A stretch of 64,000 nt of DNA from a bacterium (GTDB taxonomy: Bacteria; Bacillota; Bacilli; Lactobacillales; Streptococcaceae): contig CAJNDD010000006.1 of assembly GCA_905221435.1 (NCBI GenBank), forward strand, positions 1 to 64,000, read 5' to 3'. Below, in pieces: positions 1-64,000 of this stretch. The notes under the pieces are model-generated. The model was not told the origin of the DNA. It made no database searches and was given only the letters and a program-made list of their open reading frames with translations. Each line of letters opens with the position of its first letter. Within the stretch, counting starts at the first letter, position 1. Made by a program: the position numbers and the translations under genes.

Positions 1-425
1 TATCACCAGTTTTAGATGGCTTTAACAGCGAAATTATTGCTTTTAATCTTTCTTGTTCGCCTAATTTAGAACAAGTACAAACGATGTTAGAACAGGCATT
101 CACAGAGAAGCACTATGAGAATACGATTCTCCACAGTGACCAGGGCTGGCAATACCAACACGATTCTTATCATCGGTTTCTAGAGAGTAAGGGAATTCAA
201 GCATCTATGTCCCGCAAGGGCAACAGCCCAGACAATGGGATGATGGAGTCCTTCTTTGGCATTTTGAAATCCGAAATGTTTTACGGCTATGAGAAGACAT
301 TTAAATCACTTAATCAATTGGAACAAGCTATTGTGGACTACATTGATTACTACAACAACAAACGAATTAAAGTCAAACTAAAAGGACTTAGTCCTGTGCA
401 GTACAGAACTAAATCCTTTCAATAA
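1..425 (+). CDS. IS3-family transposase OrfB, C-terminal part (5' end outside window)
   Basis: The frame is already open at position 3 and runs to the TAA at 423-425, so the ATG at 84 is internal. The visible part is the end of the DDE (rve) integrase domain of an IS3/IS150-type OrfB. It contains HSDQG, with the second catalytic Asp, and DNGMMESFFGILKSE, with the catalytic Glu, followed by YNNKR and a C-terminal SPVQYRTKSF. Such proteins cut and join the element ends during transposition. The likely right terminal repeat follows at about 431-455. Whether the element is whole cannot be told from this window. A shorter decayed relative lies at 46793-46952. Confidence 0.9.
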   Translation, partial: SPVLDGFNSEIIAFNLSCSPNLEQVQTMLEQAFTEKHYENTILHSDQGWQYQHDSYHRFLESKGIQASMSRKGNSPDNGMMESFFGILKSEMFYGYEKTFKSLNQLEQAIVDYIDYYNNKRIKVKLKGLSPVQYRTKSFQ

Positions 426-430
426 TTATT

Positions 431-455
431 TGTCCAACTTTTTGGGGTCAGTACA
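431..455 (+). repeat. Probable right terminal repeat of the IS3-type element
   Basis: Immediately after the transposase stop lies TGTCCAACTTTTTGGGGTCA followed by GTACA. A degraded version of the same string (TATCTAACCTTTTGGCGTGA) follows the transposase remnant at 46930-46952, which supports reading this as the element end. The left end is outside the window, so the repeat cannot be paired. Confidence 0.55.
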
Positions 456-477
456 CACTAGGCTCCTTTTTGGTTTT

Positions 478-1722
478 TTAGTTACTTGCGCCAGAAGTAG
501 CGTCTGCGCCACCACCGTGACCTCCAGCATCACCTGAATCAGAAGCGCCAGAAGTAGCATCAGCATCTCCATGTCCTCCAGCAGCAGGAGCAAATGGTCC
601 GCTACCACCTACCAAACGTTGACCAGTTTCTTTTAGGTACCAGTCAAGCCATGGTTGGAAGTTAAAGACGATTTCATTGATTCCAGCGTATGATCCATCA
701 GGATAGTACATTGCTTGGTAGTTGTGGGTGTTGATGACACCTGCAGGAGAACCTGGAACGATCGTACGAACGTATTCTTGGTTTCCGTTGCGAAGTGTTC
801 CGATAACCCACTCTACGTTCTTCATACGTGCTGGTGGAAGAGAACCATGAACAGTCGACATACGGCTACCTGATTGAGGTGGTACACGTTTAGCAAACAT
901 GGTGTCTGGATCTTGGTGAGCGTTGTTGTAGTATAGGAATTGGTTGTTGTCGTCAGCGTATGTCAATTCAAACGGCATAGCTTTCAAAAACATATCAATT
1001 TGGTTAACGGTCAAGATACCGTGGTCCAGTTTGACATAGGTATCACCAGAAACAGCGCCAGTGATTGCTGCAACTTTTTCTACCCATTCTGGATCGTCAG
1101 GATCAACTTCTGTGATAGTTGTAGCAATTGGTTTTCCACAATCCAAGTCTTCTGGTTCGATTGGTTTTGGTTTTTTCAATTTCGAAACGACTCCTACGTA
1201 TTTTACAAAGTTATCTAAGCAAGTTTCAAGGAATTTAACAGTTCCTTCGTTGGTGATGTTTCCATTGTTATCAAAAGCTTCTTTGGCTTTACCAAGAAGG
1301 AACTCATTTCCTGGAAGCGTGTAGGCATTAACACCTGGAGCATCAAGGATTTTACGAAGGTGAACTTGTGCACGTGATGTTCCTTGGTCATAGTATGATG
1401 CACCCACAATCATAACAGGCTTGTTTTCAAATGGATGAACTTCGTATGAAAGCCATTCAAGTACAGATTTGAGAGAAGCTGAGATAGTGTGGTTGTGCTC
1501 AGGAGTAGCGATAATGACACCATCAGCACGTGTAATCTTGTTATACAAGAAACGCAATTGGAAGCTTTCGTCCCATTTTTCGTCTTGGTTAAACATTGGA
1601 ACTTCGTCGATTTCAAGGACTTCTAATTCAAATTTGAATTTGAAATTGCGACGGATAAATTCCAAGAGTTTGCGGTTATATGATTGATCGTAGTTTGATC
1701 CAACAAGTCCAACAAATTTCAT
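478..1722 (-). CDS. FMN reductase-like protein with PAS-like domain and doubled ApbE flavinylation motif
   Basis: 414 residues in three parts. Residues 1 to about 185 form a flavodoxin-like NAD(P)H-dependent FMN reductase fold (GSNYDQSYNR near the start, ATPEHNHTISASLKS, GASYYDQGTSRAQVHLR). Residues about 230-370 (from LTVNQIDMFLKAMPFELTY to FNFQPWLDWYLKETGQR) resemble the PAS-like module of DUF438-type proteins. The tail, about residues 375-414, is Gly/Ala/Asp/Ser-rich and contains DATSGAS twice, at residues 388-394 and 407-413. This matches the known ApbE acceptor consensus Dxx[ST]GA[ST], in which FMN is joined to the last Ser/Thr. It is the third gene of an operon starting with apbE, 17 bases after the second. 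I infer a soluble redox protein carrying one or two covalent FMNs; its electron acceptor is unknown. Confidence 0.85.
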   Translation of the reverse strand: MKFVGLVGSNYDQSYNRKLLEFIRRNFKFKFELEVLEIDEVPMFNQDEKWDESFQLRFLYNKITRADGVIIATPEHNHTISASLKSVLEWLSYEVHPFENKPVMIVGASYYDQGTSRAQVHLRKILDAPGVNAYTLPGNEFLLGKAKEAFDNNGNITNEGTVKFLETCLDNFVKYVGVVSKLKKPKPIEPEDLDCGKPIATTITEVDPDDPEWVEKVAAITGAVSGDTYVKLDHGILTVNQIDMFLKAMPFELTYADDNNQFLYYNNAHQDPDTMFAKRVPPQSGSRMSTVHGSLPPARMKNVEWVIGTLRNGNQEYVRTIVPGSPAGVINTHNYQAMYYPDGSYAGINEIVFNFQPWLDWYLKETGQRLVGGSGPFAPAAGGHGDADATSGASDSGDAGGHGGGADATSGASN

Positions 1723-1739
1723 TCTTTCTGTCTCCTATC

Positions 1740-2345
1740 TTACAAATTTTCCCAGTCGAATTCTTCAGCATCTTTGCGAAGCAACTCTTTTGCGTTGCGC
1801 AATTTATCGGTAATCTTAACAAAGATACGGAAGTCGTCAAAGATGGCATCCAATTTTTGGATAACGTCGAGGTCAACCAAGTCGCCACTTGGGTTAAATG
1901 CTTGAAGGGAGTGTGAGAGCAAGAATTCATCTGGTAGAACATTTGCCTTGATTTCAGGAGCGTTCAAGATTTGACGAAGTTGCAATTGGGCACGAGATGA
2001 ACCAAGTGTACCGTATGAAGCACCAGTAATCATGATTGGTTTGTTCAAAAGTGGGTAGATACCGTAAGATAGCCAAGCAAGAGCGCTCATCAAAACTGCA
2101 GGGATAGAGTGGTCGTACTCAGGAGTACCGATAATCACACCATCAGATGCTTCAATTTTAGCTGCAATTTCAAGAATTTCAGCAGGAAGAAGTTTATCTG
2201 CTGGTTTGTTGAAAACAGGGATGTCCTTGATTTCAACGAGTTCAATTTCAGCTTTATCAGCAAAGTGTTTTTGCATGTATTGGAGCAATTGGCGGTTTGT
2301 AGAACGTTTAGAGTTCGTTCCAACAATGGCAATAAGTTTTAGCAT
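1740..2345 (-). CDS. NAD(P)H-dependent FMN reductase family protein
   Basis: 201 residues, a single flavodoxin-like domain of the NADPH-dependent FMN reductase family. Visible family motifs are VGTNSKRSTNRQLL (phosphate loop for FMN, residues 8-21), GTPEYDHSIPAVLMSALAWL in the middle and GASYGTLGSSRAQLQLRQIL after it. These proteins move electrons from NAD(P)H to flavin or quinones in the cytoplasm. It is clearly a paralogue of the N-terminal domain of the next gene, from which it is separated by 17 bases. It lacks both the PAS-like part and the SGAS tail. The order apbE, this gene, tailed paralogue suggests it may hand electrons to, or dimerise with, the tailed protein; that is inference. 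Confidence 0.88.
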   Translation of the reverse strand: MLKLIAIVGTNSKRSTNRQLLQYMQKHFADKAEIELVEIKDIPVFNKPADKLLPAEILEIAAKIEASDGVIIGTPEYDHSIPAVLMSALAWLSYGIYPLLNKPIMITGASYGTLGSSRAQLQLRQILNAPEIKANVLPDEFLLSHSLQAFNPSGDLVDLDVIQKLDAIFDDFRIFVKITDKLRNAKELLRKDAEEFDWENL

Positions 2346-2363
2346 GAGATTTCCTTTCTCTTT

Positions 2364-3293
2364 TTACATAATACAATTTTGAAGGCCTGAAGAACAAGCA
2401 AGGCGTCCCTCTTTGTCGATGAGGATGGCTTCAATCCCATCTATACTTTCGACTTGCCAGAGGATAGAAGCGCTTCGCTCTCCGAAAAGGCGTGTTGTCC
2501 ATATCTCACCATCAACGGATTTATCAGAGATAATCGTTAGGCTAGCGAGATCGGTTTCGACAGGGAATCCTGTCTCACTATCAAAGATATGGTGATAGTC
2601 TTTTCCATCTACTGTCAGGTGGCGTTCATAGATACCTGAAGTGACAACAGATTTGTTAGAAGCAGGGATAGTTAGGAGATGATTGCCACGAGGATTTCGC
2701 GGATCTTGAATCCCAATCTGCCAGGCTTTCCCTTCTTTGGCTTGGTTATTCCCGATGGTGAGGATATTCCCTCCGAGATTGATCAAGGCAGAGGTGACAC
2801 CGTGAACTTTCAAATACTGGGCAACCTTATCGGCACTATAGCCCTTGGCTAAGCAACCTAAATCAAGCTTCATTCCCTTCTTCTCTAAAAAGACAGTAGA
2901 GCTAGTCGAATCTAACTTGATAAAATGCGGGTCAACTAGAGGTAAGACAGTTTCGATTTCATTTGGCTTTGGAAGCCGAGCATCTGCAAAACCGATTCGC
3001 CAGGTTTGAATCAAGGGACCGATACTGATATTTAGGTGGCTAGAGGGAGCTAGACTATGCTCAAGTCCAAGGGTAATCAGTTCAAACAGGTCAGGATGAA
3101 CCTTAACAGGTGCGATTCCAGCCTGGTAGTTGATTTCCATCAGTTCGGATTCTTGACTGTTGGCGTTAAAGCGGTATTCGAGCTCCTTGAGCAAGTCAAA
3201 GGCTCCTTGAAGTAGGCAATCAGCCCGTTCATCTATTAATGAAATCGTGATAGTTGTTCCCATTAGCCGTTCAGAGTGCGAATGAAGAGGCAA
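2364..3293 (-). CDS. apbE: FAD:protein FMN transferase, cytosolic type
   Basis: ApbE-family flavin transferase, which takes FMN from FAD and attaches it through a phosphoester bond to a Thr or Ser in a target motif. Family signatures are the N-terminal MGTTITISL, DLGCLAKGYSADKVAQYL, INLGGNILTIG and HHIFDSETGFPV. There is no signal peptide or lipobox, unlike exported ApbE, so it should act in the cytoplasm. The start is uncertain. The ATG at 3326 has no visible ribosome site, whereas a TTG at 3293 sits 8 bases after AAAGGAG, and I use that one (about 310 residues). It heads an operon with two FMN reductase-like genes, the last of which carries two candidate target motifs. Confidence 0.9.
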   Translation of the reverse strand: MPLHSHSERLMGTTITISLIDERADCLLQGAFDLLKELEYRFNANSQESELMEINYQAGIAPVKVHPDLFELITLGLEHSLAPSSHLNISIGPLIQTWRIGFADARLPKPNEIETVLPLVDPHFIKLDSTSSTVFLEKKGMKLDLGCLAKGYSADKVAQYLKVHGVTSALINLGGNILTIGNNQAKEGKAWQIGIQDPRNPRGNHLLTIPASNKSVVTSGIYERHLTVDGKDYHHIFDSETGFPVETDLASLTIISDKSVDGEIWTTRLFGERSASILWQVESIDGIEAILIDKEGRLACSSGLQNCIM

Positions 3294-3381
3294 GCTACCA
3301 GCTCCTTTCTTCCTATAGGAAATCATTCAATATAAGATAGTTAGAGAAATTAAACCCCTTACATTTTCTTTCCATGTATCT

Positions 3382-3410
3382 AGCATACCATAAAGTCAGC
3401 GTTTTCACAA
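3382..3410 (-). promoter_or_regulatory. Promoter of apbE operon with overlapping cre-like site
   Basis: On the minus strand a -35 TTGTGA (3405-3410) is followed after 17 bases by the extended -10 TGGTATGCT (hexamer 3382-3387). Within the spacer and -35 lies GTGAAAACGCTGACT (3394-3408), which fits the CcpA cre consensus WTGNNANCGNWNNCW at every fixed position except the first. Glucose repression of the operon through CcpA is therefore plausible. Confidence 0.6.
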
Positions 3411-3520
3411 ATAAATTTTAACAAAAGTCAAGAAATATGCTTAAAAATTGGAAGAAAATGAAACAAATAATATAGTAAAGAATAATTTTTTCTGAAAAAA
3501 GAGAATTCCAAGCAAATACC

Positions 3521-3549
3521 TTGTAAACGCTAACAGCAAATGATATACT
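3521..3549 (+). promoter_or_regulatory. nox promoter with overlapping perfect cre site
   Basis: -35 TTGTAA (3521-3526), 17-base spacer, -10 TATACT (3544-3549). The -35 is itself the beginning of TTGTAAACGCTAACA (3521-3535), a full match to the cre consensus WTGNNANCGNWNNCW. CcpA bound here would cover the -35 and block polymerase. The site is about 115 bases from the cre-like site on the divergent apbE promoter. Confidence 0.7.
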
Positions 3550-3586
3550 AGAAGGGTAAATTAAATTTTAAAGGTGGAATTATTCT

Positions 3587-4966
3587 ATGAGTAAAATCGT
3601 TGTAGTTGGTGCTAACCACGCTGGTACAGCTTGTATTAATACGATGTTGGACAACTTTGGTCATGAGAATGAAATTGTGGTATTTGACCAAAACTCAAAT
3701 ATTTCATTCCTTGGTTGTGGAATGGCACTTTGGATCGGTGAGCAGATCGATGGTCCAGAAGGTCTCTTCTACTCTGATAAAGAGAAATTGGAAGCTAAAG
3801 GCGCTAAAGTTTACATGAACTCGCCAGTACTTTCAATTGATTACGACAATAAAGTTGTGACTGCAGAAGTAGAAGGCAAAGAACACAAAGAATCTTACGA
3901 TAAACTGATCTTTGCAACTGGTTCAACTCCAATCTTGCCTCCAATCGAAGGTGTGGAAATCGTTAAGGGTAACCGCGAATTTAAAGCAACTCTTGAAAAT
4001 GTACAATTTGTTAAATTGTACCAAAACGCTGAAGAAGTTATTGAAAAACTTGAAGATAAGAGCAAACACCTTGAGCGCATTGCCGTTGTTGGTGGTGGTT
4101 ACATCGGTGTAGAACTTGCTGAAGCCTTTGAGCGTCTTGGAAAAGAAGTGGTGCTTGTGGATATCGTGGACACTGTTTTGAACGGCTACTATGACAAAGA
4201 CTTCACTCAAATGATGGCGAAGAACTTGGAAGACCACAACATCCGCTTGGCGCTTGGTCAAACAGTTAAAGCCATCCAAGGTGATGGTAAAGTGGAACGC
4301 TTGGTAACAGACAAAGAAACATTTGATGTGGATATGGTTGTTCTTGCAGTTGGTTTCCGTCCAAACACAGCTCTTGCGGATGGTAAGATTGAACTCTTCC
4401 GCAACGGTGCCTTCCTTGTAGACAAGAAACAAGAAACATCTATCCCAGGTGTCTACGCTGTTGGTGACTGTGCGACTGTTTATGACAATGCACGTAAAGA
4501 CACTAGCTACATCGCTCTTGCATCTAACGCTGTACGTACTGGTATTGTGGGTGCTTACAACGCTTGTGGTCATGAGTTGGAAGGAATCGGTGTTCAAGGA
4601 TCAAATGGTATCTCTATCTACGGTCTTCACATGGTTTCAACTGGTTTGACTCTTGAAAAAGCCAAAGCTGCTGGCTATAACGCAACTGAAACTGGCTTTA
4701 ACGATCTTCAAAAACCAGAATTTATCAAACACGACAACCACGAAGTTGCCATCAAGATTGTCTTTGATAAAGACAGCCGCGAAATCCTTGGTGCACAAAT
4801 GGTGTCTCGTGACTCTGCAATTAGCATGGGAATCCATATGTTCTCACTTGCTATCCAAGAGCATGTAACAATTGACAAGTTGGCCTTGACAGATCTCTTC
4901 TTCTTGCCACACTTTAACAAACCATACAACTACATCACTATGGCTGCACTTACAGCTGAAAAATAA
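3587..4966 (+). CDS. nox: NADH oxidase, water-forming
   Basis: 459 residues, the pyridine-nucleotide disulfide oxidoreductase family member that reduces O2 to water with NADH, regenerating NAD+ for fermentation and removing oxygen. FAD-binding GANHAGTAC lies at residues 8-16. The single redox-active cysteine is Cys44 in FLGCGMALW, the cysteine that cycles through sulfenic acid in Nox enzymes. An NAD-binding [15 protein letters not shown] follows near residue 165, and the second FAD motif [12 protein letters not shown] near 290. The ribosome site AAAGGTGG precedes the ATG. It is monocistronic, with a strong terminator after it, and is divergent from the apbE operon. Confidence 0.96.
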
Positions 4967-4977
4967 AAATTGACGAG

Positions 4978-5012
4978 CTATCTGGCCTTAAGTTAAGGTC
5001 AGATAGTTTTTT
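4978..5012 (+). terminator. Rho-independent terminator of nox
   Basis: Stem CTATCTGGCCTTAA / TTAAGGTCAGATAG (4978-5006) with one base between the arms and one G-U pair, followed by TTTTTT. Confidence 0.9.
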
Positions 5013-5116
5013 ATGTTTTTGTACCCAGACAGTTGTTGTTTTTCTATCTTGTACTTCATTCTAATCTGGCTTAAAATGAAATGGTAGCTACCAATACAAA
5101 TGATGAGGATTAAGAC

Positions 5117-5992
5117 ATGACTGAAAATCGTTATGAACTAAATAAAAACTTGGCACAGATGCTCAAAGGTGGGGTTATCATGGACGTTCAAAACCCTGAA
5201 CAGGCTCGTATCGCAGAGGCTGCTGGTGCGGCAGCTGTTATGGCCTTGGAACGGATTCCAGCTGATATTCGTGCAGCTGGTGGGGTTTCCCGTATGAGCG
5301 ATCCAAAGATGATTAAGGAAATCCAAGAAGCGGTCAGCATTCCAGTGATGGCCAAGGTCAGAATTGGGCATTTTGTTGAAGCTCAGATTTTAGAGGCTAT
5401 TGAGATTGACTATATCGATGAGAGTGAAGTGCTGTCTCCAGCAGACGATCGTTTCCATGTAGATAAGAAGGAATTCCAAGTTCCTTTTGTCTGTGGGGCC
5501 AAGGACTTGGGTGAAGCCTTGCGTCGTATCGCTGAAGGAGCTTCTATGATTCGGACAAAAGGAGAACCGGGTACAGGAGACATTGTTCAAGCCGTTCGCC
5601 ATATGCGTATGATGAATCAGGAAATTCGCCGTATTCAAAATCTACGCGAAGATGAACTCTATGTGGCTGCCAAGGACTTGCAAGTCCCTGTAGAATTAGT
5701 CCAATACGTTCATGAACATGGAAAATTGCCAGTTGTTAACTTTGCAGCTGGAGGTGTGGCAACGCCAGCAGATGCTGCGCTGATGATGCAATTGGGGGCA
5801 GAGGGCGTCTTTGTCGGTTCAGGTATTTTCAAGTCAGGCGACCCTGTTAAACGAGCAAGTGCTATTGTTAAGTCCGTAACCAACTACCAAAATCCTCAAA
5901 TTCTGGCTCAAATCTCTGAAGATCTAGGGGAAGCCATGGTTGGTATCAATGAGAATGAAATTCAAATTCTCATGGCAGAGCGAGGAAAATAG
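5117..5992 (+). CDS. pdxS: Pyridoxal 5'-phosphate synthase subunit PdxS
   Basis: 291 residues, the TIM-barrel synthase of the DXP-independent vitamin B6 pathway. It condenses ribose 5-phosphate, glyceraldehyde 3-phosphate and ammonia into pyridoxal 5'-phosphate. The catalytic Lys80 is seen in [10 protein letters not shown], the phosphate-binding [11 protein letters not shown] near 145-155, and the second phosphate loop [13 protein letters not shown] near 205-220. Length and sequence match the family throughout. The glutaminase subunit pdxT follows with no gap (TAG then ATG), so the two subunits are translationally linked and make the 12+12 complex known for this family. Confidence 0.97.
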
Positions 5993-6574
5993 ATGAAAAT
6001 CGGAATATTAGCCTTGCAGGGTGCCTTTGCAGAACATGCAAAAGTGCTAGAAAAGTTAGGTGTTGTTAGTGTCGAAATCAGAAATTTAGATGATTTTCAA
6101 CACCATCAGAGTGACTTGTCCGGTTTGATAATGCCTGGTGGGGAATCCACAACCATGGGCAAGCTCTTGCGTGACCAGAACATGCTGCTTCCCATCCGAG
6201 AAGCCATTCTTTCTGGACTACCAGCCTTTGGAACCTGTGCGGGTTTAATTTTGCTGGCTAAGGAAATCATTTCTCAGGAAGAAAGTCATCTAGCGACTAT
6301 GGACATAGTAGTAGAGCGCAATGCCTATGGGCGCCAACTAGGAAGCTTCTATACAGAGGCAGAATGTAAGGGAGTCGGTCAGATTCCCATGACCTTTATC
6401 CGTGGTCCGATTATTAGTAGTGTTGGAGAGGGTGTAGAAATTCTAGCAACAGTTGATAATCAAATCGTTGCTGCGCAAGAAAAAAATATGCTGGTAACCT
6501 CTTTTCATCCAGAATTGACAGATGATGTTGGCTTGCACCAGTATTTTATCAATATGTGTAAAGAAAAAAGTTGA
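5993..6574 (+). CDS. pdxT: Pyridoxal 5'-phosphate synthase glutaminase subunit PdxT
   Basis: 193 residues, class I glutamine amidotransferase that releases ammonia from glutamine and passes it to PdxS. Catalytic Cys82 is in [11 protein letters not shown], and the His-Glu pair is in [10 protein letters not shown] near the C-terminus. The oxyanion region [12 protein letters not shown] lies at residues 48-59. The ATG directly abuts the pdxS stop codon, and a strong terminator follows 0-20 bases after the stop. Confidence 0.97.
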
Positions 6575-6596
6575 GAAAAGATTCTCAACTTTTTTA
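6562..6596. terminator. Bidirectional terminator between pdxT and the convergent trhA-type gene
   Basis: GTTGAGAA (6570-6577), loop AAGA, TTCTCAAC (6582-6589), flanked by an A-run on the left and a T-run on the right so that it can work on both strands. It overlaps the ends of both converging genes. Confidence 0.88.
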
Positions 6597-7241
6597 CATG
6601 TAATAAACAATCGCGATATATTGAAGTGCAGATGCCGCTAGGATAAAGAGATGCCAAATCATGTGGAAATAAGGTTTTTTCTTAGCGTAAAATCCAGCTC
6701 CAACTGTATAACAAAGTCCACCAGTTACCATGAGACTCCAGAAAATTGGTGTTGTTTGACTGATAATGGCAGGAATGATAGCCAGAACCAACCAGCCCAT
6801 AATCAGGTAAAGGGCAAGGCTGAATTTCTCATTGACCTTTTTAGCAAAGATTTTATAAAGGATGCCAAAGATGGTCGTTCCCCACTGAATGGCAATGATC
6901 AGATAGCCAAACCAGTTATTCATCAAAGTCAAGACGACCGGCGTATAAGAGCCTGCGATAGCCACGTAAATCATAGAATGGTCGATGATTCGCAAGACGT
7001 ATTTGTGGGTCGAACCATAGGCCATAGAGTGGTAAATGGTTGACGAGAGGAACATGAGAAAGAGACTGATAACAAAGATTGAAACACCAAAAGATGATAA
7101 AAATCCGTGTGCTTCATAACTATAGGTGGATGAAATAGGGAGCAAGATGAGCATGATAACGGCACCCACAGCATGGGTCACGCTATTGGCAATCTCCTCT
7201 CCAAAACTGAGTTTTTTACTGAGCTTTAGACTGGTATTCAT
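6594..7241 (-). CDS. Hemolysin III family membrane protein (TrhA/YqfA type)
   Basis: 215 residues with about seven predicted membrane helices, of the hemolysin III/PAQR family. Family hallmarks are FGEEIANSVTHAVGA at residues 13-27, SSTIYHSMAYGS near 67, LRIIDHSMIYVAIAGSYTPV near 85 and the C-terminal HMIWHLFILAASALQYIAI. The conserved Ser, His and Asp residues are those proposed to bind a metal. In other bacteria the family is linked to membrane-lipid homeostasis; the hemolysin name is historical. The ATG overlaps the stop of the upstream DUF1836 gene by four bases, which indicates cotranscription. Confidence 0.9.
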   Translation of the reverse strand: MNTSLKLSKKLSFGEEIANSVTHAVGAVIMLILLPISSTYSYEAHGFLSSFGVSIFVISLFLMFLSSTIYHSMAYGSTHKYVLRIIDHSMIYVAIAGSYTPVVLTLMNNWFGYLIIAIQWGTTIFGILYKIFAKKVNEKFSLALYLIMGWLVLAIIPAIISQTTPIFWSLMVTGGLCYTVGAGFYAKKKPYFHMIWHLFILAASALQYIAIVYYM

Positions 7242-7690
7242 TGGATTTCCTCCTCTTCTTTGATAAGGATTAAGTCTAGAGTTTGATGATAGAGTTTAAC
7301 CGTTTGACAGCTAGTTTGGATAATAGGATTTTCTGGATCAATCCCATGGTTCATGTAGTCCACAAAAGCGTCGTAGAGCTGGTCTGAACTTGCTTGAGTT
7401 TGCAGAGTATTGAGGGTCTGAGCGATTTCTTGGATCGAAAAGACAGATTTGAGAGTAGTGATAGCAATCAAACGGGCAATCTGTTTGCGTTGGTATTTCT
7501 TCTTGTCAGGCTTTGTCAGGTAACCATGTTTGACATAGTTATTGACCATGGATGCTGTTAGCCCCTTGTCCTTATCTGGAGAGATAGGGGCACAGACTTG
7601 ATTGACATAAAGCAAAACCTGATCCAGATAGAGGTCAATGTTTGGAATGTCTTCCCATTTTGGGTAGGAAAAGTTAGAATTCATTTCCAA
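7238..7690 (-). CDS. DUF1836 domain protein, probable MerR-like DNA-binding regulator
   Basis: 150 residues matching the DUF1836 pattern: PNIDLYLDQVLLYVNQ, then LTASMVNNYVKHGYLTKPDKKKYQRKQIARL, then FSIQEIAQTL. The middle part is a winged-helix segment like the MerR recognition region (x-W/Y-x-K-x-x-Y-x-R-x-Q). It overlaps the hemolysin III gene by ATGA, so it probably regulates or accompanies that membrane protein. I know of no defined target; the regulator role is inferred from the fold. Confidence 0.85.
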   Translation of the reverse strand: MEMNSNFSYPKWEDIPNIDLYLDQVLLYVNQVCAPISPDKDKGLTASMVNNYVKHGYLTKPDKKKYQRKQIARLIAITTLKSVFSIQEIAQTLNTLQTQASSDQLYDAFVDYMNHGIDPENPIIQTSCQTVKLYHQTLDLILIKEEEEIQ

Positions 7691-7818
7691 CTCCTTTTTA
7701 TCTAGTTTTGATAACTAGATTATAAAATAATAAAAAACAAAAGTCAAGTTTCAACTGCTTGTAGAAAGCTTTAAATTATGCTATGATGAGAGAAACTAGT
7801 TAGAAATGAGGGGAAAAG

Positions 7819-8313
7819 ATGGAGATTCGTTTAGCTTTTCCAAACGAAGTAGGTGCGATTATGCAGGTGATGGAGGATGCTAAAAAGTGCTTAGCCAAGT
7901 CTGGTAGCGACCAGTGGCAAAATGGCTATCCAAATGCCGACATCATTATCGATGATATCATCTCAGGTCAAGCCTATGTGGCCTTGGAAGAAGGAGAACT
8001 ACTAGCATATGCTGCTGTGACCAAGAGCCCAGAAAAATCCTATGAAGCCATTTATGAAGGGAGTTGGCAGGGGGGAGAATCAGAATATCTGATCTTTCAC
8101 CGTATCGCTGTGGCAGCAGATGTCCAAGGACAAGGTGTTGCTCAGACTTTCCTAGAAGGCTTGATTGAAGGTTTTGATTATCTAGATTTTCGTTCAGATA
8201 CACATGAAGAAAACAAGGCCATGCAGCATATCTTTGAAAAGCTGGGCTTCCAACAGGTTGGTAAGGTTCCAGTTGATGGGGAACGTTTGGCCTATCAGAA
8301 ATTAAAAAAATGA
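7819..8313 (+). CDS. GNAT-family N-acetyltransferase
   Basis: 164 residues with the GNAT acetyl-CoA fold. The N-terminus MEIRLAFPNEVGAIMQVMEDAK is typical, and motif A is FHRIAVAADVQGQGVAQTFLEGL (residues about 93-115) with the pyrophosphate-binding QGQGVA. A C-terminal FEKLGFQQVGKVP gives the usual beta-strand and Tyr/Phe cap. The substrate is not evident. It is first of a three-gene run; its TGA overlaps the ATG of the DNA methyltransferase gene by four bases. Confidence 0.88.
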   Translation: MEIRLAFPNEVGAIMQVMEDAKKCLAKSGSDQWQNGYPNADIIIDDIISGQAYVALEEGELLAYAAVTKSPEKSYEAIYEGSWQGGESEYLIFHRIAVAADVQGQGVAQTFLEGLIEGFDYLDFRSDTHEENKAMQHIFEKLGFQQVGKVPVDGERLAYQKLKK

Positions 8314-8825
8314 AGCAGAATAAGTACGCAAAAATGCTCTACCCGTCGCCAATTGGAACCTTATCCTTAGTTGCTGACAAGCAATATCTGTATGGAATTT
8401 GGGTACAGGACCAAACTCATTTTGAGAGGGGACTAGGGGATGAAACGATAGAAGAAGTTGGTAGCCATCCTGTATTAGAGCAAGTTATTTCCTATTTAGA
8501 TACCTATTTCGAAGGCAGTGGTGGGAATCTATCTGACTTACCTTTAGCTCCCATTGGAACAGATTTTGAAAAGCGGGTTTGGGATTACTTACAAGCCATT
8601 CCTTATGGACAAACAGTAACTTACGGACAAATAGCGCAAGACTTGCACGTAGCTTCTGCCCAAGCGATTGGCGGAGCAGTGGGACGTAATCCTTGGTCCA
8701 TCCTCGTACCCTGTCATCGTGTGCTGGGGTCAGGTAATCGCTTGACAGGCTATGCATCTGGAGTCGAAAAGAAAGCTTGGCTCTTGCAACATGAAGGTGC
8801 AGCATTTCAAGAAAATAAAAAATAG
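8310..8825 (+). CDS. ogt: Methylated-DNA--protein-cysteine methyltransferase
   Basis: 171 residues, a suicide repair enzyme that moves the methyl group of O6-methylguanine to its own cysteine. The acceptor is in VPCHRVLG near residue 132. The DNA-binding helix-turn-helix is WDYLQAIPYGQTVTYGQIAQDL, and the N-terminal ribonuclease-like domain starts at MLYPSPIGTLSLVAD. The overlap with the preceding acetyltransferase and the 12-base gap to the ArsC-like gene suggest one operon. Confidence 0.94.
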   Translation: MKQNKYAKMLYPSPIGTLSLVADKQYLYGIWVQDQTHFERGLGDETIEEVGSHPVLEQVISYLDTYFEGSGGNLSDLPLAPIGTDFEKRVWDYLQAIPYGQTVTYGQIAQDLHVASAQAIGGAVGRNPWSILVPCHRVLGSGNRLTGYASGVEKKAWLLQHEGAAFQENKK

Positions 8826-8837
8826 AAAGAAAAGAAG

Positions 8838-9194
8838 ATGTTAGAATTTATTGAATACCCAAAATGTTCAACTTGTAAGAAAGCAAAAAATGAATTGGAC
8901 AAACTTGGACTGGAATACCAAGATGTCCACATCGTAGAAGAAACACCAAGTGAAGAAGTGATTTTGAACTGGTTAGAAACTTCCGGTTTTGAAGTGAAAC
9001 AATTTTTCAATACCAGCGGGATCAAATACCGTGAACTGGGCTTGAAAGATAAGGTGGGAAGTTTGTCAAAACAAGAAGCAGCCAAGCTTCTAGCGAGTGA
9101 TGGTATGTTATTGAAACGTCCAATTTTGGTGGAGAATGGTGCTGTTAAACAAATCGGCTATAGAAAAACCTATGAGGACTTAGGTTTGAGATAG
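8838..9194 (+). CDS. ArsC/Spx-family thioredoxin-fold protein
   Basis: 118 residues with a thioredoxin-like ArsC fold. CSTCKK (residues 10-15) has the two-cysteine arrangement also seen in Spx, and the C-terminal half (SGIKYRELGLKDKV, LKRPILV) is the ArsC family signature including the cis-Pro region. It lacks the RPI...F length and C-terminal helix of SpxA and looks closer to the YffB-like arsenate reductase-related group. Function could be as a thiol reductase or a redox-sensing partner; arsenate reduction is not implied. It follows ogt by 12 bases. Confidence 0.85.
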   Translation: MLEFIEYPKCSTCKKAKNELDKLGLEYQDVHIVEETPSEEVILNWLETSGFEVKQFFNTSGIKYRELGLKDKVGSLSKQEAAKLLASDGMLLKRPILVENGAVKQIGYRKTYEDLGLR

Positions 9195-9350
9195 TTTTTA
9201 TCTATCTCCTTGATAGGTAAAATATATAGCCTCCCTGTTTTAAAGTGTGATAAACTAGAAGATAGACAAAGTCTGATCAGCCCGTAGCAAATAATTTGCT
9301 TGCGAGCAGAAGTATGATAGAATGAATCATTATCAGGAGAGGATGTTTTT

Positions 9351-10151
9351 ATGACTGTTACAACATTTTTAGCATCAGATTGGTACCAAAGTTTGATGCA
9401 ACTCATTCCGGATGGTAAGCTCTTTAGTTTGCGTTCGGTCTTTGATGGAATTCCAAGGATTGTCCAACAACTGCCTACAACCCTGATGTTGACACTTGGA
9501 GGTGCACTCTTTGGTTTGCTACTTGCCTTGATTTTTGCCATTGTGAAAATCAATCGTGTCAAGATTTTATATCCCTTGCAGGCCTTTTTCGTTAGCTTCT
9601 TAAAAGGTACCCCAATCCTAGTTCAACTTATGTTGACCTACTACGGAATTCCTTTAGCACTAAAAGCTATCAACCAGCAATGGGGCACTGGTTTCAATAT
9701 CAATGCGATTCCAGCAGCGCTTTTTGCGATTGTGGCCTTTGCTTTTAATGAGGCGGCTTATGCAAGTGAAACGATTCGTGCAGCCATCCTTTCTGTTAAT
9801 CCAGGTGAAATTGAGGCGGCGCGTAGTTTGGGTATGACTCGTGCACAAGTTTATCGTCGCGTAATTATTCCAAATGCAGCAGTGGTAGCGACACCGACTT
9901 TGATTAACTCCCTTATCGGTTTGACCAAGGGAACTTCTCTAGCCTTTAGTGCGGGGGTTGTGGAAGTCTTTGCTCAGGCTCAGATTTTAGGTGGAGCAGA
10001 TTATCGTTACTTTGAGCGTTTCATCTCCGTTGCCCTTGTTTATTGGGTAGTCAATATCGGAATTGAAAGCCTCGGTCGTTTCATCGAGAGAAAAATGGCT
10101 ATTTCTGCACCTGATACAGTGCAAACAGATGTGAAAGGAGACCTTCGTTAA
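9351..10151 (+). CDS. Polar amino-acid (cystine-type) ABC transporter permease
   Basis: 266 residues, His/Glu/Gln/Arg-type ABC permease with about five to six helices. The coupling (EAA) loop is AARSLGMTRAQVYRRVIIPNA near residues 160-180, preceded by FNEAAYASETIRAAI. FFVSFLKGTPILVQL is the typical second segment. Its stop codon overlaps the ATG of the ATPase gene (TAATG). There is no substrate-binding protein next to it, so the importer must use one encoded elsewhere. I recall a cystine transporter of this layout in pneumococcus, but the substrate is not shown by the sequence. Confidence 0.92.
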   Translation: MTVTTFLASDWYQSLMQLIPDGKLFSLRSVFDGIPRIVQQLPTTLMLTLGGALFGLLLALIFAIVKINRVKILYPLQAFFVSFLKGTPILVQLMLTYYGIPLALKAINQQWGTGFNINAIPAALFAIVAFAFNEAAYASETIRAAILSVNPGEIEAARSLGMTRAQVYRRVIIPNAAVVATPTLINSLIGLTKGTSLAFSAGVVEVFAQAQILGGADYRYFERFISVALVYWVVNIGIESLGRFIERKMAISAPDTVQTDVKGDLR

Positions 10152-10894
10152 TGATTAAGATTTCGAATTTAAGCAAATCCTTTTCAGGACAGACTGTCTT
10201 GGATCATCTGGACTTGGATATTCAAAAGGGAGAAGTAGTGGCCTTGATTGGTTCATCTGGAGCTGGGAAATCAACCTTTCTTCGTAGTTTGAACTATCTT
10301 GAAACTCCAGATAGTGGAACGATTCAGATTGACAATTTTACAGTTGATTTTTCTCAGATTAGCCAAGAAGAGATCCTAACCCTTCGTCGCAAGTTGTCCA
10401 TGGTTTTCCAACAGTTTAATTTGTTTGAACGACGAACAGCCCTTGACAATGTCAAGGAAGGTTTGGTTGTCGTTAAAAAATTATCGGACGAGGAAGCAAC
10501 AAAAATCGCCAAGGAAGAGTTGGCTAAGGTTGGACTTTCTGACCGTGAAAACCATTACCCTCGCCACTTATCAGGTGGACAAAAGCAACGGGTTGCCCTC
10601 GCGCGTGCGCTTGCTATGAAACCAGATGTCTTGCTCTTGGACGAACCCACTTCAGCCCTCGACCCAGAGTTGGTCGGTGAAGTAGAAAAGTCTATTGCAG
10701 ACGCTGCCAAGTCAGGTCAGACCATGATTTTGGTCAGTCACGATATGTCTTTTGTAGCCCAAGTGGCAGACAAGGTTTTATTCCTAGATAAAGGGAAAAT
10801 CATCGAGTCTGGCACACCGGATGAAATCATCAATCATCCAAAAGAAGAACGGACAAAAGAATTCTTCGCTAGTTACAAACGGACTTATATTTGA
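10151..10894 (+). CDS. Amino-acid ABC transporter ATP-binding protein
   Basis: 247 residues, ATPase partner of the preceding permease. Walker A is GSSGAGKST (residues 34-42), the Q-loop VFQQFNLF, the signature LSGGQKQRVALARAL, Walker B VLLLDEPTSALDPE, and the H-loop VSHDM. The one-base overlap with the permease gene couples their translation. The set lacks its own binding protein. Confidence 0.95.
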   Translation: MIKISNLSKSFSGQTVLDHLDLDIQKGEVVALIGSSGAGKSTFLRSLNYLETPDSGTIQIDNFTVDFSQISQEEILTLRRKLSMVFQQFNLFERRTALDNVKEGLVVVKKLSDEEATKIAKEELAKVGLSDRENHYPRHLSGGQKQRVALARALAMKPDVLLLDEPTSALDPELVGEVEKSIADAAKSGQTMILVSHDMSFVAQVADKVLFLDKGKIIESGTPDEIINHPKEERTKEFFASYKRTYI

Positions 10895-10939
10895 TATAAT
10901 AGAAAAAGGAAAACTCAGTTAGTTGGACTAGCTGAGTTT
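10895..10939 (+). promoter_or_regulatory. -10 element and hairpin between the ABC operon and the DUF4059-type gene
   Basis: TATAAT (10895-10900) overlaps the end of the ATPase gene. It is followed by a perfect 12-bp stem, AAACTCAGTTAG (10911-10922) / CTAGCTGAGTTT (10928-10939). Only a broken T-run follows (ACTCTTTAAA), so the hairpin may be a weak terminator of the ABC operon or a structured leader of the next gene. Confidence 0.55.
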
Positions 10940-10971
10940 ACTCTTTAAAAAAGATAGAAACGAGAGAGATC

Positions 10972-11196
10972 ATGCTACTGCATTTATTTTCTTTGTATTT
11001 CGAGAGTTTGATCTTAACGACCATCCTTGTCGTGATTTTTCTAGGGATTTGGATTGGATTGAGAGCCATGTCTGGTGTGGACAAGACAGCCAAAGCTCGC
11101 CAAGCTCATCTCTATGATATGATTATGATTGGAGTTTTGGTCGTTCCGGTGTTATCCTTTGCCGTCATGAGTTTGCTCTTGGTTTTCAAGGCATAA
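10972..11196 (+). CDS. Small membrane protein, DUF4059-like
   Basis: 74 residues with two hydrophobic helices (about residues 8-26 and 48-70) separated by a basic stretch GLRAMSGVDKTAKARQAHLYD. It resembles the short streptococcal membrane proteins grouped as DUF4059, which are found between this ABC transporter and trxB. No function is known to me. A GAGAGA ribosome site precedes the ATG; trxB starts 65 bases downstream. Confidence 0.8.
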   Translation: MLLHLFSLYFESLILTTILVVIFLGIWIGLRAMSGVDKTAKARQAHLYDMIMIGVLVVPVLSFAVMSLLLVFKA

Positions 11197-11261
11197 TCCT
11201 TGCGTGACTAGCAAGAATGAGTTAGAATAAAGATAGTTACAACAAGAAAGAAGGAATCGAA

Positions 11262-12173
11262 ATGTACGATACGATTATTATCGGTGCTGGACCTGCGGGA
11301 ATGACCGCTGCCTTATATGCCGCTCGCAGCAATCTGAAAGTGGCTTTGATTGAAGGTGGTCTGCCAGGTGGGCAAATGAATAACACATCTGATATTGAAA
11401 ACTATCCAGGTTATGCTAACATTAGTGGACCTGAATTGGCTGAAAAAATGTTTGAACCACTTGAAAACCTTGGAGTGGAGCATCTTTATGGCTATGTTGA
11501 AAATATTGAAGACCAAGGTGACTATAAGAAGGTAATCACTGATGATCAAGTTTACGAAACCCGTACTGTCATCGTGGCAACTGGATCAAAACACCGCCTC
11601 TTAGGGGTTCCCGGAGAAGAAGAATTGAACAGTCGTGGTGTTTCTTACTGTGCAGTCTGTGATGGAGCTTTCTTCCGTGACCAAGACTTGCTCGTAGTTG
11701 GTGGTGGAGATTCAGCGGTAGAAGAAGCTCTGTTCTTGACTCGCTTTGCTAAGACTGTCACTATTGTTCACCGCCGTGACCAACTTCGTGCCCAAAAGGT
11801 TTTGCAAGACCGTGCCTTTGCAAATGAAAAAGTCAACTTTATCTGGGACTCTGTCGTCAAGGAAATCAAAGGTGAAAACCGAGTAGAATCTGTCGTATTT
11901 GAAAATGTGAAAACGGGTAAGGTGACAGAGCAAGCTTTTGGTGGTGTCTTTATCTATGTTGGTTTGGATCCTGTTAGCGATTTTGTTAAAGAATTGAATA
12001 TTCAAGATCAGGCAGGCTGGATTGTGACAGACAATCACATGAAAACTGCTGTTGACGGTATCTTTGCGGTTGGGGATGTTCGCCAAAAAGATCTTCGCCA
12101 AGTAACAACAGCAGTTGGAGATGGGGCTATCGCTGGTCAAGAAGCTTATAAATTTATCACAGAACATAGTTAA
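11262..12173 (+). CDS. trxB: Thioredoxin reductase
   Basis: 303 residues, NADPH-dependent flavoenzyme that keeps thioredoxin reduced. The FAD motif IIGAGPAGMTAAL is at residues 6-18, the redox-active pair Cys130-Cys133 in YCAVCDGAFF, the NADPH motif VVGGGDSAVEEALF with the downstream HRRDQLRA, and the second FAD motif GIFAVGDVR at the C-terminus. Full length for the family. AAGAAAGAAGG precedes the ATG. It is followed directly by a BOX repeat. Confidence 0.96.
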   Translation: MYDTIIIGAGPAGMTAALYAARSNLKVALIEGGLPGGQMNNTSDIENYPGYANISGPELAEKMFEPLENLGVEHLYGYVENIEDQGDYKKVITDDQVYETRTVIVATGSKHRLLGVPGEEELNSRGVSYCAVCDGAFFRDQDLLVVGGGDSAVEEALFLTRFAKTVTIVHRRDQLRAQKVLQDRAFANEKVNFIWDSVVKEIKGENRVESVVFENVKTGKVTEQAFGGVFIYVGLDPVSDFVKELNIQDQAGWIVTDNHMKTAVDGIFAVGDVRQKDLRQVTTAVGDGAIAGQEAYKFITEHS

Positions 12174-12277
12174 TACACTTCGAAAATCAAATTCAAACCA
12201 CGTCAGCTTCGCCTTGCCGTACTCAAGTACTGTCTACAGCTAGCTTCCTAGTTTGTTCTTTGATTTTCATTGAGTAT
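12174..12277. repeat. BOX element, boxA-boxC form without boxB
   Basis: About 104 bases bounded by imperfect inverted ends (TACACTTCGAAAATCAAA on the left; TACTCAATGAAAATCAAA on the right read from the other strand). CGTCAGCTTCGCCTTGCCGT near the left end corresponds to the known boxA core (target of the BOXA1R primer), and GCTAGCTTCCTAGTTTGTTC to boxC. No boxB copy is visible. BOX elements are short non-coding repeats of pneumococcus and its close relatives; this one starts at the trxB stop codon. Confidence 0.88.
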
Positions 12278-12283
12278 AATCAT

Positions 12284-12320
12284 AAAAAAGTTTCCAATCA
12301 ACTGATTGGAAACTTTTTTT
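12284..12320. terminator. Bidirectional terminator between trxB/BOX and rlmB
   Basis: AAAAAAGTTTCCAATCA (12284-12300) pairs perfectly with TGATTGGAAACTTTTTT (12303-12319) across a two-base gap. A- and T-runs at the ends let it act on both strands. It reaches into the rlmB stop codon. Confidence 0.92.
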
Positions 12321-13047
12321 ATAGTCTGTTTCGGAAAACTTCGTACATGAGAATGGCTGCAGCAACACTGGCATTGAGGCTTTGAACATGCCCATTCATG
12401 GGAATGGTAATCATTTCATCGACCTGTTTTTTGATGTTGCTGGAGATGCCTTTTCCTTCATTTCCGATGATGAGGGCGATTTTCCCTTTTGTATTCCACT
12501 TGTGACAAGGGGTACCGTTCATATCCGTTCCAAAGGTCCAGAAGCCTTCATCCTTGAGCTTGTCTAGGGTTTGACTGAGGTTGGTCACTCGCGCAATCGG
12601 TACGTGCTCAATGGCACCTGTGGCCGTTTTGGCAACTACAGGAGTCACTCCGACAGCACGGTGCTTGGGAATGATGACGCCTGAAACATTGGTTGCATCG
12701 GCTGTTCGCAAGATAGAACCTAAGTTGTGAGGGTCAGTTAACCCGTCCAGAATCAATAGAAGTGGATTTTCTTCTTGTCGTGTTTTGGCAAGGATGTGAT
12801 CCAGTTCGCTATAGGCAAATTCGGACACTCGTAGAACAAAGCCTTGGTGGACAGCGCCTTCGGTCATTTCAGACAGGGATTTTTTTGAGGTCCAAGAAAT
12901 GGATACCTTCTTTTTTGTAGCCAGTTCCTTGACTTTCTCAACATTTTTGCCTCTGAGATCTTCTTGGAGGTAGAGTTTGTTTCCAGTGTTTGCAAGGAGA
13001 GCTTCTGTAACGGCATGTACGCCATAGACAATATCATTTGTTTTCAT
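12319..13047 (-). CDS. rlmB: 23S rRNA (guanosine-2'-O-)-methyltransferase, SpoU/TrmH family
   Basis: 243 residues from ATG 13047. The N-terminal L30e-like substrate-binding domain (DIVYGVHAVTEALL) is followed by the SPOUT knot methyltransferase domain with LDGLTDPHNLGSILRTADA, IGNEGKGIS and the C-terminal SLNASVAAAILMYE that forms the SAM site. It methylates a ribose in 23S rRNA. The frame can be read back to a TTG at 13080, but that codon is part of the promoter. The ATG has no Shine-Dalgarno sequence and sits exactly where transcription should begin, so the message may be leaderless. Confidence 0.92.
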   Translation of the reverse strand: MKTNDIVYGVHAVTEALLANTGNKLYLQEDLRGKNVEKVKELATKKKVSISWTSKKSLSEMTEGAVHQGFVLRVSEFAYSELDHILAKTRQEENPLLLILDGLTDPHNLGSILRTADATNVSGVIIPKHRAVGVTPVVAKTATGAIEHVPIARVTNLSQTLDKLKDEGFWTFGTDMNGTPCHKWNTKGKIALIIGNEGKGISSNIKKQVDEMITIPMNGHVQSLNASVAAAILMYEVFRNRL

Positions 13048-13053
13048 GACTCT

Positions 13054-13080
13054 ATTATAACACAAAACCTCGTCTTGCAA
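13054..13080 (-). promoter_or_regulatory. Extended -10 promoter of rlmB placed six bases before the ATG
   Basis: Minus strand: TTGCAA, 15 bases, then the extended -10 TGTTATAAT, six bases (AGAGTC), then ATG. With the usual distance from the -10 to +1, the A of the start codon is the expected first transcribed base. Confidence 0.65.
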
Positions 13081-13091
13081 CGGGATTTTCT

Positions 13092-13703
13092 TTATTCGAG
13101 GATGAGGAGTCCATCTTTGACAGCAAATGGGTCTTTTTCGTTGATACGATCGTAAAACATGATTCCGTTTAGATGATCAATTTCATGTTGGACAACGATA
13201 GAGTTGTAACCTTTGAGCTTGATACGGTGTTTTTCGCCGTCCTTGTCAAAGTAATCAACAGTGACACGGGCATGGCGAACAACATAGCCAGGTACGTTTC
13301 GGTCAACAGATAGGCAACCTTCTCCTTCGCCAAGAGCAGCGTCCTGCACAGAGTGGGAGACGATTTTTGGATTGTACATAACAGCTTGCAAATCGTAGGC
13401 TTCCTCTGGAGTTTCACCTTCTTCCACAATATTTGGCACTAAAACAGCGATAATGCGTTTTGAGATATCCAGCTGGGGAGCAGCCAATCCAACACCACCT
13501 CGGAGCCCCATTTTCTCAGCCATAACAGGATCTTGAGAATGTTTGAGGAATTGCATCATCTTTTCACCAAGGATGATTTCCTGGTCAGACAGTGGGAAAG
13601 TGACCTCCTCAGCAACTGCGCGAAGCGTCGGATTCCCCTCGCGGATAATATCGTTCATATCAATTAAGTGAGCAGCTTTTGTAATACGTTCTATAGCAGA
13701 CAT
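13092..13703 (-). CDS. def: Peptide deformylase
   Basis: 203 residues from ATG 13703, which is preceded by AAAGGAGAG. An upstream in-frame ATG at 13739 has no such site and would add 12 residues not typical of the family. It removes the formyl group from new proteins. All three metal-site motifs are present: [14 protein letters not shown] with the Cys ligand, and HEIDH with the two His ligands and catalytic Glu. The long insertion between motifs marks it as a type II Gram-positive deformylase. rlmB follows 44 bases later under its own promoter. Confidence 0.96.
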
Positions 13704-13858
13704 TTTCTCTCCTTTCATTACCTCTACATGATAACACAAAATAGGCGAGAAAGAAAGTCGCAGAAGTTCCTAAAAAATAATATAATAAACGGTATTCCTC
13801 TTTTGTCTGTGGTATAATAAAAGAAAAGACTTGCACCAAAAGGCAAGGGGGAATAAAG

Positions 13859-15178
13859 ATGGAAAAGCGACAAGATAGACGGTCTCAGGGCTCTCTTTAT
13901 GGGGTGTGGAGAACTAGTGTGGAATTCTTTCGGAATTATAAATCCTGGACCAATGCCCAGTTTATTATTGTGTTATTGCTTGCAGTTGCCTTATCCATGG
14001 GGGGAAACTTATTAGTTCGAGCAGTACAAGGTAGTAAGGGAACGAGTCCTAGTAGCCAAACTCTTGATTCTGCAAGTACTTCCAGTCAATCCAAGGAAAA
14101 TCAGTCTGGTGAAACGACGGCGCGTATCATGGCAAATGGTGACCTTCTCTACCATATTCCTATCTACCGAACAGCTCTGAAAGAAGATGGTAGCTATGAT
14201 TTCCACGAAAATTTTGAATATGTAAAACCATGGCTCAAACAAGCGGATTTAGTGCTTGGTGACTTTGAAGGAACGGTGAATAAGGATCACTACTTAGCAG
14301 GTTATCCTCTCTTTAATGCTCCAGGAGAAGTCATGGATGCGATCAAGGATGCAGGCTACCAAGTTCTAGACTTGGCTCATAATCATATTTTGGATTCTCA
14401 AATTGAGGGAGTGGTTTCAACGGCTCAAGCTATTGAAAAGGCTGGAATGACACCCATCGGAGTCTACACGCATGAATCCCGAGACCAAGCACCTATAGTC
14501 ATCAAGGAAGTCAATGGTATCAAGGTAGCTCTCCTGGCCTATTCCTACGGTTTTAATGGCATTGAGCAATATATCTCTCAAGAGGACTATAATCGCTATC
14601 TTTCTGACCTGAATGAAGATAAGATGAAGGCAGAAATCGAGCGTGCAGAGAAGGAGGCGGATATTACTGTCATCATGCCTCAGATGGGAATTGAGTATCA
14701 GCTAGAACCAACGGAAGAACAGAAAAAACTGTACCATAAAATGATTGACTGGGGAGCCGATATTATCTTTGGAGGGCATCCTCACGTCGTTGAACCTGCT
14801 GAAACAGTTGAAAAAGATGGTGACAAAAAACTGATTATCTATTCCATGGGAAATTTCCTCTCAAACCAGCGCATTGAAACCATGCAAGATGAGGAAAATG
14901 CCAAGTGGACGGAGCGCGGTGTTCTCATGGATGTGACCATTAAGAAAAAAGATGGCAAGACTAGGATTGAAACTGCCAAAGCGCATCCGACTTGGGTCAA
15001 TCGAACACCCAAAGGGACTTACTCTCCAGAAGGCTATCCGCTCTTCCTCTATCAGACCTATATCCTAGAGGACTTCATCGAGGGAGGCAGTCACCGTGAC
15101 AAGTTGGACGAGGCGACCAAGGAACGAATTGACACGGCCTATAAAGAAATGAATGAACATGTAGGGTTGAAGTGGTAG
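13859..15178 (+). CDS. CapA-family (poly-gamma-glutamate synthesis-like) membrane-anchored protein
   Basis: 439 residues: a basic cytoplasmic N-terminus, one membrane helix at about residues 39-60 (FIIVLLLAVALSMGGNLLV), a Ser/Thr/Gln-rich linker, then a metallophosphatase-like CapA domain. Visible motifs are MANGDLLYH, DLVLGDFEGTVN, LDLAHNHILDSQ, and GGHPHVVEP with YSMGNFLSN, which supply the Asp, Asn and His residues of the calcineurin-like fold. The domain should face outside. No capB or capC partners are nearby, so polyglutamate synthesis is unlikely and the substrate is unknown. The extended -10 TGGTATAAT at 13810-13818 precedes it. Confidence 0.85.
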   Translation: MEKRQDRRSQGSLYGVWRTSVEFFRNYKSWTNAQFIIVLLLAVALSMGGNLLVRAVQGSKGTSPSSQTLDSASTSSQSKENQSGETTARIMANGDLLYHIPIYRTALKEDGSYDFHENFEYVKPWLKQADLVLGDFEGTVNKDHYLAGYPLFNAPGEVMDAIKDAGYQVLDLAHNHILDSQIEGVVSTAQAIEKAGMTPIGVYTHESRDQAPIVIKEVNGIKVALLAYSYGFNGIEQYISQEDYNRYLSDLNEDKMKAEIERAEKEADITVIMPQMGIEYQLEPTEEQKKLYHKMIDWGADIIFGGHPHVVEPAETVEKDGDKKLIIYSMGNFLSNQRIETMQDEENAKWTERGVLMDVTIKKKDGKTRIETAKAHPTWVNRTPKGTYSPEGYPLFLYQTYILEDFIEGGSHRDKLDEATKERIDTAYKEMNEHVGLKW

Positions 15179-15201
15179 GCACTTGCCCTAAAGGAGACGA
15201 G

Positions 15202-16029
15202 ATGACGATTAAATTGATTGCAACAGACATGGATGGAACCTTGCTAGACCCGAGGGGGCAGCTGGATTTGCCCCGCTTGGAAAAGCTTTTAGATCAGCTG
15301 GATCAAAGGGATATCCGTTTTGTCATTGCGACAGGGAATGAAGTTCACCGTATGAGGCAATTACTGGAGCACTTGGCGAGTAGAGTAGTTCTGGTAGTTG
15401 CCAATGGGGCGCGTATTTTTGAAAACAATAAACTGATTCAAGCGCAGATTTGGGATGATGCTACGGTTGACAAGGCTCTCCTTCATTTTAAAGGGAGAGA
15501 GTGTCGAGATCAGTTCGTCGTTACCAGTATGAATGGGAGTTTTGTCAAGGAAGGAACGGTTTTTACAGACCTGGAAAAATTTATGACTCCAGAGATGATT
15601 GAAAAACTTTACCAAAGGACCAATTTTGTGGATGAGCTAAACTCAGACCTCTTCGGTGGAGTGTTAAAGATGAGCATGGTTGTTGGTGAAGAACGTTCTA
15701 GTTCAGTTTTGCAGGAAATTAATGATTTATTTGATGGTCGTGTAAGAGCTGTTTCTAGCGGTTATGGCTGTATCGATATCCTGCAGGCTGGGGTTCACAA
15801 GGCTTGGGGATTGGAAGAATTACTCAAGCGCTGGGATTTGACATCAGAACAAATCATGGCTTTTGGTGATAGCGAAAACGATATAGAAATGTTAGAGCTG
15901 GCTGGAATTGCCTATGCGATGGAAAATGCGGCTGATGAGGTCAAGGCAGTTGCGACTGCCCTGGCACCAGCCAACAGCCAGGCGGGTGTGTATCAAGTTC
16001 TAGAGAATTGGTTAGAGAAAGAGGGATAG
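15202..16029 (+). CDS. HAD-superfamily Cof-type hydrolase
   Basis: 275 residues from the ATG at 15202, which has AAAGGAGACGAG in front. A GTG at 15172 in the same frame would overlap capA and lacks a ribosome site. Cof-type (class IIB) HAD phosphatase: motif I LIATDMDGTLLD with nucleophile Asp9, motif II VIATGNE, motif III Lys in the HKAWGLEELL segment, motif IV FGDSENDIEML. Such enzymes dephosphorylate sugar phosphates and cofactors in the cytoplasm; specificity is not predictable. The SGNH gene starts one base after its stop. Confidence 0.92.
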   Translation: MTIKLIATDMDGTLLDPRGQLDLPRLEKLLDQLDQRDIRFVIATGNEVHRMRQLLEHLASRVVLVVANGARIFENNKLIQAQIWDDATVDKALLHFKGRECRDQFVVTSMNGSFVKEGTVFTDLEKFMTPEMIEKLYQRTNFVDELNSDLFGGVLKMSMVVGEERSSSVLQEINDLFDGRVRAVSSGYGCIDILQAGVHKAWGLEELLKRWDLTSEQIMAFGDSENDIEMLELAGIAYAMENAADEVKAVATALAPANSQAGVYQVLENWLEKEG

Positions 16030-16030
16030 G

Positions 16031-16666
16031 GTGGCAGTACAGTTATTAGAGAATTGGCTCTTAAAGGAGCAGAAAAAAATTCAAACCAAGTATCGTGAAT
16101 TGAATCAAGTATCTGTTCTAGAGCCAGATATCATCTTTATTGGTGATTCGATAGTGGAGTATTACCCTCTTCAAGAGTTGTTTGGGGTTGCCAAGACGAT
16201 TGTTAATCGTGGCATACGAGGCTATCAGACGAGATTGTTATTAGAGAATTTGGATGCCCATCTTTATGGTGATGCTGTCGATCAAATTGTTCTCTTAATT
16301 GGGACAAATGATATTGGAAAAGATATTTCCATGAATGAAGCCTTGGATAATCTTGAAGGTGTGATTCAATTGCTTAACCGAGATTATCCGCTGTCACAAA
16401 TAAAGCTTGTTTCTATTCTGCCAGTCAATGAGGGAGAGAAATACAAGCAGACTGTTTATATCCGAACCAATGAAAAGATTAGAGAATGGAATCAAGCCTA
16501 TGAGGCTCTAACATCCGCCTATATGCAGGTAGATTTTGTGCCTGTTTATGATAGTTTGACAGATTCAGAAGGACAGCTTCAATCAGCCTATACAACGGAT
16601 GGTCTCCATCTAAGTGTAGCCGGTTATCAAGCCCTATCAGAAGCCTTGAAAACATATCTTTTCTAA
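16031..16666 (+). CDS. SGNH/GDSL-family esterase
   Basis: 211 residues, starting at GTG immediately after the HAD gene, with the GAGGGAT of that gene's end as ribosome site. Block I FIGDSIVEYY has the nucleophile Ser, block II is NRGIRGYQT with Gly, block III LIGTNDIG with Asn, and block V DGLHLSVAGYQAL with the Asp and His. There is no signal peptide, so it is cytosolic. Natural substrate unknown. The tight arrangement with the HAD phosphatase suggests a shared transcript. Confidence 0.92.
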   Translation: MAVQLLENWLLKEQKKIQTKYRELNQVSVLEPDIIFIGDSIVEYYPLQELFGVAKTIVNRGIRGYQTRLLLENLDAHLYGDAVDQIVLLIGTNDIGKDISMNEALDNLEGVIQLLNRDYPLSQIKLVSILPVNEGEKYKQTVYIRTNEKIREWNQAYEALTSAYMQVDFVPVYDSLTDSEGQLQSAYTTDGLHLSVAGYQALSEALKTYLF

Positions 16667-16681
16667 AGAATCGACTTAATT

Positions 16682-16710
16682 TTGCATTTTTGATTTAGAT
16701 AAGGTATAAT
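16682..16710 (+). promoter_or_regulatory. ssrA promoter
   Basis: -35 TTGCAT (16682-16687), 17-base spacer, -10 TATAAT (16705-16710), which places the start near the first G of tmRNA after processing. Confidence 0.75.
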
Positions 16711-16726
16711 GGTTTTATTGTCTTTT

Positions 16727-17071
16727 GGGGTCGTTACGGATTCGACAGGCATTATGAGGCATATTTTGCAACCCGTGTGGCGACGTAAACGCTCAGTTAA
16801 ATATAACTGCAAAAAATAACACATCTTACGCTCTAGCTGCCTAAAAACCAGCAGGCGTGACCTGATTTGGATTGCTCGTGTTCAATGACAGGTCTTATCA
16901 TTAGCGAGATACGATCAAGCCTTGTCTAGTGGTTTGATAAGAGATTAATAGACTCGCAGTTCCTAGGCTTGAGTTATGTGTCGAGGGACTGTTAAAACAA
17001 TACATAACCTATGGTTGTAGACAAATATGTTGGCAGGTGTTTGGACGTGGGTTCGACTCCCACCGGCTCCA
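16727..17071 (+). ncRNA. ssrA: Transfer-messenger RNA
   Basis: About 345 bases from GGGGTCGTTACGGATTCGAC to the encoded CCA end. The tRNA-like part pairs GGGGTCG at the 5' end with the 3' CGGCTCC, and the T-arm GGGTTCGACTCCCACC is intact. The tag reading frame at 16809-16844 encodes AKNNTSYALAA and then TAA, with the resume codon GCA. Pseudoknot-rich sequence fills the middle. It rescues stalled ribosomes together with SmpB. The tag peptide is the one known from pneumococcus. Confidence 0.97.
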
Positions 17072-17092
17072 TTATTCTTTCACTAACCTTGG

Positions 17093-17123
17093 AAAAACGT
17101 TGTTAAATCAACGTTTTTTATTT
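17093..17123 (+). terminator. Terminator of ssrA
   Basis: AAAAACGTTG (17093-17102), loop TTAAAT, CAACGTTTTT (17109-17118) followed by more T residues. Confidence 0.85.
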
Positions 17124-17269
17124 TTGTCTTTGGTATTCCTGCGGAAAAAGGAGTCATAAAAGGAGTCCTTTTTGCAGTTGGTAAAAATCTTCTGAACACT
17201 GTTTTTAAAAAAGGAATACAAAAAAGGATACAACAGATGTCGTATCCTAGAAATCGTTTTGGTTTTTCT
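17124..17269. other. Gene-free interval between ssrA and tRNA-Ser
   Basis: No convincing gene. It contains the short repeat AAAAGGAGTC (with a variant) at about 17145-17168 and a weak dyad around GGATAC...GTATCC (17225-17246). The 3' end of tmRNA and tRNA genes are favoured integration sites of phages and islands, so this may be an empty or scarred attachment region, but no integrase is present. Confidence 0.35.
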
Positions 17270-17358
17270 ACGGAAGACATGGGATTCGAACCCACGCACG
17301 CTGTTACACGCCTACCGCGTTTCCAACACGGCCTCTTAAGCCTCTTGAGTAATCTTCC
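17270..17358 (-). tRNA. tRNA-Ser(GGA)
   Basis: Read on the minus strand, the acceptor stem GGAAGAT pairs with GTCTTCC, discriminator G, no encoded CCA. The anticodon stem-loop is CCGTG-TTGGAAA-CGCGG with anticodon GGA (17322-17324, complement). A long variable arm (TAGGCGTGTAACAGCGTGC region) marks it as a class II serine tRNA. The T-loop GGGTTCGAATCCC is perfect. Confidence 0.95.
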
Positions 17359-17459
17359 AATACTTACTCAAATAGTCTACCATAAAGCGCTGCATCTTGC
17401 AATAAAAATTTTGGAAATGAGAAAAATGGTAGAATTTGAAAGAAAATGATAAAAAATGC

Positions 17460-17507
17460 TTGACTTTGGTAGAGAATGTGCTAGAATGAATAGTGTAAAC
17501 GATAACA
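17460..17507 (+). promoter_or_regulatory. fruRKA promoter with cre-like site over the transcription start
   Basis: -35 TTGACT (17460-17465), 16-base spacer, extended -10 TGCTAGAAT (hexamer 17482-17487). GTGTAAACGATAACA (17493-17507) starts right after the -10 and matches the CcpA cre consensus except at the first base. The same dyad region could also bind FruR itself. Confidence 0.65.
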
Positions 17508-17519
17508 GGAGGTGATTTG

Positions 17520-18260
17520 GTGTTAAAAACTGAGCGGAAGCAACTGATTTTAGAGGAGTTAAATGAACATCATGTAGTTTCCCTAGAAAAATTGGTTAGT
17601 CTATTAGAAACATCAGAATCAACGGTACGAAGAGATTTGGACGAGTTGGAGGCGGAAAACAAGCTTCGCCGTGTGCATGGAGGAGCAGAGTTGCCTCACT
17701 CCTTGCAAGAAGAAGAAACCATTCAAGAAAAATCTGTCAAAAACCTTCAAGAGAAGAAGCTACTGGCTCAAAAAGCAGCCTCTCTTATCAAGGAACAAGA
17801 TGTTATCTTTATTGATGCTGGAACGACAACTGCTTTTTTAATCAAGGAATTGGTTAATAAGAATATCACAGTTGTGACCAACTCCATTCACCATGCGGTT
17901 CAGTTGGTTGAAAAACAGATTCCAACTGTCATGGTTGGAGGGAGTGTCAAGATGGCAACAGATGCATGTATCGGTGGTGTTGCTCTTAACCAAATTAATC
18001 AATTGCACTTTGACCGTGCCTTTATCGGGATGAATGGTGTGGACGATGGTTATTATACGACTCCTGATATGGAGGAGGGAGCCGTTAAACGTGCTATTTT
18101 GGAGAATGCCAAACAAACCTATGTCTTGGTTGATTCGTCAAAGATTGGTCAAACTTGCTTTGCCAAGGTAGCACCGCTTAAACGCGCTATTGTCATCACA
18201 AGTCAAGGGCATGAGCTCTTGCAGGCAATTAAGAAGAAAACGGAGGTAATAGAAGTATGA
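17520..18260 (+). CDS. fruR: DeoR-family regulator of the fructose operon
   Basis: 246 residues. I use GTG 17520 because AGGAGGT (17507-17513) stands six bases before it; the TTG at 17517 is too close to that site. The N-terminal DeoR helix-turn-helix (SLEKLVSLLETSESTVRRDLDEL, residues about 20-43) is followed by the HGGA motif and a C-terminal sugar-phosphate sensor domain (IFIDAGTTTAFL, NGVDDGYYTTPDMEEG, VDSSKIG). It likely senses fructose 1-phosphate and controls its own operon. Its TGA overlaps the fruK ATG. Confidence 0.93.
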   Translation: MLKTERKQLILEELNEHHVVSLEKLVSLLETSESTVRRDLDELEAENKLRRVHGGAELPHSLQEEETIQEKSVKNLQEKKLLAQKAASLIKEQDVIFIDAGTTTAFLIKELVNKNITVVTNSIHHAVQLVEKQIPTVMVGGSVKMATDACIGGVALNQINQLHFDRAFIGMNGVDDGYYTTPDMEEGAVKRAILENAKQTYVLVDSSKIGQTCFAKVAPLKRAIVITSQGHELLQAIKKKTEVIEV

Positions 18261-19168
18261 TTTATACAGTCACACTCAATCCATCTATTGACTATATCGT
18301 GCGCTTGGACCAAGTTCAAGTCGGTAGTGTCAATCGTATGGACAGTGATGATAAGTTTGCTGGAGGGAAAGGAATCAATGTCAGTCGAGTTTTGAAACGC
18401 TTGGGTATTCCAAATACAGCGACTGGATTTATCGGAGGTTTTACTGGTAAATTTATCACAGATACTTTGGCAGAAGAGGAAATCGAAACGCGTTTTGTCC
18501 AAGTAGCAGAAGATACTCGCATCAATGTCAAGATTAAAGCAGACCAAGAAACAGAAATCAATGGAACGGGTCCAAATGTGGAACCGGCTCAGTTAGAAGA
18601 ATTGAAAGCTATCTTATCTAGTTTAACAGCAGAAGATACAGTGGTGTTTGCAGGTTCAAGTGCTAAGAACCTAGGTAATGTTATCTATAAGGATTTGATT
18701 GCCTTGACGCGCCAGACTGGTGCGCAAGTGGTTTGTGATTTTGAAGGAAAGACCTTGATTGATAGTTTGGACTATCAGCCACTTTTGGTCAAACCAAACA
18801 ATCACGAGCTTGGAGCTATCTTTGGAGTGAAACTCGAAAGTTTAGATGAAATCGAGAACTATGCTCGTCAGTTACTAGCTAAAGGTGCCCAAAACGTCAT
18901 TATCTCCATGGCTGGTGACGGTGCACTTCTTGTCACATCTGAGGGAGCTTACTTCGCCAAACCTATCAAGGGAACAGTCAAAAATTCAGTGGGAGCTGGC
19001 GACTCAATGGTTGCTGGATTTACAGGTGAATTTGTCAAATCCAAAGATGCAGTAGAAGCCTTCAAATGGGGAGTAGCTTGTGGAACAGCAACTACCTTCT
19101 CGGATGACTTGGCAACAGTGGAATTTATTAAAGAAACATATGAAAAAGTTGAGGTAGAAAAACGATGA
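18257..19168 (+). CDS. fruK: 1-Phosphofructokinase
   Basis: 303 residues, PfkB-family kinase converting fructose 1-phosphate to fructose 1,6-bisphosphate. The N-terminus MIYTVTLNPSIDYIV with Asp in NPSID is typical of the 1-phosphofructokinase/tagatose group. PfkB motif 1 is GGKGINVSRVLKRLG, and motif 2 is VKNSVGAGDSMVAGF with the catalytic Asp of GAGD. It overlaps fruR and fruA by ATGA at both ends, so all three genes form one tight operon. Confidence 0.95.
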   Translation: MIYTVTLNPSIDYIVRLDQVQVGSVNRMDSDDKFAGGKGINVSRVLKRLGIPNTATGFIGGFTGKFITDTLAEEEIETRFVQVAEDTRINVKIKADQETEINGTGPNVEPAQLEELKAILSSLTAEDTVVFAGSSAKNLGNVIYKDLIALTRQTGAQVVCDFEGKTLIDSLDYQPLLVKPNNHELGAIFGVKLESLDEIENYARQLLAKGAQNVIISMAGDGALLVTSEGAYFAKPIKGTVKNSVGAGDSMVAGFTGEFVKSKDAVEAFKWGVACGTATTFSDDLATVEFIKETYEKVEVEKR

Positions 19169-21117
19169 AAATTCAAGACCTATTGAGAAAAGATGTCATG
19201 TTGCTGGATTTGCAGGCAACTGAAAAAACAGCTGTCATCGAAGAGATGATTAAAAGCCTGGTAGATCACGGTTATGTGACGGATTTTGAAACCTTTAAAG
19301 AAGGAATCTTAGCGCGTGAAGCTCTCACTTCCACTGGTTTGGGTGACGGAATTGCTATGCCTCACAGCAAGAACTCTGCTGTCAAAGAAGCAACGGTTCT
19401 CTTTGCTAAGTCAAACAAGGGTGTTGACTATGAAAGCTTGGATGGGCAACCAACAGATCTCTTCTTCATGATTGCAGCTCCAGAAGGTGCCAATGATACT
19501 CACTTGGCAGCCTTGGCAGAATTGTCTCAATACTTGATGAAAGATGGTTTTGCTGACAAACTTCGTCAAGTAACATCTGCAGATCAAGTTATCGAACTCT
19601 TTGATCAAGCTTCAGAAAAGGCTGAGGAGCCTGTTCAAGCACCTGCCAATGAATCTGGCGACTTTATCGTAGCTGTTACAGCTTGTACGACAGGTATTGC
19701 CCACACTTACATGGCGCAAGAAGCCCTTCAAAAAGTAGCTGCCGAAATGGGTGTTGGTATCAAGGTTGAAACAAACGGAGCTAGCGGTGTTGGGAACCAA
19801 TTGACCGCAGAGGATATCCGCAAGGCTAAAGCTGTTATCATCGCAGCAGACAAGGCTGTTGAGATGGATCGTTTCGATGGCAAACCATTGGTTAATCGTC
19901 CAGTTGCAGACGGTATCCGTAAGACAGAAGAATTGATTAACTTGGCTCTTTCAGGAGATGCTGAAGTCTACCGTGCTGCTAATGGAGCAAAAACTGCAAT
20001 AGCAAGCACTGAAAAACAAAGTATCGGTGGTGCCTTCTACAAACACTTGATGAGTGGTGTATCTCAAATGTTGCCATTCGTTATCGGTGGTGGTATCATG
20101 ATTGCCCTCGCCTTCTTAATCGACGGAGCTTTTGGTGTGCCACAGGATAGTCTTGGAAATCTCGGATCCTACCATGAACTAGCTTCCATGTTCATGAAAA
20201 TTGGTGGCGCTGCCTTTGGCTTGATGCTTCCAGTTTTTGCAGGATATGTAGCCTACTCTATCGCTGAAAAACCAGGTTTGGTAGCAGGTTTCGTGGCTGG
20301 TGCTATTGCCAAAGAAGGTTTTGCCTTTGGTAAAATCCCTTATGCTGCAGGCGGAGAAGCAACTTCAACTCTTGCAGGTGTCTCATCTGGTTTCCTAGGT
20401 GCCCTTGTTGGTGGATTTATCGCAGGTGCCTTGGTTCTTGCTATCAAGAAATACGTTAAAGTTCCTCGTTCACTTGAAGGTGCTAAATCAATCCTTCTCT
20501 TGCCACTTCTTGGAACAATCTTAACGGGATTTGTTATGTTGGCTGTCAATATTCCAATGGCAGCAATCAACACTGCGATGAATGACTTCCTTGGCGGTCT
20601 TGGAGGAGGCTCAGCTGTCCTTCTTGGTATCGTTCTTGGTGGAATGATGGCTGTTGACATGGGTGGTCCAGTTAATAAAGCGGCCTATGTCTTTGGTACA
20701 GGTACGCTTGCAGCAACTGTTTCTTCAGGTGGTTCTGTAGCCATGGCAGCAGTTATGGCTGGAGGAATGGTGCCACCACTTGCTATCTTTGTCGCAACCC
20801 TTCTTTTCAAAGATAAATTCACTAAGGAAGAACGCAACTCTGGTTTGACAAACATCATCATGGGCTTGTCATTTATCACTGAGGGAGCAATTCCTTTTGG
20901 TGCAGCAGACCCAGCTCGTGCGATTCCAAGCTTTATCCTTGGTTCAGCAGTAGCAGGTGGACTCGTTGGTCTTGCAGGTATTAAACTCATGGCGCCCCAC
21001 GGAGGAATCTTCGTCATCGCTCTTACTTCAAATGCCCTTCTCTACCTTGCCTTTGTCTTGGTTGGTGCAATCGTAAGTGGTGTGGTTTATGGTTACCTAC
21101 GCAAACCACAAGCATAA
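19165..21117 (+). CDS. fruA: PTS fructose transporter EIIABC
   Basis: 650 residues carrying all three PTS units. EIIA is residues 1-150 with phosphorylated His67 in [13 protein letters not shown] is about 165-265 with Cys174 in [14 protein letters not shown]. The membrane EIIC is about 295-650 with about nine helices, including [19 protein letters not shown] and [12 protein letters not shown]. It imports fructose and delivers fructose 1-phosphate to FruK. A Pro/Ala/Glu-rich linker joins A and B. The start overlaps fruK by four bases. Confidence 0.96.
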
Positions 21118-21188
21118 AAAGGATCAGAATAGAAAGATTGTTACCATTTGGTGCAATCTTTTTCTCTATTCGAAATGCCTATGAAATA

Positions 21189-21203
21189 TGGTATAATAAA
21201 AGA
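21189..21203 (+). promoter_or_regulatory. Extended -10 promoter of ftsK placed six bases before the ATG
   Basis: TGGTATAAT (21189-21197; hexamer 21192-21197) followed by AAAAGA and then ATG 21204. The -35 position (21169-21174, TTCGAA) is poor, as is common with extended -10 promoters. The predicted +1 is the A of the start codon, and no ribosome site is seen. Confidence 0.65.
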
Positions 21204-23510
21204 ATGGCAAACAAGAATACTAGTAAAACAAGACGGAGACCGTCTAAAGCAGAACTTGAAAGAAAGCAGGCTATCCAGAGGATGTTGATTTCCTTAGGGA
21301 TTGCCTTATTATTAATCTTTGCAGCCCTCAAACTCGGTGCAGCTGGTATCACTCTTTACAATCTCATTCGACTGTTAGTCGGAAGTTTGGCCTACGTGGC
21401 TATAGGTGCCCTCCTCATCTACCTTTTTCTTTTTAAATGGATACGCAAGCAAGAGGGGCTTCTGTCAGGATTTCTCTGTATCTTTGCTGGCTTACTCTTA
21501 ATTTTTGAGGCCTATCTTGTCTGGAAATTTGGCTTGGAGCAGTCAGTTCTAAAAGGGACTTTGTCTCAAGTTATGACGGACCTGACTGGTATGCGGGTGA
21601 CTAGCTTCGCTGGTGGAGGCCTGCTTGGTGTTGGACTTTATATCCCCATTGCCTTTCTTTTCTCAAATATCGGATCATACTTTATTGGAGTTCTTTTGAT
21701 TCTAGTTGGGGCACTCTTGGTTAGTCCTTGGTCTATTTACGATGTTGCAGCCTTTATTGGAGCGCAGTTCAGATCTTTCATGGAAAAACAGGAACAGAGA
21801 AAACAGGAACGCTTCATCAAGAGAGAAGAAGAGAAGGCTCGTCAAGAAGCTGAAGAAGCTGCCAGAATTCAGAGAGAACAAGAAGAACAGGATGCGCTGC
21901 CGCTTCCTCCTGTAGATCCTGAAACTGGAGAAATCTTATCTGAAGTAGCAGACTACGATCTCCCACCAATTCCTGAGGAAGAATGGATTGAACCGGAGAT
22001 TATCCTCCCTCAAGCAGACTTTGAAGTTCCAGAAGAGGAAGAAGACTTTGAAGATGAAGAGGTGCAGGTTGATTTTTCTGCCAAAGAAGCCCTCGAATAC
22101 AAGCTGCCAAGTTTACAACTCTTTGCTCCTGATAAACCCAAAGACCAGTCTAAGGAAAAGAAGATTGTTCGAGAAAATATCAAAATCCTAGAAGAAACCT
22201 TTGCCAGCTTTGGGATAAAGGTGACGGTTGAACGGGCTGAAATCGGTCCATCTGTTACCAAGTATGAAGTCAAGCCTGCAGTCGGTGTACGGGTTAACCG
22301 CATTTCCAATCTGGCAGACGACTTAGCGCTAGCTCTAGCAGCTAAGGATGTTCGGATTGAGGCTCCGATCCCTGGGAAATCCCTAGTTGGAATTGAAGTG
22401 CCTAACTCTGAGATTGCGACCGTCTCCTTCCGCGAACTCTGGGAACAGTCTCAAACAAAACCAGAAAATCTCCTTGAAATCCCTCTAGGTAAGGCGGTCA
22501 ATGGAACTGCTCGAACCTTTGATCTTTCCAAGATGCCCCACCTACTCGTTGCAGGTTCGACGGGATCAGGGAAGTCAGTCGCAGTTAACGGTATCATTGC
22601 CAGCATTCTCATGAAAGCAAGACCCGACCAGGTCAAGTTTATGATGGTGGATCCAAAGATGGTCGAGTTATCCGTTTACAACGACATTCCTCACCTTTTG
22701 ATTCCAGTTGTGACCAATCCACGCAAGGCCAGCAAGGCCTTACAAAAAGTCGTGGATGAGATGGAAAACCGTTATGAACTCTTTGCTAAGGTTGGTGTGC
22801 GAAATATCGCTGGCTATAATGCCAAGGTCGAGGAATTTAATAGCCAATCTGAGTACAAACAAGTACCGCTGCCTTTGATTGTTGTTATTGTGGATGAGTT
22901 GGCAGACCTCATGATGGTGGCTAGCAAGGAAGTGGAAGATGCCATCATCCGTCTTGGACAGAAGGCGCGTGCCGCAGGGATTCACATGATTCTCGCAACG
23001 CAACGTCCATCGGTTGATGTTATCTCTGGACTTATCAAGGCCAATGTCCCATCTCGTGTGGCTTTTGCAGTTTCATCAGGCACAGATTCACGAACTATCT
23101 TGGATGAAAATGGAGCAGAAAAACTGCTCGGTCGAGGAGACATGCTCTTTAAACCAATTGATGAAAATCACCCAGTTCGTCTACAAGGCTCCTTTATATC
23201 GGATGACGATGTCGAACGCATTGTAAACTTCATCAAGGCTCAGGCAGATGCGGACTACGATGACAGCTTTGACCCAGGAGAAGTTTCTGAAAATGAAGGA
23301 GATTTCTCTGATGGTGAAGCTGGTGGCGATCCGCTTTTTGAAGAAGCCAAGGCTTTGGTAATAGAAACCCAGAAAGCTAGTGCATCCATGATTCAGCGTC
23401 GTTTATCAGTTGGCTTTAACCGTGCGACCCGTCTCATGGAAGAACTTGAAATGGCAGGTGTCATCGGTCCAGCTGAAGGAACCAAACCACGAAAAGTATT
23501 GCAACAATAG
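21204..23510 (+). CDS. ftsK: DNA translocase FtsK/SpoIIIE
   Basis: 768 residues from ATG 21204. A longer reading from TTG 21138 has no support and would include the promoter. Four membrane helices (about residues 25-190) anchor it at the septum. A charged Glu/Gln/Arg linker (about 200-310) leads to the alpha/beta motor with Walker [15 protein letters not shown] and Walker [15 protein letters not shown]. The C-terminal gamma winged helix ([23 protein letters not shown]) reads KOPS-type sequences. It pumps chromosome DNA at division. A perfect terminator follows at 23560. Confidence 0.95.
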
Positions 23511-23559
23511 AATAAACAGATATCAAGTCTTCTCATTAACTGTAGTGGGTGATGAAAAG

Positions 23560-23596
23560 CTATCAAAAAAAGGGCATGCTTGTCCTTTTTTTGATA
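23560..23596. terminator. Strong bidirectional terminator after ftsK
   Basis: CTATCAAAAAAAGGGCA (23560-23576), loop TGCT, TGTCCTTTTTTTGATAG (23580-23596): a 17-bp stem with one wobble pair. Confidence 0.9.
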
Positions 23597-24459
23597 GTGA
23601 GAGTCATAAAAATATGTGAAAGTTTATAAAGATTCTAAATCCAAATCCACACTATTTCAGGTCTTTAATAAGCTTGTTAATTGCTTAGAATTGTAAAATA
23701 TTAATATTCTTCTTATGTTTTATAAAGTTTTTAATGTAGTTTGAAATTGAAAATTGACAGAGTTTTAAGTTTTTTTCTGCCAGTTTAAAGAATAATTTCT
23801 TATTCTTCTTTTGAAAATGAAATAAAAGGAAGTCCCCTTATCAAATCGGGTTCTTAGAGAAATTTTCCAAGGTGCTAGGTAATGTAGAAACGGATAGGGA
23901 TGATTTTAGTATTGGCGAACGAAATAGTCTGGAGGATTGTTTTAGTTTGAGTCCAGATATTAGAAAACAAAGTTTTCTAGCAATACCCATTAAGAAAAGA
24001 TTTTCAGTAAGGGATTAAGCCCCCCTTTTTGTCGAAGAAGGTTTGAAATATAGAGGGACAAGACACAAGAACCTTATGACGGTTCTTTCACTGAAAACGA
24101 TATTTCTTGGACGAAGTGATGTGGATTATTCAACTTGTTCAAGGGGAGGAATTTTGGAAAGTTTTTGAATACCGTATTTAACCAATTTTTCCTTTGTGAT
24201 AAGGGGATAAAGAAGCAGGATAATCAAGTTTGCATGTTTCTCCATGTGAGTATTGATTTTAAAAATATAAGTAAGTTCTTAATAGATTGTATGATATTTT
24301 TCTATAGGAATATAATCCATAAGAACTATAGGGGATTTACCTACTACAAATATTATAGAGTCTGTTTGTATCGGAATTTTTTAAAAAGTTCTAGAATTTA
24401 AGTGGAATAGCTTGTAAAAAATCCTAAAATCCTTTAAAATAAAAGAGTTGGAGGAAGCT
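23597..24459. other. Gene-free AT-rich stretch with decayed coding remnants
   Basis: About 860 bases without an intact gene. One frame reads KFSKVLGNVETDRDDFSIG and on to IPIKKRFSVRD, stop at about 24016, then continues after the stop with PLFVEEGLKYRGTRHKNL to about 24165. This looks like a real gene that has lost its start and gained stops; I do not recognise the family. A longer open frame at 24135-24401 has very AT-rich, Phe/Lys/Ile/Tyr-heavy composition and no ribosome site, so I do not call it. The end of the stretch holds the ribosome site for cppA (TTGGAGGAAG). Confidence 0.55.
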
Positions 24460-25185
24460 ATGAATGGAAATCAGATGATACAAATTATTCCGACTTTGAA
24501 GGTCAATAACCGAAGATTAAATGAAACATTTTACATTAAAACTCTTGGGATTAAGCCCTTGTTAGAAGAATCTGCCTTCCTTTCACTTGGTGACCAATCA
24601 GGTGTTGAGAAGTTGATTCTCGAAGAGGCTCCCAGTATGCGAACTCGCAGAGTTGAAGGGCTTAAGAAATTAGCTAGACTCTTGGTCAAAGTAGAAAATC
24701 CTTCAGAAATCGAGGCTCTTCTTTCTCGGATGGGGTCCCTTCCTCGCCTGTTTAAGGGAAAACGTGGGTATGCTTTTGAGATTGTTTCTCCTGAACAGGA
24801 TGTGATTTTTGTTCATGCGGAAAATGATATAAGAGATTTGGTTCCACTGGAAACTGTTCCTGAATTTTCTTCAAATAAAAGTATAAAATACTTGAGTCAA
24901 TTTGAGATTTCTATGGAGTTGCGTTTTCCTGAGGGGACGGAGAGTATACTTGATCCCGAAGTAGTAGCCAAGACAATTAGCTTTACCAAAGGGGAAGGTC
25001 CAGATTTGACTGTTGAAAACAATGTTACCTGGGACTTGTCTATGCTGAAATTTTTAGTAAAGAATTTTGATTTAACCAGTCTTCGTCATAAATTCGAAAA
25101 GACAGGCTATTTTGTTCCCAAGTCTGAAAAATTCTTCCTTGGTAAAGATACCAATAATATCGAATTGTGGTTTGAAGAAGCATGA
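24460..25185 (+). CDS. cppA: CppA-family protein (glyoxalase-like fold)
   Basis: 241 residues from ATG 24460, preceded by TTGGAGGAAG; a TTG at 24448 lies inside that site. The N-terminal half (IPTLKVNNRRLNETFYIKTLGIKPLLEESAFLSLG) has the vicinal oxygen chelate/glyoxalase-like repeat, and the C-terminal half (SIKYLSQFEISMELRFPE onward) is the CppA C-terminal domain. The family was named after a complement C3-degrading activity reported in pneumococcus; the fold does not look like a protease, so I treat that role with caution. Its stop overlaps the next ATG by four bases. Confidence 0.83.
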   Translation: MNGNQMIQIIPTLKVNNRRLNETFYIKTLGIKPLLEESAFLSLGDQSGVEKLILEEAPSMRTRRVEGLKKLARLLVKVENPSEIEALLSRMGSLPRLFKGKRGYAFEIVSPEQDVIFVHAENDIRDLVPLETVPEFSSNKSIKYLSQFEISMELRFPEGTESILDPEVVAKTISFTKGEGPDLTVENNVTWDLSMLKFLVKNFDLTSLRHKFEKTGYFVPKSEKFFLGKDTNNIELWFEEA

Positions 25186-26114
25186 AGTGGGAAAAAATTC
25201 TAAGAAAAATAGAAGATCAAATTGAGGCAGGGGTCTATCCCGGGGCCTCTTTTGCGTATTATAAGGATGGTGAATGGAAAGAGTCTTATCTGGGCTTGAG
25301 TGATCCAGAACGGGGCTTGAAAACAGAGGCCGGGCTGGTATATGACCTAGCTAGTGTGAGTAAGGTCGTGGGAGTGGGGACGGTTCTTACCTTCTTGTGG
25401 CAGCAGGGAAAGTTAGATATTGATCGACCGGTGACGGATTTTTTACCTGAGTGTGATTATCCTGATATCACTATACGACAACTTCTGACACATGCTACAG
25501 ACTTAGATCCCTTTATTCCCAATCGGGATCTCTTGACAGCTCCTGAATTAAAAGAAGCCATGTTTCACCTCAACAGACGAAATCAGTCTGCTTTTCTATA
25601 CTCGGATGTTCACTTTTTACTCTTAGGCTTTCTTTTGGAAAAAATCTTTGAACAAGACTTGGATCAGATTATAGAAGAACAAGTTTTGAACCCATGGGGG
25701 ATGAAGGAAACGATGTTTGGTCCTGTTGAGCAAGCTGTACCAACAGTGAGGGGAGTAGAGGCAGGCAATATTCACGATCCAAAAGCTCGTCTTTTGGGAA
25801 AACATGCTGGCAGTGCTGGTTTATTTTCAACTGTTAAGGATTTGCAGATCTTTCTGGAACATTACTTGAAAGATGATTTTGCTGCAGATTTGAGCCGAAA
25901 TTTTTCACCCTTAGATGATAAGGAGCGTTCCCTAGCCTGGAATCTGGAGGGAGCTTGGCTCGACCATACGGGCTATACGGGTACCTTCATTATGTGGAAT
26001 CGAGAGAAACAGGAGGCGGCTATCTTTTTATCCAATCGAACGTATGAGAAGGATGAGCGTGCCCAGTGGATAGTTGATCGAAATCAAGTGATGGAAATGA
26101 TTCGTAGGGAATAG
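25182..26114 (+). CDS. Serine hydrolase, beta-lactamase class C family
   Basis: 310 residues with the class C beta-lactamase/penicillin-binding fold. The catalytic SxxK is YDLASVSKVVGVG (Ser about residue 59), and the second motif is YSDVHFLLLGFLLE, where YSD replaces YxN. The third-motif region HTGYTGTFIMWN is of the HTG type. There is no signal peptide or membrane helix, so it is probably cytosolic and may be an esterase or peptidase on cell-wall fragments rather than a resistance enzyme. It overlaps cppA by ATGA and precedes an EamA transporter by nine bases. Confidence 0.9.
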   Translation: MKWEKILRKIEDQIEAGVYPGASFAYYKDGEWKESYLGLSDPERGLKTEAGLVYDLASVSKVVGVGTVLTFLWQQGKLDIDRPVTDFLPECDYPDITIRQLLTHATDLDPFIPNRDLLTAPELKEAMFHLNRRNQSAFLYSDVHFLLLGFLLEKIFEQDLDQIIEEQVLNPWGMKETMFGPVEQAVPTVRGVEAGNIHDPKARLLGKHAGSAGLFSTVKDLQIFLEHYLKDDFAADLSRNFSPLDDKERSLAWNLEGAWLDHTGYTGTFIMWNREKQEAAIFLSNRTYEKDERAQWIVDRNQVMEMIRRE

Positions 26115-26123
26115 GGGAGAAGC

Positions 26124-27035
26124 ATGTCAAAAACCATAAAAGGAACGCTATTCACAGTAGTTGCAGGGATTGCTTGGGGCTTGTCTGGAACCAGTGGTCA
26201 ATACCTGATGGCACATGGGATTTCCGCCCTAGTCTTGACCAATCTGCGACTTATCATAGCAGGATTGGCACTGGTATTCTTATCCTATGTAACTGCAAGG
26301 GATAAACTCCTAGATTTTTTAAAAGACAGAAAAAGCTTACTCTCTCTACTGCTATTTGCCTTGTTTGGACTTTTCTTAAACCAGTTTGCCTATCTTTCTG
26401 CCATTCAGGAAACAAATGCTGGAACGGCGACAGTTCTCCAGTATGTATGTCCCGTTGGGATCTTGGTTTATACTTGTATCAAGGATAGGGTGGCACCGAC
26501 TCTGGCTGAGATTCTTTCGATTGTTTTAGCAATCGGAGGAACTTTTCTTATCGCGACGCATGGGGAATTTGACCAGTTGTCTGTCACACCTACTGGTCTT
26601 TTCTGGGGACTCTTTTCTGCCTTGACCTATGCTCTTTATATCATTCTTCCTATCACTCTGATTAAGAAATGGGGAAGCATGTTGGTGATTGGTGTGGGCA
26701 TGGTTATTTCTGGTGTAGGGGCTATTCCCTTCACAGGAGTTTTGCAAGCCAGCATACCGACCAGCTTGGATTTTCTCTTTGCATTTGCTGGGATTATCAT
26801 TATCGGAACTGTCTTCGCCTACACCGCTTTTCTAAAAGGAGCTAGTCTGATAGGACCAGTTAAGTCTAGTTTATTGGCTTCCATAGAGCCAATTTCAGCC
26901 GTTTTCTTTGCCTTTCTGATTATGAAGGAACAATTCTACGCGATTGACTTTGTTGGTATGGCCATGATTTTACTTGCAGTAACCATTATTTCTTTGAAAG
27001 ATTTACTGTTAGAGAAGAAACGGGAGATTGAATGA
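26124..27035 (+). CDS. EamA/DMT-superfamily transporter
   Basis: 303 residues with ten predicted helices arranged as two EamA repeats (about residues 5-140 and 152-295). IAWGLSGTSGQYL opens the first repeat and FWGLFSALTYALYIILP the second, and PVKSSLLASIEPISAVFFAFLI is the family's conserved ninth segment. It is probably an exporter of metabolites or amino acids; the substrate is unknown. The ribosome site GGGGAGAA lies just before the ATG, nine bases after the hydrolase gene, so cppA, the hydrolase and this gene form an operon. Confidence 0.92.
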   Translation: MSKTIKGTLFTVVAGIAWGLSGTSGQYLMAHGISALVLTNLRLIIAGLALVFLSYVTARDKLLDFLKDRKSLLSLLLFALFGLFLNQFAYLSAIQETNAGTATVLQYVCPVGILVYTCIKDRVAPTLAEILSIVLAIGGTFLIATHGEFDQLSVTPTGLFWGLFSALTYALYIILPITLIKKWGSMLVIGVGMVISGVGAIPFTGVLQASIPTSLDFLFAFAGIIIIGTVFAYTAFLKGASLIGPVKSSLLASIEPISAVFFAFLIMKEQFYAIDFVGMAMILLAVTIISLKDLLLEKKREIE

Positions 27036-27179
27036 GAAACTAGTTACTCGTAAAAAGTGGTTGATTTGAATATCCTATCGAAATATTGATTACGGCTAAG
27101 GAATGGGAGTGGAATTTTATAAAATTTTAAGTCTCTTTTCTTACAATAAACCAATCTTTAACTGCTAGAAGGAGGAGAT

Positions 27180-27938
27180 ATGAAAATTTTACAAAGTATT
27201 CACCCAACTAAGCCACTGCGCTACTTGAGATGGTTTGACATTCTGATTATTACAGTTCTGATGTTTGGGCAGTTTATCATTCGGTCAACGGAGTTCTTTT
27301 TAGCAAGTATGTTTCCGACAGGCCTGTCAACTACAATGGATACGGCAAGTAATACTGTCGGTGAGGGAGCAGCCTATTCGAGTAACTTCACCTTGCAAGT
27401 GATACTTCTGACCTTGGCCTTGCTTTACCTTTTGGTTCGGAATTATGATTTCAAACAGCTTCCCATTCGTTGGACCTGGTCCCTTCTCTTTTGGGTTCCT
27501 TTTATATTTGCCATTGTGGGATTGTTTGGAGACTTGGTGACGACACTAACTGGTGAATACAATTACTTGAATCCAGCACTTTTTTCCCACATAGATCCCA
27601 TGGAAGTTATACGGAAATTCCTAGCGCTTAGTCCGATGGCAATTGCCTATGCCTTGCTGAATGGCTTCTATGAAGAGTTTTTCTTTCTAGGGTTGTTGAC
27701 CTCAGTGAAAGAAAAGCACAAGTGGTGGGTCTTGTTTTATTCTATCCTCATTCGGATTTCTTTTCACACCTATCAAGGCTTAGTATGGGCGCTGGTTATT
27801 GGTGTAGTTTATGGTTTATTTTATTATTTCTTGTACAAGTATGTAATCAAGAATCTGCTCCCATTCTTCCTCATGCATGCTCTGGCAGACATGTTTGGTT
27901 CTAGCCTCATGTATCTCTTGATTGCGTGGGGAAGGTAA
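27180..27938 (+). CDS. CPBP-family intramembrane protein, altered protease motif
   Basis: 252 residues, about six to seven membrane helices, CAAX protease/Abi family. The first motif normally reads EExxxR; here it is NGFYEEFFFLGLL, with both Glu present but Leu in place of Arg. The second motif has Phe and His in ISFHTYQGLVW, and the third is HALADMFGSS. With the Arg missing it may still bind metal but be changed in activity. Family members in streptococci sit near bacteriocin and immunity genes, which are absent here. AGAAGGAGGAG precedes the ATG. Confidence 0.86.
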   Translation: MKILQSIHPTKPLRYLRWFDILIITVLMFGQFIIRSTEFFLASMFPTGLSTTMDTASNTVGEGAAYSSNFTLQVILLTLALLYLLVRNYDFKQLPIRWTWSLLFWVPFIFAIVGLFGDLVTTLTGEYNYLNPALFSHIDPMEVIRKFLALSPMAIAYALLNGFYEEFFFLGLLTSVKEKHKWWVLFYSILIRISFHTYQGLVWALVIGVVYGLFYYFLYKYVIKNLLPFFLMHALADMFGSSLMYLLIAWGR

Positions 27939-27946
27939 GAATCAGA

Positions 27947-27972
27947 AAAATCCACTCAGTTGAGTGGATTTT
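27947..27972. terminator. Bidirectional terminator between CPBP gene and uraA
   Basis: AAAATCCACTCA (27947-27958), two-base gap, TGAGTGGATTTT (27961-27972): a perfect 12-bp stem with A and T ends. Confidence 0.9.
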
Positions 27973-27986
27973 GTGTGTATAGATGA

Positions 27987-29270
27987 CTAGTCTTTATTTT
28001 CGTGTGGTAAGATCAAGTTTAAGATGATACCTGTCATGGCTGATAGAGCAGTACCTGAAAGCGTAACTGGTCCTACTTTGAGGATTGCACCACCAAGTCC
28101 GAGTACCAACATAGCACTAGCAATGATGAGGTTACGCATTTGACTGAAGTCAACGCGTTCCTTAATCAAGACTTTCAAACCGTTGCTGGCGATAACTCCG
28201 TAGAGAAGGATGGACATCCCACCAAGCACAGCATTTGGAATAGTTGAAATCAAGGCAGTAAATTTACCTAGGAAGCTAAGCGCGATTGCGATAAAGGCTG
28301 CGTTACGGATAACTGAGACAGAAGCGATACGGGTCATCCCGATAACCCCTGTATTTTCACCGTAAGTCGTATTGGCTGGTCCACCGAGAAAAGCAGATAC
28401 AGATGTCGCGATACCGTCACCGAGAAGCGTACGGTGAAGTCCTGGTTCTTTCAGGAATTGACGGCCACAGATTTGGCTCAAAACTGTGTGGTCTCCGATG
28501 TGTTCTGAAATTGTTACAATAGCGATTGGCAAGATAGCAATGGTTTCAGGACCGAAGTATAAGTTGTACTCTTTAAAGGCACCACCCGTGTTAAATGGCA
28601 AGTAGAAGCCAGGAATTTCAAACCAGTTGGCTTCTAAGACTGGAGTAAAGTCAACCAAACCAAGCATCATAGCAAAGATATAACCACCGATGATGGCAAA
28701 GAGGAAAGGAATAATGCGAAGGAAGCCTTTTCCTTTTGTATTGATAAAGGCAGCAATTAAGAACGTAACAACTGCTACAAGGGCGTTCTTCCAGTTTCCG
28801 TCTGCTACAAGTCCAGCATTCGTTACAGCAGAACTAGCAAGACCAAGACCGATAACGATAATCATAGGTCCGATAATGATTGGTGGCAAGAGTTTATCAA
28901 TCCATTTCGTACCTGCAAAACGAACACTTACTGCTACAAGGACATAGACCAAACCAGTCAAGATAACCCCAGTTTGAGCAGCAGATACATCGCCTCCCAT
29001 TTCTTTCATGGCTAAAGACATAGCCGTGATAAAGGCGAATGAAGAACCTAGATAAACTGGAACCTTAAAGCCAGTAGAAATCATGTAGATAAGTGTCCCA
29101 ACACCTGATGCAAAAAGAGCAACAGATACGGGCATTCCCAAAATTAAGGGAACGAGAATGGTTGCACCAAACATGGCAAATACGTGCTGGAAGCTGAGAA
29201 GTATACCTTTACCAGCAGAAGGACGTTGATCAACGTCTAGTAACAAGTCAACAGTTGATTCCTGTTTCAT
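27987..29270 (-). CDS. uraA: Uracil permease (NCS2 family)
   Basis: 427 residues from ATG 29270, preceded by GTGAGGT; an upstream frame to 29306 lies inside the attenuator. About 12-14 helices of the nucleobase-cation symporter-2 family. Signature segments are LLSFQHVFAMFGATILVP near the N-terminus, FGPETIAILPIAIVTISEHIGDH with the substrate-binding Glu, and GGPANTTYGENTGVIGMT. It imports uracil with protons. Control by uridine nucleotides is shown by the PyrR-binding hairpin and terminator in its leader. Confidence 0.95.
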   Translation of the reverse strand: MKQESTVDLLLDVDQRPSAGKGILLSFQHVFAMFGATILVPLILGMPVSVALFASGVGTLIYMISTGFKVPVYLGSSFAFITAMSLAMKEMGGDVSAAQTGVILTGLVYVLVAVSVRFAGTKWIDKLLPPIIIGPMIIVIGLGLASSAVTNAGLVADGNWKNALVAVVTFLIAAFINTKGKGFLRIIPFLFAIIGGYIFAMMLGLVDFTPVLEANWFEIPGFYLPFNTGGAFKEYNLYFGPETIAILPIAIVTISEHIGDHTVLSQICGRQFLKEPGLHRTLLGDGIATSVSAFLGGPANTTYGENTGVIGMTRIASVSVIRNAAFIAIALSFLGKFTALISTIPNAVLGGMSILLYGVIASNGLKVLIKERVDFSQMRNLIIASAMLVLGLGGAILKVGPVTLSGTALSAMTGIILNLILPHENKD

Positions 29271-29433
29271 AAAAACCTCACTTTTGGGCACCAAAAAAGA
29301 GCCCATTATTTTACAGCAATAGGCCCTCAGAGTAAGACTTTTTAAAAAATAGCTATCTTTTAAAAATTTATATAAATCTGCGCCTTCGTCACCTCACAGG
29401 ATGACATTAAAAACCTTTGCTTGTGATAGTATA
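29271..29433 (-). promoter_or_regulatory. PyrR-regulated attenuator and promoter of uraA
   Basis: Minus strand, in order: -35 TTTACA, 17 bases, -10 TATACT (29428-29433); PyrR-binding hairpin GTCATCCTGTGAGGTGAC (29388-29405) with the loop pattern AUCCnGnGAGGU; terminator stem GAGGGCCTATT / AATGGGCTCTT with six U residues (29293-29328); then the ribosome site. In the known mechanism, PyrR with UMP or UTP binds the first hairpin and lets the terminator form. Confidence 0.9.
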
Positions 29434-29446
29434 GCAGAAAAAAATG

Positions 29447-29570
29447 ATTTTGTAAATCATTTTTTCCCGAGCCTAGAAATCCAAGAGCGAGGTTAATTTT
29501 GTAAACGAATTTTTCCCAATCCTAGAAATAAGAAAGCGAGGAATAATTTTGTAAATCATTTTTATTCAAC
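29447..29570. repeat. About 50-bp tandem repeat upstream of uraA
   Basis: ATTTTGTAAA recurs at 29447, 29496 and 29546, each followed by a similar block (ATTTTTCCC, CCTAGAAAT, AGCGAGG). The result is two complete units and one partial of about 49-50 bp, the copies differing at several positions. It lies between uraA and rsmG and codes for nothing visible. Confidence 0.75.
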
Positions 29571-29598
29571 TTTTAATAAGGGCGCGCTATTTATAGGA

Positions 29599-30312
29599 TT
29601 AAAGCGGGCGTTTGTTAGGCATGCCAGCCTTTCTTGGATACTTGTTAGGTGTTTCCTTTTTCTTTTCGACCACAGTGATGTAGCGCGGATCTCCATTTGG
29701 TAGGGCATAGCTGAGGTTGTCCTCTACCTTACTAAAGAGGAGGTTAAGGGCATTCTTAGCTTCTAGCAATTCCTCAGGAGCATTGCTAGCTTTGAGTGCC
29801 AATAGTTTGCCACCAACTTTAAGGTAAGGAATTGTCAATTCAGACAAGACCTGCATACGGGCAACCGCACGAGCTGTTACAAAATCATATTGAGCACGGA
29901 AGTTTTTGTCTTGGGCAAAGTCTTCTGCACGCCCATGGTAGAAATGAACTCCATCCAAATCCAGATCCTGAGCCAAAAGCTGAAGGAAGTTGATGCGCTT
30001 ATTTAGCGAATCAATGATGGTCACATCTAACTGAGGATAGAGAATTTTCATGGGCAGACTGGGAAATCCTGCCCCCGCTCCGATATCAAGAAGTTTGATA
30101 TCTTCATTGGGAATCAAATCCTGCAAGATAGGCGCAATCGAATCGTAAAAGTGTTTGAGATAAACTTCTTCCTTTTCTGTAATGGCTGTTAAGTTAATCT
30201 TTTCATTCCACTCGACCAAGAGTTCAAAATACCGTTTAAATTGCTCTTTTTGCTGGTCAGAAAGTGGAAGATTTTGCTCAGCTAGCAAGCTGTAAAATGT
30301 TTCTGGTTTCAT
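29599..30312 (-). CDS. rsmG: 16S rRNA (guanine-527-N7)-methyltransferase
   Basis: 237 residues, GidB/RsmG family, which methylates G527 of 16S rRNA. The SAM-binding motif is [18 protein letters not shown] (about residues 68-85), followed by [18 protein letters not shown] and RAVARM, all hallmarks of the family. N-terminal [17 protein letters not shown] is also conserved. GAAGGAAATTACT precedes the ATG. The divergent lemA gene starts 94 bases away. Confidence 0.95.
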
Positions 30313-30406
30313 AGTAATTTCCTTCTTTAGTCTAATCTTATTTTACCACAAATAATAGAAAATTTGATATACTAGTACTAATCTAAAAGTAGAAAGGAAT
30401 AAGATT

Positions 30407-30967
30407 ATGACATGGATTATTCTTGGAGTTTTGGCTCTGATTGTTATTTTTGTGATTGTTAGCTATAACGGTCTGGTTAAAAATCGTATGCAAACCAAGG
30501 AGGCTTGGAGCCAGATTGATGTTCAGTTGAAGCGTCGAAATGATCTTTTGCCAAACTTGATTGAAACAGTCAAAGGATATGCGAAGTATGAAGGTTCTAC
30601 CTTGGAAAAGGTGACTCAACTTCGTAATCAAGTAGCAGCAGCAGCTTCTCCTGCAGAGGCTATGAAGGCCAGTGATGCTCTTACTCGTCAAGTCTCAGGT
30701 ATTTTTGCAGTTGCTGAAAATTATCCTGACTTGAAAGCTAGTACTAACTTTATCAAGTTGCAAGAGGAGTTGACCAATACAGAAAATAAAATTTCTTACT
30801 CACGCCAACTCTACAATAGTGTTGTTAGCAACTATAATCTCAAGCTGCAAACCTTCCCAAGTAATATCATTGCAGGACTATTTGGTTTTAAAGCAGCAGA
30901 CTTCCTTCAAACCCCTGAAGAAGAAAAACAAGTCCCTAAAGTTGATTTTAGCGGTTTAGGTGACTAA
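30407..30967 (+). CDS. lemA: LemA family protein
   Basis: 186 residues. A single N-terminal membrane helix ([22 protein letters not shown]) is followed by a helical bundle with the family core [35 protein letters not shown] and later [29 protein letters not shown]. The role of LemA is not settled. The pairing with htpX is common in bacteria and suggests membrane-protein quality control. AGAAAGGAATAAG stands before the ATG. Confidence 0.93.
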
Positions 30968-30968
30968 G

Positions 30969-31868
30969 ATGCTGTTTGATCAAATTGCAAGCAATAAGCG
31001 AAGAACCTGGATTTTGTTGCTGGTTTTCTTCCTACTCTTGGCCTTGGTTGGTTATGCTGTTGGCTATCTCTTTATGCGTTCAGGTCTTGGCGGCATGATT
31101 ATAGCCTTGATCATAGGCCTTATCTATGCTCTGACCATGATCTTTCAATCAACAGAGATTGTCATGTCTATGAATGGGGCGCGTGAGATTGATGAGCAAA
31201 CGGCACCAGATCTCTACCATGTTGTGGAAGATATGGCCATGGTGGCTCAGATTCCCATGCCACGTGTTTTCATCATTGAGGATTCATCTTTAAATGCCTT
31301 TGCAACAGGTTCCAACCCGCAGAATGCGGCAGTTGCAGCCACTTCGGGTCTTTTAGCTATCATGAATCGTGAGGAGCTAGAAGCTGTTATGGGCCATGAA
31401 GTCAGTCATATCCGGAACTACGATATCCGCATTTCGACCATTGCTGTTGCCCTTGCCAGTGCCATTACACTGCTATCTAGTATGGCAGGACGGATGATGT
31501 GGTGGGGTGGTGCAGGTCGCAGACGAAGTGATGATGATCGTGATGGAAATGGTTTGGAGATTATCATGCTTGTTGTCTCGCTCTTAGCCATTGTTCTAGC
31601 ACCTCTCGCAGCAACTTTGGTGCAATTAGCCATTTCCCGTCAGAGGGAATTTCTGGCGGATGCATCCAGTGTGGAGCTGACTCGCAATCCTCAAGGGATG
31701 ATCAATGCCTTGCGTAAGTTGGAGAATAGCGAGCCAATGCATCACCATGTTGACGATGCCAGCAGCGCTCTTTATATCAATGATCCTAAGAAAGGTGGGG
31801 GACTTCAAAAACTCTTTTATACCCACCCACCTATCTCAGAACGAATCGAATGCTTGAAACACATGTAA
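30969..31868 (+). CDS. htpX: Membrane zinc metalloprotease HtpX
   Basis: 299 residues from ATG 30969, one base after the lemA stop. A GTG at 30960 inside lemA would add only three residues. M48B protease: four hydrophobic segments, the zinc motif [14 protein letters not shown] (HExxH) near residue 140, and the third ligand Glu in [17 protein letters not shown]. It degrades damaged membrane proteins. The active site faces the cytoplasm in this family. It forms a two-gene operon with lemA. Confidence 0.95.
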
Positions 31869-31892
31869 AAAAATCCAGAGGAAATAATATAC

Positions 31893-32670
31893 TCTCCTTA
31901 TAGCGGACAGTGAAAAAATAAAAATTCACTGGAAACTATAGGGAGAGTTTTCATATGTCAAAAAGAAGTCCGAAATCAGTGGAAGAAAAGTTAGAAGTTG
32001 TTTATCTTTCTCTTGAACAAAGAAAATCAATAGCTACTTTAACAAAAGCGTTTGGAGTGAATGACTCCACCATCAGATATATTGGATTCGTAAGTATCAA
32101 AAGGATGGTGTAGAAAGCCCCAAGGAAAGTTAGAGTTTGAAGAAATATAGTTCAGAGTCAAAGGAAAAGGCTGTAACAGATTATCTTACAGTACAGTTTA
32201 GGATGTAAGGCTTATTTGAGCGCTATCAAGGATTTTTATGATGGTTCTGTGATTAACTATCATATCAGTAAACATAACGATACTCCCATAGTCATGGAAA
32301 ACTTAAGAAGGATATGGAGATTAATCCAGGGGAGGCCCCGCTGATTCCTAGTGATCGTGGTGAACAGTATATCTCACGAGAATACCACATGGTCACTATT
32401 CAATATCAGATGATACGCTCTATGTATAAGAGTTAGTAAATGTATTGATAATGCGCCGATTGAGAGCTTCTTTGGACGCTTTAAAACGGAGTGTTACGAT
32501 TTGAAGAAGTACAAGACTTTTGAGGAACATGTTACTGATAGTGATGATTATATCTACTTTTATAATAATGAACGTTTTTAAGAGCGCAATAACAACCTTG
32601 TCCCTCTTGAAATGAGGAACAAGGTCGTTGCTTAATCTTTTATTATTTCATTGTCCACTTGACAGGGAGT
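31893..32670 (+). pseudogene. Decayed IS3-type insertion sequence
   Basis: Imperfect inverted ends AGCGGACAGTGAAAAAATA (31902-31920) and AGTGGACAATGAAATAATA (read on the minus strand from about 32659) bound about 780 bases, well below the roughly 1.3 kb of an intact element. Inside, an OrfA start MSKRSPKSVEEKLEVVYLSL (ATG 31955) has an HTH and shifts frame before WIRKYQKDGVESP. The OrfB end is readable as PLIPSDRGEQYISREYHMV and IDNAPIESFFGRFKTECYDL, but with several stops and shifts. A large internal part is missing. It is inactive. Confidence 0.88.
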
Positions 32671-32752
32671 AGTTTAATCTAGAATAGTGTCATTTTTTTA
32701 TCTTATGGTAATATTTAAATAGTGTGTGAGTTTCATATTTTTCATAGATACG

Positions 32753-32777
32753 AAAAAACCAGCACTAGGCGCTGGTT
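32753..32777 (-). terminator. Terminator of the 139-residue membrane protein gene
   Basis: Minus strand AACCAGCG-CCTAG-TGCTGGTT followed by a T-run; forward positions 32753-32777, 11 bases after the stop codon. Confidence 0.85.
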
Positions 32778-32787
32778 GATGTCGAAT

Positions 32788-33207
32788 TTAGGAGCTGCCA
32801 TTACTTACAGTTGTCTCGGTCTCACTTGTTGGGGTATTTGGTGAGGAAGTATCTTTTTGTTCAATTTTGGATGAGCTGTCCTCCTTTATTTTCTCCTCTT
32901 TGCTACTAGAAGTAGAAGGTTGAGTTTCCTCTTTTTGCGGTGTGTCTTGGTTTGGAGTTTGCTTTTGCGTAGGGCTATTTGTATCTGTAGGGGATTCCTT
33001 TTGAATCTCCTTGACAACAGTTGTTTGAGTTGTCGTCGGTTCTTTCTTGTTGTTTTTGTTATTATCCATGGCGTTCATGATGGTAATAGTAGCGGTGATG
33101 AGACCAAGGATACTACCGATGGTAGCAATCGTTTTTTGAAAGACAGTAAATCCCTTTTTGATGTGTTCTGTTTTTGATTTATTAGAAGTTCTACGATAGT
33201 TAGACAT
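32788..33207 (-). CDS. Uncharacterised single-pass protein with Thr/Ser/Lys/Glu-rich outer tail
   Basis: 139 residues. A basic N-terminus (SNYRRTSNKSKTEHIKKGF) is followed by one membrane helix at about 28-46 (TIATIGSILGLITATITIM) and then about 90 residues of low-complexity Thr, Ser, Lys, Glu, Gln and Pro (TNSPTQKQTPNQDTPQKEE and similar). The positive-inside rule puts the tail outside. No LPxTG or known domain. I do not recognise a function; similar small proteins occur in streptococci. AAAGGAGAG precedes the ATG, and a clear terminator follows the gene. Confidence 0.75.
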   Translation of the reverse strand: MSNYRRTSNKSKTEHIKKGFTVFQKTIATIGSILGLITATITIMNAMDNNKNNKKEPTTTQTTVVKEIQKESPTDTNSPTQKQTPNQDTPQKEETQPSTSSSKEEKIKEDSSSKIEQKDTSSPNTPTSETETTVSNGSS

Positions 33208-33344
33208 GATACTCTCCTTTAATTATGATTTATTATACCTCATTTCTTTAAAAAAATCTTAAAAAAAGAGAAACCTCCCTTTCTTGTCGCAGGTCTCTTT
33301 TCGTGATACAATAGAAGGAGTGATTTTAGAAAGCGTGAGAAAAC

Positions 33345-34487
33345 ATGATCTACTTTGATAATTCGGCGACAACCAAGCCTTATCCTGAAGCACTTGAAAC
33401 ATACATGCAGGTCGCTTCAAAAATTGTAGGAAATCCATCTAGTCTCCATCGTTTGGGCGACCAAGCAACACGAATTTTAGATGCTTCCCGGCAGCAAATT
33501 GCAGATTTGATTGGGAAGAAGAGTGATGAAATCTTCTTTACCTCAGGTGGTACAGAAGGAGATAACTGGGTCATCAAGGGGGTGGCCTTTGAAAAAGCCC
33601 AGTTTGGCAAGCACATCATTGTGTCAGCTATTGAACATCCAGCAGTCAAGGAGTCAGCCCTCTGGCTGAAAGGTCAGGGTTTTGAGATAGATTTTGCTCC
33701 AGTTGATAGCAGAGGATTTGTGGATGTTGAAGCGTTAGCAGATTTGATACGTCCTGATACGACTCTCGTCTCCATCATGGCAGTTAACAACGAAATTGGC
33801 TCTATCCAGCCTATTGAGGCTATTTCGAAACTGTTAGTAGATAAGCCAACTATTTCCTTCCATGTTGATGCAGTTCAGGCACTCGCTAAGATTCCGACTG
33901 AAAACTATCTGACAGATCGAGTGGATTTCGCGACCTTTTCGAGTCATAAGTTTCATGGTGTCCGAGGTGTTGGCTTTGTCTATATCAAGTCTGGTAAGAA
34001 AATTACGCCTCTTTTGACAGGTGGTGGTCAAGAGCACGATTATCGCTCGACAACTGAAAATGTGGCAGGGATTGCAGCGACAGCCAAGGCCCTCCGTTTG
34101 TCTATGGAAAAATTAGATATCTTTGCTAGTAAGACAGGGCAGATGAGATCAGTCATTCGCCAAGCCCTTCTGGATTATCCAGATATTTTTGTCTTTTCAG
34201 ACGAGGAAGACTTTGCCCCTCATATCCTGACTTTTGGGATTAAGGGTGTTCGTGGAGAAGTCATCGTTCACGCCTTTGAAGACTATGATATTTTCATTTC
34301 CACAACCTCGGCTTGTTCATCCAAGGCAGGGAAACCTGCAGGGACCTTGATTGCTATGGGAGTGGACAAGGAGAAGGCCCAGTCAGCTGTGCGTCTAAGT
34401 CTGGACCTGGAAAATGATATGAGTCAGGTCGAGCAGTTTTTGACCAAGCTAAAATTAATTTACAATCAAACTAGAAAAGTAAGATAG
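33345..34487 (+). CDS. Cysteine desulfurase (NifS/IscS type)
   Basis: 380 residues, PLP-dependent class V aminotransferase fold that strips sulfur from cysteine. The N-terminus [17 protein letters not shown] is the family hallmark. The PLP lysine is in [17 protein letters not shown], and the sulfur-carrying Cys is in [13 protein letters not shown]. The next gene, nine bases on, is thiI, so it most likely supplies sulfur for 4-thiouridine in tRNA (and perhaps thiamine), in the manner known for NifZ-ThiI pairs. That assignment is by context. Confidence 0.93.
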
Positions 34488-34495
34488 GAGCATTC

Positions 34496-35710
34496 ATGCA
34501 GTATTCAGAAATTATGATTCGCTACGGAGAGTTGTCAACCAAGGGCAAAAACCGCATGCGTTTCATCAATAAACTTCGCAATAACATTTCGGACGTCTTG
34601 TCCATCTATCCCCAAGTTAAGGTAATCGCTGATCGCGACCGTGCTCACGCTTACCTCAATGGAGCCGACTATACAGCGGTTGCAGAATCTCTCAAACAAG
34701 TCTTCGGGATTCAAAATTTTTCTCCAGTATATAAGGTTGAAAAGTCTGTAGAAGTTCTGAAGTCTGCTGTCCAAGAGATTATGAAGGAAATCTACAAGGA
34801 AGGTATGACCTTTAAAATCTCTAGTAAGCGTAGCGACCACAACTTTGAACTCGACAGTCGTGAACTCAATCAAACGCTTGGCGGAGCTGTATTCGAAGCT
34901 ATTCCAAATGTCCAAGCTCAAATGAAAAATCCCGATATCAATCTTCAGGTGGAGATTCGTGAAGAGGCGGCTTATCTTTCCTATGAAACCATTCGTGGAG
35001 CAGGTGGCTTGCCTGTGGGGACTTCTGGTAAGGGCATGCTCATGTTGTCAGGGGGGATTGACTCGCCTGTAGCAGGTTATCTAGCACTTAAACGTGGAGT
35101 AGATATTGAGGCCGTTCACTTTGCCAGCCCACCATACACTAGCCCTGGAGCTCTCAAGAAGGCCCAAGATTTGACTCGTAAATTGACCAAGTTTGGTGGC
35201 AATATCCACTTTATCGAAGTGCCTTTCACTGAGATTCAAGAGGAAATCAAAGCCAAGGCGCCAGAAGCCTACCTCATGACCTTGACCCGTCGTTTTATGA
35301 TGCGCATTACCGACCGTATTCGTGAGGTACGAAATGGTTTGGTTATCATCAATGGGGAAAGTCTTGGTCAAGTAGCTAGCCAGACCTTGGAAAGCATGCA
35401 GGCTATCAACGCTGTGACCAACACTCCCATCATCCGTCCTGTGGTTACTATGGACAAGTTGGAAATCATTGACATCGCTCAGGAAATCGATACCTTTGAT
35501 ATTTCTATCCAACCGTTTGAGGACTGCTGTACTATTTTTGCGCCTGACCGTCCTAAGACTAATCCTAAGATTAAGAATGCTGAGCAGTATGAAGCACGCA
35601 TGGATGTTGAAGGCTTGGTTGAGCGAGCAGTGGCAGGGATTATGATTACTGAGATTACACCTCAAGCTAAAAAAGATGAAGTCGATAACTTGATTGACAA
35701 TCTCCTCTAA
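34496..35710 (+). CDS. thiI: tRNA 4-thiouridine synthase ThiI
   Basis: 404 residues. N-terminal ferredoxin-like and THUMP domains ([20 protein letters not shown], then [20 protein letters not shown]) bind tRNA. The PP-loop is [17 protein letters not shown] at about residue 180. There is no C-terminal rhodanese domain, as usual in Gram-positive bacteria, so sulfur must pass directly from the desulfurase encoded just upstream. The Cys residues in [11 protein letters not shown] near 340 are conserved in this short form. Confidence 0.96.
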
Positions 35711-35744
35711 TCAGAAAATCCAGAAGAATTCAGAAAAACAAATG

Positions 35745-35793
35745 AAAAAAGTTAGTTATTTATCCTTAAAATGGACATTTACTGACTTTTTTT
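35745..35793 (+). terminator. Terminator of thiI
   Basis: AAAAAAGTTAGT (35745-35756) pairs with ACTGACTTTTTT (35781-35792) with one wobble; the T-run continues. Confidence 0.75.
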
Positions 35794-35846
35794 CTATTTT
35801 TATGGTATAATGAGATAAAATTTTGAATATAGAGAGTTTTCTGACA

Positions 35847-36671
35847 ATGAATCATTCCTACTTTTACTTAAAAATGAAAGAACACAAACTCAAGGTGCCT
35901 TATACTGGAAAAGAGCGTCGTGTGCGTGTTCTTCTGCCTAAGGACTATGAGAAGGACACCGACCGTTTTTATCCTGTAGTTTACTTTCATGACGGGCAAA
36001 ATGTCTTTTACAGCAAGGAGTCTTATATTGGACACTCATGGAAGATCATTCCGGCTATTAAACGAAATCCTGACATCAGTCGTATGATTGTCGTTGCTAT
36101 AGATAATGACGGCATGGGGCGGATGAATGAGTATGCGGCTTGGAAGTTTCAAGAATCTCCTATTCCAGGTCAGCAGTTTGGCGGTAAGGGTGTGGAGTAT
36201 GCCGAGTTTGTCATGGAGGTGGTCAAGCCTTTTATCGATGAAACCTATCGTACCAAAGCTGATCGTCAGCACACGGCTATGATTGGTTCGTCACTAGGAG
36301 GCAATATTACTCAGTTTATCGGACTAGAGTACCAAGACCGAATTGGTTGTCTAGGTGTCTTTTCATCTGCCAACTGGCTCCACCAAGAAGCCTTTAACCG
36401 CTATATCGAGCGCAAGAAATTGTCGCCTGAACAGCGCATTTTCATCTATGTAGGAACAGAAGAAGCAGATGATACGGACAAGACCCTGATGGCTGGCAAT
36501 ATCAAGCAAGCCTATATCGACTCATCGCTTCGCTATTACCGTGATTTGATTGCGGGTGGAGTAGGCTTGGATAATCTTGTCTTTAAAGTTCAGTCTGGAG
36601 CCATCCATAGTGAGATTCCATGGTCGGAAAATTTACCAGACTGTCTCCGATTTTTTGCAGAGAAATGGTAA
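35847..36671 (+). CDS. Esterase-D-like alpha/beta hydrolase
   Basis: 274 residues from ATG 35847 (GAGAG lies upstream; the TTG at 35823 lacks support). Putative esterase (PF00756-like) fold: VRVLLPKDYEKDTDRFYPVVYFHDGQNVF opens it, the nucleophile elbow is AMIGSSLGGNITQF, an acidic residue lies in YVGTEEADDTD, and the His in SGAIHSEIPWSENLPD. Cytosolic, no signal peptide. It is first of three closely spaced genes with a second hydrolase and an ATP-grasp enzyme. Substrate unknown. Confidence 0.87.
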   Translation: MNHSYFYLKMKEHKLKVPYTGKERRVRVLLPKDYEKDTDRFYPVVYFHDGQNVFYSKESYIGHSWKIIPAIKRNPDISRMIVVAIDNDGMGRMNEYAAWKFQESPIPGQQFGGKGVEYAEFVMEVVKPFIDETYRTKADRQHTAMIGSSLGGNITQFIGLEYQDRIGCLGVFSSANWLHQEAFNRYIERKKLSPEQRIFIYVGTEEADDTDKTLMAGNIKQAYIDSSLRYYRDLIAGGVGLDNLVFKVQSGAIHSEIPWSENLPDCLRFFAEKW

Positions 36672-36691
36672 GTTAAGAAAGGAGAAAGCCA

Positions 36692-37432
36692 ATGCATATT
36701 GAAAACCTCAGCCACTGGAGTGGCAATCTTAATCGTGAAATGTACCTCAACCGTTATGGACATGCTGGGATTCCAGTTGTGGTTTTTGCTTCATCTGGAG
36801 GTAGTCACAACGAATACTATGATTTTGGCATGATTGATGCCTGTGCTTCCTTTATCGAGGAAGGGCGTGTCCAGTTCTTCACTCTATCCAGTGTGGACAG
36901 TGATAGCTGGTTGGCCACTTGGAAAAACGGTCACGACCAAGCAGAGATGCATCGTGCCTACGAACGCTACGTGATTGAGGAGGCCATTCCTTTTATCAAG
37001 CATAAGACAGGTTGGTTTGACGGTATGATGACAACGGGTTGCTCAATGGGGGCCTACCATGCACTCAATTTCTTCCTTCAGCATCCAGATGTCTTTACCA
37101 AGGTGATTTCCCTCAGTGGTGTTTACGACGCACGTTTCTTCGTTGGAGATTACTACAATGATGATGCTATTTACCAGAACTCGCCTGTAGATTATATCTG
37201 GAATCAAAACGACGGATGGTTTATCGATCGTTACCGTCAGGCAGAAATCGTCGTCTGTACGGGACTTGGTGCCTGGGAACAAGACGGTCTACCATCTTTC
37301 TACAAGCTTAAAGAAGCCTTTGACCAGAAACAAATTCCAGCCTGGTTTGCTGAATGGGGACACGATGTCGCCCACGACTGGGAATGGTGGCGTAAACAAA
37401 TGCCCTATTTTCTTGGACACCTGTATCTATAA
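36692..37432 (+). CDS. Second esterase-like alpha/beta hydrolase
   Basis: 246 residues, also of the esterase-D-like group but only distantly like its neighbour. The nucleophile Ser is in TTGCSMGAYHALNFFLQHP, and the probable catalytic His in AEWGHDVAHDWEWWRKQMP. The protein begins MHIENLSHWSGNLNREMYLNRYG and lacks a signal peptide. AGAAAGGAGAAAGCC precedes the ATG 20 bases after the previous gene, and the ATP-grasp gene starts 12 bases after its stop. The natural substrate is unknown. Confidence 0.86.
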   Translation: MHIENLSHWSGNLNREMYLNRYGHAGIPVVVFASSGGSHNEYYDFGMIDACASFIEEGRVQFFTLSSVDSDSWLATWKNGHDQAEMHRAYERYVIEEAIPFIKHKTGWFDGMMTTGCSMGAYHALNFFLQHPDVFTKVISLSGVYDARFFVGDYYNDDAIYQNSPVDYIWNQNDGWFIDRYRQAEIVVCTGLGAWEQDGLPSFYKLKEAFDQKQIPAWFAEWGHDVAHDWEWWRKQMPYFLGHLYL

Positions 37433-37444
37433 AAGGAGTTGCCT

Positions 37445-38611
37445 ATGAATTACCTTGTTATTTCTCCCTACTATCCGCAAAACTTTCAACAGTTTACAAT
37501 CGAGTTAGCTAATAAAGGCATCACAGTTTTGGGAATTGGTCAGGAGCCTTACGAACAACTAGATGAACCTTTGCGCAATAGCCTAACCGAGTATTTCCGT
37601 GTAGACAATCTTGAGAATATAGACGAAGTCAAACGTGCAGTTGCCTTTCTTTTCTACAAACATGGACCAATCGACCGCATCGAGTCCCACAATGAATACT
37701 GGCTTGAGCTGGACGCAGCCCTTCGTGAGCAATTTAATGTCTTTGGTGCCAAACCAGAAGATCTCAAAAAGACCAAATATAAGTCTGAGATGAAGAAACT
37801 TTTCCAAAAAGCGGGTGTCCCTGTGGTACCTGGAGCTGTTATCCAAACGGAAGCAGATGTGGATAAAGCTGTGAAAGAAATCGGTCTACCAATGATTGCC
37901 AAACCTGATAACGGAGTGGGAGCGGCAGCAACCTTTAAGCTTGAGACAGAAGACGATATCCATCACTTCAAACAAGAATGGGACCATTCAACCGTTTATT
38001 TCTTTGAAAAATTTGTCACTTCTAGCGAAATCTGTACCTTTGACGGGCTTGTGGATAAGGATGGCAACATCGTCTTTTCAACGACTTTTGATTACGCCCA
38101 TACACCACTTGATCTCATGATTTATAAGATGGACAATTCCTACTATGTGCTTAAGGATATGGATCCCAAACTGCGCAAGTATGGTGAGGCCATTGTCAAG
38201 GAATTTGGTATGAAAGAACGCTTTTTCCATATCGAGTTCTTTCGTGACGGGGACGACTACATTGCCATTGAGTACAATAATCGTCCTGCAGGCGGGTTTA
38301 CCATTGATGTTTATAACTTTGCTCATTCCTTGGATCTCTACCGAGGCTATGCGGCTATCGTCGCGGGAGAAGAGTTCCCTGCATCAGAGTTTGAGCCCCA
38401 GTATTGTTTAGCTACATCACGTCGTGCCAATGCTAACTATGTTTATTCAGAAGAGGACTTGCTTGCCAAATACAGCCAGCAATTCAAAGTCAAGAAAATC
38501 ATGCCAGCAGCCTTCGCAGAGCTGCAAGGTAACTACCTTTATATGCTGACCACTCCGAGCCGCCAAGAGATGGAGCAGATGATTGCAGATTTTGGTCAGC
38601 GCCAAGAGTAA
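37445..38611 (+). CDS. ATP-grasp domain enzyme
   Basis: 388 residues from ATG 37445 (AAAGGAGTTGCC before it). The layout is a PreATP-grasp fold at the N-terminus (MNYLVISPYYPQNFQQFTIELA), the ATP-grasp hinge KYKSEMKKLFQKAGVPVVPGAVI and GLPMIAKPDNGVGAAATFKL, and the metal-binding end FFHIEFFRDGDDYIAIEYNNRPAGGF. This resembles carboxylate-amine ligases such as carbamoyl-phosphate synthase and PurK types, but it has no family-specific domain that I know. It probably joins a carboxylate to an amine, and the two hydrolases upstream may act on the same compound. Confidence 0.87.
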   Translation: MNYLVISPYYPQNFQQFTIELANKGITVLGIGQEPYEQLDEPLRNSLTEYFRVDNLENIDEVKRAVAFLFYKHGPIDRIESHNEYWLELDAALREQFNVFGAKPEDLKKTKYKSEMKKLFQKAGVPVVPGAVIQTEADVDKAVKEIGLPMIAKPDNGVGAAATFKLETEDDIHHFKQEWDHSTVYFFEKFVTSSEICTFDGLVDKDGNIVFSTTFDYAHTPLDLMIYKMDNSYYVLKDMDPKLRKYGEAIVKEFGMKERFFHIEFFRDGDDYIAIEYNNRPAGGFTIDVYNFAHSLDLYRGYAAIVAGEEFPASEFEPQYCLATSRRANANYVYSEEDLLAKYSQQFKVKKIMPAAFAELQGNYLYMLTTPSRQEMEQMIADFGQRQE

Positions 38612-38613
38612 CG

Positions 38614-38653
38614 AAAAGGATGAAAGGAGTTTGACTTCTTTTGTCCTTTTCTT
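38614..38653 (+). terminator. Terminator of the hydrolase/ATP-grasp cluster
   Basis: AAAAGGATGAAAGGAG and CTTCTTTTGTCCTTTT form an imperfect stem around a five-base loop, followed by CTTAAA. Confidence 0.75.
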
Positions 38654-38665
38654 AAAGATAAGCTA

Positions 38666-38731
38666 AGTAAAGCGTTTTCCAGAGATTCTTTTAGAAAAGA
38701 TATTGCTAAAAGTCCTAAAAATTGATAGAAT
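38666..38731 (+). promoter_or_regulatory. Aquaporin-gene promoter with possible cre
   Basis: -35 TTGCTA (38703-38708), 17 bases, -10 TAGAAT (38726-38731). AGTAAAGCGTTTTCC (38666-38680) upstream shares the core AAAGCGTTTTC of cre sites but misses the TG and the last base, so it is a weak candidate. Confidence 0.45.
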
Positions 38732-38768
38732 AAGGACTGTCTAAAAAAATTTAAGGAGAATCTATCAA

Positions 38769-39674
38769 ATGGATTTTACATGGGCTATTAAATATGCCAC
38801 AGAATTCTTGGGAACTGCTATTTTGATCATTCTTGGTAATGGTGCAGTTGCTAACGTTGAACTTAAAGGTACGAAAGGTCACCAAAGTGGCTGGCTCGTT
38901 ATCGCTGTTGGTTATGGTATGGGGGTTATGATCCCAGCCTTGATGTTTGGTAATGTATCTGGTAACCACATCAACCCAGCTTTCACTCTTGGACTTGCTG
39001 TTAGCGGACTTTTCTCTTGGGATCAAGTACCGTTTTACATCCTTGCGCAAGTTTTGGGAGCAATCTTTGGTCAAGCTTTAGTTGTGGCGACTCACCGTCC
39101 TTACTACTTGAAAACAGAAAACCCTAACAATATCTTGGGTACCTTCTCAACGATTTCAAGCATCGACCACGGTACAAAAGAATCACGTTTCGCAGCAACG
39201 ATTAATGGTTTCCTCAATGAGTTTGTAGGTTCATTTGTTCTTTTCTTTGCAGCACTTGGTTTGACTAAAAACTTCTTTGGTGCTGAATTGGTTGCGAAAG
39301 CTCAAGCTGTGATTAATGATCAAGTAGCTCAAGCAGCTGCACAAGGGACAACAATCCCTCAAGAACAAGTAACAGCAGCACTTGAGCAAGCAAAAAATTC
39401 GGCTGCTCCATTCTTAGCACCTGGACTTGGAATTGGGCACTTGGCACTTGGTTTCCTAGTGATGGCCTTGGTAACTTCACTTGGTGGACCTACTGGACCT
39501 GGTTTGAACCCAGCTCGTGACTTTGGACCACGTCTTCTTCACGAACTCCTTCCAAAATCAGTTCTTGGTCAACACAAGGGTGATTCAAAATGGTGGTATG
39601 CTTGGGTTCCAGTTGTAGCTCCAATCGCAGCTGGTATTGCAGCAGTAGCACTATTCAAACTACTTTACCTATAA
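38769..39674 (+). CDS. Aquaporin / glycerol facilitator family channel
   Basis: 301 residues with six membrane helices. Both pore NPA boxes are present: GNHINPAFTLGLAV near residue 67 and GPGLNPARDFGPR near 245. A long hydrophilic insert (about residues 155-205, rich in Gln and Ala: ELVAKAQAVINDQVAQAAAQ) lies between helices, which is unusual and makes it longer than the 240 to 290 residues of most members. The Asp after the second NPA (ARD) favours the glycerol-conducting type. AAGGAGAATCTATCAA precedes the ATG. Transport of glycerol and water is likely. Confidence 0.93.
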   Translation: MDFTWAIKYATEFLGTAILIILGNGAVANVELKGTKGHQSGWLVIAVGYGMGVMIPALMFGNVSGNHINPAFTLGLAVSGLFSWDQVPFYILAQVLGAIFGQALVVATHRPYYLKTENPNNILGTFSTISSIDHGTKESRFAATINGFLNEFVGSFVLFFAALGLTKNFFGAELVAKAQAVINDQVAQAAAQGTTIPQEQVTAALEQAKNSAAPFLAPGLGIGHLALGFLVMALVTSLGGPTGPGLNPARDFGPRLLHELLPKSVLGQHKGDSKWWYAWVPVVAPIAAGIAAVALFKLLYL

Positions 39675-39697
39675 ATAATAGAAATTATATAATTACA

Positions 39698-39726
39698 AAA
39701 GAGCAGTTGAGATGAAACTGCTCTTT
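39698..39726. terminator. Bidirectional terminator between aquaporin gene and ald
   Basis: AAAGAGCAGTT (39698-39708), loop GAGATGA, AACTGCTCTTT (39716-39726): an 11-bp perfect stem. Confidence 0.88.
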
Positions 39727-39750
39727 ACTTTATCTAACTAATAATTATTA

Positions 39751-40863
39751 TTAAACCAGTTCGTCGATAGAAGTGTGATCCTTATCTAGGCCTTGAGCCA
39801 CTGGAAGACTAGTCAAGTAACCTTGATAAGTTGTAACTCCTTCACGCAAACCTTGGTCTTCAGTGACTGCTTTTTGGAATCCCTTGTCAGCTAAAGCTTC
39901 GATATAAGGGAGAGTGACATTGGTTAGGGCGATGGTTGAAGTACGAGCAACCGCGCCAGGGATATTGGCGACAGCATAGTGTAGCACCCCGTGTTTTTCA
40001 TAGACGGGTTCATCATGTGTTGTCACACGATCAGCTGTTGCGATAACACCACCTTGGTCAACGGCAACGTCAACGATGACAGATCCTGGACGCATTTGTT
40101 TGACCATCTCATCTGTCACCAGTTTTGGAGCCTTAGCACCAGGGATGAGAACGGCTCCAATCACCACATCAGCGTCTTTCACACTTGCTTCGATGTTGAA
40201 TGAATTGGACATAAGAGTCTGGATTTGGTTTCCAAAGACCTCTTCTAGGACTGAGAGACGTTTGGCACTGATATCAAGAATGGTCACTTGAGCACCGAGT
40301 CCCAAGGCGATGCGGGCAGCATGTGTACCAACGACACCGCCACCGATGATGGTTACTTTTCCTTTTGGAACACCCGGTACACCACCAAGTAGGACACCAG
40401 AACCACCAGCTTGCTTAGTAAGGAAGTGGGCTCCGATTTGAACGGCCATACGACCAGCAACCTCACTCATAGGAACGAGGAGTGGTAGATGTCCTTGGCT
40501 GTCACGGACAGTCTCATAGGCAATTCCTGTCGTTTTTGCTGCTAGCATGGCATCTGCTAACTCTGGTGCAGCAGCCATGTGCAAGTAGGTGAAGAGGAGC
40601 AGGTCGTCGCGCAAGTACCCATATTCAGAACTTAAAGGTTCTTTTACTTTCACGACCAACTCGGCAGCCCAGGCTTCAGCAGCAGTAGCGACGATCTCAG
40701 CTCCTTGCTTTTGATAGTCCGCATCAGTAAATCCTGAACCAAGACCAGCATTTGTTTCGATGAGGACATGATGCCCACGGGTGATCAAACTGTGGACGCC
40801 AGCAGGAGTGAGGGCAACGCGGTTTTCATTATTTTTAATTTCTTTTGGAATTCCAATTAACAT
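39751..40863 (-). CDS. ald: Alanine dehydrogenase
   Basis: 370 residues; interconverts L-alanine and pyruvate with NAD+. The N-terminus [23 protein letters not shown] is the family start, and [29 protein letters not shown] holds the catalytic Lys and His. The NAD-binding Rossmann motif is [22 protein letters not shown], and the substrate Asp lies in VDVAVDQGG. Full length. The upstream region (40949-40963) carries a cre-like sequence, ATGAAACCGCTTCAA. Confidence 0.96.
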
Positions 40864-40948
40864 AGAGAGAATCTACCTTTCAATTGACGGGATTGTTTTA
40901 GTAATCACATTGTTTGCTTAACTAATAAATGCGATGATTTTATTTTAT

Positions 40949-40963
40949 ATGAAACCGCTTCAA
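40949..40963. promoter_or_regulatory. cre-like palindrome between ald and the acetyltransferase gene
   Basis: ATGAAACCGCTTCAA fits the CcpA consensus WTGNNANCGNWNNCW except for one late C, and its core TGAA-ACCGC-TTCA is palindromic. It could act on either of the divergent genes; ald, 86 bases away, is the more natural target. Confidence 0.5.
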
Positions 40964-41039
40964 AAATCAAGAAAAACTTGTTATCTAATTTCATTTATGC
41001 TATTCTAGTGAGAATCAAGCTCTAATGGAGGGAAACAGT

Positions 41040-41609
41040 ATGGAATCAATATTTGTGAAATTTGCCCAGTATCCATCTATAGAAACGAAGCGTTTATTGC
41101 TCCGACCTGTAACCTTGGACGATGCAGAAGCCATGTTTGAGTATGCTTCAGACAGAGAAAATACACGCTACACTTTTCCAACAAATCAAAGCTTAGAAGA
41201 AACTAAGAATAACATTGCTCAGTTTTACTTGGCTAATCCCTTGGGACGGTGGGGAATCGAACTAAAAAGCACTGGTCAGTTTATTGGTACCATTGACTTG
41301 CACAAGATCGATACTGTTCTTAAGAAGGCAGCCATTGGCTACGTTATCAATAAAAAATATTGGAATCAAGGATTGACGACAGAAGCTAATCGTGCCGTGA
41401 TTGAACTGGCTTTTGAGAAGATTGGAATGAACAAGTTGACCGCTCTTCACGATAAAGACAACCCCGCATCAGGAAAGGTCATGGAGAAATCAGGTATGCG
41501 TTTTTCCCACGAAGAACCCTATGCCAGAATGGATAATAAAGAACCAGGTCGAATTATCACAAGGGTTCATTATGTCTTGACCAAGGAAGACTATTTTGCA
41601 AATAAGTGA
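41040..41609 (+). CDS. GNAT-family N-acetyltransferase, RimJ/RimL type
   Basis: 189 residues from ATG 41040; GGAGGGAAAC lies directly before it, so the ATG at 41025 is part of the ribosome-site region. IETKRLLLRPVTLDDAEAMFEYA is the classic start of the RimJ/RimL branch, AAIGYVINKKYWNQGLTTEANRAVIELAFEKIG is the acetyl-CoA motif, and ASGKVMEKSGM is the C-terminal motif. It may acetylate a protein N-terminus or a small molecule; the substrate is not evident. Confidence 0.9.
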   Translation: MESIFVKFAQYPSIETKRLLLRPVTLDDAEAMFEYASDRENTRYTFPTNQSLEETKNNIAQFYLANPLGRWGIELKSTGQFIGTIDLHKIDTVLKKAAIGYVINKKYWNQGLTTEANRAVIELAFEKIGMNKLTALHDKDNPASGKVMEKSGMRFSHEEPYARMDNKEPGRIITRVHYVLTKEDYFANK

Positions 41610-41640
41610 GCAGTTGAAAAGATTTTTCAGCTGTTTTTTT
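41609..41640 (+). terminator. Terminator of the acetyltransferase gene
   Basis: CAGTTGAAAA / TTTTCAGCTG (41611-41633) with one wobble pair, then seven T residues, just before the ComX box. Confidence 0.85.
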
Positions 41641-41648
41641 CTTCCTCT

Positions 41649-41656
41649 TACGAATA
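41649..41656 (+). promoter_or_regulatory. ComX (SigX) box of the comEA-comEC operon
   Basis: TACGAATA, the exact combox (cin-box) octamer used by the competence sigma factor, 19 bases before the comEA ATG. It places comEA-comEC in the late competence regulon. Confidence 0.9.
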
Positions 41657-41675
41657 ATTTAAGAGAGGAGAAAAA

Positions 41676-42326
41676 ATGGAAGCAATTATCGAGAAAATCA
41701 AAGAGTATAAAATCATTGTTATCTGTGCTGGTTTGGGTTTGGCCCTCGGCGGATTTTTCCTACTAAAGCCAACTTCACAAACACCCGTCACAGAAACAAA
41801 TTTGCAGACTGAAGTCGCAGCTGTTTCAAAGGATTCATCGTCTGAAAAGGAAGTCAAGAAGGAAGAAAAGGAAGAATCTCCTGAGCAAGATTTAATCACA
41901 GTAGATGTCAAAGGTGCTGTTAAATCGCCAGGGATTTATGATTTGCCAGTAGGTAGTCGAGTTCATGATGCTGTTCAGAAGGCAGGTGGATTGACAGAGG
42001 AGGCAGATAGCAAGTCGCTCAATCTAGCTCAGAAAGTCAGTGACGAGGCTCTTGTCTATGTTCCAACTAAGGGAGAAGAAGCAGCTAGTCAGCAGACTGC
42101 CTCCGGAACGACTCCTTCGACAAGTAAAGATAAGAAGGTCAACCTCAATAAGGCCAGTCTGGAAGAACTCAAGCAGGTCAAAGGTTTGGGAGGAAAACGA
42201 GCCCAGGATATTATCGACCATCGTGAGGCAAATGGCAAATTTAAGTCAGTAGATGAGCTCAAGAAGGTTTCTGGAATTGGCGCAAAGACCATAGAAAAGT
42301 TAAAAGACTATGTTACAGTGGATTAA
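41676..42326 (+). CDS. comEA: Competence DNA receptor ComEA
   Basis: 216 residues. A membrane anchor (about residues 12-30, IIVICAGLGLALGGFFLL) is followed by a Ser/Glu/Lys-rich spacer, a SLBB domain (LITVDVKGAVKSPGIYDL to EALVYVPT, about residues 70-130), another flexible linker, and two helix-hairpin-helix motifs at the C-terminus (VNLNKASLEELKQVKGLGGKRAQDII and FKSVDELKKVSGIGAKTIEKL). The HhH part binds incoming double-stranded DNA outside the membrane. AGAGAGGAG precedes the ATG. comEC starts inside its last codons. Confidence 0.96.
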   Translation: MEAIIEKIKEYKIIVICAGLGLALGGFFLLKPTSQTPVTETNLQTEVAAVSKDSSSEKEVKKEEKEESPEQDLITVDVKGAVKSPGIYDLPVGSRVHDAVQKAGGLTEEADSKSLNLAQKVSDEALVYVPTKGEEAASQQTASGTTPSTSKDKKVNLNKASLEELKQVKGLGGKRAQDIIDHREANGKFKSVDELKKVSGIGAKTIEKLKDYVTVD

Positions 42327-44550
42327 GAATTTCCCTATCCCCCTAATCTATCTGAGCTTTTTGTTGCTTTGGCTTTACTATGCTATTTTTGGAGCGTTCT
42401 ATCTCGCACTGCTAGGTTTTGTTTTTTTGCTTGTCTGTCTCTTTTTCCAATTTCCTTGGAAATCGGCTGGTAAAGTTCTAGCGATTTGTGGAGTTTTTGG
42501 TTTTTGGTTTTTGTTTCAAAACTGGCAACAGACACAAGCTAGTCAAAATCTAGTGGATTCTGTTGAGAGGGTACGGATTTTGCCTGACACTATTAAGGTC
42601 AATGGAGATAGTCTGTCCTTTCGGGGCAAGGCTGACGGCCACACTTTTCAAGTTTATTATAAACTTCAGTCCGAGGAGGAGAAAGAGCATTTTCAGGCCT
42701 TGACAGACCTTCATGAGATTGAACTAGAAGGAAAACTTTCCGAGCCAGAAGGTCAGAGGAATTTTGGTGGATTTGACTACCAAGTCTATCTGAAAACTCA
42801 AGGGATTTACCAGACACTTACTATCAAGAGCATCCAGTCACTTAAACAGGTTAGCAGTTGGGATATAGCTGAAAATTTATCAAGTTTACGTCGAAAGGCT
42901 ATTGTTTGGATCAAGACGCACTTTCCAGACCCTATGCGCAACTATATGACAGGTCTTCTTTTAGGACATCTGGATACGGACTTTGAGGAGATGAATGAAC
43001 TTTATTCTAGTCTAGGAATTATCCATCTCTTTGCCTTGTCGGGTATGCAGGTGGGCTTCTTTATGGATGCCTTTAAGAAACTTCTCTTGCGATTGGGCTT
43101 GACCCAAGAAAAGTTGAAGTGGCTGACCTATCCCTTTTCCCTTATCTATGCAGGTCTGACAGGATTTTCAGCTTCGGTCATTCGCAGTCTCTTACAAAAG
43201 TTACTGGCCCAACATGGCGTTAAGGGTTTGGATAATTTTGCCTTGACGGTCCTTGTCCTCTTTATCATCATGCCCAACTTTTTCCTGACAGCAGGAGGGG
43301 TCTTGTCCTGTGCCTACGCCTTCATCCTGACCACGACCAGCAAAGAAGGCGATGGGCTCAAGTCTGTTGCCAGAGAAAGTTTGGTCATTTCTTTGGGAAT
43401 ATTGCCTATTCTATCCTTCTATTTTGCAGAATTTCAGCCTTGGTCTATCCTTTTGACCTTTGTCTTTTCCTTTCTGTTTGATATTGTCTTCTTGCCGCTT
43501 TTGTCCATCTTATTCATTCTGTCTTTTGTTTACCCAGTCACTCAGTTTAACTTTGTCTTTGAGTACTTGGAGAACCTCATTCGCTTGGTATCGCAGCTGG
43601 CAAGCAGGCCTTTAGTTTTTGGTCAACCCACCGCATGGCTTTTGATTCTTCTTTTAGTTTCATTAGCCTTGCTCTATGACATGAGAAAAAACATCAAAAG
43701 ACTAGCAGGATTCAGTCTCTTTATCGTGGGGCTCTTTTTTCTGACCAAGCATCCACTTGAAAATGAAATCACCATGCTGGATGTGGGGCAAGGTGAAAGT
43801 ATTTTCCTACGGGATGTAACTGGGAAAACCATTCTCATAGATGTTGGTGGCAAGGCAGAATCTGATAAGAAAATTGAGGATTGGCAAGAAAAGGCGACAA
43901 TCAGCAATGCCCAGCGCACCTTGATTCCCTATCTTAAAAGTCGAGGAGTAGATAAGATTGATCAGCTGATTTTGACCAACACAGACAAGGAGCATGTTGG
44001 TGATTTGCTGGAGGTGACCAAGGCTTTCCATGTAGGCGAAATTTTAGTGTCAAAAGGAAGTTTGACACAGAAGGAATTTGTAGCAGAACTACAAGCAAGC
44101 CAAACCAAGGTGCGCAGTGTGACAGCAGGGGAGAACTTGCCAATTTTTGGTGGTTACTTAGAAGTCCTATCTCCAAGGCAGATTGGAGATGAGGATCGTG
44201 ATGGTTCCCTGGTTCTTTATGGGAGACTCTTGGATAAGCACTTTCTCTTCACAGGAAATTCGAAAGAGAAGGGAGAGAAGGACTTGCTGAAGCATTATCC
44301 TAACCTAGATGTGGATGTCTTGAAAGCAGGCCAACATGGTGCTAAAACATCATCAAATTAAGTTTTCCTAGAAAAACTTAAACCAGAGACCACACTCATA
44401 TCAGTTGGAAAGAACAATCGTGGGAAACTCCCCCATCAGGAAACCTTGACTCGACTGGAAACTATCAATAGCAAAGTTTACCGAACTGACCAGAACGGAG
44501 CTATTCGTTTTAAAGGATGGAATAGTTGGCGAATTGAAAGCGTTCGTTAG
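42310..44550 (+). pseudogene. comEC: comEC, DNA-uptake channel, interrupted by an in-frame TAA
   Basis: The ATG at 42310 overlaps comEA by 17 bases. The first 683 codons encode a ComEC protein: an N-terminal soluble (DUF4131-like) part, the competence membrane domain with LALSGMQVGFF, and the metallo-beta-lactamase-like domain starting at ITMLDVGQGESIFLRD. At 44359-44361 a TAA follows KTSSN. The same frame then continues for 62 codons (VFLEKLKPETTLISVGKNNR onward, ending IESVR, TAG at 44548-44550) with normal ComEC sequence. One change, CAA to TAA, would explain it. The lost part is the end of the beta-lactamase-like domain. Full length would be 746 residues. Confidence 0.9.
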
Positions 44551-44592
44551 GAAGAAACAATGTTATATATTAGTAAAATAAACAAAAAATCT

Positions 44593-44657
44593 GTTGCATA
44601 ATACTGAGGGAAACGATATAATGAAAGTGTTTCCAATAGTAATGATATAAATGCAAC
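44593..44657 (+). promoter_or_regulatory. Promoter of secreted-peptide gene inside two nested inverted repeats
   Basis: -35 TTGCAT (44594-44599), 17 bases, -10 TATAAT (44617-44622). GGAAAC (44609-44614) and GTTTCC (44629-44634) flank the -10, and GTTGCAT (44593-44599) and ATGCAAC (44651-44657) flank the whole promoter. The nested symmetry suggests an operator or structured leader. Confidence 0.6.
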
Positions 44658-44664
44658 GAAAATC

Positions 44665-44928
44665 ATGAAAAAATCAGCAAAAGTTGTTTTATTAGCTAGT
44701 TTGTTATCTATTGGTCTTTTTCAGTCTAGTGTATCTGCTAAGACCGTTCTTAAAAATTATCGCTATGACTGGAATATCTTCTATGAGTCTAAAATGAATT
44801 ACCATGCATATAGATATAAGGTCATTCCGGAATGGTCTTATTATCGCAGCTATTCTGAGTATAAAGTTGGCGGAGGCTGGAACTACGCTCGTTATGAGGT
44901 CATTAACTACTACAGCGGAGGCTATTAA
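44665..44928 (+). CDS. Small secreted Tyr-rich peptide, possible lactococcin 972-type
   Basis: 87 residues with a clear signal peptide (MKKSAKVVLLASLLSIGLFQSSVSA, cleavage after Ala25). The mature 62 residues contain about 17 Tyr and several Trp, Lys and Arg, ending in GGGWNYARYEVINYYSGGY. No Cys. The size, aromatic content and Gly-Trp pattern recall the lactococcin 972 family, but the match is loose. It is followed 32 bases later by an ABC exporter ATPase and permease, which fits a bacteriocin or surface-active peptide. No Shine-Dalgarno sequence is obvious. Confidence 0.7.
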   Translation: MKKSAKVVLLASLLSIGLFQSSVSAKTVLKNYRYDWNIFYESKMNYHAYRYKVIPEWSYYRSYSEYKVGGGWNYARYEVINYYSGGY

Positions 44929-44960
44929 TCCTTAAAGAGTGAGAAAAAGGAGGGCTGGAT

Positions 44961-45554
44961 ATGTTAAATCTTACTCATGTTACCTTAAAAACGCGACAAG
45001 TCATCTTGCAAGATGCGGATTTTACCTTTAAAAAGGGTAGGATTTATGGCCTTCTTGCTATCAATGGCTCGGGAAAGACGACCCTGTTCCGCGCTATTAG
45101 CAAGCTGCTTCCCCTTAGTAGTGGACACATCGCAGTTCCTCCTTCTTTGTTTTATTATGAGAGCGTTGAATGGCTGGATGGAAACTTAAGTGGGATGGAC
45201 TACCTTCGTCTCATAAAAAACATCTGGAAGTCAGACCTAAACTTGAGGGATGAAATCGCCTACTGGGAAATGGCTGACTATATCAGTCTTCCCATCCGCA
45301 AGTATTCCTTAGGGATGAAGCAACGCTTGGTGATTGCTATGTATTTCCTCAGTCAGGCGAAATGTTGGCTCATGGATGAGATTACAAATGGCTTAGATGA
45401 GTATTATCGACAGAAATTTTTTGATAGGCTGACAGAAATCGATAGAAAAGAACAGCTGGTTCTTTTGAGTTCCCACTACAAAGAGGAGTTAATGGAGATT
45501 TGCGATAGCATCGTAACCATTCGTCAGGGGCAGATAGAAGAGGTTCCGTTATGA
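44961..45554 (+). CDS. ABC transporter ATP-binding protein of the peptide cassette
   Basis: 197 residues, a short ABC ATPase. Walker A is LLAINGSGKTTLFRAI (the usual first Gly is Ala), the signature YSLGMKQRLVIAMYF, Walker B KCWLMDEITNGLDEYY, and the H-loop LLSSHYKEE. This type drives ABC-2-like exporters or self-immunity pumps of small peptides. AAAGGAGGGCTGG precedes the ATG, and the permease ATG overlaps its stop by four bases. Partner permease is frameshifted in this sequence. Confidence 0.9.
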   Translation: MLNLTHVTLKTRQVILQDADFTFKKGRIYGLLAINGSGKTTLFRAISKLLPLSSGHIAVPPSLFYYESVEWLDGNLSGMDYLRLIKNIWKSDLNLRDEIAYWEMADYISLPIRKYSLGMKQRLVIAMYFLSQAKCWLMDEITNGLDEYYRQKFFDRLTEIDRKEQLVLLSSHYKEELMEICDSIVTIRQGQIEEVPL

Positions 45555-46734
45555 AAGATATTAGCCTATTTTTATTAAAGAAAGTTTTCAAAAGTCGCTT
45601 AAACTGGATTATCTTACTTTTATTTGCATCTGTACTCGGTGTTACCTTTTATTTAAATAGTCGGACTGCAAACTCATACAGCTTGGAGAGCGAGTTGGAA
45701 ACCCGTCTTGTAAAACATGAGAAAATCATCAATGAAAATGAAAAGAAACTTTCCCAAATGTCTGACACCAACTCGGAGGAATACCAAACTGTTAAAAGTA
45801 ATTTAGAATTGCAAAAAAATCTTTTGACGCGAAAGAAAGAAATTCTGACTTTACTAAAAGAAGGGCGCTGGAAAGAAGCCTACTATTTGCAGTGGCAAGC
45901 TGAAGAGAAGAATTATGAAGTTATGTCAAATCAACCGACTTCTAGCTCTGAATTAAAAATGGCAGTTGACCGCCAACGAAAGATTTACCAAGCCCTGTAT
46001 CCCTTGAACATAAAAGCACATACTTTGGAGTTTCCGACCCACGGGATTGATCAGATTGTCTGGATTTTAGAGGCTATCATCCCAACCTTGTTTGTGATTG
46101 CTATTATTTTTATGCTAACACAACTGTTCGCAGAAAGATATCAAATAATCTGGACACAGCTCAGTTATATCCTTTTTCAAAAGTGACATTTGCCTTGTCT
46201 TCTCTTGGAGTTGGGGTGAGCTATGTAACCGTGCTGTTTATCGGAATCTGTGGATTTTCTTTTCTAGTGGGAAGTCTGATAAGTGGTGTTGGACAGTTAG
46301 ATTATCCCTACCCATTCTATAGCTTAACCAATCAAGAGGTAACTATTGGGAAGATACAAGATGTGTTATTTCCTAGCTTGCTCTTAACTTTCTTAGCCTT
46401 TATCGTCATTGAGGAAGTCGTCTACTTGATTGCTTACTTTTTCAAGCAAAAAATGCCTGTCCTCTTTCTTTCCCTCATTGGGATTGTTGGCTTGTTGTTT
46501 GGTATCCAAACGATCCAGCCTCTTCAGAGTATTGCACATCTGATTCCCTTTACTTACTTGCGTTCAGTAGAGATTTTATCTGGAAGATTACCTAAGCAGA
46601 TTGATAATGTCAATCTAAATTGGAGCATGGGGATGGTCTTACTTCCTTGCCTGATTATCCTTTTGTTAGTGGGGATTCTATTTATCGAAAGATGGGGAAG
46701 TTCAAGCAAAAAGGAAGTTTTTAATAGATCTTAG
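45551..46734 (+). pseudogene. ABC exporter permease, frameshifted
   Basis: The first 211 codons (45551-46186) give one N-terminal membrane helix, a long Lys/Glu-rich coiled outside region (ETRLVKHEKIINENEKKLSQ and beyond) and a second helix, then run into LFAERYQIIWTQLSYILFQK and a stop. A second frame carries on with NLDTAQLYPFSKVTFALSSLG and four to five further helices to 46734. Joining the two gives LFAERYQNNLDTAQLYPFSK and a permease of about 394 residues. The shift lies in CAAATAATC (46142-46150), where one A appears to be missing from an A-run. A GTG at 46183 could restart the second part. Confidence 0.85.
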
Positions 46735-46835
46735 ATTCTCTGCTTCTACTGAATCTATACTCTATGCAGTGACATGTCGTCAAGATAAATGGTCATTGAT
46801 TATTACAACAATAAATGAATTAAAGCCAAACTCAA

Positions 46836-46876
46836 ACTATTTTTCATCAAATATCTTGATATACTTGACAAATAGT
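46836..46876. repeat. 41-base palindromic insertion within the IS remnant
   Basis: ACTATTTTTCA (46836-46846) and TGACAAATAGT (46866-46876) are inverted with one mismatch, around TCAAATATCTTGATATACT. The sequence has no counterpart in the copy at 349-419. Confidence 0.6.
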
Positions 46877-46878
46877 AG

Positions 46879-46920
46879 AAAAGGATTTAGTCCTGTGCAA
46901 TACAGAACTAAATCCTTTTT
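46879..46920. terminator. Perfect hairpin terminator formed by transposase codons
   Basis: AAAAGGATTTAGT (46879-46891) pairs perfectly with ACTAAATCCTTTT (46907-46919). The loop adds CTGT/ACAG pairing. A-run and T-run ends make it usable from both sides, between the exporter cassette and the convergent thrS. Confidence 0.85.
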
Positions 46921-46979
46921 AATTTCTATTTATCTAACCTTTTGGCGTGATACGGGTAGGAGGCTTTTGTGCTAGTTTC

Positions 46980-48923
46980 TTATTTCTCAACACGTGATTT
47001 GTTGGCAATATCAGCTAGGATAGATTCTACAAATTCATCAACTGAGACAGTTTGTGTTTCTTTTTGGCCGTAGCGACGAACATTGACTGTTCCGTCTTCC
47101 ATTTCCTTGTCACCAACGATCAATTGGTAAGGAATTTTGCTTGTTTGTGAAGCACGGATCTTGAACTGCATTTTTTCATTGCGCTCATCCACATCAGCAC
47201 GGACACCACGGTCACGGAGTTTCTTAGCCACTTCCCATGCGTAGTCCACGTGTTTTTCGTTAGAAACGGGGATGAGGGTCACTTGATGTGGTGCAAGCCA
47301 TGTTGGGAAGGCACCTTTGTAGTTCTCAATCAAGATAGCTGTGAAGCGTTCCATAGTTGAGATAACCCCACGGTGAATCATAACTGGACGGTGTTCTTCA
47401 CCATCAGCTCCGATGTATTTGAGGTCGAAGCGTTCTGGAAGCAAGAAGTCAAGCTGGATAGTCGAAAGGGTTTCTTCTTTTCCGAGAGCTGTCTTAACTT
47501 GGATATCCAATTTTGGTCCGTAGAAGGCTGCTTCACCTTCAGCTTCAAAGTAGTCAACACCCATTTCATCAAGAGCTGCACGAAGCATAGTTTGGGCATT
47601 TTCCCACATCTCATCGTTGTCAAAGTACTTGTGAGTATCTTGAGGGTCACGAAGAGAGAGACGGAAGCGGTATTCAGTCAAGTTGAAGTCTTCATAAACA
47701 TCGATAATCAACTGAAGGGCACGTTGGAATTCTTCTTGGATTTGTTCAGGAGTTACAAAGAGGTGACCGTCGTTGAGGGACATTTCACGTACACGTTGAA
47801 GACCAGTGAGGGCACCAGATTTCTCGTAGCGGTGCATCATACCGATTTCAGCGATACGGATTGGCAATTCACGGTAAGAGTGAACATGGTGTTTGAAGAC
47901 TTGGATGTGGTGTGGGCAGTTCATTGGACGAAGGACAAATTCTTCCCCGTCACCCATGTCCATAGTTGGGAACATGTCTTCTTGGTAATGATCCCAGTGA
48001 CCAGAAGTCTTGTAGAGTTCAACAGAAGCAAGTGGTGGAGTGTAAACGTGTTGGTAGCCAGAAGCCAACTCTTTGTCGACGATGTAGCGTTCCAATTCAC
48101 GACGTATAGTCGCACCATTTGGTAACCAGAATGGAAGCCCTTGTCCGACTTCTTGTGAAATCATGAAGAGGTCAAGCTCTTTACCAAGTTTACGATGGTC
48201 ACGTTCTTTAGCTTCTTCACGCATTTGAAGGTAGTTTTTCAAGTCTTTCTTGTCAAACCAAGCTGTACCGTAGATCCGTTGCATCATCGCGTTGTCACTA
48301 TTTCCGCGCCAGTAAGCACCTGCTACATGAAGAAGGTGGAAGATTTGGATACGGCCTGTTGATGGAACGTGAGGGCCACGGCAAAGGTCTACATATTCAC
48401 CCTGACGGTAGATAGTCAAACCACCCTCGTCTTCTGAGTGTTCTTCGATCAATTCCAACTTGTAAGGGTCGTTTTTGAAGATTTCACGCGCCTCGTTCTT
48501 GGTAACTTCCTCGCGAATAGATGGGAAGTTTTCTTTGACGATTTTTTTCATTTCTTCTTCGATACGAGGAAGGTCTTCGTTGGAGATTTGACCAGCTGTG
48601 TTATCAGTATCGTAGTAGAAGCCATCTTCGATAGCTGGACCAACTCCCAAGTGAATGTCTGGGAAAAGGCGACGAGCTGCTTGTGCAAACAAGTGGGCAG
48701 CTGAGTGACGCAAGATTGGAAGGGCATCTTCGTGATCAGGTGTCACGATTTCGATGCTTCCATCTTTAGTGATAGCACGAGTCGTGTCGATGAGTTTGCC
48801 GTTGAATTTACCAGCCAAGGCTTTTTTAGCGAGGGAATTGCTGATAGATTGGGCAATTTCAAAAGTAGTAACGCCAGATTCGAATTCACGAACAGCGCCA
48901 TCTGGGAAAGTAATCTTAATCAT
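46980..48923 (-). CDS. thrS: Threonyl-tRNA synthetase
   Basis: 647 residues. TGS domain at residues 1-62 ([17 protein letters not shown]), then the editing domain with the His motif [15 protein letters not shown] (about 73-87) and the later Cys-His pair in [10 protein letters not shown]. The class II catalytic core has [17 protein letters not shown] with Zn-binding Cys and His, and the C-terminal anticodon-binding domain is [11 protein letters not shown] onward. AGGAGAAATCAC precedes the ATG. It lies 11 bases after a P-loop kinase gene, and both share one upstream T-box. Confidence 0.97.
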
Positions 48924-48934
48924 GTGATTTCTCC

Positions 48935-49561
48935 TTAAATATTTATTCTATTTTTGTTGGACAATTTTAAGAGCCGAGCAACTTCTTCCGCAGTCTGATT
49001 CTCTGATTGACTACCATCTGTTACGAGGCTAGGATAGCCTAATCTCACCGCTTCCTTACGAACCATTTGAGCAAAAAGAATGTCTCGTTGCATCCAGTTT
49101 TCAAAAGCTTGATCAGGGTTGGTTGTACCCTCTAAGACATAAGAAACCCATTCTCTCAGTATATAATGCTTTTTTTGAAAATCAGCTGTCGGAGTCAAGC
49201 ATAGATAGGATGATACTTGACATTCAAGCTCCTTTACCAAGTGAGGCAAAAGTCCTGCTCCCTCCACCAAGAGAGGTCTGTTTTGATTTTTTATCAAGTA
49301 AGATTTTACATAAGGAAAAATCTCTTCATAAAAGCACCATTCTTCATCTGCCATCTCTTCTGGCTTTCTCATCCAGATTTGTTCTGGATTTCTATCCTTC
49401 CTAAGAAGGCAAATTGGCTGTGAGTCTGCACTTGCTTGACTCATCATCTCTTCTACCAAATCATCCAATTTGATATGAAGTAGTTGATACTGTCTAGCAA
49501 GAAGTGAGGCAATTGTTGACTTTCCACTACAAGGCGATCCGCCAATCATATAAAGCATCAT
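48935..49561 (-). CDS. P-loop kinase-like protein cotranscribed with thrS
   Basis: 208 residues from ATG 49561 (AAGGAGGAAGA just before; a second ATG follows at once). Walker A is [18 protein letters not shown] near the N-terminus, then [10 protein letters not shown] as in small-molecule kinases of the shikimate or adenylylsulfate kinase shape, and [14 protein letters not shown] as the Walker B region. Late residues NRINI end the protein. The substrate is unknown. It is the first gene behind a threonine-type T-box, with thrS 11 bases on, so its level should rise when threonyl-tRNA is scarce. Confidence 0.82.
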
Positions 49562-49581
49562 TCTTCCTCCTTCTGACAAAA

Positions 49582-49822
49582 TAAAAACGACATCCTAAAA
49601 GGACGTCGCAACGTGGTTCCACCTTCATTCATGTTCCTCAAAAAAGAGGGACACCTCTGATTGGCTTTAACGTGGCCACCGTTTTATGTTTGCATAAAAG
49701 TCAGTAGAGTAGTATCAGTTTAGGCTTTCTATGCGTTTCCAGCAACCACGCACTCTCTAGTAGAAAGGGACTAAGTGACTTGTCTCTATGCATTATTATA
49801 GCATGATTGCGAGAATTTTCAA
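49582..49822 (-). promoter_or_regulatory. T-box riboswitch (threonine type) with promoter and terminator
   Basis: Minus strand: -35 TTGAAA (49817-49822), extended -10 TGCTATAAT (hexamer 49795-49800), then stem I with AGAGAGTGCGTGGTTGCTGG. The specifier side is GATACTACTC with candidate codon ACU (Thr). The T-box bulge GGTGGAACCACG is at 49612-49623, and the terminator GCGACGTCC / GGATGTCG with T-run at 49582-49609. Uncharged tRNA-Thr would pair with the bulge and prevent termination. It controls the kinase gene and thrS. Confidence 0.9.
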
Positions 49823-50193
49823 GGTTTTTGTATAATTTTTTTGTTTTTCTCTTTTTGGAAGAGATGATTGATACCCATGCCAGCAGCCAAGCCAAGTAGG
49901 GCAAAGAGCTCATAGGCTAGGAAGTAAAGTAGGATGAATTCGCCAAAGGTGATGATGGTAAAGCAATAGAGAAGACCAATACCGAGTAGCCACCAAAGTG
50001 AGAAATGAAATCGATAGCTATAAAGTAGCGATACGATAAAGGTTACCAGAGGTGAAAAGAGGATGATGTTATAAATGTATAGTCCCTTCAGTGTATATGG
50101 GTCAGAGATGAGTAGAGAGAGGAGTTCATAGAGTGGCCAGTAAAAGAAGAAAATGACAAGGTAGTATGGGATATACTTAAGATATTTCCGCAT
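49819..50193 (-). CDS. Small polytopic membrane protein of unknown function
   Basis: 124 residues, four hydrophobic helices (about 10-28, 40-60, 64-82, 88-110), very aromatic (YYLVIFFFYWPLYELL; FSLWWLLGIGLLYCF), with a basic C-terminal tail FQKEKNKKIIQKP. No family recognised. Its TGA overlaps the -35 of the T-box promoter, and a start site with weak AGG spacing lies at 50193. A membrane role is certain from composition; nothing more can be said. Confidence 0.7.
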   Translation of the reverse strand: MRKYLKYIPYYLVIFFFYWPLYELLSLLISDPYTLKGLYIYNIILFSPLVTFIVSLLYSYRFHFSLWWLLGIGLLYCFTIITFGEFILLYFLAYELFALLGLAAGMGINHLFQKEKNKKIIQKP

Positions 50194-50390
50194 GGCAATA
50201 GTCCTCCAACCTGCAAAAATTGAGAGATGTTGAAGACCACATAATTCTAAATGAAGAGGAGCTCTCTACCTATATTATAGCACGATTTGGAAGCTCTTAC
50301 AAGTTAATCAGGTAAGCAGTGATAGTGATTTTTTGCAGTGTTTTCTGCTATAATACTAACAGAAGAAGTAAGAGGAAATGAGGAGAAAGA

Positions 50391-51242
50391 ATGACGAAAA
50401 TAGCAGTTCTTTCAGACATACATGGGAATACAAGCGCCTTGGAAGCTGTACTGGATGATGCAAAAGCGGAAACGGTAGATGAGTACTGGCTTTTGGGGGA
50501 TATTCTTATGCCTGGAACAGGACGTAGAAGGATTTTGGACCTCTTGGCTGATTTGCCCATCACAGTAAGAGTTCTTGGAAATTGGGAGGATAGTCTCTGG
50601 CGAGGCCTGCATCGCAAGCTAGATCTAACAAAAGCGAGTCATCGCTATCTCCTACGCCAATGCCAGTATATCTTAGAAGAGATTAGCCCTGAAGAAATCG
50701 AAGACCTCCACAATCAACCCATGCAAGTTCATCGTCGGTTCGGTGATTTGACGGTAGGAATCACTCACCATCTCCCTGATAAAAACTGGGGTAGAGAATT
50801 GATCCATACGGGAAAACAAGAAGATTTTGATAGATTGGTGACGAATCCACACGCCTCTATCGCAGTATATGGCCATATTCACCAACAGTTGCTTCGTTAT
50901 GGAAGTGATGGACAGTTGATTCTTAATCCAGGGTCCATTGGGCAACCCTTCTTTTTAGATGCGGGATTACGTAAGGACCTGCGTGCCCAGTATATGATCT
51001 TAGAGTTTGATGAAGCAGGTTTGTCTGATGTTGATTTTCGTCGAGTGGATTATGATGTAGAAACTGAGTTGCAGCTGGCTAAGGATTTAAAGCTCCCTTA
51101 TTTTCAAGTCTATTATGAAAGTTTGGTAAATGGGATTCACCACACTCATAACCATGAATTGTTAGGTCAGATTAGTGAACAAGAAGGTTATGATGAGGAT
51201 ATTGAGTGCTGGATGGAAAGAGAAAAGAAGGATTGGTTTTAA
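50391..51242 (+). CDS. Calcineurin-like metallophosphoesterase
   Basis: 283 residues, cytosolic. Metal-site motifs run in order: VLSDIHGNTSALEAVL (Asp, His), LLGDILMPG (Asp), VLGNWEDSLW (Asn), GITHH (His) and YGHIHQQLL (Gly-His-x-His), followed by LNPGSIGQP. This is the YfcE/MJ0936-like phosphodiesterase branch. The extra C-terminal 60 residues (QLAKDLKLPYFQVYYESL to CWMEREKKDWF) are particular to the streptococcal form. Substrate unknown. AGGAGAAAGA precedes the ATG. Confidence 0.9.
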   Translation: MTKIAVLSDIHGNTSALEAVLDDAKAETVDEYWLLGDILMPGTGRRRILDLLADLPITVRVLGNWEDSLWRGLHRKLDLTKASHRYLLRQCQYILEEISPEEIEDLHNQPMQVHRRFGDLTVGITHHLPDKNWGRELIHTGKQEDFDRLVTNPHASIAVYGHIHQQLLRYGSDGQLILNPGSIGQPFFLDAGLRKDLRAQYMILEFDEAGLSDVDFRRVDYDVETELQLAKDLKLPYFQVYYESLVNGIHHTHNHELLGQISEQEGYDEDIECWMEREKKDWF

Positions 51243-51403
51243 GAGTACTTCTAGCTAGAAATAAGATAGTCTAGTGACTGCTGTTTCTAGAAAAATTAAA
51301 CTGGAGATGAATTGACGGTGTATAAAATTTATGTTAGAATAACGGAAGTTAAATAATTTGAATACCATAGTAACTACTATTCAAAATAAAAGGGAGATAT
51401 GTA

Positions 51404-52345
51404 ATGAAACCAGAAGAGTTACACGCCATTGCCTCGGAGTTGGGCTTGCAATTTGACGAAGATTCACGTAGTATTTATGGCACGAAGTCAGGCTATTTAC
51501 TTTTTCTACAAGAAACTGACGTAAAAAATCAGTTTCGACTTTGTGTCAGTGTGAGTTTGAATGGCAATCCTGCGGATTCAGAAGAAAATGAATTGGTTTG
51601 GGATGAGTTTAAGAGTGAATCTCTTCCGAATTTATCGACCTTGTCTATTAACCAGTACCTTGTTTCCTTTGTCGTAAAAGGCGCAATGCGCAAATCAAAA
51701 ACAATTGAAAAGTTACAGACGCTTATAACAGATCTCGTTGCTTTCCTTGAATCCCACCATTTCGTCCAAGTGTGTGCCCACAGTGGTCAGGAGGGGCCAG
51801 TTGGTCTCTATCAACTAGGTGATTCAATTTTCCTTATTAACGAGGAAAGCTATCAATTGTTGAAGAGCAATCTTCAAATTGAGATGGATTCTTATCAAAA
51901 TCAGAAGGAAAATGTTCTTCTTGGAACGGTTGGTGCGTTACTCGGAGCCTTGATTGGTGGGGCAGTTGCTCTTTTTATTGCTCGTCTAGGTTATGTAGCT
52001 ATGCTAGCGGGTGTTGTTCTGGGAATTTGCACCATCAAAGGATATGAAATACTCGGGAAAAAGTTAACGAGAAAGGGGATTGTGATTTCCTCTATTTGGA
52101 TGGTGATTACTGTCTTTCTAGTGAATCAAATTGATTTGGCGATGGAAGTCGTTTCCAAACTAGGGGTTGAGTTTGCCTTTGCTTTCCGAGTGGTGAATCA
52201 ATTAATCTTTAGCGGTGATTTCCCAGATAACTATTTTTATAATCTAGCTATGTTAGCTGTGTTTACCTTAGTTGGTGCTGGGGTGTCTATCAGCTCGGTT
52301 TGGTCAAGTCATAAAACAAAAGGGATTGTCCGTAAAATTGCATAA
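51404..52345 (+). CDS. Uncharacterised membrane protein with large cytosolic N-terminus
   Basis: 313 residues. About 165 soluble residues (MKPEELHAIASELGLQFDED; LVAFLESHHFVQVCAHSG) are followed by four to five helices: LLGTVGALLGALIGGAVALFI, LGYVAMLAGVVLGICTI, GIVISSIWMVITVFLVN and NLAMLAVFTLVGAGVSISSVW. I do not recognise the family. It has its own promoter region and ribosome site (AAAGGGAGATATGTA) and a terminator after it, so it is monocistronic. Confidence 0.75.
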   Translation: MKPEELHAIASELGLQFDEDSRSIYGTKSGYLLFLQETDVKNQFRLCVSVSLNGNPADSEENELVWDEFKSESLPNLSTLSINQYLVSFVVKGAMRKSKTIEKLQTLITDLVAFLESHHFVQVCAHSGQEGPVGLYQLGDSIFLINEESYQLLKSNLQIEMDSYQNQKENVLLGTVGALLGALIGGAVALFIARLGYVAMLAGVVLGICTIKGYEILGKKLTRKGIVISSIWMVITVFLVNQIDLAMEVVSKLGVEFAFAFRVVNQLIFSGDFPDNYFYNLAMLAVFTLVGAGVSISSVWSSHKTKGIVRKIA

Positions 52346-52351
52346 AAAAAT

Positions 52352-52406
52352 AAGTCTTTGTATGTCCTCCGCTGTTCTGGGTACCAAGAGGAATACAGGA
52401 CTTTTT
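52352..52406 (+). terminator. Terminator after the 313-residue membrane protein gene
   Basis: AAGTCTTTGTATGTCCTC (52352-52369) pairs with GAGGAATACAGGACTT (52388-52403) with small bulges, then TTTT. Confidence 0.7.
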
Positions 52407-52510
52407 GCATGGAGAAGATAATCAGTCGTTAATATTTGACAGGAAAACCAAAAACGGTATAATGTTTATACGGGAAAAGATGAATAAAATATCAATGAAA
52501 GGAGAAGAAG

Positions 52511-52948
52511 ATGCAAATTTCAAGCCGATTTACCATTGCGACCCATATGATGATTATTATTGCAATGCAGGATACAGATAGTAAAGTAACCAGTGATTTT
52601 CTTGCGGCCAGTGTCGGAGTCAATCCAGTCATTATCCGTAAGACTTTATCACAACTTAAAAAAGCTGGATTGATTTCAGTTGCTCGTGGTACGGGAGGAA
52701 CTGAGATAATAAAAGATCTTCAAGAGATCAGTTTGTTGGATGTCTACCAAGCTGTAGAGTGTTTAGGAAAATCTGGTAAGCTCTTTAGTTTCCATGACAA
52801 TCCAAATCCTAATTGCCCAATTGGTGCGAATATCCATGCAGTTTTGGACCAAAAGCTGTTCGATGTTCAAGCAGCTATGGAAAACCAACTGCGTCAGACA
52901 AGTCTGGCTCAGGTTGTAGCCGATGCTCAGAATAAACTGTCTAAGTAA
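52511..52948 (+). CDS. Rrf2-family transcriptional regulator
   Basis: 145 residues. Winged helix from MQISSRFTIATHMMIIIAM through SDFLAASVGVNPVIIRKTLSQLKKAGLISVARGTGG, the classic Rrf2 recognition and wing. Only one Cys (NPNCPIGANI) is present in the part that carries three Cys in iron-sulfur members, so it is more like YwnA or a thiol switch than IscR or NsrR. The target may be the nearby YdcF-like gene or others. AAAGGAGAAGAAG precedes the ATG. Confidence 0.92.
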   Translation: MQISSRFTIATHMMIIIAMQDTDSKVTSDFLAASVGVNPVIIRKTLSQLKKAGLISVARGTGGTEIIKDLQEISLLDVYQAVECLGKSGKLFSFHDNPNPNCPIGANIHAVLDQKLFDVQAAMENQLRQTSLAQVVADAQNKLSK

Positions 52949-52969
52949 GAGGACTAAGGTCCTCTTTTT
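52948..52969 (+). terminator. Terminator of the Rrf2 gene
   Basis: AGAGGAC-TAAG-GTCCTCT (52948-52965) followed by TTTT, overlapping the stop codon. Confidence 0.8.
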
Positions 52970-53015
52970 CTATTGCTATAATTATGGTACAATGTAGTCA
53001 TCAAAGGAGGAGACT

Positions 53016-54038
53016 ATGTACTTTATCACAGGATTTTTTGTCCTACTTTTTCTCGTTTCGTTTTTAAGGGACAATCGTAGTCTCTGGAATCCAGCTCTCT
53101 TGCTTTTGTCTCTGCTTTTTTCTTATATGTCTATTGCCAATCTTTTTTACGAAGTTGGACAGAAAGAAGTGCACATGGTTTTCTTTGCAGGGATTTTTCT
53201 CCTGCTGCCTCTTTTAGTTTTTCTAAGTGGTTTTTTCCTTATTTATAATGGATTTGTGTTATTGAAAAAAGAAAGAAAATCCAAGGCAAATTATTTGTCT
53301 CTAGGATTAGGCTGCGTGATTCTATTCTTTTTTGTGATCATGGCGATTCGAGTGAGCGATACCAAGGGCTTGTTTTACACCAATCATCTAGTGAATATTA
53401 TCTTTTTCTTTTTGATTTATTCGTATTTGATTTTTGGTTTTGCCTTTGCAGGATTTCTGCTTTATTCCATTCTGTATCTTTTCATTCCTAAGAAAAAACA
53501 TTATGATTTTATCATCATTCACGGAGCAGGCTTGTTGAATGGAGAAAAAGTCACTCCCTTACTGAAGAGTCGCATTGACAAGGCAGTAGAAGCTTATCAC
53601 CAGTCTCTCAATCCCAATGTTAAAATCATCGCAAGTGGTGGTCAAGGTGGGGATGAGAAGATTTCCGAGGCTCAGGCAATTTGTAATTATTTGCTGGAAG
53701 AGACGGATGTTCCGAGAGAAGCGATTCTCCTAGAGGAAGACTCAACGACGACCTATGAGAATCTTCTCTTCTCAAAAGAAATGGGAGAGAAGCTGGTGGC
53801 CAGTCCACGTTTTCTCTTTGTGACCAATGATTACCATGTTTTTCGTACCAGTACCTATGCTCGCCGTATTGGGATGAAGGGAGATGGTCTTGGTTGCCGT
53901 ACAGCCGCCTACTATATCCCATCGGCCTTTATCAGAGAATACATTGCTCTATGTGTGAAGATGAGATGGCTTTTTATCACATTCTATATTTTATTAATTT
54001 TAGCTCTGATTTTCTCCTATAGAGGTGTTCTATGGTAA
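53016..54038 (+). CDS. YdcF/DUF218-family membrane protein
   Basis: 340 residues. Five N-terminal helices (about residues 1-165) lead to a DUF218 domain: YDFIIIHGAGLLNGEKVTPLLKSRIDKAVEAY, ASGGQGGDEKISEAQAICNYLL, LEEDSTTTYENLLFSKE and FVTNDYHVFRTSTYARRIG, all of which match the YdcF/SanA/ElyC pattern. A last helix follows at 315-338. DUF218 proteins are linked to cell-envelope integrity and possibly polyprenyl-phosphate handling. AAAGGAGGAGACT precedes the ATG. Confidence 0.9.
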   Translation: MYFITGFFVLLFLVSFLRDNRSLWNPALLLLSLLFSYMSIANLFYEVGQKEVHMVFFAGIFLLLPLLVFLSGFFLIYNGFVLLKKERKSKANYLSLGLGCVILFFFVIMAIRVSDTKGLFYTNHLVNIIFFFLIYSYLIFGFAFAGFLLYSILYLFIPKKKHYDFIIIHGAGLLNGEKVTPLLKSRIDKAVEAYHQSLNPNVKIIASGGQGGDEKISEAQAICNYLLEETDVPREAILLEEDSTTTYENLLFSKEMGEKLVASPRFLFVTNDYHVFRTSTYARRIGMKGDGLGCRTAAYYIPSAFIREYIALCVKMRWLFITFYILLILALIFSYRGVLW

Positions 54039-54327
54039 TATGTAAAATTCATATTGTAATTCTTGTTAGAATCTCTAAAAAAATCTTGTAGTAACCCTAA
54101 GGGAAAAATTGTCACTAGTAATGAAAGAGCAGGGTAAGTGATTGTGAGTACGGTTTTTGGAACGGTTTCATGATTGCTCGTCAATCAATTGAACAATTTC
54201 TAACCTAGTTGCAGATTTTCAGAGAGAGAGTCAAAAATAGGCAACTGAATATGAGTAGACTAGAATTTTACAGTCAACAACAAATAAAAATGTGAACAGC
54301 AACAGAGGTTCACATTTTCTTTTTGGT
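54039..54327. other. Gene-free interval before the nucleotidyltransferase gene
   Basis: About 290 bases between convergent genes. I see no open frame of interest and no repeat family that I know; only the terminator at its right end (54287-54319) is clear. Confidence 0.5.
54287..54319. terminator. Terminator of the nucleotidyltransferase gene
   Basis: AAAATGTGAAC (54287-54297) and GTTCACATTTT (54308-54318), a perfect 11-bp stem. A sister hairpin with the same arms is at 55204-55234. Confidence 0.85.
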
Positions 54328-55110
54328 CTATGGCAAAATGGCTTTTAGTTCCTTCAGGATAGTTTGCAAGGTTACGATCGCTTGTTCTCCTTGTTGTGGT
54401 TGATAGAGTAGCTGGAAATACTTGCGAATAGTTTCTTCAAATTGTTTAGGGAGGAGAGTACAATTGGTCTTTGCGTACTCCAACATTCGTTTTTCACCAG
54501 GATGGGTTTGCTCATTGAGCGCAAATAACAAGTCAAAGTAGGAAGCAAAAAACTCACTTGTACGATGATTCATGCTGAGAAGATCTTGGCGTTTGATAGC
54601 TTTTTCTATTTGGTGAGAGAAGGCAGGCATGGCTTGTTCTAGCAAAAGGAGTTGCCTTTCAATGATATGCTTTTTGAGTTCCTGTGGATAGGGAATCTGG
54701 TAAGTCTTTTGGAGAGAAGCATAGTGTCCATTCGGGTCGTATAGAATCTTGCTGTGGAGTAGATTGTGCCACATACAGGTTGTATAAGAGTTTTGGGCTT
54801 GATGCTGAAAAACGGTTGAGTTCAATTCCTGTTCAAACGACTCCAGCGAACGATAAATCAACTCGATTTCGATACCGTTGTTTAGTACACAGTCGTCCTC
54901 TAACTCCCAAAACTGGTTTCCAATTTCCATATAGGAGCAGTATTTGCTCAAAATTTTGAGGCGAGTCGCCTCATCAATAGAAGAGTTGAGATAGACATAA
55001 ACGTCATAGTCAGAATTTTGATCATAGTTTTGTCCTGCACGAGAGCCACCAAGAGCGATAGCTTCTACTTGTTCCAGTTGAGAGAATTCTTTGCAAAGTT
55101 CGTGGATCAT
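54328..55110 (-). CDS. Nucleotidyltransferase-domain protein
   Basis: 260 residues. The minimal nucleotidyltransferase signature is AIALGGSRAGQNYDQNSDYDVYVYL (residues 18-42), that is GS followed by DxD, with a third acidic residue in GIEIELIYRSLESFE. The C-terminal helical part (HIIERQLLLLEQAMPAFSHQIEKA onward) resembles the DUF4037-type or aminoglycoside adenylyltransferase-like layout. Substrate unknown; resistance cannot be inferred. GGAGAAAAATC precedes the ATG. It stands alone, bracketed by two nearly identical terminators. Confidence 0.85.
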   Translation of the reverse strand: MIHELCKEFSQLEQVEAIALGGSRAGQNYDQNSDYDVYVYLNSSIDEATRLKILSKYCSYMEIGNQFWELEDDCVLNNGIEIELIYRSLESFEQELNSTVFQHQAQNSYTTCMWHNLLHSKILYDPNGHYASLQKTYQIPYPQELKKHIIERQLLLLEQAMPAFSHQIEKAIKRQDLLSMNHRTSEFFASYFDLLFALNEQTHPGEKRMLEYAKTNCTLLPKQFEETIRKYFQLLYQPQQGEQAIVTLQTILKELKAILP

Positions 55111-55203
55111 GATTTTTCTCCTTGCTTTATGGTTTTAAAGTCATTTTACCAAAAAGTAAAACGTTTGCATAGCATTGAGTTACTCTTTTTCATTTATAGC
55201 AAA

Positions 55204-55239
55204 AAATGTGAACCCTTGTTTTGAGTTCACATTTCGTTT
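55204..55239. terminator. Terminator of the amino-acid ABC operon
   Basis: AAATGTGAAC (55204-55213) and GTTCACATTT (55225-55234) with an 11-base loop. On the minus strand the operon's last gene ends at 55240, immediately before it. Confidence 0.8.
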
Positions 55240-55899
55240 TTATTCCGCAGCTTGTTGCCAACGTTTTGCTAGCTTATGAGAAAGGCTGGAAATAGCAAAG
55301 TTAAAGATAAAGTAAATCAAGGCAATCAGGATATAAAGACTGAAGACCTGCTCTGGTTCGAAATAGCGTCCCATGAGAATTTGGCTGGCGCCAAAGAGTT
55401 CTTGTAGAGCGATAACAGAGTAGAGAAGGCTGGTATCCTTAATCACAGTTACAAACTGAGAAATGATGGCTGGCAGCATTTTACGGATCGCTTGTGGGAG
55501 AATGATGTAGTAGAGGATTTGCGCAGAGGTGAATCCTTGCGACATTCCTGCTTCGTACTGGCCCTTGTCCACGGCATTGAGGCCACCTCGGATAATCTCA
55601 GCCAGGGCTGCTGAGGTAAAGAGGGTAAAGGCAGTAATACCAGCTGGTGTGGACTTCATCTTAAACACCAAAAAGATGGTGAAAATCCAGAGGAGGTTGG
55701 GAACGTTACGTACAAACTCTATATAAATGCTGGAGATGATCCGTAAGACAGGATTTTTCCCATTTCTCATGACGGCTAGTACTGTTCCGATAAGGGTCGA
55801 GAGGACGATAGCAATCAGAGAAATGTAGAGGGTTAAGCCAAATCCTTTAAAGATAAAGACTAGGTTATCTGGGGTCAAAACTTCTAAAATAGATTCCAT
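55240..55899 (-). CDS. Polar amino-acid ABC transporter permease (second)
   Basis: 219 residues, HisMQ-type permease with about five helices. The coupling loop is EAGMSQGFTSAQILYYIILPQAIR (about residues 135-160), after LAEIIRGGLNAVDKGQY. It pairs with the permease encoded nine bases upstream to form the membrane channel of a polar amino-acid importer. It is last in the operon order ATPase, binding protein, permease, permease. Confidence 0.93.
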   Translation of the reverse strand: MESILEVLTPDNLVFIFKGFGLTLYISLIAIVLSTLIGTVLAVMRNGKNPVLRIISSIYIEFVRNVPNLLWIFTIFLVFKMKSTPAGITAFTLFTSAALAEIIRGGLNAVDKGQYEAGMSQGFTSAQILYYIILPQAIRKMLPAIISQFVTVIKDTSLLYSVIALQELFGASQILMGRYFEPEQVFSLYILIALIYFIFNFAISSLSHKLAKRWQQAAE

Positions 55900-55908
55900 A
55901 GTAACCTC

Positions 55909-56586
55909 CTAAAGTGAATAGGCTTTTTTGTTGGCTTGCTCCATCTTGCGACCAAACTGGGCAACAGGGAAGCATAGAGCAAAGTAGAGAAGAGCGGCAC
56001 CTAAAAAGGCTGGGATATAATTTCCGTTGAGAGCCGACCAAGACTTAGTCACAAACATCAAGTCTACTCCAGAGATGATAGCGACTGTCGAGGTATTTTT
56101 GATGAGATTAACGATTTGGTTGGTCAATGGAGGGAGAATGATACGGAAGGCTTGAGGCAAGATAATCAAGCGCATAGCACTGATATAAGTAAAACCTTGC
56201 GACAAGGCGGCCTCCATTTGACCGCTAGGAATAGACTGAATGCCTGAGCGAATAACCTCGGCGATATAGGCTCCGTGATAGAGTCCCACGCAGAGAACGG
56301 CTGTCCAATAAATCGGAATCATGATGATATGGTCACTGATAAGAGGCAAACCATAAAAAACGATAACAAACTGCACCAAGAGGGGAGTGTTTTGGTAAAA
56401 TTCTACAAAGATACGAGCTAAAATTCTTAAAATTGGACGTTTGCTGGTTGACATAGCTCCAAAGAAGATGCCTAAGACCATGGCGAGGATAAAGGATCCA
56501 ATCGCTAGGGCAAGGGTGAAGAGGAAACCATTGAAAAATTGTCCAAAATCCTGAAAATAGGCTGTCCAAGATGATAAATCTGTCAT
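55909..56586 (-). CDS. Polar amino-acid ABC transporter permease (first)
   Basis: 225 residues, HisMQ-type permease. Coupling loop EAALSQGFTYISAMRLIILPQAFR, preceded by AEVIRSGIQSIPSGQM; FVEFYQNTPLLVQFVIVFYGLP is the family's second-helix block. It forms a heterodimer with the next permease. AGGAGGACACCCT lies before the ATG, and the binding-protein gene ends 12 bases upstream. Confidence 0.93.
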   Translation of the reverse strand: MTDLSSWTAYFQDFGQFFNGFLFTLALAIGSFILAMVLGIFFGAMSTSKRPILRILARIFVEFYQNTPLLVQFVIVFYGLPLISDHIIMIPIYWTAVLCVGLYHGAYIAEVIRSGIQSIPSGQMEAALSQGFTYISAMRLIILPQAFRIILPPLTNQIVNLIKNTSTVAIISGVDLMFVTKSWSALNGNYIPAFLGAALLYFALCFPVAQFGRKMEQANKKAYSL

Positions 56587-56598
56587 AGGGTGTCCTCC

Positions 56599-57393
56599 TT
56601 AATCTGCAGTATGGCTAGATGGTTTGAGCTTGTAACGGTCATAGAGTTTTTGCAAACTGCCATCCTTGCTCCATTTAGTAACCAAGTTATCAAGATAGTC
56701 GTTGAGCTCTGTATTTGATTTCTTGGTAACAATACCGTAGTCAGATGGCTTGAAACTATCATTTAGTAGCTCTGTCCGTTTGCTGATGTAGCCAGATAGA
56801 ATCGAGCGGTCAACGGAAAAGGCATCAATACGGTGAGCATGAAGGGAAGTAATCAATTCTGGGTAGGAACCAAGTTCGACGAATTTAAAGGTCAGGTCTT
56901 TCTTTTTACCCAGTTCAGTAATTAGGCGTTGGGTAATGGAACCTTGGGCAACTCCGATGGTTTTGCCGTTTAGATCCTCAATGCTTTTGATATTGGCGGA
57001 TTTATTGACCAAAAAACCAGAAGCATCCGTGTAGTAGGGACTGGTGAAATTGTATAATTTTTTACGTTCATCTGTGATGGTGAAGGTTGCGATATCCATG
57101 TCGACCTGTTCATTGTCTAGTAGTGGACCGCGGGTTTGAGCGGTAACAGGAACGTAGCGAATCTTGACCTTGAGTTCATCCGCAATCATCTTGGCCAAGT
57201 CCGTTTCGATACCAGAATAAGTACCGGTCTTGGGGTCCTTGTAGCCAAAATTGGGAACGTCTTGTTTGACACCGACAACTAGTTCGCCTCTTTTTTGAAT
57301 GTCTGCGACACTGGTATCAGCCTGGACTGGTTTGGTAGCAGCAAGGCTGAAAAGGCTAATCAATAATGCGGATAAAAAGAATTTCTTTTTCAT
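56599..57393 (-). CDS. Amino-acid ABC transporter substrate-binding protein
   Basis: 264 residues from ATG 57393 (AAGGAGGCGCCT before it); the frame upstream to 57561 lies inside the ATPase gene. Signal peptide MKKKFFLSALLISLFSLA with Ala-x-Ala cleavage near KPVQA-DTS. There is no lipobox Cys, so it is not a classical lipoprotein and might be released or stay tethered by other means. Family 3 solute-binding motifs are GELVVGVKQDVPNFGY, GIETDLAKMIADELKV and SPYYTDASGFLV. Polar amino acids (glutamine, glutamate or similar) are probable ligands. Confidence 0.92.
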   Translation of the reverse strand: MKKKFFLSALLISLFSLAATKPVQADTSVADIQKRGELVVGVKQDVPNFGYKDPKTGTYSGIETDLAKMIADELKVKIRYVPVTAQTRGPLLDNEQVDMDIATFTITDERKKLYNFTSPYYTDASGFLVNKSANIKSIEDLNGKTIGVAQGSITQRLITELGKKKDLTFKFVELGSYPELITSLHAHRIDAFSVDRSILSGYISKRTELLNDSFKPSDYGIVTKKSNTELNDYLDNLVTKWSKDGSLQKLYDRYKLKPSSHTAD

Positions 57394-57403
57394 AGGCGCC
57401 TCC

Positions 57404-58162
57404 TTATTTGACTTTGTCACTTTCGTGGTTGATAATTTTGCTGAGGAATTGTTGGGCACGAGGTTCGCTTGGGTTGTCAAAAAAGTCATCGACATCTGTC
57501 GTATCCACCAAAACTTCTCCGTCTGCCATAAAGATGATGCGGTCCGCAACCTCTCGAGCAAAGCCCATTTCGTGGGTAACGATGATCATGTTCATCCCAT
57601 CATGCGCCAGTTTTTGCATAACGGCTAGAACATCTCCGATAGTCTCAGGATCAAGAGCAGATGTTGGCTCATCAAAGAGGAGGAGTTCCGGATGCATGGC
57701 AAGACCACGAGCAATGGCAATCCGCTGTTTTTGTCCACCAGATAGCATGGCCGGATAGGAATCTTTCTTGTCCCACATGTTTACAAATTCCAGATATTTT
57801 TGGGCTATTTTTTCAGCTTCTTTTTTATCAATTCCTAGAACTTTTATAGGTGCAAGTGTCACGTTTTCTAACACTGTTTTGTGTGGATAAAGGTTAAAAT
57901 GTTGAAAAACCATGCCGACTTCCTTACGAAGAGGAACCAGATCTTTCTGGCTAGCACCTGCTACTTGGTGTCCATTGACTAGGAGACTTCCTTTGTCAAC
58001 AGCCTCTAAACCATTGATCGTACGGATGAGAGTGGACTTCCCAGAACCGGAAGGTCCAAGCAGGACAACAACTTGTCCTTTTTCAAAACGGAGATTGATG
58101 TCGCGGAGTGCGTGATAGTCTCCGTAATATTTTTCGACGTTTTTAAATTCTACTAAAGCCAT
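57404..58162 (-). CDS. Amino-acid ABC transporter ATP-binding protein
   Basis: 252 residues from ATG 58162, preceded by AAAGGAGATCTCTC; the frame upstream to 58225 has no support. Walker A GPSGSGKSTLIRTING (about residues 33-48), Q-loop VFQHFNLYPHKT, signature LSGGQKQRIAIARGL, Walker B LLLFDEPTSALDPE and H-loop VTHEMGFAREVADRI. GlnQ-like. First gene of the four-gene import operon, with ten bases to the binding-protein gene. Confidence 0.95.
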   Translation of the reverse strand: MALVEFKNVEKYYGDYHALRDINLRFEKGQVVVLLGPSGSGKSTLIRTINGLEAVDKGSLLVNGHQVAGASQKDLVPLRKEVGMVFQHFNLYPHKTVLENVTLAPIKVLGIDKKEAEKIAQKYLEFVNMWDKKDSYPAMLSGGQKQRIAIARGLAMHPELLLFDEPTSALDPETIGDVLAVMQKLAHDGMNMIIVTHEMGFAREVADRIIFMADGEVLVDTTDVDDFFDNPSEPRAQQFLSKIINHESDKVK

Positions 58163-58339
58163 GAGAGATCTCCTTTGTGTTAGATTTTGTAACATGATTC
58201 TACAATAAAAGAATGTTCTTGTCAAATCATATCTGAAAAAAATTCACTAAAATGTTATAAAAAAGCAATCTGAATAGAGAAAAAGCCTAAATCATGTTAT
58301 AATGAAACGATAGAATTCTTAGAAAGAGTGGATGTTTTT

Positions 58340-60559
58340 TTGATAACTCCTACTTATGAATGGCAGTTTGCCCCGCAGGTTGAAGATGCGGATTTTACAA
58401 AGATAGCCAAGAAGGCTGGACTGGGTCCTGAGGTGGCTCGGTTATTATTTGAAAGAGGGATTCAGGATGAAGAAAGTCTAAAGAAGTTTTTAGAACCTTC
58501 TTTAGAGGACTTACATGATCCCTATCTGCTCCATGATATGGATAAGGCAGTAGAACGGATTCGTCAGGCCATTGAAGAAGGGGAAAACATTCTCATCTAT
58601 GGAGACTACGATGCGGATGGCATGACTTCGGCTTCGATTGTGAAGGAAAGTTTGGAACAACTTGGTGCCGAGTGTCGGGTTTACCTACCTAATCGTTTTA
58701 CTGATGGCTATGGTCCAAATGCCAGTGTTTATAAATACTTTATCGAGCAAGAGGGAATTTCCTTGATTGTGACAGTGGATAATGGGGTTGCAGGGAACGA
58801 AGCCATTGAATTGGCCCAGTCTATGGGAGTGGATGTCATTGTGACCGACCACCATTCTATGCCGGAAATCTTGCCAGATGCCTATGCGATTGTCCATCCT
58901 GAGCATCCGGATGCGGACTATCCTTTCAAATATCTAGCTGGTTGTGGAGTGGCTTTCAAGCTGGCTTGCGCTCTTTTAGAAGAAGTGCAAGTAGAATTGC
59001 TTGATTTGGTCGCTATCGGTACCATTGCAGATATGGTGAGTTTGACGGATGAAAACCGTATCTTGGTTCAATATGGTCTGGAAATGTTGGGGCATACTCA
59101 GCGCATCGGTCTGCAAGAAATGCTGGACATGGCTGGGATTGCTGCGAATGAAGTGACGGAAGAAACGGTTGGTTTCCAGATTGCCCCTCGTTTAAATGCC
59201 TTGGGGCGATTGGATGATCCCAATCCTGCCATTGATTTGCTGACTGGGTTTGACGATGAGGAAGCACATGAGATTGCCCTCATGATTCACCAGAAAAATG
59301 AAGAACGTAAGGAAATCGTCCAATCAATCTATGAAGAAGCTAAGACCATGGTGGATCCTGAGAAGAAGGTCCAGGTTTTGGCCAAGGAAGGCTGGAATCC
59401 TGGGGTTTTGGGTATCGTGGCTGGTCGTTTCTTGGAAGAACTAGGGCAGACAGTTATCGTTCTTAATATAGAAGATGGTCGTGCCAAGGGCAGTGCTCGC
59501 AGTGTGGAAGCGGTCGATATTTTTGAGGCTCTGGATCCCCATCGAGACCTCTTTATCGCCTTTGGCGGCCATGCTGGTGCAGCAGGAATGACGCTGGAGG
59601 TTGAGAAACTTTCAGATTTATCTCAGGTCTTGGAAGACTATATCCGTGATAAAGGTGCAGATGCTAGTGGTAAGAACAAGTTAAATTTAGATGAAGAGCT
59701 AGACTTGGAGACACTTAACTTGGAAACAGTCAAGAATTTTGAACGCTTGGCGCCTTTTGGGATGGACAATCAGAAACCTGTCTTTTATATCAAGGATTTT
59801 CATGTCGAAAGTGCCCGTACTATGGGAGCAGGCAATGCCCACCTCAAACTAAAAATTTCCAAGGGCGAGGCGAGTTTTGAAGTGGTGGCCTTCGGACAAG
59901 GTAGATGGGCGACAGAGTTTGCTCAAACAAAAAATCTTGAATTGGCAGTCACCCTGTCTGTCAATCAATGGAATGGCCAAACTGCCCTCCAGTTGATGAT
60001 GGTGGATGCGCGTGTGGAAGGTGTTCAACTCTTTAACATTCGTGGGAAGAACGTAGCCCTGCCAGAAGGGGTTCCAGTCTTGGATTTCTCTGGAGAGGTG
60101 CCAGATTTAGCGACTAGTGAAGCGGTTGTTGTGAAAAATATTCCGGAAGATATTACCTTGCTGAAGGCCATTTTTCAGAAACAACATTTCTCTGCTGTCT
60201 ATTTCAAAAATGACATTGACAAGGTCTACTATCTGACAGGTTACGGGACTAGAGAACAGTTTGCCAAATTGTACAAGACCATCTACCAGTTTCCAGAGTT
60301 TGATATTCGCTATAAGCTGAAGGATTTGGCGGCTTATCTCAATATCCAACAAATCTTGCTGATTAAGATGATTCAAGTCTTTGAGGAGTTAGGTTTTGTG
60401 ACGATCAAAGATGGTGTCATGACAGTCAATAAAGAAGCGCCGAAAAGGGAAATTTCTGAAAGTCAGATTTACCAAAATCTCAAACAAACTGTCAAAGACC
60501 AAGAAATGATGGCGCTGGGTACCGTGCAAGAAATGTATGATTTTTTAATGGAGAAATAG
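58340..60559 (+). CDS. recJ: Single-stranded-DNA-specific exonuclease RecJ
   Basis: About 739 residues. Homologues as I recall begin at MITPTYEWQF, which here is a TTG at 58340; a GTG at 58328 would add four residues, and AGAAAGAGTGG serves either. DHH-family motifs are ILIYGDYDADGMTSASI (Asp metal ligands), VDNGVAGNEAI and VIVTDHHSMPEILPDA; DHHA1 has FIAFGGHAGAAGMTLE. It then has the OB-type domain and a C-terminal extension found in Firmicute RecJ. It degrades DNA 5' to 3' in repair and recombination. An extended -10 TGTTATAAT lies about 40 bases upstream. Confidence 0.94.
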   Translation: MITPTYEWQFAPQVEDADFTKIAKKAGLGPEVARLLFERGIQDEESLKKFLEPSLEDLHDPYLLHDMDKAVERIRQAIEEGENILIYGDYDADGMTSASIVKESLEQLGAECRVYLPNRFTDGYGPNASVYKYFIEQEGISLIVTVDNGVAGNEAIELAQSMGVDVIVTDHHSMPEILPDAYAIVHPEHPDADYPFKYLAGCGVAFKLACALLEEVQVELLDLVAIGTIADMVSLTDENRILVQYGLEMLGHTQRIGLQEMLDMAGIAANEVTEETVGFQIAPRLNALGRLDDPNPAIDLLTGFDDEEAHEIALMIHQKNEERKEIVQSIYEEAKTMVDPEKKVQVLAKEGWNPGVLGIVAGRFLEELGQTVIVLNIEDGRAKGSARSVEAVDIFEALDPHRDLFIAFGGHAGAAGMTLEVEKLSDLSQVLEDYIRDKGADASGKNKLNLDEELDLETLNLETVKNFERLAPFGMDNQKPVFYIKDFHVESARTMGAGNAHLKLKISKGEASFEVVAFGQGRWATEFAQTKNLELAVTLSVNQWNGQTALQLMMVDARVEGVQLFNIRGKNVALPEGVPVLDFSGEVPDLATSEAVVVKNIPEDITLLKAIFQKQHFSAVYFKNDIDKVYYLTGYGTREQFAKLYKTIYQFPEFDIRYKLKDLAAYLNIQQILLIKMIQVFEELGFVTIKDGVMTVNKEAPKREISESQIYQNLKQTVKDQEMMALGTVQEMYDFLMEK

Positions 60560-60570
60560 TAGAAGTTAGG

Positions 60571-60597
60571 AAAGAGTTGGGTAACCAGCTCTTTTTT
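60571..60597 (+). terminator. Terminator of recJ
   Basis: AAAGAGTTGG (60571-60580), loop GTAA, CCAGCTCTTT (60585-60594) with one wobble pair, T-run following. Confidence 0.88.
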
Positions 60598-60735
60598 AAA
60601 AACAAATCTTCATTTTGAAAATCAACAAAAAAATGATATAATGGTAGGAAAAGATTCGGCTGAAAGTTTTAGAACTTTTAGAATAAGAGGGTAAACCTAC
60701 CCTATAATCAAGATGAATTAAGTTTCGGAGGGAAA

Positions 60736-62397
60736 ATGAGTAATATCAGTTTAACAACACTAGGTGGTGTACGAGAAAATGGGAAAAATATGTACATCGC
60801 TGAAATCGATGGTTCTATTTTTGTTTTGGATGCTGGGCTTAAATACCCTGAAAATGAACAACTAGGTGTTGATGTCGTCATTCCAAATATGGACTACCTT
60901 TTTGAAAATAGCGATCGTATCGCAGGGGTCTTTTTGACCCACGGACATGCGGATGCCATTGGTGCTCTGCCTTATCTTTTGGCAGAGGCTAAGGTGCCTG
61001 TGTTTGGTTCTGAGTTGACTATTGAGTTGGCCAAACTCTTTGTCAAAGGAAATGATACGGTTAAGAAATTCAATGACTTCCATGTGATTGATGAAGATAC
61101 AGAGATTGATTTTGGAGGGACTGTGGTTTCCTTCTTCCGTACAACTCACTCCATCCCAGAAAGTTTGGGAGTTGTCTTGAAAACAACTGAAGGTAGTATC
61201 GTTTATACAGGTGACTTCAAGTTTGACCAGACAGCCAGTAAATCCTATGCGACTGATTTTGCTCGTTTGGCGGAGATTGGTCGCGAGGGTGTCTTAGCGC
61301 TCCTCAGTGATTCAGCCAATGCAGACAGCAATATCCAGGTGGCGAGTGAGAGCGAAGTTGGAGACGAAATTACCCAGACCATTGCGGACTGGGACGGTCG
61401 TATCATCGTTGCCGCAGTTGCCAGCAATCTCTCTCGTATCCAGCAAGTTTTTGATGCCGCTGCAGATACGGGTCGCCGAGTTGTTTTGACTGGATTTGAT
61501 ATTGAAAATATCGTTCGTACAGCGATTCGTCTTAAAAAATTGTCTCTAGCTAATGAAAGTCTTTTGATTAAACCAAAAGAAATGTCTCGTTTTGAAGACC
61601 ATGAGTTGATCATCCTTGAGACTGGCCGTATGGGTGAGCCTATTAATGGGCTTCGCAAGATGTCCATCGGTCGCCACCGCTATGTGGAAATCAAAGATGG
61701 GGACTTGGTCTATATCGTAACGACTCCATCTATCGCCAAAGAAGCCGTTATGGCGCGTGTTGAAAACATGATCTACCAAGCTGGTGGTGTAGTGAAACTC
61801 ATTACTCAAAGCTTGCGAGTATCCGGACACGGGAATGCGCGTGATTTGCAGTTGATGATCAATCTTCTGCAGCCAAACTACCTCTTCCCTATCCAAGGGG
61901 AGTACCGTGAGTTAGATGCGCATGCCAAGGCTGCCATGGCAGTTGGGATGTTGCCAGAGCGCATTTTCATTCCTAAAAAGGGGACAACCATGTCTTATGA
62001 ACATGGAGACTTTGTTCCAGCTGGAGCAGTTTCTGCAGGTGATGTCTTGATTGATGGAAATGCCATCGGGGATGTTGGAAATGTCGTCCTTCGTGACCGT
62101 AAAGTCTTGTCAGAGGATGGAATCTTTATCGTGGCGATCACTGTCAACCGTCGTGAGAAGAAAATTGTGGCCAAGGCTCGCGTCCATACACGTGGATTTG
62201 TTTATCTCAAGAAGAGTCGCGATATTCTCCGTGAAAGTTCAGAATTAATTAACCAAACGGTAGAAGAGTATCTTCAAGGTGATGACTTTGATTGGGCAGA
62301 TCTCAAAGGCAAGGTTCGTGACAATCTGACCAAGTACCTCTTTGATCAAACCAAGCGTCGCCCAGCAATCTTGCCAGTCGTGATGGAAGCAAAATAA
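60736..62397 (+). CDS. rnjB: Ribonuclease J2
   Basis: 553 residues, metallo-beta-lactamase/beta-CASP RNase. The metal motif reads FLTHGHADAIGALPYLL, where active RNase J1 has HGHEDHIG; the second His of the motif is replaced by Ala, as in RNase J2, which is a weak nuclease acting mainly with J1. The beta-CASP segment and the C-terminal dimerisation domain (VVLRDRKVLSEDGIFIVAI) are complete. TTTCGGAGGGAAA precedes the ATG. Involved in RNA maturation and decay. Confidence 0.93.
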   Translation: MSNISLTTLGGVRENGKNMYIAEIDGSIFVLDAGLKYPENEQLGVDVVIPNMDYLFENSDRIAGVFLTHGHADAIGALPYLLAEAKVPVFGSELTIELAKLFVKGNDTVKKFNDFHVIDEDTEIDFGGTVVSFFRTTHSIPESLGVVLKTTEGSIVYTGDFKFDQTASKSYATDFARLAEIGREGVLALLSDSANADSNIQVASESEVGDEITQTIADWDGRIIVAAVASNLSRIQQVFDAAADTGRRVVLTGFDIENIVRTAIRLKKLSLANESLLIKPKEMSRFEDHELIILETGRMGEPINGLRKMSIGRHRYVEIKDGDLVYIVTTPSIAKEAVMARVENMIYQAGGVVKLITQSLRVSGHGNARDLQLMINLLQPNYLFPIQGEYRELDAHAKAAMAVGMLPERIFIPKKGTTMSYEHGDFVPAGAVSAGDVLIDGNAIGDVGNVVLRDRKVLSEDGIFIVAITVNRREKKIVAKARVHTRGFVYLKKSRDILRESSELINQTVEEYLQGDDFDWADLKGKVRDNLTKYLFDQTKRRPAILPVVMEAK

Positions 62398-62414
62398 TAA
62401 GCAGAATACCTACA

Positions 62415-62440
62415 GAAAAAGTCGAAATTCGGCTTTTTCT
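62415..62440 (+). terminator. Terminator of rnjB
   Basis: GAAAAAGTCGAA and TTCGGCTTTTTC (62415-62439) with a one-base gap and wobble; T-rich 3' arm. Confidence 0.8.
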
Positions 62441-62465
62441 TATAGAATAGTAAAAGGAGACAACC

Positions 62466-63245
62466 ATGGCAGTTATGAATATCGAGTATTACTCAGAAGT
62501 TTTGGATATGGAGTGGGGCGTTACCGTGCTCTATCCGGATGCCAGTCGGGTGACTGAACCAGATTGCACAGATATTCCTGTTCTTTATCTTTTGCACGGA
62601 ATGTCAGGAAACCAAAATAGCTGGCTCAAACGTACCAATGTCGAACGCTTGTTGCGTGGAACCAATCTCATTGTCATTATGCCCAATACTAGCAATGGCT
62701 GGTACACAGATACTCAGTATGGCTATAACTACTATACTGCTCTAGCAGAAGAACTCCCCCAAGTCATGAAGCGCTTCTTCCCCAATATGACCAGCAAGCG
62801 AGAAAAGACCTTTATTGCAGGCCTCTCCATGGGTGGCTATGGTTCCTTCAAGCTAGCTCTAGCAACTGATCGTTTTTCTCACGCAGCTAGTTTTTCTGGT
62901 GCGCTCAGTTTTCAAGAATTTTCTCCCGAAAGTCAGGATCTGGGATCACTTGCCTACTGGCGAGGAGTTTTTGGAGAAATCAAAGACTGGACAGCTAGCC
63001 CTCATTCGCTTGAAACTATCGCTGCGAAATCGGATAAAAAGACCAAACTATGGGCTTGGTGTGGGGAGCAAGACTATCTCTACTCTGTCAATAATCTCGC
63101 AGTGAAAAACCTCAAAAAACTTGGTTTTGAGGTGACCTATAGTCATAGTCCAGGTAAGCACGAGTGGTACTACTGGGAAAAACAATTGGAGCGTTTTTTA
63201 GCTACATTACCAATTGACTTTGTTTTGGAAGAGCGCTTATCTTAG
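62466..63245 (+). CDS. estA: Tributyrin esterase-type carboxylesterase
   Basis: 259 residues, esterase D fold. The oxyanion region is [15 protein letters not shown] (about residues 39-53), the nucleophile Ser121 in [16 protein letters not shown], and the catalytic His in [18 protein letters not shown]. No signal peptide. The pneumococcal homologue cleaves short-chain and acetyl esters and can deacetylate sugars. AAAGGAGACAACC precedes the ATG. The gene order recJ, rnjB, estA is the one I recall from pneumococcus. Confidence 0.93.
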
Positions 63246-63280
63246 TTTTAGATTTCTTTCAGCTTTCTTCAGTAAAATAG

Positions 63281-63331
63281 AGAATCTATCTTGAACAAGG
63301 AGAATATGATTTCAAGATAGGTTCTTATTTT
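63281..63331 (+). terminator. Terminator between estA and the metalloprotease gene
   Basis: AGAATCTATCTTGAA (63281-63295) and TTCAAGATAGGTTCT (63311-63325), a 15-bp stem with one wobble pair, then TATTTTT. It ends only about 20 bases before the next ATG. Confidence 0.82.
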
Positions 63332-63349
63332 TATGAAAGGTGGAGCGTC

Positions 63350-64000
63350 ATGTTCTGGATTATTCGATTATTCTTCCGATTTCTTTTGGGAATTTGGCGT
63401 TTCTTCTGGCGTCTGGTTTGGACTGTGGTCATTCTACTTCTCATTGCTTTTGGAGTGGTTTGGTATCTGACAGGTGATTTTCATTCTGCGGTCAATCAGG
63501 TTGAAAAAATGAGCCAGATTGGTCAAGGTGGCTGGAATCAGTGGCAGGAGACGGGAACGCTGGAAGTCTTATCTCAAACAGACAGTCACCAACATGCAGA
63601 AGGCAAGTGGGCTCAGGCCTCAGCTCGCATCTATATTGAGCCTCAAATGGATGAGACCTTCCAAGGTGCCTATGCAGAAGCTATAAAAAACTGGAATCAA
63701 ACGGGAGCCTTTACCTTTGAGGTGGTTGCGGATCCTAGTCAGGCAGATATTGTGGCAAGTGAGATGAATGATGGCTCGACCGCTGTAGCAGGTCAAGCCG
63801 AGAGTCAAACCAATTTGTTAACCAATCAATTTATATCTGTAACAGTTCGCCTGAATCACTATTATCTATCCAATCCAAACTATGGTTATTCTTATGAACG
63901 AATCGTGCACACGGCGGAGCACGAGCTGGGGCATGCCATCGGATTGGACCATACCAACGAAACTTCTGTTATGCAGCCAGCAGGTTCCTACTATGGAATT
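63350..64000 (+). CDS. Matrixin-like zinc metalloprotease, 3' end outside window
   Basis: Open from ATG 63350 (AAAGGTGGAGCGTC before it) to the window end, 217 codons visible. An aromatic and basic N-terminus MFWIIRLFFRFLLGIWRFFW runs into a membrane helix (VWTVVILLLIAFGVVWYL), then an outside domain. The zinc motif is VHTAEHELGHAIGLDHTNE (HExxHxxGxxH), followed by the Met-turn SVMQPAG, which makes it a metzincin of the matrixin type. It should be anchored in the membrane with the protease outside. The substrate is unknown. Confidence 0.9.
   Translation, partial: MFWIIRLFFRFLLGIWRFFWRLVWTVVILLLIAFGVVWYLTGDFHSAVNQVEKMSQIGQGGWNQWQETGTLEVLSQTDSHQHAEGKWAQASARIYIEPQMDETFQGAYAEAIKNWNQTGAFTFEVVADPSQADIVASEMNDGSTAVAGQAESQTNLLTNQFISVTVRLNHYYLSNPNYGYSYERIVHTAEHELGHAIGLDHTNETSVMQPAGSYYGI

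Follow-up and report, generated by a model that had tools for sequence, protein, structure and literature searches.

An operon coding a predicted cytosolic ApbE and an FMN reductase–PAS protein whose tail carries two candidate flavinylation motifs

The stretch of 64 kb of streptococcal DNA analysed here (the window) carries an operon of three genes separated by intergenic gaps of 18 bp and 17 bp (Table 1). The TTG start assigned to apbE is preceded by AAAGGAG and gives an MGT spacing close to that of most homologues compared. Downstream of the operon an IS element starting at position 460 cuts a terminator-like hairpin, whose 3' arm is absent from the window; at locus L001 both arms and a T run are present, as read by eye. 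The hairpin is not among the entries of a terminator scan of the window. An AAAGGAG found before the IS element belongs to a hairpin with T's behind it. A fourth gene is ruled out, the genes found beyond the operon at L001 being convergent and on the opposite strand. No acceptor gene is found within the three-gene operon of the window. The cre-like site and the nox neighbour from which the preliminary description deduced a role under sugar limitation are both present. Control of the operon through cre is unconvincing: the site has one mismatch, it is nearer to nox, and the window holds 16 sites with at most one mismatch. Since it lies about 50 bp upstream of nox, the site may serve that gene.

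Table 1. Position of the operon, of its motifs and of flanking features in the window.
Feature	Position	Strand	Remarks
apbE, FAD:protein FMN transferase	2364..3293 (TTG start)	-	ORF from ATG 2364-3326; Pfam ApbE 1.5e-75
Small FMN reductase, presumed partner subunit	1740..2345	-	Pfam FMN_red 6.6e-34
FMN_red - PAS_10 - flavinylation tail protein, 414 aa	478..1722	-	FMN_red 1-147, PAS_10 242-355
PAS_10 domain, residues 242-355 of tail protein	658..999	-	
First motif DATSGAS, residues 388-394 of tail protein	541..561	-	
Second motif DATSGAS, residues 407-413 of tail protein	484..504	-	
5' arm of terminator-like hairpin downstream of operon	461..470	-	Read by eye
cre-like site	3521..3536	+	One mismatch, closer to nox
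nox, H2O-forming NADH oxidase, divergent neighbour	3587..4966	+	NCBIfam NF046103 5.8e-231

The ApbE of the window has the ApbE domain, the catalytic Ser, His and Arg and the Mg-binding acid expected of an ApbE transferase. The nearest solved structure is 7ESA (E 1.2e-78), which we take to be Listeria FmnB, in agreement with its residue numbering. Ser230, Arg235 and His246 (numbered from the ATG) are kept in all 46 non-secreted ApbE sequences. The acid of the Mg site is Glu274, at the position of FmnB Asp301; this residue is Glu in 42, Asp in 3 and a gap in 1 of the 46 non-secreted proteins, and Asp in 8/8 secreted ones. An enzyme with conserved catalytic residues and no signal peptide, coded beside a protein with two tail motifs, is in line with the earlier proposal that it would act on a cytosolic target.

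The last gene of the operon codes the protein with the two DATSGAS motifs, whose residues and positions were correctly given in the preliminary description. They are the only matches to D..[ST]GA[ST] in the six-frame open stretches of at least 60 aa of the 64-kb window. In 200,000 shuffles of the 43-residue tail at least one motif arises by chance in 1.3% and two or more in a fraction of 3.5e-5. AlphaFold predicts folded regions at residues 1-180 and 213-366, and a tail (residues 372-414) that is unstructured, with pLDDT below 50. Pfam identifies neither an FMN_bind nor a FAD_binding_2 domain in the protein, in line with the earlier view that the motifs sit in a flexible tail rather than in an FMN_bind fold. 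The claim that the tailed protein has two reductase domains has to be corrected because residues 242-355 form a PAS_10 domain, the other reductase being the product of the separate small gene; a second reductase domain is thus ruled out. Structure searches with the PAS domain match 2QKP and PF0695, other PAS families being possible as well, and the domain search finds no output domain in the protein.

One close characterized counterpart is the FRedA/FRedB pair of Lactobacillus johnsonii, whose heterodimer is an NADH:FMN reductase and yields 0.56 H2O2 per NADH (PMC4500961). FMN binding requires the heterodimer, which has two non-covalent FMN sites (KD ~2 uM), is under-saturated as purified, uses added free FMN as substrate in vitro (Km ~20 uM) and shows no activity at neutral or alkaline pH (PMC4500961). 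The associated protein LjPAS, produced in E. coli, halves the initial rate when preincubated with FRedB, an effect that is absent once the FMN-containing heterodimer has formed; LjPAS has no effect in the two-hybrid assay (PMC4500961). Its expression is altered by aeration, a role as regulator or sensor was proposed, and PAS-FMN_red fusions were noted in further species, while "ApbE" and "covalent" have zero occurrences in the text of that paper (PMC4500961). Both published LjPAS primers match exactly inside the free-standing PAS gene of locus L017, whose 28.0 kDa product ends with three ApbE motifs. The same genome has two FMN_red genes separated by a 12-bp gap, as published for FRedA/FRedB, which share the strand of apbE two genes apart from it. 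The fused FMN_red domain of the window has its best match (45.9%) with the first FMN_red of the L. johnsonii type and the small FMN_red with the second (44.7%), and the PAS-tail part is 36.8% identical to LjPAS over 231 residues (5.8e-40). The small FMN_red and its orthologues form one clade (support 100/96); note that the rows of L. johnsonii type lie on long branches of the tree and that their placement is not firm. Both systems combine two adjacent FMN_reds with a PAS_10 protein; they differ in that the window PAS is fused to one FMN_red and that apbE is adjacent to it. Judging from sequence, the window operon is a fused homologue of FRedA/FRedB and LjPAS.

A second relative was described in 2024 in Lactococcus, where ApbE flavinylates the C-terminal tails of its cognate FMN reductases (WP_021723379.1 and WP_205872264.1), as seen by co-expression in E. 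coli and abolished by alanine at the site (PMC11334425, section 6). As in the window, an FMN_red domain is followed there by an unstructured C-terminal extension, with one to two motifs, and has a cognate apbE; the window protein has the FMN_red, an extension with motifs that is predicted to be unstructured, and the neighbouring apbE. No PAS domain is described in that section and the passages considered of PMC11334425; the window protein has one. Loci of the Lactococcus type, whose genus is deduced from names, code an FMN_red, mostly tailed, followed by apbE and, unlike the window, have no adjoining second FMN_red. In a tree of 61 domains the Lactococcus-type FMN_red proteins form a clade of their own (100/98) distinct from the window group (99/99), a comparison that rests on the Lactococcus-type loci just described. 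The targets NqrC, RnfG and other FMN_bind proteins share the D..[ST]GA[ST] motif, while the window protein lacks FMN_bind and has its motifs in a predicted disordered tail. The fumarate reductase of Klebsiella pneumoniae that is an ApbE target also has an FMN_bind domain. It is modified by a cytosolic ApbE (PMC12052999) which, like that of the window, has no signal peptide; it is a soluble redox protein. The window target differs from this fumarate reductase in having neither FMN_bind nor FAD_binding_2. In an engineered LOV protein ApbE attaches FMN to a PAS-superfamily domain, but the motif was introduced inside the domain, as described in PMC10722498; that of the window is natural and lies in the tail after the PAS.

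The 80 named loci are the best 80 of 494 relatives and therefore close kin of the window locus; they have two canonical motifs in 73 cases, three in 3, one in 3 and none in 1, so that 79/80 retain at least one, and 79/80 have a window-like ApbE within the retrieved stretch. The PAS-tail query is matched in 105/246 genomes of the order, a count of matches to the query and not of motifs confirmed genome by genome, and ApbE is found in 105/105 of these versus 117/141 of the others (counts that ignore kinship). The system is present in 120/145 sampled genomes of the window's genus, and ApbE adjoins the tail gene in 21/28 Streptococcus genomes and in 6/6 other genomes with the gene. Fused, free-standing and tripled forms (three PAS units in one protein) of the PAS-tail module exist, so the flavin sites go together with the PAS part wherever it moves. 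The module also adjoins fumarate reductase. It usually has one to three motifs, occasionally none, and up to six in one protein. The canonical motif is missing in 9/102 short homologues, fragments being among these nine, and in L025, L099, L170 and L162. In L099 (Streptococcus sp. DD10) the corresponding sequences are DATASAS and DATSSAS, and in L025 glycine is changed to serine in all repeats. Homologues next to apbE without SGAS, regarded earlier as evidence against flavinylation of the tail, do exist (L099 and L025) but are rare in close kin. They do not refute it because degenerate copies are kept and because, in a different ApbE target, partial motif change reduced flavinylation without abolishing it.

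In a paralogue FMN_bind and FAD_binding_2 domains replace the PAS-tail after FMN_red, an arrangement in which electrons are passed on to the FAD domain. Fumarate reductase as a general acceptor is ruled out by a survey of 25 of the 28 known Streptococcus genomes with the fusion: 15/25 have no FAD_binding_2 relative at 1e-30, 7/25 have a match confined to the paralogue frame of 808-815 aa, and 3/25 have matches in other frames. A fumarate reductase gene is adjacent at L169 and, divergently oriented, at L170, whose FMN_red-PAS protein lacks the canonical motif; fumarate reductase is a possible acceptor where the genes adjoin in this way.

The reading favoured here, with a probability of about 0.6, is that the tail FMNs are tethered electron acceptors of a heterodimer of the FRedA/FRedB type and pass electrons to O2 or to another acceptor. 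The operon would then code an NADH oxidoreductase with tethered flavin that is cytosolic and self-contained. ApbE would put FMN on Ser394 and Ser413 of the disordered tail. By homology to the L. johnsonii pair, the fused FMN_red domain would pair with the small FMN_red, and the resulting heterodimer, with its two sites for non-covalent FMN, would oxidise NADH and reduce flavin. Its natural acceptors in the cell would be the covalent tail FMNs, present at high local concentration, which may deliver electrons to O2 (giving superoxide or H2O2) or to a lineage-specific acceptor, e.g. a soluble fumarate reductase. The PAS domain might present the tail to the heterodimer or bind the final acceptor or a signal, this being the least certain step.

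The covalent FMN could instead simply anchor the cofactor, docking in an FMN_red site, either in the same subunit or in the partner, and replacing loosely bound FMN, as proposed for the Lactococcus FMN_red (PMC11334425, section 6). FRedA/FRedB already binds FMN non-covalently, with the KD and under-saturation given above, and tail FMN could therefore fill those sites (PMC4500961). This is unlikely, given that many proteins carry two or three motifs, with a maximum of six, against two sites in the heterodimer, that the Lactobacillus tail sits on a separate PAS protein and hence offers no anchor in cis, and that FRedA/FRedB treats free FMN as a substrate (PMC4500961). Ranked slightly lower is a PAS-tail protein that acts as redox- or oxygen-sensing regulator of the reductase heterodimer, as suggested for LjPAS, flavinylation tuning the sensor. 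PAS domains are common sensors. Aeration-dependent expression of LjPAS and the slower complex formation after its preincubation with FRedB (PMC4500961) are consistent with such a role, against which stand the missing output domain of the window protein, the carrier-like proteins with six motifs or three PAS units and the paralogue, which has a catalytic FAD_binding_2 domain at the same place.

It is very improbable that the streptococcal tail stays unmodified and that ApbE acts on another target, e.g. the FMN_red-FMN_bind-FAD_binding_2 paralogue. G033 and other genomes do have a lone ApbE alongside a paralogue carrying the canonical DAVSGAS, and the motifs of some tails have decayed, but ApbE adjoins the tail gene in most genomes counted above, nearly all of the best 80 of 494 loci keep a motif, and G001, the closest genome to the window, codes a single ApbE, with none of its listed matches reaching the level of the paralogue.

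The tethered-acceptor reading may extend to the whole PAS_10-tail family of Lactobacillales (including LjPAS and the streptococcal fusion), with about even chances. Its members would be cytosolic multi-FMN electron carriers, each the product of a non-secreted ApbE dedicated to this task. The peroxide-making FRedA/FRedB would have these tethered flavins as true substrates instead of free FMN, streptococci and lactobacilli would commonly use them as an outlet for NADH, and some members would form flavin arrays (six motifs, three PAS units) or feed fumarate reductase. The novelty is below that implied in the preliminary description, since modification of FMN_red tails by ApbE has already been reported (PMC11334425, section 6). 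What is new, on the basis of domain assignment and sequence similarity, is the association of one FMN_red with PAS_10 in the tailed protein and its kinship to FRedA/FRedB and LjPAS. Among the matches listed in the open-licence literature, none links LjPAS or FRedA to ApbE or calls them "flavinylated" and none gives a natural PAS target of ApbE; in the literature matches listed, pneumococcal locus tags appear in transcript or protein tables only.

Two lines of research, on ApbE flavinylation and on the NADH-dependent H2O2 system of lactobacilli, are thereby brought together. The prediction is that a protein so far classed among PAS regulators carries covalent flavin, which offers a possible reason for the need of FRedA/FRedB for free FMN in vitro. 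Oral streptococci and lactobacilli shape their niches through the H2O2 that they release, and the proposed system would be a further NADH outlet in these bacteria that is directly testable.

The tail of the 414-residue FMN_red-PAS_10 protein of the window is predicted, with a probability of about 0.9, to carry covalent FMN, because Lactococcus FMN_red tails are flavinylated by their cognate ApbE in a reaction that requires a serine or threonine (available text of PMC11334425). Among the best 120 of 1406 homologues, 78 have two canonical motifs (D..[ST]GA[ST]), 23 three, 18 one and 1 none; five of them, named S. pneumoniae, keep one canonical motif and carry DATAGAS as the other. The named loci examined, the top 80 of 494, distribute as 73 with two motifs, three with three, three with one and one with none, and 79 of these 80 contain an ApbE match. 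The gene is found in 34 of 59 relatives and is broken in two of the 34 (G015, G016). Judged from coordinates, apbE adjoins it in 21 of 28 Streptococcus and in all six other gene-bearing genomes, the remaining seven Streptococcus genomes coding ApbE elsewhere. Among 196 sampled genomes of the family, the window's genus contributes 145, of which 120 match at E 1e-150 or better, including one (G184) whose gene is split by a stop. Broken FMN_red-PAS genes occur in the Streptococcus loci L027, L028/L029 (transposase-like insert) and L133 (stop). Across 246 genomes of the order, the PAS-tail query (1e-15) matches in 105, whatever the motif content of the matches, and ApbE, pooling secreted and non-secreted forms, in 222; ApbE is present in 105/105 PAS-tail genomes versus 117/141 others (Fisher 8e-7, kinship ignored). 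The hairpin that follows the operon in the homologous locus L001 lacks its 3' arm in the window.

The closest solved relative of the window ApbE is 7ESA, which we take to be Listeria FmnB, whose numbering fits. The FmnB residues Ser257, Arg262 and His273 (PMC8906456, available text) correspond to Ser230, Arg235 and His246 and are kept in all 46 ApbEs taken as non-secreted (the window and 45 fetched). The position of the FmnB Mg ligand Asp301 is Glu274 in the window enzyme; it is Glu in 42, Asp in 3 and a gap in 1 of the 46, and Asp in all eight longer ApbEs taken as secreted. In line with the preliminary description, which gave the enzyme no signal peptide, it lacks a hydrophobic N-terminal stretch like that present in six of these eight controls, the other two having been read from an inner Met. 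Three other ApbEs (L140, L147, L148) end in motifs of their own, as if able to self-flavinylate; these ends could also be chance extensions.

In Lactococcus-type genomes (genus inferred from names) a mostly tailed FMN_red precedes apbE, with no PAS domain in the same protein; a separate PAS_10 gene without the motif lies nearby in seven fetched loci. Streptococcus and many other Lactobacillales have the order apbE, FMN_red, FMN_red-PAS-tail. A paralogue of about 803-826 residues, preceded by a small FMN_red, joins FMN_red, FMN_bind and FAD_binding_2. In a tree of 61 FMN_red domains, the PAS fusions form one group (99/99), the Lactococcus-type tailed FMN_reds another (100/98), and the small partners of both fusion types group together (98/92); four Lactobacillus rows have long branches and their placement is not firm. 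This grouping suggests an exchangeable C-terminal module. Lactobacillus commonly has the PAS-tail as a separate protein of about 245 residues, in most cases with three motifs, as judged from the best 120 of 200 matches; the 102 of these below 380 residues, some of them fragments, have three motifs in 65 cases, two in 20, one in 8 and none in 9. The soluble reductase of the L169 and L170 clusters is a candidate electron acceptor.

Features of the window and of homologous loci
Locus	Feature	Coordinates	Remarks
Window	ApbE	2364-3326	Glu274 at FmnB Asp301 position
Window	IS element, rve integrase domains	1-460	partial in window; directly after operon
L017	second, smaller PAS protein	4214-4750	C-terminal DAESGAS; adjoins NMN transporter gene
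L140	ApbE	4727-5755	C-terminus DLASGAS or DLVSGAS
L147	ApbE	5102-6130	C-terminus DLASGAS or DLVSGAS
L148	ApbE	5118-6212	C-terminus DLASGAS or DLVSGAS
L161	FMN_red + three PAS_10 protein, 882 aa	6497-9145	motifs, some of them decayed, separate and follow the PAS_10 domains
L162	two-PAS protein		without motifs
L166	lipoprotein-like FMN_bind + PAS_10 protein	5148-6350	with motifs; apparently an extracytosolic version
L168	protein with six motifs
L169	cluster: presumably fumarase-like protein, soluble flavocytochrome-c-type reductase without FMN_bind, FMN_red, FMN_red-PAS protein	1803-6781
L170	cluster of the same gene kinds, divergently arranged	5993-11173	FMN_red-PAS protein without canonical motif

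The operon resembles a described system, the heterodimeric NADH:FMN reductase FRedA/FRedB of Lactobacillus johnsonii and its 28-kDa PAS protein LjPAS. According to the available text of PMC4500961, the reductase yields 0.56 H2O2 per NADH, has a Km for FMN of 20 uM and binds FMN only as heterodimer; interruption of its genes abolished H2O2 (Hertzberger et al. 2014, cited therein), and PAS-FMN_red fusions in other organisms are mentioned. Neither ApbE nor the word "covalent" appears in the paper. In the L. johnsonii-like genome L017, the free PAS-tail gene contains exact internal matches to both LjPAS qPCR primers of that paper, and its product (28.02 kDa) ends in DATTGAT, DTATGAS and DTSSGAS. 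That genome also has two FMN_reds, spaced by 12 bp as published for FRedA/FRedB; two genes separate them from a co-oriented apbE. The fused FMN_red of the window is closest to the first (45.9%) and the small one to the second (44.7%); for the PAS-tail the best match is LjPAS (36.8%).

The role that accounts for most of the facts is that of a tethered flavin acceptor: FRedA/FRedB takes free FMN as substrate, and the tail would provide it in covalent form. Against it, LjPAS preincubated with FRedB slowed complex formation, while the formed heterodimer was unaffected and no effect appeared in two-hybrid assays (PMC4500961). LjPAS had been produced in E. coli in a study that makes no mention of ApbE; the preparation therefore probably lacked covalent flavin, and the inhibition may describe the apo form. 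Motif decay also speaks against a tethered acceptor. The preliminary description held that apbE-adjacent homologues without SGAS motifs would refute its proposal, and such proteins do exist in L025 and L099, the canonical motif being likewise absent from L170 and L162 elsewhere. Degenerate tails may still be substrates of ApbE, given that a Gly-to-Ala exchange in another target left about half of the flavinylation (PMC12052999, available text).

Genes taken by annotation as the orthologous operon respond together in the available texts: S. agalactiae SaSA53_0930-0932 (apbE-FMN reductase-FMN reductase) fell jointly about 2.1-fold, SaSA53_0932 being listed in the proteome table (PMC6224512), and in pneumococcus SPD_1301 and SPD_1302 changed jointly in two data sets (PMC5327383; PMC8546594) and SPD1300-01 in a third (PMC11559097). 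For streptococci, the simplest candidate acceptor of electrons from the tethered flavin is O2, and nox, the divergent NADH oxidase gene adjoining the operon, is the water-forming alternative.
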